41,273 bases of DNA from Candidatus Dojkabacteria bacterium. Its GTDB lineage: Bacteria > Patescibacteriota > Dojkabacteria > J137. Below the pieces are notes generated by a model. It ran no database searches. It saw only the letters and a list, made by a program, of their open reading frames with translations, and was not told where the DNA came from. The position numbers were made by a program, and so were the translations under genes. Below, in pieces: positions 1 to 41,273 of the stretch (within the stretch, counting starts at the first letter, position 1; each line of letters opens with the position of its first letter). The stretch spans positions 1-41,273 of the forward strand of contig JAUZRK010000019.1 of NCBI GenBank assembly GCA_030950485.1. Direction: 5' to 3'.

Positions 1-159
1 AAATAAAGTGACCATTATTTTTCTAGCGAAGAAGCGAAAGTAAAAATCAATGAGAAGGTTTCAACATGTCAATATTATCTTCACTACGGATTTATGACGG
101 TTTTCTTTAATCGTTGGCAAAGTTTTTATGGTTGTCCTACCCGAAATTCCCACGTATAA
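1..159. other. Unexplained sequence joined to a truncated ABC ATPase gene; possible assembly chimera at contig edge
   Basis: The ABC ATPase reading frame starts at TLLKLIAG, directly after the Walker A lysine position. Upstream in the same frame there is a TAA (157-159) and a non-ABC peptide instead of GxxGxGK. Confidence 0.5.
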
Positions 160-168
160 GTATCTACA

Positions 169-1140
169 TTGTTAAAACTTATAGCAGGTATCTATGATCC
201 GGATAAAGGAAGTACGCTAGAAGTACAGGGGAGGGTTATTCCTTTTCTCGAACTTGGAGTTGGATTTAATACAGATCTTACAGGATCAGAGAATATATAT
301 CTAAACGGAACAATTCTAGGAATGACTAGAGAATTTTTAGAGAATAAATTTGATGAAATAGTGAGTTTTGCTGAACTAGAGGAGTTTATAGATGAACCAG
401 TTAAAAACTATTCAAGCGGTATGATGCTTAAATTAGCTTTCTCTATAGCAATTCAAGCAGAAGCAGATATTTATATCTTAGACGAAATACTAGCGGTAGG
501 AGATGCCCTATTTCAACAAAAAAGTAAGGATGTAATTAATAAATTTATAGCAGCAGGAAAGACAGTACTATTTGTAAGTCATGATATTGGATCTATTCAG
601 AAATATTGTAATAAGGTTTTATGGTTAACTAAAGGTAATGTATCATTTTTTGGCGAGACCGATGATGCTGTAGCTATGTATAATCAGAGTCTGTTAGAAG
701 CGGAGAAGAAGAATATGAAACAAAATCAAGATCCAAATCAAGTCGGATCTTTAGAGGTAATGGTTGATAACGTAGATGTAGAAGTTAAAGACGATAACAT
801 TATTATCAAAGCGAATTTAAAACACAATAAAGCTGTAGATAATCTAAATATGAATTTTGGTATATATACAGAGGAATATGACCCAGTTACTGCTTTTAGG
901 ACCTCAGACGAGGGCGTAGAGCTTAAAAATGATACAAAAACAATTACAGCAATTGTTAAAAGATCAAATTTACTACCTGGAAAGTATTATATTAATACTG
1001 CGCTTTATGGAAATAAAGAATCAGAACCATTTCACTGGAAACGAAAGATAGGTGTTTTTATGCTAAAGAAAGATAAATCTGTTTCTAAAAAGAAAATAAG
1101 AGGAGTAATTAACTTAGAACATTCTTGGTTAAATGAATAG
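169..1140 (+). CDS. Polysaccharide ABC transporter ATP-binding protein (Wzt/TagH-like) with C-terminal Wzt_C-like domain; 5' truncated
   Basis: Signature NYSSGMMLKLAFSIA, Walker B IYILDEILAVGD, H-loop FVSHD. About 130 aa beta-rich C-terminal extension. Walker A is missing. Confidence 0.85.
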   Translation: MLKLIAGIYDPDKGSTLEVQGRVIPFLELGVGFNTDLTGSENIYLNGTILGMTREFLENKFDEIVSFAELEEFIDEPVKNYSSGMMLKLAFSIAIQAEADIYILDEILAVGDALFQQKSKDVINKFIAAGKTVLFVSHDIGSIQKYCNKVLWLTKGNVSFFGETDDAVAMYNQSLLEAEKKNMKQNQDPNQVGSLEVMVDNVDVEVKDDNIIIKANLKHNKAVDNLNMNFGIYTEEYDPVTAFRTSDEGVELKNDTKTITAIVKRSNLLPGKYYINTALYGNKESEPFHWKRKIGVFMLKKDKSVSKKKIRGVINLEHSWLNE

Positions 1141-2191
1141 TAAAAAGAAGGCTATAGTTGTTCTTGGAATGCATAAAAGCGGTACTTCAATGCTTGCTAA
1201 TCTACTGCAACTAGCTGGAGTCTATCTAGGAGAAGAAGAAAATCTTAAAGGACCAGCATACGAGAACTTATTCGGTTTTTTTGAGAATAAAGAAATTCTT
1301 GATATAAATGAACGTTTATTAGAGATACTTGGAGGCAGTTGGTACAAACTTCCACTATTTGAAACAGGTTGGGCAGAAAGCGATCATTTAAATGATCTAT
1401 ATAAAGAAGCTAAAGAGATTTTAAATAAACTTTCTGAGAATCACGCTTTAATAGGTTTTAAGGAACCTAGAACTACTGTTTTAATGCCTTTTTGGGAAAA
1501 TGTCCTTAAAGAAAACTTCGATATTAGAAATATATTAATTTATCGACAACCTAGAGAAGTTGCTAGATCTTTAATGCAACGGAATAAATTTACTGAGAAT
1601 GAGGCTATTGATATATGGTTTAAATATAATCAAATAGTCTTAGATTACTTAGAACTAAAATCATTTGAAATAATAAGATATGAAGATTTACTTGAAGATG
1701 CTGTTTCATATTCAAAGTATCTATTTGATAAGCTAAAAATTGATTATTCAGAAAATGTATTACAAGAAATATACTTTACAGTAAGTAATAGTCTTAGACA
1801 TTCTAGTTATAGTGACGAAGATTTCTTTAAGGACTCTAACTATAAACAAGAATATAAGCAATTACATAAAAAATTGATAACATTAGATAAAAAGTTGAAT
1901 TTAAGTTTTCGAAAGACAGAATTTATTGAAGACAAAGATTTACATATTAAAACCCTAGAAGATAAGCTAGATAAGATAAAAAGACAAATGAAGCAGGATT
2001 GGTCTAACTTTGAAAATGAAATGAAAAATCATGGGAAGACAATGGAGGAAAGGGATTATTATAATTGGAAATTAAAAGAATTAGAAAAAGCTTCAAAGAA
2101 TAAGGGAAATCAGGTTATAATTGCTTCTATCCCGATAATCGGGCAATTATTTATTGTGTATAAGTTTATAAAGAAGCAACTTAGTAAATGA
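1133..2191 (+). CDS. Sulfotransferase family protein with coiled-coil and hydrophobic C-terminus
   Basis: N-terminal PAPS-loop-like VVLGMHKSGTSMLANLL; IGFKEPR and YRQPREVARSL motifs; C-terminal hydrophobic segment VIIASIPIIGQLFIVY. Confidence 0.8.
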   Translation: MNSKKKAIVVLGMHKSGTSMLANLLQLAGVYLGEEENLKGPAYENLFGFFENKEILDINERLLEILGGSWYKLPLFETGWAESDHLNDLYKEAKEILNKLSENHALIGFKEPRTTVLMPFWENVLKENFDIRNILIYRQPREVARSLMQRNKFTENEAIDIWFKYNQIVLDYLELKSFEIIRYEDLLEDAVSYSKYLFDKLKIDYSENVLQEIYFTVSNSLRHSSYSDEDFFKDSNYKQEYKQLHKKLITLDKKLNLSFRKTEFIEDKDLHIKTLEDKLDKIKRQMKQDWSNFENEMKNHGKTMEERDYYNWKLKELEKASKNKGNQVIIASIPIIGQLFIVYKFIKKQLSK

Positions 2192-3132
2192 TAAAAACTA
2201 TTAATCTTAAGAAAAAGGAGACTGATTACGTCTATAGTGATGATGAATGGGATAATTCTAAGACTGAAAAATTCCTTTTAGATTTTTTTGATAAGCCCCA
2301 AAGTAAAAAAAATGAAGAAATTGAGGCACTTCTAGCTGAAGGACAGTCATGGCCTAAGATTGTACATCTTTCTCCAGAAAGACATGCTTTGTTGAATTGG
2401 TATGATTTTGAACAAGATGCCAGCCTACTTGAAATAGGAGGTGGGTTAGGTGCATTAAGCCATATTTTTCTAGAAAAAGTAAAAAATGTAACTATTAATG
2501 AATTAAGTGAAATTAGAGCAGAGGTTATAAAGAAAAGATTTAGCGATAAAAAATTTGAATTAGTAATCGGAGACATTAGAAAATATGAAGCTGAAGAGAA
2601 GTTTGATTATATTACTTTAATTGGAGTACTTGAATATGTAGCTCTTTCTGATAGCGAAGCAGATTATATTAACTCTTATGTTAATTTCTTAGAGTCTGTA
2701 TCAAAAATGTTAAAGAAGGGTGGGAAGATCTTGATAGCGATAGAGAATAAGATAGGAATGAAATATCTAACAGGGGGTAAAGAAGATCATATAGAAGATA
2801 AGTATTTTTCTAGTATAGAAGAGTATCCAAACTTTAAAAAAGAAAAAGTAAGAACATTTTCAAAATCAGAATTAGAGAGTGTAATTACAGATGCTGGTTT
2901 TTCAAAAACTAAATTTTATTATCCGTATCCAGATTATAAACTACCAAAAGTTATATTAACTGACTATGCTGTACAGAAATTAAGGCTTGAAAGTAGTAGC
3001 TTTGCTACTAACTCTGATCAGGCTAATAAGCCAACTGAGCTTTATAATGAAGTAATGTTGGCTAAGACACTTTTAAAAGATAAAACAATAAATAATTTTT
3101 CTAATTCATTCTTAGTTGAGATAACGAAATGA
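2188..3132 (+). CDS. Class I SAM-dependent methyltransferase
   Basis: Motif I ASLLEIGGGLGALS, VTINELSEIRAEVI, FDYITLIGVLEYV. ATGA overlap with the upstream gene. Confidence 0.85.
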   Translation: MIKTINLKKKETDYVYSDDEWDNSKTEKFLLDFFDKPQSKKNEEIEALLAEGQSWPKIVHLSPERHALLNWYDFEQDASLLEIGGGLGALSHIFLEKVKNVTINELSEIRAEVIKKRFSDKKFELVIGDIRKYEAEEKFDYITLIGVLEYVALSDSEADYINSYVNFLESVSKMLKKGGKILIAIENKIGMKYLTGGKEDHIEDKYFSSIEEYPNFKKEKVRTFSKSELESVITDAGFSKTKFYYPYPDYKLPKVILTDYAVQKLRLESSSFATNSDQANKPTELYNEVMLAKTLLKDKTINNFSNSFLVEITK

Positions 3133-4118
3133 GCATAGTATACGTAAGAACAAACATGTCTAGAAAGGAAAGATTTAGGATATCTACAAAGATAATCAGA
3201 GTCACTCATGAACTTTTTGTACGAAAGGAATCTATGGCGAAAGAACCTTCTCATATAAATGATATAGAAAAGAATTATAAATTCATTGATAAAAGATATG
3301 AATTCTTAAAACAGCCAAAACTTTTAAAAAAGGGGAAAGATTTTATAGACTTTGAATTTATTCCTTCAAAATCTCTATTTTATAAAGCAGAAGAATCACT
3401 TATAAATAAAAGGTTTAATGATGTATTAAATGATCTTTCAGTAGTAAATGAAATTATCAATAAATTCGAATCAGAAAAAGTTAATACTTATAAATCTAGA
3501 GGTTTTATAGAGTTATTTGATCCTGAAAGTAAGTTTTCTGATGAAGTAGAGAGAGGATGTATAAAAGATATACCTTTTGATATTACATCTGACAATCTTG
3601 TTGAAAATCAGGAGCTAGAGCTTTACTTAATTGATCCAGAATGGTTTATTAGGTTTTCAATCGAGACTAACTATTTGAAATTTAGAATCATTTACTCACT
3701 TGCTATTAGGTTGCAAAAAGTCATAAAGACACTTGTAAGTGAGGATTTCGAAGTTGTAAATATTTATGATGATTTATATATTCCTACAAAATGGATTGAA
3801 GCATTAAATTTAGATATAAAAATGTTCCCTAGGTTTATATATTATGAAGTACAATTCCAGAAAGCTCATAATTATCTATATATAAATTATGATAATTATG
3901 ATTTTTCAAATCTAGGAAATAAATACTCATCTCGATCAAAGAAAAATAGAGCATTAGTAAATGAAGCTTTAGATGGTTTGATTAATATTAATGACCTGGA
4001 AGATAATCCTAAATCTAGCTACAATGATCTAAGAGAAGAACTTGAAAATATTAAGAATTCAAGACTCTTTAGATTTAAGGAAAAACTAAATAAGCTTAGA
4101 TGGTTAAAACAAAAATAA
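3129..4118 (+). CDS. Kinase-like-fold protein (degenerate), partner of the methyltransferase
   Basis: FIDFEFIPSKSL (hinge-like) and YLIDPEWFIRFSI (D-x-EW motif) resemble the kinase-like part of methyltransferase-kinase proteins in glycan clusters. C-terminal coiled coil. Confidence 0.45.
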   Translation: MSIVYVRTNMSRKERFRISTKIIRVTHELFVRKESMAKEPSHINDIEKNYKFIDKRYEFLKQPKLLKKGKDFIDFEFIPSKSLFYKAEESLINKRFNDVLNDLSVVNEIINKFESEKVNTYKSRGFIELFDPESKFSDEVERGCIKDIPFDITSDNLVENQELELYLIDPEWFIRFSIETNYLKFRIIYSLAIRLQKVIKTLVSEDFEVVNIYDDLYIPTKWIEALNLDIKMFPRFIYYEVQFQKAHNYLYINYDNYDFSNLGNKYSSRSKKNRALVNEALDGLININDLEDNPKSSYNDLREELENIKNSRLFRFKEKLNKLRWLKQK

Positions 4119-5893
4119 AAAAAATTCGCTTCATAAAAGAATCTTCAGAAATAGAATCATTCAATAGAGAAAACGAGAAATACAATCTTGATATAGAGCT
4201 TAGGACTAACAATGATATTAACTCATTCTTTTCAAATCTCGGTAACAATTCAGAAGAAGAATACGTATTAGTACTATTAGGAAGGGTATATATAAATAGA
4301 AACTTTGATAAATTTATCGAGCTATCTATAGAAAAAGCTAATAAACAGTATGGGGAAGAAAGCTGGGGGGCGATTAGTCCTGAAGGATTTAAAATATATA
4401 GTGATAAAGAAACTAAACCAATAAATTTTGTTAAAAAAGGTACTAACTCCACTAGAGGAATTCCATATAACACAAAAGATTTATTACCTTCATCTACACT
4501 TTCGAATAGAGTTATTTTGATAAATTTAAAGAATATTAAAGATAAATCGATTAGTTTTAATATTACTTCTGCTAAAAATATTGGATTTAATTTAGCATTT
4601 ACATTTTTTAATTCAGGGTTAATATGTCTGATTGACTCATTACTTTTCTGTATATACGATGAAGAATCTTATCTAGATAAAATTGAGCTTTCTTCTAGTT
4701 ATAAAAATATACTAAATGATGAGACTATAAATACTTCTGATTCTAACGCTGCACTTAATGGTGAGGGAAAAATAAATTATAAACAATTAGTTATAAATTC
4801 TTTTAAATTATTAGATTTAAAACGTAAAAAACTAACATTTATAGCAAGAGCATATCCAGGTAATTCAACAGAAACCCTTCAGAGAAGATTTAAATTTTTA
4901 GAACAAGTTATTAGTAATAATAGTTCATTAATAACACCTAAAGTTTTAATTTCTGCTAATGGATATGAAAAACAATCAGAAAAATACCTCAAATTACAAG
5001 ATCTAATTAAAACTTACGGAAAGCTTAATATAGAGTTTGTTGAGACTAATGATTATTCAGAAAAATATCCTAGAGTTTCAAATATTGAAAATGCAGTTAA
5101 GCATATAAAATCTGAGGATAGCTCTTATGTTATTTTTGTTGATGGAGACGACTTTACACCTAATGATAATCTTTTAGGGCAAATTGATCTAGTACTTGGT
5201 AATGAAACAATAATTATTGGAGATTCTAAAAAATATAATGAAAAATGGGAAGGAGATGAATTGAAATCCCAACAGGATTTGGGAGTTTATAAAGGAAATA
5301 AGTTTTATAAAAATTTAATTGGTGGAAGTTATGTTCCAATTTCATCTATCATTTATCCAATTAAGGCATTAAAAGAAGTATTTAAGAATCATGAGCTTAA
5401 AGGAGACTACCTTGAAGATTACTTTATTCTTTTAAATTCTTTTAAATATGCAAACCCAATTTACTATCCTATTATTATAGGGGGAATTTCTTTTTATGAA
5501 GAAAATACGGTTGGACAGCAAGATAGGACTCACTGGTTATATAGCGAGGCAGATTTTATGAATGAGTATATACTTAAAAATGATTACTCTAGTTCTATAT
5601 ATAAATTTACAAATAGCTTAGGCGAGAGCGCAAGAGTAGTTTCTGACTGGGAAAAAGCAATAAATAGGTATAATGAGTTAGAAAAATTTTATGCGTCTAG
5701 TAATTTAGATGAGCCATTAAATAAAGATAAGGGAAATAATGACGTCTTAGAAATTGCAGATAAATTTAGTAATGTATTAGGTTTAGATGAATTAAGAACT
5801 AAAAATCTACGTGATATATTTTCTTATTCGCTTAATTTTGTGAAAATAAAAAATAGAAAAGTAGTAAAAATACTTAGAAAGTTTAATAAATAA
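4100..5893 (+). CDS. GT-A type glycosyltransferase
   Basis: KLTFIARAYPGNSTETLQRR...SYVIFVDGDDFTPND with DxDD; in the glycosyltransferase operon. Confidence 0.6.
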   Translation: MVKTKIKKIRFIKESSEIESFNRENEKYNLDIELRTNNDINSFFSNLGNNSEEEYVLVLLGRVYINRNFDKFIELSIEKANKQYGEESWGAISPEGFKIYSDKETKPINFVKKGTNSTRGIPYNTKDLLPSSTLSNRVILINLKNIKDKSISFNITSAKNIGFNLAFTFFNSGLICLIDSLLFCIYDEESYLDKIELSSSYKNILNDETINTSDSNAALNGEGKINYKQLVINSFKLLDLKRKKLTFIARAYPGNSTETLQRRFKFLEQVISNNSSLITPKVLISANGYEKQSEKYLKLQDLIKTYGKLNIEFVETNDYSEKYPRVSNIENAVKHIKSEDSSYVIFVDGDDFTPNDNLLGQIDLVLGNETIIIGDSKKYNEKWEGDELKSQQDLGVYKGNKFYKNLIGGSYVPISSIIYPIKALKEVFKNHELKGDYLEDYFILLNSFKYANPIYYPIIIGGISFYEENTVGQQDRTHWLYSEADFMNEYILKNDYSSSIYKFTNSLGESARVVSDWEKAINRYNELEKFYASSNLDEPLNKDKGNNDVLEIADKFSNVLGLDELRTKNLRDIFSYSLNFVKIKNRKVVKILRKFNK

Positions 5894-6741
5894 TGAAAAG
5901 AATTGATGTTCAAATATTATTATATGATTCATTGGAAGCTATAAATGCTTTGATGAAGAGCCTTGTGCTATTAGACAGTAGCGAATATAAATTAGTGATT
6001 CATTTTGTTAAACATGATGACTTACCAAAAGATTCCTATTTAGATTTATTAGAAGTTTATAAAAAAGATATCAAATTTAGTTTTGATGAGAATACTAATA
6101 TAGGTTTCGGAAACGGTCATAACTGGCTATTTGAAAAGTATAAAGATAAATATGAAGAACTTATTTGGATACTTAATCCAGATACAATAGTATTTCATAA
6201 TGCATTAATAAACTTAGAAGACTATATTTCTAAAATTCCTAATAATTGGGGAATATTAGAGTTTAAACAAATACCAGAGGAAAATCCAAAGGACTATGAT
6301 CCAGAAACATTGATTACAAATCGTTGCGCAAGTACATCTATGATAGTTAAAAAGGAAGCTTTTGAAAAAGTTGGAGGATACGACTCTAATTTTTTTATGT
6401 ACGTTGAGGATATGGATCTTTCTTGGAGAATTAGAATAGAAGGATATAAATTATATTTACTTCCTAGATGTAAGGTTGTTCACGAAATTGGAAGTTCTTC
6501 TCGAAAAGAAGATGAAGAAATATTTGAGAATGAATTTATGATTACACATATTCTAGCAGGAGAGTATTATCTACTTCAGAAATTCAATATGGATTCAAAA
6601 GAAAAATTGGAAGAGATACAAAATCATAAATGGAAGGACAAAATTATGGAAGTCTATAGAAAGATTGTAAGACAAGGAATTAATCGTATTGATGTTCCTG
6701 AATTTATAAAAGAAAACAATTACTCAAAAGCTAGATGGTAG
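5893..6741 (+). CDS. Glycosyltransferase family 2 (rhamnosyltransferase-like)
   Basis: NIGFGNGHNWLFEKY, LIWILNPDTIV, ASTSMIVKKEAFEKVGGYDSNFFMYVEDMDLSWRI. Confidence 0.88.
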   Translation: MKRIDVQILLYDSLEAINALMKSLVLLDSSEYKLVIHFVKHDDLPKDSYLDLLEVYKKDIKFSFDENTNIGFGNGHNWLFEKYKDKYEELIWILNPDTIVFHNALINLEDYISKIPNNWGILEFKQIPEENPKDYDPETLITNRCASTSMIVKKEAFEKVGGYDSNFFMYVEDMDLSWRIRIEGYKLYLLPRCKVVHEIGSSSRKEDEEIFENEFMITHILAGEYYLLQKFNMDSKEKLEEIQNHKWKDKIMEVYRKIVRQGINRIDVPEFIKENNYSKARW

Positions 6742-7586
6742 AGAATAAACTAACAATTTTAGTAAAAAAGAATGAAGATAAGATAGGCTTTTTGGAGGAT
6801 AGCCTATATTCCTTAACGCTTATTAAAGAAATTAAATTTGAGGTTGTAATAGTTTCAGAGAGCTCTACTGATGAAGAACTTATACAGTTGATAGAAAAAA
6901 TGTCGAATTACTTTACAATTTCTATTTATAAAAGTAAGTTTAAAAATGTATTGGACAGATTCAATGAAGCACTTACTAACGTTGAAAATGAATATGCTTT
7001 ATTAATAGATGATAGTACAGTAATTCTTCCAGACCTTAATTTCTTGATTAAAGAATTAAAAGATAAAAAAGAACTGAATTTAGCTTATGGGGATATTAAA
7101 GCTAGCAAACTAAGATTAAAAAATTCTGAATTCTATACTTATACTAAAGAATTAAGAAGAATTGATACCAATTTAAATAAGTTTGATTTAATATTTAATC
7201 CGGTTTTATACTTAGAAGCTTGTTTATTTAGAACTGAATCATTTAATACAGCTGAATTTGATAAAAATTTTCATTATTATCAAAGATGGAAGTTTATAAA
7301 AGATATTTTACTAAAGGATAATAGTAAAATTTTGCATGTAGAGAAGTTTGTAGTATTAGTAAATAAACTCGATAAAGATAAAAACTTTGAAGCTGAAGAT
7401 TTTTCAGTAAAAGAAAAAGAATTAATATGGGATGAAATCTATACTAAAGGGATTAGTTTAATAGGTGATGATCTGAAATCATTAAAAGAAAAATTTGATA
7501 GATTTAAAGATCAAAAAGTCTTAGAAAGCAGTTTAGGAATAAAGAAAGAAATGAAAAATTTTATAAAAAGAGTTATTAAAAAATAA
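6735..7586 (+). CDS. GT2-like glycosyltransferase
   Basis: LTILVKKNEDKIGFLEDSLYSL; FKNVLDRFNEALTNVENEYALLIDDSTVILPDLN. Confidence 0.6.
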   Translation: MVENKLTILVKKNEDKIGFLEDSLYSLTLIKEIKFEVVIVSESSTDEELIQLIEKMSNYFTISIYKSKFKNVLDRFNEALTNVENEYALLIDDSTVILPDLNFLIKELKDKKELNLAYGDIKASKLRLKNSEFYTYTKELRRIDTNLNKFDLIFNPVLYLEACLFRTESFNTAEFDKNFHYYQRWKFIKDILLKDNSKILHVEKFVVLVNKLDKDKNFEAEDFSVKEKELIWDEIYTKGISLIGDDLKSLKEKFDRFKDQKVLESSLGIKKEMKNFIKRVIKK

Positions 7587-8957
7587 ATGAAAAACGTTTT
7601 GATACTTTCTGTATCGTCAGTTAAAACTAATAAGAATAAAGTAGTTGAAGGCGGAGGAATTAGATCTATGAGGTTAGCTAAAGGTCTATTAGCAAATAAG
7701 TTAAATGTGACTGTGGCTATTCCATACCACTACGAACTAAGTGAAAGTGAATTCGAGGGGATTAATCTTATGAAATGGGAGTTTACGCCAGAGTTTAAGA
7801 CTAAAATGAATTCATTTGATACTGTAACAGTTCAATATACCAGGGGAGACTTAATAGAGTACGTAGTTAAAAATGTTTCAAAAAATGTACAGTTAATTGC
7901 AGATCTATATGTTCCTATATATGTTGAAGTTCCAGCTAGAAATTCTGAAGATAAGGTTACTGAATACAAACATTTTATAAATGATTTAAATTATTGGAAT
8001 TTAGCATTTAAAAGAGCTGATTTATTCCTATATGCAAATGAATATCAAAAAATCATGTATATGGGAGTTATGGCAGCTCTTGGTCGAATGAATCCTATTA
8101 CTTACCACGAGGATATTTTAATTCATTGTCCTTTAGGCTATGAAAATATTGAGAGAAAAGAAGAGTATATGGCGTTTAAAGGTAAGATGGTTTCTCAGGA
8201 TTCATTTGCGATTTTATGGTTTGGAGGATTATACCCATGGTTTGATATCGGGGAGCTGATTGAAGCGGTAAATGAATTAAGCAAAGATTATCCTAAGGTT
8301 AAATTGTTAATTCTAGGAGGAAAGAATCCATTCAATACAAACAAAGATTTTATTAAGCAATATGATGAAGTAGTTTCTAATGTCGCTAAACTTGGAATTA
8401 AGGATAAATCAGTATTCTTTAATGATTGGGTTGAATTTGATGATTTAATAAATTGGTTTAAATCAGTAGATGTTGTAGTTAGTTTAAATACGACTGGTTT
8501 AGAGAATAATTTTTCTTGGAGGACTAGAACTATTGATATTACTTCAATGGATACGCCTATAATAACTAATGGGGGAGATCCAGTTAGTGAGATACTTATA
8601 GAAAATGAAGCTGCTGTAAGACTTGCAGATGTTAAAAAAGAAACTATTAAGGCGTCTCTTGAATCATTATTAAAAGATGCAGGTGAACTAGAAAAGTTAA
8701 AAAAGAATTTAATTGAATTTAAACCAACTTGGTATGTTGAAAATCTTACTTCTAAACTAGCTGAGTTAATTTTTGAGGGGAAAAGAGCTAAAGATCTTGA
8801 AATAGCTAATGAAATTGATCAAAGCAGGAACGAGGCTGAGTTATTTACTTTTAAAAGAAAGATCTCTAGAAAGTTTGTAAAGGCTGTAGAATATATCGAT
8901 AATAATGGCGTGATTCATACTTTGAAGAAAATTATTAAGAAGATTTTAAGGAAATAA
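7587..8957 (+). CDS. Glycosyltransferase group 1 (GT4-like)
   Basis: GGGIRSMRLAKGLLANKLNVTVAIPYH; AILWFGGLYPWFDIGELIEAVNEL; TRTIDITSMDTPIITNGGDPVSEIL. Confidence 0.8.
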   Translation: MKNVLILSVSSVKTNKNKVVEGGGIRSMRLAKGLLANKLNVTVAIPYHYELSESEFEGINLMKWEFTPEFKTKMNSFDTVTVQYTRGDLIEYVVKNVSKNVQLIADLYVPIYVEVPARNSEDKVTEYKHFINDLNYWNLAFKRADLFLYANEYQKIMYMGVMAALGRMNPITYHEDILIHCPLGYENIERKEEYMAFKGKMVSQDSFAILWFGGLYPWFDIGELIEAVNELSKDYPKVKLLILGGKNPFNTNKDFIKQYDEVVSNVAKLGIKDKSVFFNDWVEFDDLINWFKSVDVVVSLNTTGLENNFSWRTRTIDITSMDTPIITNGGDPVSEILIENEAAVRLADVKKETIKASLESLLKDAGELEKLKKNLIEFKPTWYVENLTSKLAELIFEGKRAKDLEIANEIDQSRNEAELFTFKRKISRKFVKAVEYIDNNGVIHTLKKIIKKILRK

Positions 8958-10237
8958 TGAGAATACTACTGATTGTACATGACTATCTACCTACTTTTAC
9001 CTCTGGTACAGAAGTATATACGCATGATCTTGCTCAATCCCTAAGTAAACTTGGACATGAGGTTAAGATTTTTACTGTAGAAGCTTATAGTAAGTTTCAT
9101 GAAGATAAGTATGTTGAGAGATATTTTGAGGACAGTGTAGAGGTAATAAAAGTCCATCGAAAAGACATGAATCATAGAGTTAAACTTAATGATACTCTAG
9201 TTAATAATATATTAGATAAAGAGTTTAAAGATTTTGTAGCTGAATTTAAACCTGAGCTAACACATATACAGCATTTAATAACAATGTCTCTAACCTTTAT
9301 AGATATTTTAAAAGAGAGCAGATCTAAGGTTATTTATACTATTCACGACCTTTGGTTTATGTGTCCAACTATTAGAAATTATATAAACGGAGCCCCATGT
9401 CTTTGTACAAATGAAAAAGCCTCAGGAACTTGTTCAGGGTTAGTTTTAAATGAATCATTTAAACTTGAAAATTATAAAGATCCTGTTTCTAAGTTTATAG
9501 CTAGACTTAAATGGATGATTCAGAGAAAGAAGCGAAATCAAACTTTTAAACAATATCTTCTAAAAGTAGATAAGATGATAGTTCCTTCAGAATTCCTTTA
9601 TAGACGATTAATATCATTCCTTGGCGAAGAAAATAAAGGTAGAGTAGTGAAAATTCAGCATGGAATGAATATCGATAAAGATTTTGAAAAAAGAAAAGTC
9701 TCATCAGACGATAAGATAAAAATATTGTACCCATCAAATTTAAGTATTTCCAAAGGAGTTGCAGATGTAGAGAGAGCTTTTGAAAAACTCGAAAAGGAAT
9801 ATGATAATTATGAATTAATACTTGCTGGCCCACATGAAGAAGATTCAGAAACTGTTCGATTTATGGATAAATTACAAAATTTGAACAATGTTAAGTATAT
9901 TGGAAAGTATAAGCCTGAAGAAAGGTTTGATTTGTTTGCAAAGTCAGATTTAGTTTTAATTCCATCCCAGTGGGATGATATTTATAACTTAGTTTTAGAT
10001 GAGGCTTTGGTAACAAAGAAATTTGTTATAGTAACAAATAAGGGTGCAATGCCGGAGAGAGTTGTCGAGGGAGAGAATGGATTTATATATGAAGTGGATA
10101 GTACAGGAAATAATTTATATGAAGCTATAAAAAAGATTTTGGATAATCCATTAATTTTAAATAGAGAAGCTCCTAAGAAATGGTTATCACAAAAAGAACA
10201 TATTAATGAAGTTATAAAAGTATACAATGCAGAATAA
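8957..10237 (+). CDS. Glycosyltransferase family 4
   Basis: GTEVYTHDLAQSLSKLGHEVKIFT, IKILYPSNLSISKGVADVERAF, DLVLIPSQWDDIYNLVLDEALVTKK, GENGFIYE. Confidence 0.9.
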   Translation: MRILLIVHDYLPTFTSGTEVYTHDLAQSLSKLGHEVKIFTVEAYSKFHEDKYVERYFEDSVEVIKVHRKDMNHRVKLNDTLVNNILDKEFKDFVAEFKPELTHIQHLITMSLTFIDILKESRSKVIYTIHDLWFMCPTIRNYINGAPCLCTNEKASGTCSGLVLNESFKLENYKDPVSKFIARLKWMIQRKKRNQTFKQYLLKVDKMIVPSEFLYRRLISFLGEENKGRVVKIQHGMNIDKDFEKRKVSSDDKIKILYPSNLSISKGVADVERAFEKLEKEYDNYELILAGPHEEDSETVRFMDKLQNLNNVKYIGKYKPEERFDLFAKSDLVLIPSQWDDIYNLVLDEALVTKKFVIVTNKGAMPERVVEGENGFIYEVDSTGNNLYEAIKKILDNPLILNREAPKKWLSQKEHINEVIKVYNAE

Positions 10238-12221
10238 TTTCAAATTACTAAAAGATAAATTTACAAATAAGCTTAATGAGACTAATATGGTAAACGCTTC
10301 TGTTCCAAACGTAGTGAATAGTGAAATTAATACAGATGATAAAAGTAACCTGAATAAATTTTTAGAATATCTAAATAAAGTTTCTTTTAAATTTGTAGTT
10401 ATAGGTATGATTGTTCTAACTCTAGTCTTATTTGCAAATATACATTCGAATAAGTATAGAAACTTTTCAGACCCATATATGCTTGACGAAGGATGGATTC
10501 ATTCTTTAGAAGGTCTAAAACATACTGATTATGATTTTGGTGAAGAGGTTTATTTTACATATGGACCAATTAGTCCATATTTCTTTGGTAGTACTAATGA
10601 TATAGAATCTCCGTTAGTACATAATATTACCTCAAACCTATTTTTATTAATAAACATATTATTTCTATTTAGCTTAGTTTTTATAGCAGCAAAAGACTAT
10701 AAATATTTGAGTTACCTTGTATTTCTGCCATTTAGCATTTGGATAATTACAAATAATCAACTTTGGTTTTATGAATTTCTAGTATTTCCAACCTTGTTTT
10801 TTATTCTTATTTATTACCAGAATAGAGTAGTAAAAGATAAAGAAATTGTTTTTGGCGGAGTCTATACAGCTGTTTTTGCTTTGTTTAAGTTTAATTTGGG
10901 CGCCTATATTGGTGTAATACTAGCTCTTCATATAGCTATGTATTATAAGAAAGATATTAAAACATTAATAAAAAAACTAGCAATTTTAGTAGCTTCATTT
11001 ATTGTACCTTTTTACTTAATATTCTATCTTTTAACAGGAGTTGAAAATATCATTCCGTATTTCTTAAGTTCAATTGAGATATCTTTACAGTACAAAGAGT
11101 ATATGAGTGTAGATGGCTTGAATGATCATCAAAACATACTTGCAATAATCACATTATTATCATTATCTTTGCCTGTTGTTTATCTGAAAAGAAAAAATCT
11201 ACCAGCGTATCTGGGAATAGTTTATTTTGTTTTTCTAAATGGTTGGATAAGAAAAGATAGACATACACTAGTAATCTTAACTCTAGCTTTCTTTGTATTA
11301 GCTTATTCTGCTGTAGTGTTACTTAATAATATAAAAGAGTCTACAAATGACAAAGAACGTATTTTTAACAAAATAATGTTTTTAATATCGACTATATTTA
11401 TTTTTACAACTATCTTTGCATTTAGAGCATTTAATATTAATCTATTCAGCCTTGATTTAAGAGATGACGCATTATCTACTCCAGTCTATTTTAATGATCA
11501 TATAACTAATAAGTGGAATGTTGATGCAGCAAGAATTCGAGAAGAGTTTAGAGAAGACTATATTTCGAATATTAGAAATGGAAAAAAATTATTAGTTTTA
11601 CCTTGGGCAACTCATTTACCAGATGTATTCGGAGTAGATCCTATTTATATTCCTATGATTCATCTTTACCAAAGTTATACTGAATTCGCTGAAGAAGAGA
11701 GTATAAATTTTTTAGATATAAACCACGGTGAATTCAATATTCTTATTCATAACAACAATATAGATAATCGTTTATATCTTTCAGAAATGCCTGAATTTAT
11801 ACTAGATATTCTTAATAATTATAAATTTGTTAATGAAGATAATGGTAGTGTTCTACTTTATCCTAATAATGAATATAATCCTGTTCAATGTAGCGAAAGT
11901 GGTAATAAAACTAATATGATTAAAATTAAAACTGATGAGTCAGCAATTAAAAAACTAAATTCAGCATTAGTTAAGCCAGATGAGATATGTATAAGTTTTA
12001 CTTTAGATTCTGGAGAGAATATCTCACATCGAACATTTAAATCTCAACTAGAAAGGGGTATTATCGTATCCCCATATCTAGAAAATAGTAATAATATAAG
12101 AAAATATCTGGAAGATGGGATTTCTAAAAAAATAGAATTAGATACAGTTAGTGTATACTATTGTAAGAATAATGAATCATTAGAAATAAAATATATAAAA
12201 GAACTAACTTGTAATTTATAA
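10227..12221 (+). CDS. Polytopic membrane protein, GT-C-like glycosyltransferase candidate
   Basis: Around 10 hydrophobic segments. Acidic pair in the first external loop after TM1 (DPYMLDEGWIHS). Long C-terminal soluble domain. Confidence 0.5.
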   Translation: MQNNFKLLKDKFTNKLNETNMVNASVPNVVNSEINTDDKSNLNKFLEYLNKVSFKFVVIGMIVLTLVLFANIHSNKYRNFSDPYMLDEGWIHSLEGLKHTDYDFGEEVYFTYGPISPYFFGSTNDIESPLVHNITSNLFLLINILFLFSLVFIAAKDYKYLSYLVFLPFSIWIITNNQLWFYEFLVFPTLFFILIYYQNRVVKDKEIVFGGVYTAVFALFKFNLGAYIGVILALHIAMYYKKDIKTLIKKLAILVASFIVPFYLIFYLLTGVENIIPYFLSSIEISLQYKEYMSVDGLNDHQNILAIITLLSLSLPVVYLKRKNLPAYLGIVYFVFLNGWIRKDRHTLVILTLAFFVLAYSAVVLLNNIKESTNDKERIFNKIMFLISTIFIFTTIFAFRAFNINLFSLDLRDDALSTPVYFNDHITNKWNVDAARIREEFREDYISNIRNGKKLLVLPWATHLPDVFGVDPIYIPMIHLYQSYTEFAEEESINFLDINHGEFNILIHNNNIDNRLYLSEMPEFILDILNNYKFVNEDNGSVLLYPNNEYNPVQCSESGNKTNMIKIKTDESAIKKLNSALVKPDEICISFTLDSGENISHRTFKSQLERGIIVSPYLENSNNIRKYLEDGISKKIELDTVSVYYCKNNESLEIKYIKELTCNL

Positions 12222-12224
12222 AGT

Positions 12225-13271
12225 ATGAAAGAGAAAATTTTAATAACAGGTGGATCTGGATTTTTAGGTATAAATCTAGTTAGACATCTTTTAGATAAAG
12301 GTTATAAAGATATCAGAATACTAGATCTTGTAGACTTCGATTATGAAGATGTTAAAAGCAAAGTAGATTTTATAAAAGGCGATATTAGAGACAAAGACAC
12401 AGTTGAAAAAAGTATGAAAGAGATTGATATTGTAATTCATACTGCTGCTGCCTTGCCTCTTTATAGTAAAGAGGATATTTATTCAACTGATATAGATGGA
12501 ACTACAAATCTTCTAGAAGCAGCAGAAAAGGAAAAAGTTGATAGATTCATTCATATTTCATCAACTGCAGTTTACGGAATTCCTGATCATCATCCCCTTG
12601 TTGAGGATGACAAGTTAATAGGAGTAGGACCCTACGGAGAAGCTAAAGTTAAAGCAGAAGAATTATGTGAAGAATATAGAAAAAAGGGAATGAATATTGC
12701 AATTATTAGACCAAAATCATTTATCGGTCCAGAAAGACTAGGAGTATTTGCACTTTTCTATGATTGGGCTAAAGATGCTAAAGGTTTCCCAATGATCGGA
12801 AGTGGAAATAATAGATATCAGCTATTAGATGTTGAAGATTTATGCGATGCAATATTTCTAACGATGACGCAAGATATAAAAATTATAAATGATACATTCA
12901 ATATTGGAGCAAAAGAGTTTACGACTATGAAAGAAGATTACCAAGCGGTATTAGATTATGCTGGTTTTAGTAAAAAAATAAAGGGAATGCCTGCGACTCC
13001 TATTATCTGGATCCTGAGAGTATTGGAATTTTTTAAACTTTCACCATTATATAAATGGGTTTATGAGACTGCTTCGAAAGATTCATTTGTCTCGATAGAT
13101 AAAGCTATCAATAATTTAGGCTATGATCCAAAATATTCAAATAAAGATGCATTGATTAGGAATTATAAATGGTATCTTGATAACTTAACTAAATTTAGTG
13201 GCGAAGCTGGGGTTTCTCATCGAGTTCCATGGAAGCAAGGTATACTTAAATTAGCAAAAATATTTTTTTAA
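12225..13271 (+). CDS. NAD-dependent epimerase/dehydratase (extended SDR)
   Basis: ITGGSGFLGINLVRHLL; VYG..., YGEAKVKAE (YxxxK); IRPKSFIGP. Confidence 0.9.
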   Translation: MKEKILITGGSGFLGINLVRHLLDKGYKDIRILDLVDFDYEDVKSKVDFIKGDIRDKDTVEKSMKEIDIVIHTAAALPLYSKEDIYSTDIDGTTNLLEAAEKEKVDRFIHISSTAVYGIPDHHPLVEDDKLIGVGPYGEAKVKAEELCEEYRKKGMNIAIIRPKSFIGPERLGVFALFYDWAKDAKGFPMIGSGNNRYQLLDVEDLCDAIFLTMTQDIKIINDTFNIGAKEFTTMKEDYQAVLDYAGFSKKIKGMPATPIIWILRVLEFFKLSPLYKWVYETASKDSFVSIDKAINNLGYDPKYSNKDALIRNYKWYLDNLTKFSGEAGVSHRVPWKQGILKLAKIFF

Positions 13272-14176
13272 TGAATATATCTATATCAACAAATACTTTG
13301 GAATATATAAAATTAATGAGGCTTAAGCATGTTCTTAAGAATTTTTTAATCTTAGCGCCAATTTTTTTCGCATTAAAAATTTTTAATGTAGAGTTATTAT
13401 TAAAGGATTTGTTGTCTGTAATATTGTTTACAATGGTTGCTTCGGCTGTTTATATAATCAATGATTATAACGACATGGAAGCAGATAGGTTGCACCCAAG
13501 AAAAAAGAATAGACCTCTGGCTTCAGGGAAAATAAGTGTAAAAAAAGCCGCAATTTTAATGTCTTTTTTGTTAAGTATAGGACTAGCTGGATTGGCACTT
13601 CTAGATATAAAAGCTGGGTTATTTGCACTCGCATATCTACTTGTTAATATTGCTTACAGCTTTGGACTTAAGAATATCGCCATTCTAGATATAGTAATTG
13701 TTTCTAGTGGTTTTCTTATCAGAGTATTTATAGGTTCATATGTTACTGATATCAAATTATCTTCTTGGATAGAATTAATGACTTTTCTCTTAGCACTGTT
13801 AATGGTTCTAGGTAAAAGAAGAGATGATATCTTATTATTAAAAGAAACCGGAGTTAAAGCTAGAAAATCTTTGGATGGCTATACTGAGGATTTTTTAAAT
13901 CATGCAATTCTTTTAGTAGCTACTGCTGCAAGTGTATCTTACATTCAATACACACTTTCAGATGAAGTTATTAAAAGGTTTAATCAGGAAAATTTATACA
14001 TTACTTCATTTTTTGTAATTATAGCGATACTTAAATATTTACAACTTATATTTGTTTATAATAATTCTGGATATCCTGTTGAAACATTATATAAAAGTAA
14101 ATTTCTTCAGGTTACTGTTTTACTCTGGGTTTTAAGTTTTGGATTACTGATATATTATGATAAATTTGGCCTTTAA
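13271..14176 (+). CDS. UbiA-family prenyltransferase, decaprenyl-phosphate phosphoribosyltransferase-like
   Basis: MRLKHVLKNFLILAPIFF; NDYNDMEADRLHPRKKNRPLASGKIS; multiple TM helices. Confidence 0.85.
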   Translation: MNISISTNTLEYIKLMRLKHVLKNFLILAPIFFALKIFNVELLLKDLLSVILFTMVASAVYIINDYNDMEADRLHPRKKNRPLASGKISVKKAAILMSFLLSIGLAGLALLDIKAGLFALAYLLVNIAYSFGLKNIAILDIVIVSSGFLIRVFIGSYVTDIKLSSWIELMTFLLALLMVLGKRRDDILLLKETGVKARKSLDGYTEDFLNHAILLVATAASVSYIQYTLSDEVIKRFNQENLYITSFFVIIAILKYLQLIFVYNNSGYPVETLYKSKFLQVTVLLWVLSFGLLIYYDKFGL

Positions 14177-14615
14177 GTACGCTTTCTTTGCGATTATTGC
14201 AACTATATTCAACATAAGCTCTCAAGAACTTATCGTGCGACTGGGAGACTCCTTACAGCTTCAAAATCTACATATTTTTTCTGTTAACCTCGATATTAAA
14301 TTCTTTTCTTCACTACTTTTCGGTACTTTAATAGGACTTCTTGTTAAATATATACTAGATAAAAAGTATATTTTCTATTATTCTACAAAAGGAAGAAAAG
14401 ATGATGCAGAGAAGTTTGCTTTATATATGATAATGGGAGTAATTACTACTATTATATTCTGGGGAACTGAAAGTATCTTTCATATTCTTTTCGATAATGA
14501 ATATTCTAAATATTTAGGTGCAATCTTAGGACTAAGTATAGGATATTTAATTAAATATAGACTAGATAGTAAATATGTATTTAAGAAAAATACTAAAGAA
14601 AGTATTCAAAAATAA
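14157..14615 (+). CDS. GtrA-family membrane protein
   Basis: Four TM helices; GLLVKYILDKKYIFYY and SIGYLIKYRLDSKYVFKK are typical GtrA repeats. Confidence 0.85.
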   Translation: MINLAFKYAFFAIIATIFNISSQELIVRLGDSLQLQNLHIFSVNLDIKFFSSLLFGTLIGLLVKYILDKKYIFYYSTKGRKDDAEKFALYMIMGVITTIIFWGTESIFHILFDNEYSKYLGAILGLSIGYLIKYRLDSKYVFKKNTKESIQK

Positions 14616-15474
14616 GGAATCAGATAAAGAACCTTATCTTTGGGAAATACCTGGACATTTTTATTCTCCAGTTACAAACTCTGAAGAGATAATGGAGCAT
14701 GAGGATGAATTATTTAAGAAAAAGGTTAAAAGGATAGAAGGAATTGATCTAAATCGAAAAGCTCAAGTAAAGTTATTAGAACGTTTTAATAGCTTTTATC
14801 CTAAACAACCATTTAAAGAATCAAAACAGCAGAGTAGTAATAGATACTATTTTGAAAACGACTTTTTTAGTTATTCTGATGGATTAGCTCTTTACTCTAT
14901 GATTAGAGAGTTTAGGCCGAAAAGAATCATTGAGATCGGATCAGGATTTTCTTCTGCAGTAATGTTAGATACGAATGAGAAATTTTTCCATAATAAAATA
15001 AATTTAAAATTTATAGAACCTTATCCAGGAGACATTTTAAATAGTGTTTTAGAAGAGGGTGACTCTAAATCAAAACATTTAGAGATACTAGAATCAAAGC
15101 TGCAAAGTATTGATTTGACTGTTTTTGATGAACTAGAAGAAAACGATATATTATTTGTTGATTCTAGCCATGTATCTAAAACTGGTAGTGATGTTAACTA
15201 TATATTTTTCAATATTCTGCCTAGACTTAAAAAGGGAGTTATTGTTCACTTTCATGATATTTTTTATCCATTCCAATATCCTAAACCTTGGGTATATCAG
15301 ATGAGATCATGGAATGAAGCCTATTTACTTAGATCATTTTTAACTTTCAATTCTCACTTTGAGATACTTTTCTTTAACGACTATTTATGGACGTATGAAC
15401 CTGAAAATTATAAGAAGAATCTACCACTAGCTGATAAAAACCACGGGGGAAGTATTTGGATTAGGCGTAAATAG
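14575..15474 (+). CDS. Class I SAM methyltransferase (Methyltransf_24-like)
   Basis: RPKRIIEIGSGFSSAVMLDTN, DILFVDSSHVSKTGSDVNYIFFNILPRLKKGVIVHFHDIF. Confidence 0.85.
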   Translation: MYLRKILKKVFKNKESDKEPYLWEIPGHFYSPVTNSEEIMEHEDELFKKKVKRIEGIDLNRKAQVKLLERFNSFYPKQPFKESKQQSSNRYYFENDFFSYSDGLALYSMIREFRPKRIIEIGSGFSSAVMLDTNEKFFHNKINLKFIEPYPGDILNSVLEEGDSKSKHLEILESKLQSIDLTVFDELEENDILFVDSSHVSKTGSDVNYIFFNILPRLKKGVIVHFHDIFYPFQYPKPWVYQMRSWNEAYLLRSFLTFNSHFEILFFNDYLWTYEPENYKKNLPLADKNHGGSIWIRRK

Positions 15475-15481
15475 TATTTGA

Positions 15482-16003
15482 TTATCTTATTTCCGCTTCG
15501 ATAATTGATTCAATTTCATTTTCATCAAACTTCTTAACCATTTTATCCAGTACTTCATCTTTTTCAAAATCTTTTATTTCTAATTTCTCAGCAACCTTTT
15601 TTAAAATTTCTAAAGCTTTCTTTATTTCTTCTTCTGCAGCTATATCTATATAAGTATCTACCTCGCTTCTAATATCATTAACTTTACTCTCTCTATTCTG
15701 AGAAATCAAAACTATTATCGATAATACTATTGCTTCAAGAGATACAATAGTTGTTAAAAGTCCAAAAGGATAAGGATCAAAAGCATCAATACCAGGTATT
15801 AATTCTAAATTTATAACTATCCAAACTACGAACCAGATAAGATTTATCATTAGAAAAAGAAAAGTTCCTGAACTTTCAGTTAGCCAGTCTGCAAGTTTCT
15901 CGGCAAAACTTCTTCTTGATTTTGCTCTTCGTTTAAAAGTTTTGTTGATCGTATCTACTTTAGTTTTAGCTGTCTTACTTTGGTATATAAATGGAACTTT
16001 CAT
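15482..16003 (-). CDS. DUF1003 domain membrane protein
   Basis: FAEKLADWLTESSGTFLFLMINLIWFVVWIVIN...FDPYPFGLLTTIVSLEAIVLSIIVLISQNR. Confidence 0.88.
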   Translation of the reverse strand: MKVPFIYQSKTAKTKVDTINKTFKRRAKSRRSFAEKLADWLTESSGTFLFLMINLIWFVVWIVINLELIPGIDAFDPYPFGLLTTIVSLEAIVLSIIVLISQNRESKVNDIRSEVDTYIDIAAEEEIKKALEILKKVAEKLEIKDFEKDEVLDKMVKKFDENEIESIIEAEIR

Positions 16004-16028
16004 TTTTTAATTAATTTTAGTAATCTAG

Positions 16029-16547
16029 TTAAAGTGTCCCTAGCTGTAGCTGATTAAGAGCTGAAATAGTTAATACTCCACTGTCTTCAACTCTAGCAAT
16101 AATTAAATATTTTGCTTCGATTTCTTTTTGATTATCATATTGTAAAACAATATTTTCATATTGATTCATCAAAGTATCATTTTCTACAAGATTAAACTTT
16201 AGTTTATAGTCCTCAGCTACTAGTTTTGCGGCTTCTATTTCATTAGGTTCGTATACAAACGTAACTGAATCGAATAAAGGATCAGTTCCTTGGAAAGATG
16301 TAATAAGAGATTCCGTTTTATTAATAGTAAATCCTTCTGGATTATAAATACCTAGCTCAACCGCCCACTCAGGCATTTCTAGGTTATTAGTTTCAACTAC
16401 AGGTTGTTCTGTCTCTTCATCTACAGTATCATTTGATTTCTTTTCTGAATCATCTTTCATTAAAAGGAATACACCAGATCCAATAACAAGTCCAGCGACT
16501 AAAATGAATAAAATAGGAGCTAGCTTTTCTTTATTTATAGGCATCAT
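16029..16547 (-). CDS. Hypothetical membrane-anchored protein
   Basis: Intact ORF with one N-terminal TM helix (LAPILFILVAGLVIGSGVFLLM). Confidence 0.65.
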   Translation of the reverse strand: MMPINKEKLAPILFILVAGLVIGSGVFLLMKDDSEKKSNDTVDEETEQPVVETNNLEMPEWAVELGIYNPEGFTINKTESLITSFQGTDPLFDSVTFVYEPNEIEAAKLVAEDYKLKFNLVENDTLMNQYENIVLQYDNQKEIEAKYLIIARVEDSGVLTISALNQLQLGTL

Positions 16548-16584
16548 AATATTTATTTAAATTCCATTTATTATAGCAGACTAA

Positions 16585-16610
16585 AAAGAGGAGGTTTAAT
16601 CCTCCTCTTT
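16585..16610 (-). terminator. Rho-independent terminator of the - strand DUF5648 gene
   Basis: Perfect 10-bp stem aaagaggagg/cctcctcttt; followed on the - strand by TTTTT. Confidence 0.8.
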
Positions 16611-16632
16611 AAAATTTACTAAATATCAATTT

Positions 16633-17762
16633 CTATTCAGTAAGATCAACATTCATTGTTTCAATAGTTTGTTTAATCTGTCCTTTAGCATAATCTAAAT
16701 CATTTGGAGTATACAAAGTCATTCTTGCATAAGCATACTCTGTATAATAAGGAGTTCCTGCAACCGGGAAAGTTTCTTCTCCTCCTAAATATTGAGCTAC
16801 AATATCATATGCGCCATCAATCCAATTTAATTTATGAACAGTTACATTGAAAGTTAAACCGTTTGCACTTTGTAGGGTATAGCTCTCAACAAGAGTTGAA
16901 TCTGGATGAAAATCAAAACCATCTACTTCGCATGTATCTAGATTAACAATAAGATTATTTGTAAGTCTAAAGTTTTCATTTTTTCCATCTATCATATCCT
17001 GAAAATTATTACTCATACAACCACCACCTTGAACATATGTTTTATCAATCGACAAGTCAGAAGCTACTTTGAAATAAGTTTGAGTAAAATGATTACCTGT
17101 TATTGTGTTTAATGTTCTATCTATCGGAGGTTGTGTAGTCTCAACAGGAATAGTATTAAAAGCAATTGTCTCGTAAACAAAAACACCTGCCCAAACACCA
17201 CCTGGTAGTGACTTCTCTTTAACAATGTCAATGTTAGTATTTCCTACAACGTAAAAATGAACTGATCCACCAAGAGCATCATTTCTAAATCTAGCAACAG
17301 GTGCAGTATCAGAGTTTGGCGAATCATAAACACAGAATGCTTCTGTTTCATAACTAAACGCTCCCTCCCAAGCTCCACCTTGAGCTGATTTTGAAATTAC
17401 TATATCTTTGTTTGCTTCTCCTACAACATAAAAGTGAATTGATTATTTAAGAATCGATATACTGGAACTGTTCCTGCTGGACACCCACTATTAAAATCAA
17501 ATGCTTTAAAAGCTACCGTTTCGTATTTAAATGCGCCATCCCAAGCTCCTCCTGGTGCAGATTTACTAACAACAATATCTTTATTAGTATCTCCCATAAC
17601 GTAGAAATGAGCTGAACCTAATTGGTTGTTTAGGAATCTGTAAACATTCTGCGCAGTTGCAGGATCAGGATTTGCATGTACCTGTTTAGTATTAAAGATT
17701 ATCAAAAATGATAATGAAAGTATTGATAATGATATAAATGAGTTAATTGTTTTCTTGATCAT
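16633..17762 (-). pseudogene. Secreted protein with three DUF5648-like repeats and a C-terminal domain shared with the next gene; frame disrupted near 17440-17450
   Basis: The ORF at 17421-17762 breaks at RFLNNQ. The other frame resumes as SIHFYVVGEANKDIVISKSAQGGAWEGAFSYETEAF... and runs into the 16633-17055 ORF. Confidence 0.8.
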
Positions 17763-17788
17763 ATAAAAAAAAATAAATAATATGACTT

Positions 17789-20332
17789 TTATATTTGCGT
17801 AAAATCTAAATTCATAGTTTCAATAGCTCTAGTTACATCATCTCTACCTTCTGCAAAATCGCTCCCATGCCACTGCATTGTGACGAAACTTTTAATAATA
17901 TCAGTTCCTCCAGCAACTTGAGTATCTTGACTATAACTTGCATAAATTCGTTTAACAGTTGGCTCACTATCAATATAAAATTACTCAATATTAAAAGTCT
18001 TTCCATTCAAACTTGTTAATGTATATTCATCAACCATAGTTAAACTTCCGCTTCCTCCACCATATCCATCAAGACAACCGACAATACTAATATATAGATT
18101 GTTATCGAATTGAATCCATTCAGTATTACTAGAGTAATTTGCTATAGGTTCATAAGTTTGATTTAAACATGTCGTAACTACTCTTGAACTATTAACATCT
18201 ATATTTAAAGTTGAATCATATTCGAATCCGATATTGAAAAACTCAGAGTTAAATGTCTCTGTTGTCATTTCATCAGCTGGATAAGCATAAAATGCATTCG
18301 ACTCGAATGTGAAAGCACCAGCCCATGCTCCTCCAGGAGCTACTTTAGATTTTAGGTTATTTATTTCACTCACTCCTGTTATATAGAAGTGAACGGAACC
18401 TCCTAAGATATTATTTCTAAATCTACCTACTGGTTCAGTTCCTGATTGAACACTATCAAATACACAGAAAGCAACTCTCTCATAAGCAAATGCATTCTCC
18501 CAAACACCACCTTTTGAAGTCTTTTCTATTAAAGTATTTTTATTCGCTTCACCTACTATGTAGAAATGAACAGAACCATATTTATTATTTAGGAATCTGT
18601 AAACTGGAACAGTTCCAGTGACACAGCTATCTACGTATTGATAAGCTTTGAAAGCAATCGTTTCGTAAGTAAAAGTTCCAGCCCAAATACCACCTGGCTT
18701 TGAATTATTAATTACTTTATCTCTATTAGCATCACCTAATACATAAAAATGAGCAGAGCCTCCAAGATCATTATTTCTAAATCTATACACATTTTCTTCA
18801 AGAAATTGAATATTATCTACTACTAAAACTGATTTTGTAATTGAATCTGAGTCACCAATAGAGTCAGTCACAGTTAAACTAATATAATATGTGCCAGAAA
18901 CCCCAAATGTAAATTGTGGATCTTCTAATGTTGAATCAATTATGCCATCATTATTAAAGTCCCACTTCCAAGAAACTATGTCACCAAGTGAACTACTATT
19001 TAAATTTAGAATGCTACCAACCTCAATTGCAATTGAATTAGACGAATTGTTCATTAAAAAGTCTGCCTGAGGAGAAGTTGCTGAAGAACTATTTAATAAC
19101 TCATTAGTCATTTGGACTTTATAAATTTTACTTACTAAACCAGTAAAATCAGAAGTATCAGCTTCAAATGCTAATACATATATTATTCCACTTCTTGTTT
19201 CAATAATTCTTTCTAGAGTCCCTTCAGTTACACTAGATAATATGTTGAAAATATCTTTGTATTTACCATCACGAGAAGTTCTGTAAAGTTCACTACTAGA
19301 TGGGTTTTGCCAAGAAAATGAATTAGAACCATTTTTTGTTTGTTTAAAATCTAATGGATGTATGAATGTCCAATTTTTATCTATTAGATCATAAGTCTTC
19401 TGGGTGTTTGTGTCTAAGTTGTAAACATAGTAATAACCAGCACCCCATGTTTCAGTAAAAGAAATGTTACTATCATCTAATAAAAAGAAGTAATATCCAT
19501 ACATATTTTCTGGAGTTTTATCTTCAGGAGTAAAAACTATATTTACAGCACCATTACTCTTATCCATTATGTAAATACTGTGTGGAGAAAGACTTCCGGT
19601 TGAAGGTACATATTTTAAGTCAGTCACATATAGAGTATTTTTACTATCTATGAATAATGGTGAATATACATCACTTAGATAATCATCCTCCTCATTGAAT
19701 AATATGGTTATATCGATTCCATCAAACTTCCTAAGTTGAATATAACCATCTACTAGAGCTTCAAAATAAATAACTCCATTGCTATCAACTACAAATTTAT
19801 CTATCCATGAATAGTCGCCATTAATCTCTATTATAGTTGTGCTATTTGAAGTAGTATTATACTTTAATATACACTGTTGATCACCGCAGTATTTATCAGT
19901 GTATATATTGCCATCATTACCTAGAACTAGATCTACTGGCGTTTCATAGTCTGCATAAGTATATATAACTGATGTTTGCCCATTAGCACTAATTTTTATT
20001 AACTCTGCAGGATTAACTTCATTTCCATCCTGATCATTAATTCTAAACATATAAAGATTATCGTTATTATCAACGAGTAAACTTTCACCTTGCCAATATG
20101 AGCTAAAACTTAAATTTGTAACCCAATTTGTATTTACAGTATATTTTCTACAATCATTGACGCTTTGATCGAAAACATAGTTATCTGGACAAGTATCTGT
20201 ACTTAGAGCTATATCACTGTTTGTATAAGCAGATACTTTTGAATTAAAAATAACCAGCAAAGTAATCACTAAAAATAAAGAAAAAATACCTTTGTTTATC
20301 ATATTACCCATTAAATGAACATTAACTGTCAC
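17789..20332 (-). pseudogene. Secreted beta-propeller-like + PKD + three DUF5648-like repeats + C-terminal domain; in-frame TAA at 17981-17983
   Basis: Signal peptide; PKD (WKWDFNNDGIIDSTLEDPQFTFGVSGTYYISLTVTD). After TAA the same frame reads FYIDSEPTVKRIYASYSQDT...IETMNLDFTQI, matching IETMNVDLTE of the neighbouring paralog. Confidence 0.8.
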
Positions 20333-20375
20333 TTAATTACAGCAATATTCTATGATTTAAGATATAGCAGGTATA

Positions 20376-23300
20376 TTAAAAACTTATTCCTCCAAATGGA
20401 TCATTATATTTAAAAGCGTAGAAAGCAATATTTTCGAAAGTGAACACTCCATCCCAAACTCCCCCCTTAGCAGAGTTATCAATTACAGTCTGTTTATTTT
20501 CTTCTCCAGTAACATAGAAATGAACTGAACCGCTTAAATTATTGTTTCTGAATCTGTAGACTGGAACTATCTCTGTATTATCAGTATCATTTTCCGTTAA
20601 AGCACAGAAAGCAACAGTTTCATATGTAAAAGCGCCTTCCCAAAGTCCACCTTCTTTCGAGTTATCTATTACAGTCTGCTTGTTTTCTTCTCCAATAACA
20701 TAAAAGTGAATTGATCCATACTCATTATTTAAAAATCTATAAACTTCTTCACCAACAACACATTGATTGTCTTTTGTTTCATAAGCTAAAAAAGCAACTG
20801 TTTCATAAGTGAATACACCATCCCAAATTTCTCCTTCTTTGGAGTTTTCTTGAACAGTATTTTTATTATCTAACCCAACAACATAAAAATGCGCAGATCC
20901 TCCAAGTGCGTTATTTTTAAATCGATAAACTTCTGTTATTTCAGGCGTATAAGCTAACTCAAACATTGCTTCTAAATTAAGTAGTCCATAACCGGTCTTC
21001 GTATCTTTTCCTTCTGATTCAATATCAGTAGCGCTATCAAATAATATTTGAGTCACTTCGTTTGCTGTTAAATCTGGATTTAGACTCATAACTAAAGCAG
21101 CAGTAGCAGAAACTTGAGGAGCAGCAAAGCTAGTTCCATAAAGTTCTACATTTTCAAATTTTTGTAGAAGAGTAGGGTCAGTCTCATCTATACAATCGTT
21201 ATCTCTTGTACATTGAAAAACAGATACTCTTAATGAATTTGCTGAATTAAAATCACCTACAGGTGCTACTATATCTACTTCTTCTCCCGTATTCGAATAG
21301 AATGCAACTTTATCATTATCATTGCTAGCTCCAACAGCAACAACCCCATCTAAAGCAGCTGGATAATATTCAGCAACATCTCCACTTTCATTTCCTGTAG
21401 CCGAAATTACTATTACTTCAGCATCAATTGCTTTCTGAATAGCTTCTTCAATTATAAAATCACTTTCAGAACCGCCAAGACTCAAATTTATTATATCTGC
21501 ATTGTTTTCAACTGCATGATCAATTCCTAAAGCTAGCGTTAATGTATTTGCACTAGATTGAAAATCAGAAGAAGGATTTGAACAAGTACCATCCCAACCA
21601 CCATTCGAGTCTTTACAAAGTGAAGTATCATTTGGGGTAAATACTTTTATTGGCATTACACTTACATTATAAGCAATACCCGCAGTTCCTACATTATTCT
21701 CTGGATTACCTACAATTATTGATGCTACAGCAGTTCCATGTCCATAGTCGTCATTTGCATGATTAATTTTTTCCAATTCTAGATCATTACAATGGAACTC
21801 TGAATCAGAGTTTAGTTCCCTATAGTTACAGAGATAATCCCATGCCGCATCATAAGGTGATATAAATTTATTTTTATCCATATGAGAAAATTCTGGAGAC
21901 TTTTTATAAGCTCTTTCAAAACCTTCAAAATGATTTGATGTTGTATTAAAGATTACGCCATTTGCTGTAGGATCTCGCGCGATTTCAAAGAAAAAGTTTA
22001 AAATTTTCTCAGGTGGTTGTTCTATATAATCTGAACCAGCATCAAAGTTATAATCTTCATAAGCCACTCCAGTATCTAAAACTGCGACAACAATATTTTC
22101 ATCTCCTCCACATTTAGGATTATTTTCACAGTTTCCAATTTTTGCCCAATATTCTGGTAAGTGAATTTTATCTAGATTCCATTGATAGATTGAACTATAT
22201 GTATCTGGATTCTCTCTATTTAATTCTGTATCTATATCCCACCCTTTAATATTATATTCATAATTTGGCTGTGGAGAGGATTTATCCTCTATTAATGAAA
22301 TCTCAGTTAACTTATTTATAAGTATTTCTGCTGAGACTTCTATTACTATATATTTATTAAGCTCATTGAAGCTATCTATCCCATAATAATTATTCTTTAA
22401 AACATTTAAAGTTTTTGCACTTATATTTGATTTAACTAATAATATTTGATTTTTCCCATTTACTACTATTAAATCCTGTCCATCTACTAATGTTTTTGCT
22501 GCTAAGTTTTTAATTAAAACATTTGATTTTGGTCTAGCTTTAATCTTTGTGACTATATTCGGTAGAAAGTTATAAACATTACCAGGACATATTGTATTAC
22601 TTCTATCCTTATGACCAAGCATAGTAGAGCCCATTATTAGGTCAATATTATTTAAATCACTTAAAAATGCAGTTAATTTCTCTAATGATTCTAAAGATGC
22701 AGTTGAAGGGTTTGTTGTTGAATAATCTCCTATAATTGAAATTCCAATAGTTCCTGAATTAGGGTATGAATGCGCTCCAATTGAGCCATTACCACCAGCT
22801 CTTCCCTCATAAATATTACCCTTAGAATCTATTATGTAGTTATATCCTATATCTTGCCATGTTTCTGAAGCTTCATCACAGTTTGCTGGATTAGAAGCAC
22901 CAGGGCTTGGATTAAAACTCCCTGATCCATCTGAACATCTATACTTATGAAATTCAAAAATAGCTCTTACTGAGTTTGAAGGATTATTTATATCTTCAGT
23001 TGTAGCAGTATGGTGAACTATGATTTTGTTTGGTTTTGAAATCTCTGGTGTCCACCCGCTTTCAGTTGACGCTCCCCAATCTTCTCTTGTAATTAAGTTA
23101 ATACCAGCTTTAGAAAATAATGCTTTTTTATAATTTGAATAGTCAGACTCTAATCCAGCTTTTTTGATATTTGTATCAGAGTAATCAAAACCATATGTTC
23201 TTATTATTATTTCATCAGAAGCAATATTAGTTTCAGAATAAATTTTTACTGAGGTAATACCTGGGTTAAATAAATATAACTCAGAATTTTTATTTTCATT

Positions 23301-23567
23301 TCTAGGTAGAGTAGAAGTATGAATTCCGAATTCTTCTTCTTCTGAATTAATTCTATTTATACTTGAATTAGTGCCATCACTATATTTAACTGAATATGAA
23401 AATGAATCTATATTATCGCCTGAGAAAGAAACACCATATTTAGTTTCATTGAAAGCAGTTTCTTTAACTAGAACATTATTTTCAGCAGCTACTAGGTTAG
23501 TGTTTGTAATCCCCCAAATGATTATAAATCCGAATAAAAATATAAGTGAGTTAAGTATTTTTTTCAT
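20376..23567 (-). CDS. Secreted fusion: N-acetylmuramoyl-L-alanine amidase/PGRP-like + peptidase S8 (subtilisin) + three DUF5648-like repeats
   Basis: Signal peptide. Amidase: INLITREDWGA, IIVHHTATTED, LGHKDRSNTICPG. S8: VAVLDTGVA, DDYGHGTAVAS, VISATGNESG, YGTSFAAPQVS. Repeats VYRFxNNxxGGSxHFYV. Confidence 0.92.
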   Translation of the reverse strand: MKKILNSLIFLFGFIIIWGITNTNLVAAENNVLVKETAFNETKYGVSFSGDNIDSFSYSVKYSDGTNSSINRINSEEEEFGIHTSTLPRNENKNSELYLFNPGITSVKIYSETNIASDEIIIRTYGFDYSDTNIKKAGLESDYSNYKKALFSKAGINLITREDWGASTESGWTPEISKPNKIIVHHTATTEDINNPSNSVRAIFEFHKYRCSDGSGSFNPSPGASNPANCDEASETWQDIGYNYIIDSKGNIYEGRAGGNGSIGAHSYPNSGTIGISIIGDYSTTNPSTASLESLEKLTAFLSDLNNIDLIMGSTMLGHKDRSNTICPGNVYNFLPNIVTKIKARPKSNVLIKNLAAKTLVDGQDLIVVNGKNQILLVKSNISAKTLNVLKNNYYGIDSFNELNKYIVIEVSAEILINKLTEISLIEDKSSPQPNYEYNIKGWDIDTELNRENPDTYSSIYQWNLDKIHLPEYWAKIGNCENNPKCGGDENIVVAVLDTGVAYEDYNFDAGSDYIEQPPEKILNFFFEIARDPTANGVIFNTTSNHFEGFERAYKKSPEFSHMDKNKFISPYDAAWDYLCNYRELNSDSEFHCNDLELEKINHANDDYGHGTAVASIIVGNPENNVGTAGIAYNVSVMPIKVFTPNDTSLCKDSNGGWDGTCSNPSSDFQSSANTLTLALGIDHAVENNADIINLSLGGSESDFIIEEAIQKAIDAEVIVISATGNESGDVAEYYPAALDGVVAVGASNDNDKVAFYSNTGEEVDIVAPVGDFNSANSLRVSVFQCTRDNDCIDETDPTLLQKFENVELYGTSFAAPQVSATAALVMSLNPDLTANEVTQILFDSATDIESEGKDTKTGYGLLNLEAMFELAYTPEITEVYRFKNNALGGSAHFYVVGLDNKNTVQENSKEGEIWDGVFTYETVAFLAYETKDNQCVVGEEVYRFLNNEYGSIHFYVIGEENKQTVIDNSKEGGLWEGAFTYETVAFCALTENDTDNTEIVPVYRFRNNNLSGSVHFYVTGEENKQTVIDNSAKGGVWDGVFTFENIAFYAFKYNDPFGGISF

Positions 23568-23607
23568 ATAATTTATTATAGAGGGTATTCTATTTAAACT
23601 TCAACTT

Positions 23608-24256
23608 TTATAGCAAAAGCTTTTCGAGGTCCAAGGGCTTGATGACTAAATAGTCGGGGTTTTTAGATTCTAGAAAATCTACTGAGTTTAATCCCCAGCC
23701 TACTGATATGATTTGTATACCTACTTTTCTAGAAGATTTTATATCTTTAACTTCATCACCTATATAAATAGTTTCTTCTTTTTTTTAGTTCCTCTTCTTT
23801 TATAAGCTTTGATAGTTCTTTATGTTTACCAAATAAATTTCTTTCTGAGTAAATTGATTTAAAGGGGTGTATATAATTATTGGCTTCAAAGAATTTAAGT
23901 ACATTAACTTTTGAGTTTGAAGTCAAAATATAGAGGTTGTAATTTTCTTTTAGATCATCAATAAGCTCTCTCATGCCTTTAATGAATTTAGATTGTCCTA
24001 TCTCATTAAACATAGTTTCTTCATGAATTTTAAGCAAATGCGGAACTTTCCAGATAGGGATATCTAACTCTTTGACTATCTCTCTATTTGTCATATTCCT
24101 AAATTCTTTTAGCTTATTATCATCACCAATGTCTATACCATTCTCAGCGCATACTTTTCTTAATACTTTAATTCCCACATCAAACGTATCAGCAATGGTT
24201 AGATCAAAATCAAAGATAATATTTTTAATGCTCTCTTTCATATTTATCGAGTCCAA
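23608..24256 (-). pseudogene. HAD-superfamily hydrolase, frameshifted at an A8 run
   Basis: IIFDFDLTIADTFDVG, LYILTSNSK. Deleting one A from the A8 run (+ strand T8 at 23779-23786) restores EELKKEETIYIGDEVKDIKSSRKVGIQIISVGWGLNSVDFLESKNPDYLVIKPLDLEKLLL*. Confidence 0.88.
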
Positions 24257-24569
24257 AAAGTGAGGTGAAAATTGATATGAATAAACTTAATGCCATTGCC
24301 CAAAGAAGATTCTGTACTGCAAAGCCATCTAATAGCCAATCTATAAATAAAATTATAGCTCCATTGATTACAAAGAGGAATAAACCAAGAGTTATAAGCG
24401 TTATAGGTAAGGCAATTAGTCTTAATAGTGGCCTTAATGTTGCATTTAATATTATTAAAATTAAGGCAAAAATAATAGCTGTTTTAAACCCATTGATTTC
24501 TACTCCAGGTAGAATCCAAGATCCGAAAATTGCAGCTATCGCTCCGGCTAGTATTCTAATTATTATCAT
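24225..24569 (-). CDS. Phage holin family (4_2-type) small membrane protein
   Basis: Four TM helices; ILPGVEINGFKTAIIFALILIILNATLRPLLRLIALPITLITLGLFLFVING. Confidence 0.88.
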   Translation of the reverse strand: MIIIRILAGAIAAIFGSWILPGVEINGFKTAIIFALILIILNATLRPLLRLIALPITLITLGLFLFVINGAIILFIDWLLDGFAVQNLLWAMALSLFISIFTSLFGLDKYEREH

Positions 24570-24633
24570 AGTTCAATTTTATTAGTTAAGTAGCAGTAGT
24601 GCAAGCAAATAATTTAAAGTAAAAGTTTACTAC

Positions 24634-25665
24634 TTATCTTACTCCACTAAGGTGTTTTTTTAAAATTGGCGAGAAAATTTCTTTTTTATTTATAATACCC
24701 ATATCTCTGAAGAGGAAATAATCATTTTTAGGAATTAGTGTTTTACTATTTTTGCTAAAAGAAATTAGTTCTGATAATTGGGTTTTGGTGAAAGCTTGTG
24801 TCAGTCTTCTCGTAGCCGCGACTAGACTTTCTGATCTGAATGATTCAGGAAGAGAGATGTTATCCATATCCCATAATGCCTTAGCATAAAGCATATATCC
24901 TCCACTTAAATATTTAACTTTCTTTAACTTATTTCTAAACTTTATAGTTCTTCTTGTAACAAGGGTATGCCACAATCGATATCTTACAAATTGCTCTATA
25001 TAGATTATTTCTACAAGTTTTGGTAGAGGTTTAAGGTATATAAGGTTGTGTGACATTTGTTTAGCAAGAGGTAGCTGGCCTTCAAATATTATTTCTTTTT
25101 GTGTTTTAACTTTTGAAATTGGAAAAATAAAATGTATTCTTTCTCTATATTTATTACGAATAAACTCAAATACTTTTAATTCATTTTCATAATCTTTATG
25201 CAGAACACTTTCAATGTTATCTAAGTAAATAAAAATACTAAGAGTATTATATTTATTGAATAATCTATTCAGGCAATCCCATAAATCATTATCTGTGGAA
25301 TATTGCATTGGAAAGATTGTAAGCCCCATAAGCATAGCAGAGCCATGAGTTGCTGCTGTTAGTTTCTTTAGTACGAGATCCTTGTATGATTCAAAGACAA
25401 GATTATTGGGAAGGTTTATTTCACCATACTTATTTTGACTGATAGTTAGATCATCCATATCAAAATATACAATTACTCGTTTTTTAGGAATTTTTTTATA
25501 AAAGTATTTTGGTACAAACGGTAAAAGCTTTCCAAGCGTAGATGCTCCAGAGCCTGGAGGCCTGAATATTGTAAAACTTCGACCTCTATTTATATACGGC
25601 AAAAGCTCTTTGATATATTCTTCTGACAATAATAACTTGTCTTTTATGTAGGTAGGCTTGCACAT
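24634..25665 (-). CDS. P-loop ATPase-like protein with degenerate Walker A (GSGAST)
   Basis: RSFTIFRPPGSGASTLGKLL in Walker A position; SIFIYLDNIESV in Walker B-like position. Confidence 0.55.
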   Translation of the reverse strand: MCKPTYIKDKLLLSEEYIKELLPYINRGRSFTIFRPPGSGASTLGKLLPFVPKYFYKKIPKKRVIVYFDMDDLTISQNKYGEINLPNNLVFESYKDLVLKKLTAATHGSAMLMGLTIFPMQYSTDNDLWDCLNRLFNKYNTLSIFIYLDNIESVLHKDYENELKVFEFIRNKYRERIHFIFPISKVKTQKEIIFEGQLPLAKQMSHNLIYLKPLPKLVEIIYIEQFVRYRLWHTLVTRRTIKFRNKLKKVKYLSGGYMLYAKALWDMDNISLPESFRSESLVAATRRLTQAFTKTQLSELISFSKNSKTLIPKNDYFLFRDMGIINKKEIFSPILKKHLSGVR

Positions 25666-25741
25666 ACCGAATTACACTATGTGTATTGCTAAATACGCAA
25701 GGACATCAGTGTTCTAGTAGTCATTTATTATTGACTTGAGA

Positions 25742-26341
25742 TTAATGCTCAGAAATGTAAATTTTTAGTCTGCTTAACTTTGAGAAAAGCTTTGGGTGAG
25801 AGTTATTGATAGCATTTATAACTCTAGTATCTAAACCCTCTGTTAACAGAATAGTTCTATTAGAATTCATTCGATCTCCAAATAGTGCAATTGCTGGAGC
25901 TTGTAATGAATCATCTTCGACTGTAAGTACAAACGGTCCTATTCCAGGTCCTTCTTCAGTGGAAATAATCCTAATAGTAGCACTAGGATATACATGCTTT
26001 ATACATAGCTGCGTAAATATCGCCCATTCTAAACTATCGGATTTAAGGACATGATTATCAGTAGAGAATTTAAATAATTCTCCCTCAAGATCATATTCGA
26101 TTAGTCTACCTATGTGTTTTGGAATCGATTTCACTAGCTGGCTTACTGCAATAGGCAATTCAGTGATAACGGTATTAACAATATCTTGCATAGGACACTG
26201 GGTTAAGTTTTTTCTAGGTCTACATCTAGAAATAATTTCTAATATTTCTAGATGTTGTCCATCCTTATCTAAAGCAAATGATTCTATTAAAGAAAGTTTG
26301 TCTTCTTCTAATTCATTAAAAGCTTTCTCTGCTGTTGCCAT
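25742..26341 (-). CDS. Hypothetical protein
   Basis: 199-aa intact ORF with an extended -10 promoter upstream on the same strand. Confidence 0.6.
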   Translation of the reverse strand: MATAEKAFNELEEDKLSLIESFALDKDGQHLEILEIISRCRPRKNLTQCPMQDIVNTVITELPIAVSQLVKSIPKHIGRLIEYDLEGELFKFSTDNHVLKSDSLEWAIFTQLCIKHVYPSATIRIISTEEGPGIGPFVLTVEDDSLQAPAIALFGDRMNSNRTILLTEGLDTRVINAINNSHPKLFSKLSRLKIYISEH

Positions 26342-26383
26342 TTCTATTGTAGCTACTATATCTCCTAGTGTTTGTATGGAATA

Positions 26384-26392
26384 ATTATACCA
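26384..26392 (-). promoter_or_regulatory. Extended -10 promoter TGGTATAAT
   Basis: tatggtataatt on the - strand about 45 nt upstream of the 26341 start. Confidence 0.5.
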
Positions 26393-26406
26393 TAGCGATA
26401 TATGAG

Positions 26407-27213
26407 TTAGTGAAAAAGGTATTTTTTAATCATTGCAATCTTACTTTTTATTCGGTAATGCTTTAGCGCTATTTTTAACCATGCCTTTCTTTTTGCTTTA
26501 CTCATTTTATAGTCCGGATTTTGCTTTGTTGATATTCCATATCTATGATGAACAACTGTATTTGGATTAAAGATTACTTTCCATCCTTTTTTATTTGCTC
26601 TTATAAAAAGTTCAACTTCATCTAGATGTAGTTTAATTTGTTTCCAATATAGTCCTATCTGTTTTAGCATTTCTGTCCGGTATAAGATACATGTGCCACT
26701 AACGCCCCATCTTTCTTCAATTCTGTTATATTGACCGTTGTCCTTCTCATCGAACCCTATATCGTAAGCTTGCATGAAACCATCGTATATTAAACCTGCA
26801 GAATTTATATTACCTTCATTTTCTGTTTGATAAAATTTTACTAGCGGTCCAACTGCTCCAATTTGTTCATCACTCTCAATAGTTTTTACTAATTCAGATA
26901 TTAGATTTTCTTCAACCTTTGTATCAGGGTTTAAAACCATAATGAAATCTGAATTATAATTTTCAAGGGCAATTTTTATTCCAAAATTATTACCTCCAGT
27001 TAGATATAGGTTTTTTTTGGAGGTAAGTAAAGCAAGTTTTGAGTCTTTATATGATTTAACTATTTCTAAGGTTTTATCATTTGAAGCATTATCAAAAACT
27101 ATGACTTTATAATTTTTATAATCTTGCTTCAAGATTGTATCTAAACACTCTTTGATATCATCCTCGTTATTCCAAGTAACTATAACTACTGAAACATGCT
27201 TATTTCTGCTCAT
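26407..27213 (-). CDS. Glycosyltransferase family 2
   Basis: VSVVIVTWNNEDDIKECLDTIL, NNFGIKIALENYNSDFIMVLNPDTKV, WGVSGTCILYRTEMLKQIGLYW. Confidence 0.9.
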   Translation of the reverse strand: MSRNKHVSVVIVTWNNEDDIKECLDTILKQDYKNYKVIVFDNASNDKTLEIVKSYKDSKLALLTSKKNLYLTGGNNFGIKIALENYNSDFIMVLNPDTKVEENLISELVKTIESDEQIGAVGPLVKFYQTENEGNINSAGLIYDGFMQAYDIGFDEKDNGQYNRIEERWGVSGTCILYRTEMLKQIGLYWKQIKLHLDEVELFIRANKKGWKVIFNPNTVVHHRYGISTKQNPDYKMSKAKRKAWLKIALKHYRIKSKIAMIKKYLFH

Positions 27214-27277
27214 TACTTAGACTTTAAATATATAAATATAGCTTGCTGTTAAACTACTTTCCCATTATCATAACATT

Positions 27278-28099
27278 ATGGCTAGTTTATTAGAATTAAT
27301 AATTCCGACTGTAGATGCACAGAGCTCTGATTCTGTTGATGCTATATCACAACCAACATTTGGACCCATTGTTTCAAATAATAATGGTAATGGTTCTACG
27401 GGTACAGTCCTAATAAAAACTGATAAAACTTCAGTAGCTGAAGGCGATACTTTTACTGTCCAAGTAGAAGTAAATACTAATGAATTTACATTAAGCTCAT
27501 ATACTATTGTATTGAGTTATGACAACAATGTTTTAACTCCAATAGACCAAAATAGTAGTGTTGCAGGTACACAAGTAGAGATTCTAGATACTGTTTTTCA
27601 ATTAGAAAATCCTAGTGCTGATAATTCAATAACGACAGGTGGTGATATTAGGGTTAAATTAGTTGCACCTTCAAATGCATTATCATTAAATAAAGAAGTA
27701 ATTAACATAACATTTCAAGCAAGGCAGCTTGGGAATACTAAATTACAGCTTGCTAGAGGTACAGAAGGGACTAGACTTACTAGACAGCCAGGTATAGATT
27801 TATTCTTTAATGATAATTCAGTTGAAATTGAGGTTTTTGATGCTGCGACTAATCCAAACCCGAATCCAAACCCGAATCCAAACCCTAACCCAAATCCTAA
27901 TCCAAACCCTAATCCAAATCCGAACCCCAATCCGAATCCAAATCCTATACCAACTTCAAATCCAGGCGATTTACCAAATTCGGCATTTACTGATATAGCT
28001 ATTGCTCCTGTTTTGAGCTTTGCTTTTGGGGTGATTCTAATTTTAGTTGGATTATTACTTTATCTAAATAGTAATAGGCGAAGGATAAGTCGAACATAG
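27278..28099 (+). CDS. Cohesin-domain-like surface protein with (NP)n linker and C-terminal LPxTG-like/TM anchor
   Basis: KTSVAEGDTFTVQVEVNTNEFTLSSYTIVLSYDNNVLTPI; NPNPNP... linker; LPNSAF + hydrophobic helix + RRR tail. Confidence 0.75.
   Translation: MASLLELIIPTVDAQSSDSVDAISQPTFGPIVSNNNGNGSTGTVLIKTDKTSVAEGDTFTVQVEVNTNEFTLSSYTIVLSYDNNVLTPIDQNSSVAGTQVEILDTVFQLENPSADNSITTGGDIRVKLVAPSNALSLNKEVINITFQARQLGNTKLQLARGTEGTRLTRQPGIDLFFNDNSVEIEVFDAATNPNPNPNPNPNPNPNPNPNPNPNPNPNPNPNPIPTSNPGDLPNSAFTDIAIAPVLSFAFGVILILVGLLLYLNSNRRRISRT
27851..27946 (+). repeat. Tandem Asn-Pro coding repeat (AAYCCN)n
   Basis: aatccaaacccgaatccaaacccg... encoding (NP)~16. Confidence 0.9.
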
Positions 28100-28129
28100 T
28101 GAGTATAAATTATTATTTATAATTTATAC

Positions 28130-28666
28130 ATGAGTCAGCTAGTCAATAATATTCCTGATACATTTCCTATTAGTGAAGATGGGGGATTTGATGCATCTGC
28201 TTACAATGAAAATATAGATCAGATGTATTTAGATGATGAACAATTTTTTATTATAGGAATTGAAGATGTTTCTGAGAATGATGCAGTTCTAGATTTACTA
28301 TTACAAGAAAGATTTGGTAATGGGGCGCATATTTCGGGAATTAGACAGCAGATAAGATTAGTAAAGGAGTTCAGCGCTGCTTCTTTAAATAAAGCAGAAT
28401 CTTTAGGTTACGAATCTATTAAACCTATTGTTGTTTGTAGAAGCTATTCAGATCAAGCAGTATTAACTCCAGAGGGCTACTATCAGATTCCAGTTATTGG
28501 AACTCTTGAAGGTGGAAAAGCCCCACCAATCCCATCAAAAAGAAATAAAGTCGAAGTGTTCATGAGTTTGGGGAAATTCCCTGATGAAATTTCAGAGCAA
28601 GACTTCTTCGCAATACACCGCGCAGCACTTGATAAGTCAGCTGAATTAAATAGTAGGGAATCCTGA
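28130..28666 (+). CDS. Hypothetical protein
   Basis: 178-aa intact ORF. Confidence 0.6.
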   Translation: MSQLVNNIPDTFPISEDGGFDASAYNENIDQMYLDDEQFFIIGIEDVSENDAVLDLLLQERFGNGAHISGIRQQIRLVKEFSAASLNKAESLGYESIKPIVVCRSYSDQAVLTPEGYYQIPVIGTLEGGKAPPIPSKRNKVEVFMSLGKFPDEISEQDFFAIHRAALDKSAELNSRES

Positions 28667-28757
28667 ATTACTTGTTAGGGGAAGTTATATAGCTAACGCA
28701 AAGATGAGATTTAATAATACTATTAGAGCGAAACTACTTACAATAAGTACTATTTTC

Positions 28758-28766
28758 TGCTAAAAT
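28758..28766 (+). promoter_or_regulatory. Extended -10 promoter TGCTAAAAT upstream of infB
   Basis: About 22 nt upstream of the infB ATG. Confidence 0.4.
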
Positions 28767-28787
28767 CTATCGCGAGCAAATTAAAGA

Positions 28788-30371
28788 ATGGCAAAGAAGA
28801 AAACAGAAATCCAAAAAACAAACACTGAAATTAGACAACCTATAGTTGCGGTTATGGGCCATGTTGATCATGGAAAGACATCTTTTCTAGATTCAATTAG
28901 AGGTACAAAAGTAACTGATAAGGAAGCTGGTGGTATTACTCAAAACACTAGAGTTCACGAAGTAGAAACTAAAAATGGGAAAATTACTTTTATAGATACT
29001 CCAGGTCACGAGGCATTTAGTAAAATGAGAGAAAGAGGTGCTAGAGTTACTGATTTTGTACTATTGATAGTAGCTGCTGATGATGGAGTTCAACCTCAAA
29101 CTAAAGAATCAATCAAATTCGCTCATCAAAATAATGTTCCAATAGTAGTAGCAATAAATAAAATTGATATAGAAGGTGTAAAGACTCAGAAAATTAAACA
29201 AGAACTTTCTAGTTTTAAAGTAAATATTGAAGAATACGGAGGAGATGTAATGTGTTTTGAAATTTCAGCTAAAAATAAAACAGGTTTAGATGAGGTTTTA
29301 GAAGGTATTTCATTACTTGCAGAAATTCAAGAACTTAAAGCTAATGAGCCTAAAGAAGGAGTAATAGCAGAAGCATTCGTACTTGAATCAAGAAAAGATA
29401 AACATCTTGGAAATCTTGCTGTATGTATTTTAAAGTCAGGAAGTATTTCTGATAGATATACTGGTTTTACTGCAGATTCAGAGTTTAAGGTAAGATCATA
29501 TTTAAATGAAGAGCTGAAACCAATTAAAACAGTAAGAGAATCACAATCTTTTGTAGTTATAGGATTGAATGAAGATCTTTCTACTGGTGAAATAATAAAT
29601 TTTGTTAAAGACGAAAAAACTATCCCTGAACTTCAAGAGAAGCTAAAAAGCGGTGAAGTATCTGAAGATGTAGTAGAACAAGAAGAAATCTCAGCAGAAG
29701 ATATGTTTGCAAAAATGCTTGTAGATAGAAAAGAGAAAGAAGAAGGAGTAGAGCAGAAACAATTAAATGTTGTTGTTAGAACCTCAAGTCAAGGAACATT
29801 AGAAGTAGTATTAACAAAAATTCATGAGTTAGAGACTGATGATTCTAAAGTTAATGTTGTTCAAAGTGGTACTGGGAACGTAACTGATGACGACATTATG
29901 ATGGCTAAAGTTTCAAAAGCAATCGTTATTGCATTTCAACTCAAAACTCCAAATAAGATTTTAGGTAGAGCTAGAACTGAAAAGGTATTAGTAAGAGACT
30001 ATGATGTTATATATGCTTTGGTTGATGAACTAGCGGATGTATTAGATGGGATGGATGATCCAACTGCAGAAGATGTAGAAATTGCTAGAGCAAAAGTTAA
30101 AAAGATATTTGTTCTTTCAAACGGTGATATTGTAGCTGGTTGTACAGTTCTAAGTGGAACATTTAAGAGAGGTCATCAAATTTATGTTGAAAGAGACGGT
30201 GGAAAAGATGAAATTTTAGAGATTGGAAGATCTAAAGTAAAAGAATTGAGAATCAATAAATCAGTTGTTAAGGAAGTTACAAAGAATTCAGATTGTGGAA
30301 TTTTATTTGAGAAAAAGATCGAGGATATTGAAGAGGGTGACGAAATTGTGTCTTATAGAAAAGGGTTATAG
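28788..30371 (+). CDS. infB: Translation initiation factor IF-2 (short form)
   Basis: PIVAVMGHVDHGKTSFLDSIRGTKV, GGITQNTRVHEV, FIDTPGHEAFSKMRERGA, AINKID, ISAKNKTG. Confidence 0.97.
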   Translation: MAKKKTEIQKTNTEIRQPIVAVMGHVDHGKTSFLDSIRGTKVTDKEAGGITQNTRVHEVETKNGKITFIDTPGHEAFSKMRERGARVTDFVLLIVAADDGVQPQTKESIKFAHQNNVPIVVAINKIDIEGVKTQKIKQELSSFKVNIEEYGGDVMCFEISAKNKTGLDEVLEGISLLAEIQELKANEPKEGVIAEAFVLESRKDKHLGNLAVCILKSGSISDRYTGFTADSEFKVRSYLNEELKPIKTVRESQSFVVIGLNEDLSTGEIINFVKDEKTIPELQEKLKSGEVSEDVVEQEEISAEDMFAKMLVDRKEKEEGVEQKQLNVVVRTSSQGTLEVVLTKIHELETDDSKVNVVQSGTGNVTDDDIMMAKVSKAIVIAFQLKTPNKILGRARTEKVLVRDYDVIYALVDELADVLDGMDDPTAEDVEIARAKVKKIFVLSNGDIVAGCTVLSGTFKRGHQIYVERDGGKDEILEIGRSKVKELRINKSVVKEVTKNSDCGILFEKKIEDIEEGDEIVSYRKGL

Positions 30372-30391
30372 CTGTAACTCCTAAATAACTA

Positions 30392-30875
30392 CTACTGTTC
30401 AAAGTTTACACTTCGAATTTTATTCATAATTGCAACACATTGTTTTGGATATTGAGTTCTAATTTGTTTTAGCATAGCTAAAACTTGCGCAGTGTAAATG
30501 TTTTTCTCATGATAATCTGCTATCCATAGTTTTTCGCTAGTAGTGATCATTTCATGACTAGAAATACCTGGGCCACCCGATGGCATAATTGTAATATGTT
30601 CAAAGAATTTCCCAATTGAAACTAAACCTACGTGTTCAGCTCCACCACCAATGATAAAGCTCTTATTTTTGATACCTAAAGAAGCAGCAGTGTATACTAC
30701 AAATCTTAATTATTTATTTAATGCTTTATATTTTCTTGGAAAGGCTTCGTAAAGAATCTTTACTGCAATAACATTTTCAATACAAGTCGCTTTTCCCTTT
30801 AGAACTCGCTCGATAAAGCTTTCTACATTAAAAAAAGTTGCATTTCTTAGTGCGGATAAAACTATTTTCCTCCAT
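30392..30875 (-). pseudogene. Interrupted hypothetical gene (in-frame TAA at 30710-30712, plus likely 5' frameshift)
   Basis: Continuous frame ATFFNVESFIERVLKGKATCIENVIAVKILYEAFPRKYKALNK*LRFVVYTAASLGIKNKSFIIGGGAEHVGLVSIGKFFEHITIMPSGGPG..NFEQ. No in-frame start unless one A or T is removed from a short run. Confidence 0.6.
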
Positions 30876-31383
30876 TAAGACTTGGCTTCATCGTACCCTC
30901 TTCAAGAACTTCATGTTCATTAAATTCAGACCCAACTAATTTATCAATTTCTTCAATCCTATCTGCTATCTTAGTCAAGTCTATCTTTCTATCTCTACTA
31001 TCTTGAAGAAAGAGCCTACTTTGAATAACTTTACCAGTAAGTTCGAAGTCTAAATCTGTTTGAACAACATTAAATTCTTTAACAAAATCAATAGGTATTC
31101 CTTTATCTCTAGCGTACTCAGCTTTGAGATCTAGTATTAAATCTTCTGTAAGTTCGTAAGTTACGGGTTTATCTTTTTCTATATTAAAATGTGAAGTTTC
31201 TATTTCTCCTTCTTCTCTAACTAGAAATAGGCTATTTAAAATTCTTTCGGCAAAAAGTCGATATCCATTTTGTAGACCTACTTCCTGAAACTCGTCTTCC
31301 AATATTTCCATAGCAGACACTGGCACTCCAGGAGTCATCTCTAAGGGATTGAATTGTGAACTACTGCTTTTTATTGTCTCCAT
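30862..31383 (-). CDS. Hypothetical protein
   Basis: 173-aa intact ORF. Confidence 0.6.
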   Translation of the reverse strand: METIKSSSSQFNPLEMTPGVPVSAMEILEDEFQEVGLQNGYRLFAERILNSLFLVREEGEIETSHFNIEKDKPVTYELTEDLILDLKAEYARDKGIPIDFVKEFNVVQTDLDFELTGKVIQSRLFLQDSRDRKIDLTKIADRIEEIDKLVGSEFNEHEVLEEGTMKPSLNGGK

Positions 31384-31700
31384 ATTATGATGTCATTAGC
31401 TCATAATTTTACCTGCGGAGACTTGATTTTGCAGTTTTTTACAGAAAATTGACTACTTCTATATAGTGCTTTTTGATAGTCTTAATTTAGGATATATTTT
31501 CTTTAGAAAAAGAGGATATGGTACTAAACAATGATTTTTTTTTATCAATGAATGTAGGCAGAAATAAAATTTGTAGCGATTATAAACTTGAATTATTTCT
31601 TTAGTTCTTCTGTAAAGAACTCAGTAAGCTTTGTAATTAATTATAAACCTTAGTATTATCTCTGGAACTAAACTAATTTCAAAATTTAAAGACTAGAGTT

Positions 31701-32306
31701 ATGAAAGATATTAAGTATGAACCTACAGGCGAAGAACCTAGAGGGAATGCTGACGACAATGTAGACACCGTTTTTACGATTCTAGATGATGATTTTGAAA
31801 ATTTTTTAGAGTTTAATAAGCTTCTGGAATCTGAATTAGATGCTAGTTTTGTTGATATTTGTATTAATCATCTAAAAAGCTTTGGAGAGAAGGCGGAGAT
31901 TATGGATCTAATTCATGAAGGAGTAATTAGTTGTCTAACAAGTGTTTTACATAAGAACCCGTATTTATTAAGTATGTACAAAACTAGATTTCTAGATGAA
32001 GATACCAATTCTCATGGATTTTCAGGGATATCAACTGCAATAGATTGTGCCAAAGAATTATATTTAAATAGATCATTAGGACTAAAAAAGGAGCACTTCA
32101 CAGGTTCTTATATATATAGTAAGAATGATGAAATTCGCGAGGGACAAACCTGGTGTAGAGGGGAAGAAGTAGCGATTGCTATTATACGAAATACGAAAAG
32201 GCTTATGCGTGAAGCAAAGCTACAAGATTTATTTGACAAAATAACGCATGATCCTTTAAGAATTGTAAATCTGCCTGAAGTTTTATTAAGAGTTATTGAG
32301 CATTAG
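31701..32306 (+). CDS. Hypothetical protein
   Basis: 201-aa intact ORF. Confidence 0.6.
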   Translation: MKDIKYEPTGEEPRGNADDNVDTVFTILDDDFENFLEFNKLLESELDASFVDICINHLKSFGEKAEIMDLIHEGVISCLTSVLHKNPYLLSMYKTRFLDEDTNSHGFSGISTAIDCAKELYLNRSLGLKKEHFTGSYIYSKNDEIREGQTWCRGEEVAIAIIRNTKRLMREAKLQDLFDKITHDPLRIVNLPEVLLRVIEH

Positions 32307-32895
32307 TAATTCTCATATCTTCATCTAATAATTTTCTAAGATAAGCTGATTTGTTCAAGTTCTCATCTTTAGATTTCATTTCTAGATAATCTTCATGCTC
32401 ATTTGAAATATACATATTGAATCTTTTACTTAATAATCGATTTTGGGCTTTTTTAAGAAAATCAGTGATTATTTCTCTAACTGTGTACTTAGTATATTTC
32501 GCTCCGTAGAAATATTTATGATTTATAAATGGTTCATAGTTTTCCTCTGAAGAAATCACTAACGTTGGAATATTATTACTGATAGCGTATTATACTTCCA
32601 TACCTATTCTAAAACTAGGCTTACTTATATCTACTATAAAAACATCAGAAGATTTAATAGTTCTAAGCATTGCTTCGTAGTGTAATCCTTTTAATTTAGG
32701 ATTGCTTGGAGAAAAATCTGTAATTTTAGATGAGATCTGCTTTCTTACTTTCTTTTTCTCAACTTCATTCAAATAAGTTTTAGCTTCTGTTGTTATCAGA
32801 GAAATATCTTGTTCATTTAGAACTTTGATAATTAGACCAAACTGTTCTCTGAACTTTTCCTTTCCACTGAACGAGTATGTAAAAAATACTTTCAT
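32293..32895 (-). pseudogene. Nucleoside deoxyribosyltransferase/TIR-like + ribbon-helix-helix fusion, interrupted by in-frame TAA (32590-32592)
   Basis: SDVFIVDISKPSFRIGMEV*YAISNNIPTLVISSEENYEPFINHKYFYGAKYTKYT aligns through the stop with paralog ADAVIIDGTHPSFRLGYEATIATQHKKPTLVVSKTKDYSDLINAPYLYGAIYTKYT. Confidence 0.85.
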
Positions 32896-32966
32896 AACTA
32901 ATTATATCATTATATAGGTGTATATGTATGTATATAAATTGCTTCTAATTAATCCTATATATAAGT

Positions 32967-33596
32967 ATGTATAAAATATTAAAAGATAAAAAAGTAATAA
33001 TTTTTGATTATGATGATACTTTAGTTAAAACTAGAGAATCAAAATTAGGTTCATTAGTTGAAACTGCTGAAATATATAATCTTAAATTATCAAAACAGGA
33101 AATCATATCTAGATGGCATGGTCCGTATTTAGAAATGATACAGAATATATTTGGAGATATTGATGACTTAAACAATATAAGATTTAACCTCGAGAAAATT
33201 GCAAGAAAGTATCTAATGCAAGCGTATACTGATGCAATAGAAACAGTTAATAGTTTGCTTAAGAATTTTAAAGTTTCTATTCTTACTTCTTCTGAAAGGA
33301 AGGTAGTTATTGAAGATCTAATAAAGCTAGGTTTTTCTGTTGATAGCTTTAGTTATATACAAACATCTGAAGATACAGATTTTCATAAACCAGATCCTAG
33401 GGTATTTGAAAATATGATCAGCCTCTACGAATCTATAGGTATAAGTAAAGAAGAACTTTTGTATGTAGGGAGCGATATGAACGACTATCTTGCTTCAAGT
33501 CAATGTGGCATTGACTTTACCGGTATTAATAGAAAGAGTTTTAAACTTGATGAAAAAGTATTTGTTATTAATGAACTAGTAGAGCTCATTCGCTAA
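32967..33596 (+). CDS. HAD-superfamily hydrolase
   Basis: VIIFDYDDTLVKTRESKLG, VSILTSSERK, HKPDPRVFENM, LLYVGSDMNDYLASSQCGI. Confidence 0.9.
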   Translation: MYKILKDKKVIIFDYDDTLVKTRESKLGSLVETAEIYNLKLSKQEIISRWHGPYLEMIQNIFGDIDDLNNIRFNLEKIARKYLMQAYTDAIETVNSLLKNFKVSILTSSERKVVIEDLIKLGFSVDSFSYIQTSEDTDFHKPDPRVFENMISLYESIGISKEELLYVGSDMNDYLASSQCGIDFTGINRKSFKLDEKVFVINELVELIR

Positions 33597-34385
33597 ATTT
33601 TTGAGCAGCTCTTTCTCAATCTCTTTGCTATAAAACTCAAATAAGTCGTAAGCCTTTAGGCTGAGTAGTTTATTAATTGACTCAACACATAGGATGTATT
33701 GTTTCTTGATATTGAAGTTCTTAACATTTAGTATTTTTACATAATCTAACTTATCTTCTGTACTTAGTTTCTCTCTTAAATTTTTTCTAGAACTTTTATT
33801 GATACCTCTTGAAAAGTTGTCCCATCCTGAATATTTCTGAATTAGTAGTTCTAAATATATTTCTATTAATGAATTCCAGTAAGTCCACACATTTAGATCG
33901 GATCTGTGATGGCATTTACAAAATGCAATTGAATTTAAATAGATAGACTCTTGCGTTTGGACTGAACAAGGACTTGGTTTTGGTAGATAGAAGCTAGGGT
34001 TTGAGCTATGAACATATGAGTTTTTGCTCATGTAAATGTTTTTGATAGGCATATCAATATACATAGTAGGGATAGATCTCCTGGAGTGAACAAAATTGTA
34101 ATCTAACTTCTGATAAAAGCATTGATTTTTAAAAACAATATAGCCACTTATATAATTGATTTGTTCAGATGGATATTGAAAATTAAACAAGATATTTAAT
34201 CCATTGTTCTCCAATAATTTTAAATAATTATCATAGCTTTTATGTAGATCAGTAGAGTAGAAGAATAAGTCTATATCTGAAAATTTATCTTTAGGACTAA
34301 GGGCACCTTTCCCATAGATATCTATAGCAAATATTTCGTCTTGCTTACTAAATATATTTATTATTTTGTTTTCCAGTAGATCCAT
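33576..34385 (-). CDS. Pol-beta-fold nucleotidyltransferase domain protein
   Basis: IDIYGKGALSPKDKFSDIDLFFYSTD (G...DxD motif) and a helical C-terminal part. Confidence 0.7.
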   Translation of the reverse strand: MDLLENKIINIFSKQDEIFAIDIYGKGALSPKDKFSDIDLFFYSTDLHKSYDNYLKLLENNGLNILFNFQYPSEQINYISGYIVFKNQCFYQKLDYNFVHSRRSIPTMYIDMPIKNIYMSKNSYVHSSNPSFYLPKPSPCSVQTQESIYLNSIAFCKCHHRSDLNVWTYWNSLIEIYLELLIQKYSGWDNFSRGINKSSRKNLREKLSTEDKLDYVKILNVKNFNIKKQYILCVESINKLLSLKAYDLFEFYSKEIEKELLKNLANELY

Positions 34386-34448
34386 TAATGGTATAACTTA
34401 ATTATTCCAATTATACCTTTGCTGTATTGGTTTATAAAAGTATATCTA

Positions 34449-34457
34449 TGGTATAAT
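34449..34457 (+). promoter_or_regulatory. Extended -10 promoter TGGTATAAT of the deoxyribosyltransferase-like/RHH gene
   Basis: About 20 nt upstream of the likely ATG at 34478. A similar GGTATAAT lies on the - strand at 34410-34417 for the divergent gene. Confidence 0.5.
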
Positions 34458-35110
34458 TGTATAAGTTAAATTGTATTATGAAAGATGAATTCAAAGTTTT
34501 TTTTACTTGTGCCAAATCAGGCAGAGAAAAGCATATTGACGATTTCAGGACTGTTCTTAAAGCAATCGAAAAACATAAAGAGGTAAAGTTATATACACCT
34601 GAAGGAGGTGATACTGCTGGCTATAGGTTGACTAATGGGGTTAATTATCTTGAAGTTTATAAGAAGAGAAGAAAAAATATAATTAAGAACATTGATGATT
34701 TAAAGTACGATTCTACAGAAAACAAATATGTACATCATGACGCAATAAGAATGTGTATTATGATAGCTGATGCTGTAATTATTGATGGGACACATCCTAG
34801 CTTTAGATTAGGATATGAAGCCACAATAGCTACTCAGCATAAGAAACCAACACTAGTAGTCTCAAAGACGAAAGACTATTCAGACTTAATAAATGCCCCC
34901 TATCTTTACGGAGCTATTTATACAAAATATACAATTTCTGAGATAGTTACTAATTTTTTGAATGAAGCAAAGAAAAAAGCATTAAGACATAGATTTAACT
35001 TAATGATTTCAGATGAAGAAAAAGAATATCTTGATCAAAAATCTCTTTTTGAGGGAGTAAGTAAGGCAGAGTATATAAGAAACCTAGTAAGAAATGATTT
35101 GAATAAATAA
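34457..35110 (+). CDS. Nucleoside deoxyribosyltransferase/TIR-like domain fused to C-terminal ribbon-helix-helix domain (intact paralog)
   Basis: KVFFTCAKSGREKHIDDFRTVL, HHDAIRMCIMIADAVIIDGTHPSFRLGYEATIA; RHH RFNLMISDEEKEYLDQKSLFEGVSKAEYIRNLV. Likely start 34478. Confidence 0.65.
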   Translation: MYKLNCIMKDEFKVFFTCAKSGREKHIDDFRTVLKAIEKHKEVKLYTPEGGDTAGYRLTNGVNYLEVYKKRRKNIIKNIDDLKYDSTENKYVHHDAIRMCIMIADAVIIDGTHPSFRLGYEATIATQHKKPTLVVSKTKDYSDLINAPYLYGAIYTKYTISEIVTNFLNEAKKKALRHRFNLMISDEEKEYLDQKSLFEGVSKAEYIRNLVRNDLNK

Positions 35111-35114
35111 TTAT

Positions 35115-36047
35115 TTATAGTGCAGAATCAGAACTAGATGCTGAGTTAGTGGGAATTGAAACTTCTTCAGTAAAACCACTAGGAATCTCACGTAATATTT
35201 CACTTGCTCCAATTACCTCAACATTTAAATTTAAAGAAAGTAATAATTGATCTTGCTGATCATAAACTTACATTATCTTTGGTGTGTTTGAATCTAAATT
35301 ATCAATTGTAGAGGCATTTAACCCTACAGTATATGTAGTTGAACTTGAGGCTGAATAAGCTCCTCTTGTCAGTGCATCAATTGCTTTTATTAACATGTCT
35401 TCAGTGATTTCAATTGTATTTTGAGAATAGCATGTCTTATCCACAGTATTTAATATTTGAGTTGTTGGATTTGAGACAATAGCAGTAATATTAGAGTCCA
35501 TATCAACAAGATTAATAAGCTCCCCTGCATTGTAGATTAAACTTACATTATTATAATTAACAAGGTCAGAGTATAAGCCATTATTTACCTCTATACTAAA
35601 TCTAAGGAGATCTGAATTGAATGATTCTCTAAATGTATCCATTGGTTCATTTAAAGTAACAACAGTTCCATCATTAGTATTCTGTATCTTTTCTTTTTTT
35701 ATTACTTCAATACCGAAAATTTCTCTAATAGGATCCAAGACACCATTATCTTTTCCACTTATAAATAAGTAAGCAAGAAAAAAAATAAAGATAAGGTTTA
35801 TTACTGCAAAACCAATGATTACATATTTAAAGAAATTATCTGTACTTCCAAAATCATCAGTAATACTACCATCATCATTTTTATCTTCTGTAGCTCCAAA
35901 CCTAGAAGGCATGTCTGTTGAGGTAATATTGAATCCTTTGATAATCTGACTATTACTATCAACTTCTACTTTCTCATCACTTTTTGACTCATTCATTTCT
36001 ATAGAAGGAGGTCCTGATTCAATATTTGTAGTTTCGTCTTTTTCCAT
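35115..36047 (-). pseudogene. Membrane-anchored hypothetical protein with in-frame TAA (35268-35270)
   Basis: TM FKYVIIGFAVINLIFIFFLAYLFI. The frame continues after TAA: NTPKIM*VYDQQDQLLLSLNLNVEVIGASEILREIPSGFTEEVSIPTNSASSSDSAL*. Confidence 0.7.
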
Positions 36048-36150
36048 TAGTTTAATTCCTATATATTTATAATACAGAAATTAAAAAGATGTTGCTATAT
36101 ATATTTATATTTTGTAACCTTATAATAATTAGAACCTTTAAGATAAATAA

Positions 36151-37161
36151 ATGAAATCATCGAAAAACATATTTAGAATATTAATTTTAATTATATTTCT
36201 ATCAGCTGTAGCATTTATAGCTTACACAACATCTAAAGATGATTTGTCTTCTGAAGATAGTAGCGCATCAGTAAATTTATGTGGTAACGGTGTATTAGAC
36301 ACTGGAGAGCTATGTGATGGAGAATTATTGAGTTCAAGTTGCATAGGAGGATTAGACAAATGTTCATCAGATTGCAAAGGATGCGTTCACTCTTCAGGAA
36401 ATACTTGTGGGAATGGAATAGTAGAAAAAGGGGAAGAATGTGATCCTAACTCTAAATTAACAGGTATGTGTGGCGCTGGGACAGATCCTAGCTTAAATGC
36501 GGTAGGTACTTGTACTAATAACTGTATTTGTAATTACCCATCTGACAAAGAAAATACTAATTAATCAGCTACTTGCGGTAATAAAATTTGTGAAGCTGGT
36601 GAAGGTTATAAAGACTCATGTAATGTAGGCTGTAATGATAAAGCTTGTTTAAATGTGCAAATTATTGATGATACTGAATGTAATACTATAGAAGGGAGTT
36701 GTATAGAAGATTGTCAACTTAGATTTCTACTTGTAGATGGTGCCTGCACTACAGACATTAAAAAATGTCTAGATGGTAACGGCTATGTAACAAGAAATCC
36801 TGGCAATAATTGTAAATTTGATCTTTGCCCTGAGGAAAAGAATGTTTTAATTGAAGTTTGTGAAGGTGATATTAAAGAATGTGAGGATGGTTCAGTTGTA
36901 ACAAGAAATCCTATAGACAATTGTGAATTTAGAGCATTTCCTTCTGTTTCAAAAACTGAAATTTTAAAGTGTGATCCAATTGATAAAAATTCAAATTTAA
37001 AGATAGATCTAACTGAAACAGAAGTATAATTCTAGATGTACTATAGAAGGAGCTACAGATGGAGGTAAATGTGGTTATATAGATACTAATGATGATAATA
37101 AAATTGGGTTAATAGATCTTGTAGCTATAGTTTCAAAATATAATGATGGTGTTTGTAAATA
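36151..37161 (+). pseudogene. Secreted Cys-rich repeat protein with C-terminal dockerin-like module; in-frame TAA (36562-36564) and frameshift near 37010-37030
   Basis: CGNGVLDTGELCDG / CGNGIVEKGEECDP / *SATCGNKICEAGEGYKDSC repeats continue across the TAA. C-terminal DKNSNLKIDLTE...YIDTNDDNKIGLIDLVAIVSKYNDGVCK in a shifted frame. Confidence 0.8.
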
Positions 37162-37177
37162 GAGAGATTATTTAGAA

Positions 37178-38032
37178 TTATTTTAGAGCATCAGCTATTT
37201 TGGAAACTGTACTCTTTAGATATTCTTGTTTAATTATAGATTCTTTTAGAGCATGAGGTATTTTCTTTAAGATCTTTGAATGAGATGGTTCATTTCTTGA
37301 ATCTTCTAAAAGTTCCAGAAAAGTAAATTCATCATCAATTTTAAATTTATCCATTTGTTCTTTATTCTTAGAATCACTTATTTCTACTAGTGTAAAAACA
37401 TTCTTTTGCATTTCTTCAATCATTCCTCCGATTAACAATGCATTAAGATCACTTTTCTGATCTGATACATCATCTTGACTTAAAACAAACGCAACACTAG
37501 CCTGATTTGCATTAGCGATTTCTAAAGTACTTGAAGAAATGGGGCTTTGTTTAATGAATTTAACTCTATCTGGATATGGGTTTGAATGAATAGTGCTAGT
37601 AATTAAGACAATATCTATCTCATCTTTTAATGCCTTTTTTAAAAATGTAATTAATCCAATTGCTAAACTATTGTAACCTAATACCAATATATGGTTTGTT
37701 CCTCTATATTCTTTTACTCCACTAAATCTTTCTTTAGCTATATTTTTTAACCAAATAATAAGTTCAGTAAAAGCACCTAGATAAAATAAAGATCCAAATA
37801 ACATTGTAAATATACCGAAGAATCTTCCCATATCAGTAATTGGATGACCTCCTGATCCAACAGTCGTTATAGATGCAACCCACCAAAATGCTATTTCGCT
37901 AATTTCATTCATATCTTCATTAACTTTTCTTTCGAAAAAGAATGTCAGAACAGCTGCCAATAATGAAAGTATAACCATTATTGCTAAAGCTCTATAAAAG
38001 AAATATTTTGAACGGAATAATCTATTTATCAT
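37178..38032 (-). CDS. Ion channel (pore + TrkA-N/RCK-like domain)
   Basis: TM-pore-TM with ITTVGSGGHPITDMGRFFGI filter region; NHILVLGYNSLAIGLITFLKK RCK-like start. Confidence 0.75.
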   Translation of the reverse strand: MINRLFRSKYFFYRALAIMVILSLLAAVLTFFFERKVNEDMNEISEIAFWWVASITTVGSGGHPITDMGRFFGIFTMLFGSLFYLGAFTELIIWLKNIAKERFSGVKEYRGTNHILVLGYNSLAIGLITFLKKALKDEIDIVLITSTIHSNPYPDRVKFIKQSPISSSTLEIANANQASVAFVLSQDDVSDQKSDLNALLIGGMIEEMQKNVFTLVEISDSKNKEQMDKFKIDDEFTFLELLEDSRNEPSHSKILKKIPHALKESIIKQEYLKSTVSKIADALK

Positions 38033-38137
38033 GGGATAAATTTATCACAATTAGTGATAACTTTGAAGAACTTATTAATTAATATTGTTATCTGTTTTTT
38101 ATTAGCTTATACTATTTGTAATATGAAAGTAATTTAA

Positions 38138-38953
38138 TTGTTTATTATTAATGATATGTACAAAAATAAAAAAGACAAATATATCACTATAGGTGTATCT
38201 GCAGTAATATCTGTAGGAATTATTCTACTTGCATCATTTATTTTTGTAATAATTGATAATGCAAAGGAGATAAGAAATCAAAGTGACGAGATAGACAGAC
38301 TTGAAAAAGATATTTATAAAGTAGCAAGCTATATAAAAAGTACTGAAATGAAAGGGGATGAGAAATTAGTTGTTATAGAAGAACCTATTTATGAAGGCAC
38401 TTCTTTAACTAGCCTAACAGCCGAGGATTTGTCTTTTAATGTAACTTATACTTCGAATCTAGAATTGTCAGTAGGAAGTATGGATAATGCAACAATAATG
38501 CACTCAGTTTATTACCCTCACCAAAATGTTTGTGAGATGAGAGATTATGATTACCGAGAGATAGAAAATATCGTAGATGTTAGATTTGATATTATAAGAA
38601 GTAGATATGAAATTTATGCATCAGCTGAATTATACGCTCCAATCTTAACTGATAATAATTATATAAGTGAAGCTGGAGAAGTAACTCTAGTACCTGGATT
38701 TATCGAAGAATATTCAACTGGAACTATGACAGGATATTCAATTTATACTGGTGCAGAGGGATGCGGAGAATATACTTACTTATTCCCAATTGATGAAAAT
38801 AATACTTTGATAATTACAAGATTACAAGTTGGTGAATTTGGTTATGCTGCTGGTGACTTAGCAGAAGAATATATGTCTGTAGATGGAGTAGTATTACCTG
38901 AAGAAGAAGAGAGACTATTTAATGAGATTGTTGAAAGTATTACATTGAAGTAG
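38138..38953 (+). CDS. Membrane-anchored hypothetical protein
   Basis: N-terminal TM YITIGVSAVISVGIILLASFIFVII, then an extracytoplasmic domain. Confidence 0.65.
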   Translation: MFIINDMYKNKKDKYITIGVSAVISVGIILLASFIFVIIDNAKEIRNQSDEIDRLEKDIYKVASYIKSTEMKGDEKLVVIEEPIYEGTSLTSLTAEDLSFNVTYTSNLELSVGSMDNATIMHSVYYPHQNVCEMRDYDYREIENIVDVRFDIIRSRYEIYASAELYAPILTDNNYISEAGEVTLVPGFIEEYSTGTMTGYSIYTGAEGCGEYTYLFPIDENNTLIITRLQVGEFGYAAGDLAEEYMSVDGVVLPEEEERLFNEIVESITLK

Positions 38954-38973
38954 AGTATTTAGTTAGTAACAAT

Positions 38974-39008
38974 AAAAAAAGGGTGAGTTTTGAACTCACC
39001 CTTTTTTT
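38974..39008. terminator. Bidirectional Rho-independent terminator between convergent genes
   Basis: aaaaaaagggtgagttttgaactcacccttttttt perfect hairpin with A-run/T-run. Confidence 0.92.
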
Positions 39009-39022
39009 ATACTTAATGGAAT

Positions 39023-39973
39023 TTATTCTATTTCGTCCAAAAATCTAATAGCTTCGATAGCTGCTTTACATCCATCTCCTGCTGTAGTTATTGCTTGTTT
39101 ATATGTTACATCTTGTATCTCGCCTGCAACAAAAACGCCATCAATGTTAGTTTTAGGAGTCCCAAAACTTAATGGCTGAACATACCCTTCATCATTTAAA
39201 GGCAATTGTTTATTTAAATATCCAGTTACAGGTATATGCCCAATTGCTAGGAAAAATCCATTAATTTCTAACTCACTTTCGCTATCATCTTTATTATTGT
39301 AGATTTTAATACCTTTAACTGTTTCTTCACCTAAAACTTCTTTTACTTCTGTATTCCAAATAACTTCTATTTTATCATTTGCTAAAACTCTATCAGCCAT
39401 TATTTTACTAGCTCTAAATTCATTCTTTCTATGAATAAGATAAACTTTTTTAGCAAATCTAGAAAGGAAAGTGGCTTCCTCCATTGCAGAATCTCCTCCT
39501 CCAACAATTGCTACTAATTTTTCTCTATAAAATGCTCCATCACATGTTGCACAAGTCGAAACACCTCTTCCATAAAATTTATCTTCACCTGGAATTTTAA
39601 GTCTTCTAGGTTCAGAACCAGTTGCCAAAATAACTGTTTTAGCTTTGTACTCAGCTTTTGCAGTTTTTATTACTTTTATTTCTCCTTTTAAATCAACTTC
39701 AGTCACATTTTCATACTTAAATTCAGTTCCAAATCTTTTAGCTTGATCTATCATATTTTGCATAAGATCAGGTCCCATTATTCCTTCAGGAAATCCAGGG
39801 AAATTCTCTACTTCAGTCGTATTCATTAACTGACCTCCCCAGATCTCTCCTGCTAGAAGAATAGGTTTTAGATTACCTCTTGCTGCATAAATTGCAGCCG
39901 TTAAACCCGCAGGTCCACTACCAGCAATTATTATATCTTGGATGTCTTGTTTGTTATTATTGTTCTTATCCAT
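39023..39973 (-). CDS. trxB: Thioredoxin-disulfide reductase
   Basis: IIAGSGPAGLTAAIYAARGNLKP, CATCDGAFYREK, VGGGDSAMEEATFLSRFAKKVYLIHR. Confidence 0.96.
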   Translation of the reverse strand: MDKNNNNKQDIQDIIIAGSGPAGLTAAIYAARGNLKPILLAGEIWGGQLMNTTEVENFPGFPEGIMGPDLMQNMIDQAKRFGTEFKYENVTEVDLKGEIKVIKTAKAEYKAKTVILATGSEPRRLKIPGEDKFYGRGVSTCATCDGAFYREKLVAIVGGGDSAMEEATFLSRFAKKVYLIHRKNEFRASKIMADRVLANDKIEVIWNTEVKEVLGEETVKGIKIYNNKDDSESELEINGFFLAIGHIPVTGYLNKQLPLNDEGYVQPLSFGTPKTNIDGVFVAGEIQDVTYKQAITTAGDGCKAAIEAIRFLDEIE

Positions 39974-40006
39974 ATATTAAATGTATTATATTTTTAAGTA
40001 TTTAAA

Positions 40007-40041
40007 GGTTATAGGTAATAGTTTTTAGTTTATAGTAATAA
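40007..40041. repeat. Degenerate heptamer tandem repeat (GKTWWTA)n
   Basis: ggttata ggtaata gttttta gtttata gtaataa. Confidence 0.6.
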
Positions 40042-40044
40042 AAA

Positions 40045-40413
40045 TCACAATCTAGTAATTAGAACTGTCAACATTTTCACTATCTCTTCAGCCTTTTTAA
40101 ATATTTCTGAGAACTGATCTTGATCTATATATTTTAACTTATAGTCTATTTCTAATTGTGTAAGTAGTTCAGCTGTAGAGCCGTTTGCTATTCTGATAAA
40201 GTTTCTATAGTCTTTTCTTGTACCTCTTTTACTCCCTTCTGCTATATTAGACGGAATTGACACGCTAGATCTTCTAATCTGAGATGTTAAAGCGAAAAGC
40301 TCATCTTTTGGAAAAGATTTAGAAATCTCATAAATATCGACAACTAAATTCATACTTTTGTTCCAGACTATCAGGTCTCTGTATGATTTGATAGTATTAT
40401 TAGTAGTACCCAC
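40045..40413 (-). CDS. Four-helix bundle protein (23S rRNA IVP/S23 family)
   Basis: SYRDLIVWNKSMNLVVDIYEISKSFPKDELFALTSQIRRSSVSIPSNIAEGSKRGTRKDYRNFIRIANGSTAEL; GTG start. Confidence 0.93.
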   Translation of the reverse strand: MGTTNNTIKSYRDLIVWNKSMNLVVDIYEISKSFPKDELFALTSQIRRSSVSIPSNIAEGSKRGTRKDYRNFIRIANGSTAELLTQLEIDYKLKYIDQDQFSEIFKKAEEIVKMLTVLITRL

Positions 40414-40436
40414 TACTAAAACCTAAAACTAAAACC
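40414..40436. repeat. Degenerate heptamer tandem repeat (TTTTAGK)3
   Basis: actaaaacctaaaactaaaacc (reverse complement ggttttagttttaggttttagt). Confidence 0.6.
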
Positions 40437-40443
40437 TGTAAAC

Positions 40444-40782
40444 TTATTCTCCTTCATCATAAAAGTCGTTTAAAAACTCGTGCATTGCAGCTTCAGGTAC
40501 TGCACCAACTAATCTTTTTACTATTTCTCCATCCTTATATAAAATTAGAGTAGGAATACCTTGAACTCCGTAAGTATCAGCAACTTCTGGATTTTCATCT
40601 ACATTGAGTTTAGCGAATTTAATCTTTCCATCCCATTTTTCTGATAAATCCTCAAAAACAGGTGCAATCATCCTACAAGGTCCACACCATTCAGCCCAAA
40701 AATCTACAAATGTATATCCTTCTGAAATTGCAGAATCAAAATCTGCTGATGATAACTTAACTAATTTACTGTCGTCTGACAT
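40444..40782 (-). CDS. trxA: Thioredoxin
   Basis: FVDFWAEWCGPCRMIAPVFEDL; YGVQGIPTLILYKDGE. Confidence 0.97.
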   Translation of the reverse strand: MSDDSKLVKLSSADFDSAISEGYTFVDFWAEWCGPCRMIAPVFEDLSEKWDGKIKFAKLNVDENPEVADTYGVQGIPTLILYKDGEIVKRLVGAVPEAAMHEFLNDFYDEGE

Positions 40783-40803
40783 TTAGTTCTAAATAAAAAG
40801 TAA

Positions 40804-40844
40804 AAAGTCAAAAGTAGAAAGTAAATTTTTTTACTTTTGACTTT
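40804..40844. repeat. 13-bp perfect inverted repeat overlapping a heptamer (AAAGTNA)n repeat
   Basis: aaagtcaaaagta ... tacttttgacttt; left side is aaagtaa aaagtca aaagtag aaagtaa. Confidence 0.7.
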
Positions 40845-40855
40845 GCACTTATAAT

Positions 40856-41125
40856 CTAGTTTATTTTAAATAGATTAGTAACAATTGCTTCAAAACTTTC
40901 TTCTCTGTTTTTTTTATCTTTAACATTAAGACATTCTTTTGATTCTTCTTTTAGTATCTCTACTGCTAGTGAAGAAAGGCTAGATTTAATCGCTGCAATT
41001 TGAGTCACTATATCTATTGCACCTCTGCCATCATTAACCATTTTTTCAACGCCAGCTATTTGACCTTTCAGTCTGGCTACTCGATTCTTTATGTTTTTAT
41101 TTAGCTCTAAGCAAGTTGTACTCAT
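40856..41125 (-). CDS. CsoR/RcnR/FrmR-family (DUF156) transcriptional regulator
   Basis: NRVARLKGQIAGVEKMVNDGRGAIDIVTQIAAIKSSLSSLAVEILKEESKECL. Start set to the MSTTCLEL ATG (41125) because the upstream ORF extension covers an operator. Confidence 0.9.
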   Translation of the reverse strand: MSTTCLELNKNIKNRVARLKGQIAGVEKMVNDGRGAIDIVTQIAAIKSSLSSLAVEILKEESKECLNVKDKKNREESFEAIVTNLFKIN

Positions 41126-41135
41126 ATAACTTAGT

Positions 41136-41152
41136 ATACCCCTGGGGGGTAT
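41136..41152. promoter_or_regulatory. CsoR-type operator ATACCCCTGGGGGGTAT
   Basis: G/C-tract palindrome in a ~30% GC background, 11 bp upstream of the regulator start; matches the ATACCCC-n-GGGGTAT layout of known CsoR operators. Confidence 0.75.
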
Positions 41153-41185
41153 CTTGGTCAAGACTTTTTATATGATAATAAGTTC

Positions 41186-41264
41186 TTATTCGCTAAATCC
41201 ATTTGAGAGCAGTCTCTCTATTTGCTGAGAATCTTTTGTAAATTCTTGTAGAGTATTTTTCTCA
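41186..41264 (-). CDS. C-terminal fragment of an unidentified protein running off the window
   Basis: Open - strand frame LEKNTLQEFTKDSQQIERLLSNGFSE*. Confidence 0.4.
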
Positions 41265-41273
41265 AGATCGGAA

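Follow-up and report, generated by a model that had tools for sequence, protein, structure and literature searches.

On the minus strand of the 41,273-nucleotide stretch analysed here (the window), which comes from a tiny, uncultured member of the Dojkabacteria, a single ATG-start open reading frame of 1063 residues without an internal stop (positions 20376–23567) encodes a secreted-looking fusion of a PGRP-type amidase, a Peptidase S8 subtilisin and three DUF5648 repeats. We lean towards reading this product as a self-processing secreted two-enzyme proprotein for cell-envelope breakdown. Two elements go beyond a preliminary description of the same DNA, namely a propeptide-like segment that lies between the enzymes and the paired-gene context of their relatives. 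Little is established about how Dojkabacteria interact with other cells, and roles that can be tested are available for few of their proteins. The fusion and the conserved gene pair link two well-understood enzyme types, and a candidate self-processing, envelope-breaching enzyme of a candidate phylum becomes testable with one recombinant protein.

The preliminary description had proposed one secreted protein with an amidase, an S8 protease and a three-repeat DUF5648 module, and the open reading frame, its hydropathy and the Pfam search, in which all three families lie above cut-off, bear this out. A signal peptide is predicted at residues 1–28 (23484–23567), where a hydrophobic stretch begins at residue 4 (hydropathy 2.45) and a likely signal-peptidase site, placed by eye, lies after LVAA. 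It precedes an all-β domain (residues 29–150, 23118–23483) that also stands in front of the amidase in the alignment rows of relatives. The amidase domain (residues 155–345, 22533–23105) matches Amidase_2 at residues 178–330 with 63 bits against a cut-off of 26, covering profile positions 4–131 of 131, and by sequence it also matches solved PGRPs (e.g. 4z8i, E = 2.7e-13). Residues of about 350–442 (22242–22520) form the propeptide-like segment. The subtilisin domain (residues 470–872, 20952–22160) matches Peptidase_S8 at residues 490–861 with 156 bits against 21.8 over profile positions 2–288 of 288, and PDB subtilisins by both sequence and fold. Finally, the putative glycan-binding module of three DUF5648 repeats (residues 873–1058, 20394–20951) matches PF18885 at residues 919–1051 with 50 bits against 25. 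All of these features lie on the minus strand.

The full-length AlphaFold2 model, built from a 39-row alignment in which the ends of the split amidases are misplaced and only the three fused rows back residues 325–345, has a mean pLDDT of 78 and a pTM of 0.58. It contains, in order, the β-domain (strands at 32–127), the amidase, a β-α-β-β-α unit (366–426), a low-confidence link (428–452), the subtilisin and the repeats. Subtilisins are the top Foldseek matches of the model, and the predicted fold of a split-gene relative of the amidase is PGRP-like. Beyond residue 877 three β-β-α-β repeats run to residue 1052, matching the (β3-α)3 description of DUF5648 (PMC11299179); with the profile match, these repeats identify the C-terminal part as DUF5648.

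Both active sites had been described as complete, and to compare them we aligned the fusion protein with 30 amidase or S8 relatives and further DUF5648 rows. All amidase rows have His/His, Tyr, His, Thr and Cys at positions 185/186, 242, 319, 325 and 327, and 19 of 19 S8 rows have Asp, His, Asn and Ser at positions 498, 610, 726 and 813, so that the catalytic positions are identical in all alignable relatives and no catalytic residue is lost. The N-terminal enzyme is therefore classed as a zinc-dependent PGRP/Amidase_2 protein on its whole-domain profile match, its zinc ligands (His/His/Cys; H186, H319 and C327) and its catalytic Tyr242 and Thr325, and it is predicted to cleave the MurNAc-L-Ala bond. 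The second enzyme is a Peptidase S8 subtilase with a full-length domain, the Asp498/His610/Ser813 triad and the oxyanion Asn726, and is a predicted protease. Many animal PGRPs are non-catalytic receptors, and animal PGRPs are the closest solved structures, which would suit an amidase-like part that only senses peptidoglycan within what is in effect a targeted protease; however, the full set of zinc and catalytic residues, C327 and T325 among them, is there and does not vary across relatives, and we consider such a sensor very improbable. Two more specific assignments were rejected: the match to the T7SS mycosin model (TIGR03921) scores 174.6 bits, under the curated cut-off of 278.75, and a Bacteroidales antimicrobial protein (BSAP) would be expected to show a MACPF pore-forming domain, which is absent from the Pfam matches of the fusion protein.

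Each part of the protein has known counterparts from which it differs in its arrangement. The amidase shares its fold, zinc ligands and catalytic Tyr/Thr with the PGRP-type N-acetylmuramoyl-L-alanine amidases (PF01510), such as Drosophila PGRP-LB and LysC of Clostridium intestinale, but it is joined to a subtilisin and has the β-domain, found in its relatives too, in front. Secreted subtilases (PF00082) have the same triad and oxyanion Asn, a propeptide-like segment directly upstream and secretion in common with the S8 part; in the fusion, a whole amidase stands ahead of the putative propeptide, and the fused clade and most of the split relatives keep several cysteines. The same terminal three-repeat (β3-α)3 module occurs in secreted proteins directed at surfaces or glycans, namely BSAPs, endolysins and GH70 enzymes (PMC12853789, PMC13379245, PMC11299179), whereas in the fusion it is carried by enzymes of wall and protein breakdown, with no pore-forming or GH70 domain.

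The position of the segment between the enzymes bears most directly on how the protein would work. Its predicted β-α-β-β-α fold (366–426) and an end motif, QPNYEY..W, that it has in common with the propeptides of split S8 proteins make it a putative subtilisin propeptide. One split S8 relative matches Pfam Fervidolysin_NPro-like, and no Pfam propeptide model matches the fused protein itself. A subtilisin propeptide is established to aid folding and is then removed by the enzyme itself (for example PMC10580911). Since the segment lies between the enzymes, maturation of the S8 part should, if the segment acts like an ordinary propeptide, sever the amidase half from the protease–DUF5648 half, and the low-confidence stretch 428–452 is the predicted region of self-cleavage. 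The preliminary description had called the protein a dual hydrolase. The functional link between amidase and protease in that term holds up, given the fusion and the conservation of the gene pair, whereas a lasting single enzyme does not fit the predicted separation; the term probably names a precursor, and the protein would be a two-enzyme delivery form. Self-cleavage would also strip the DUF5648 tail from the amidase, and thus the tail may target the protease only.

We propose the following course of events. The protein would be exported via its signal peptide, and the subtilisin would fold on the propeptide lying between the enzymes. By analogy with subtilisin maturation, the S8 part would then cut at the end of the propeptide, at about residues 428–452, giving an amidase half and a protease–DUF5648 half that would be delivered jointly and in equal numbers (1:1). 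Through its DUF5648 tail the protease would probably be anchored to surface glycan. It would open or trim layers of protein, and trimming and release of the amidase may be a further task of the protease, whereas the amidase would remove stem peptides from peptidoglycan. Self-cleavage, glycan binding, enzymatic activity and the joint action of both enzymes are thus all predicted steps of this scheme.

Clostridial spores offer a comparable coupling, in which pro-SleC is the substrate of Csp proteases (PMC3567191). There, too, a prodomain subtilisin is functionally coupled to a peptidoglycan hydrolase, as an analogy and not by kinship; in contrast to the fusion, Csp and SleC are separate proteins, in spores. 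SleC is not known to be a PGRP amidase. The pairing of the genes, their fusion and the propeptide position suggest that the fused protein may be of this type, in which a protease activates a wall hydrolase.

The pairing of the two genes was compared across 86 genomes of the class, 19 of which have a strong amidase match (E < 1e-8). The amidase is fused to S8 in four of them (the window genome itself, which is G000, then G015, G049 and a broken copy in G003), and an S8 gene is adjacent in ten, either divergent (G010, G011, G018, G024, G028 and G046) or in tandem with S8 first (G001, G007, G027 and G045). In the remaining five, S8 is on a different contig (G043, G052, G058 and G083) or was not found (G036). 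Eight amidase loci were read outside the class: amidase and then S8 are directly adjacent in G228, one or two small ORFs separate them in G134 and G097, and the distance is about 8 kb in G117; at the other four, no S8 lies within the stretch that was read. No other neighbour is common to more than 7 of 20 amidase loci, the most frequent being surface-polysaccharide-type genes. Adjacency that is kept while orientation changes argues for a functional link between amidase and S8, with the reservation that related genomes are not independent. These gene orders suggest that a conserved amidase and S8 pair underlies the fusion and that the pair works as a team on some cell envelope.

Split amidases (L033, L037–L042 and L046) carry an extra C-terminal domain with a predicted β-α-β-β-α-β topology like that of a subtilisin propeptide or inhibitor. 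The predicted topology is the same as that of S8 propeptides, but the profile comparison gives a probability of 7%, and we make no claim of homology. If it binds the neighbouring S8, it would act in trans, either inhibiting the protease or serving for docking.

At the start of most split-gene amidases there is a membrane-anchor-like segment in which inspection by eye showed no obvious cleavage site, and this would place these amidases on the producer's surface. This agrees with an own-envelope role, in which the protease matures or releases the amidase and the pair remodels the producer's wall or surface layer during growth or daughter separation. The window genome has four Mur-ligase-type matches, so that its own peptidoglycan is probable, and CspB/SleC is a precedent for a subtilisin-activated wall hydrolase (PMC3567191). 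However, strong amidase matches in just 19 of 86 class genomes, with one copy broken, are unlike a core division enzyme, and in the fused form the signal peptide looks cleavable and the tail, of the surface-binding type, has been swapped. We regard the own-envelope role as a minority reading, with perhaps a quarter of the weight.

The fusion itself is real but rare within this phylum, the plasmid collection and the viral contigs. Intact fusions number three among the 86 class genomes, and none further was reported in 192 genomes drawn from the phylum; among these genomes the architecture is not a common one. The fusions of G015 (1224 residues) and G049 (1319 residues) come from two other Dojkabacteria families and have the same amidase–S8 order, with 42–43% identity over about 830 residues, which argues against an assembly artefact in the window. 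In the window's own family, G003 (L043, G003:C1:58830–61017) contains fusion pieces in the same order and at the expected length, with several in-frame stops, and is a broken copy, through decay or sequencing error. The three intact fusions group as a single clade both in the S8 tree (support 100/99) and in the amidase tree after removal of six long or remote rows (100/98); with the long branches kept, support for the fused clade in the amidase tree is weak (62/7). A phage origin was rejected, as viral contigs match the amidase domain only and phage records contain nothing that matches the DUF5648 part, and so was spread by plasmids, as no plasmid record covers 80% of the amidase–S8 part. On the Rhizobium phaseoli plasmid pRphaR630c (L133), an S8 serine peptidase gene stands immediately before a ‘phage tail tip lysozyme’ gene, possibly a separate, unrelated case of a protease beside a wall hydrolase. 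We found no paper describing the fused architecture, and none naming Amidase_2 with Peptidase_S8, or the candidate phyla radiation with subtilase and peptidoglycan.

The C-terminal tails show a different pattern. The G015 and G049 fusions have no DUF5648 and end in FG-GAP repeats and in a repeat that matches no assigned family, respectively; only the catalytic core is conserved, and the C-termini are exchangeable (DUF5648, FG-GAP, other repeats). DUF5648 is above cut-off in 5 of 86 class genomes, on S8 in G000, G001, G007 and G059, on the amidase in G001 and G007 (and in G000 via the fusion); in G000 and G009 it is carried by M23 peptidases. The S8–DUF5648 proteins are spread over three separate regions of the S8 tree, so DUF5648 was probably attached more than once. 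About ten more copies occur in the window genome on contigs C1, C2, C3 and C7 (L051–L055), carried by M23 peptidases, a CAP-domain protein and PKD proteins, with several within about 10 kb on C1. In the antibacterial toxins of Bacteroidales, DUF5648 is reported as a probable domain for binding the target glycan (PMC12853789); further occurrences are in endolysins (PMC13379245) and in GH70 enzymes, as a (β3-α)3 module with probable glycan binding (PMC11299179). By analogy, the tail of the fusion is a probable glycan-binding module, glycan binding itself being a hypothesis in this literature, and the isolated tail could be used to learn which surface is recognized.

Secreted hydrolases with exchangeable binding tails look like degradative enzymes, and the pair might instead nourish an auxotroph by digesting the protein and wall remains of dead neighbours. 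The reduced genome (1.41 Mb in 30 contigs) and the patchy distribution, which suits a niche trait, agree with such scavenging, yet it leaves the pairing and fusion of exactly an amidase and a subtilisin unexplained, and we consider it unlikely. For the envelope-breaching proprotein that we favour, another cell seems somewhat more likely as the target than the producer's own wall, on the basis of the secreted form, the toxin-like and lysin-like roles that DUF5648 has elsewhere, the swapping of modules, the patchy distribution and a precedent in the candidate phyla, where a predatory bacterium is said to use secreted peptidoglycan hydrolases on prey (PMC8080830). The attack on a neighbour or host that was first suggested is accordingly kept as plausible. 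More speculatively, and with considerable doubt, the amidase–subtilisin pair could serve Dojkabacteria and related lineages as a dedicated wall-breaching system, activated by the protease and used on other cells, in which the propeptide for S8 maturation also holds the amidase in a precursor and swaps of C-terminal binding modules change the target range.

The fusion's S8 domain is the only one in the window genome, and the fusion gene is the first of a cluster of DUF5648 genes. The next gene, 43 bp downstream (17981–20332, minus strand), encodes a secreted-looking protein of 783 residues with a probable β-propeller, PKD and DUF5648, and is probably a co-transcribed partner; its match to NCBIfam ScyE is weak and under cut-off. 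In the comparison with the G001 and G007 amidases, which have a propeller of their own, only DUF5648 aligned, and we make no claim that the propellers are homologous. A third DUF5648 gene (16633–17762, minus strand) has one frameshift near 17435 and is either a pseudogene or the result of a sequencing error: in the three-frame translation, repeat 1 lies in one frame, and repeats 2 and 3 with the C-terminal part lie in another. The open part of this gene matches DUF5648. Upstream of the fusion gene (23756–27213, minus strand) are genes for a HAD-type hydrolase and a family 2 glycosyltransferase, together with two ORFs without a Pfam match (24634–25665 and 25742–26341).
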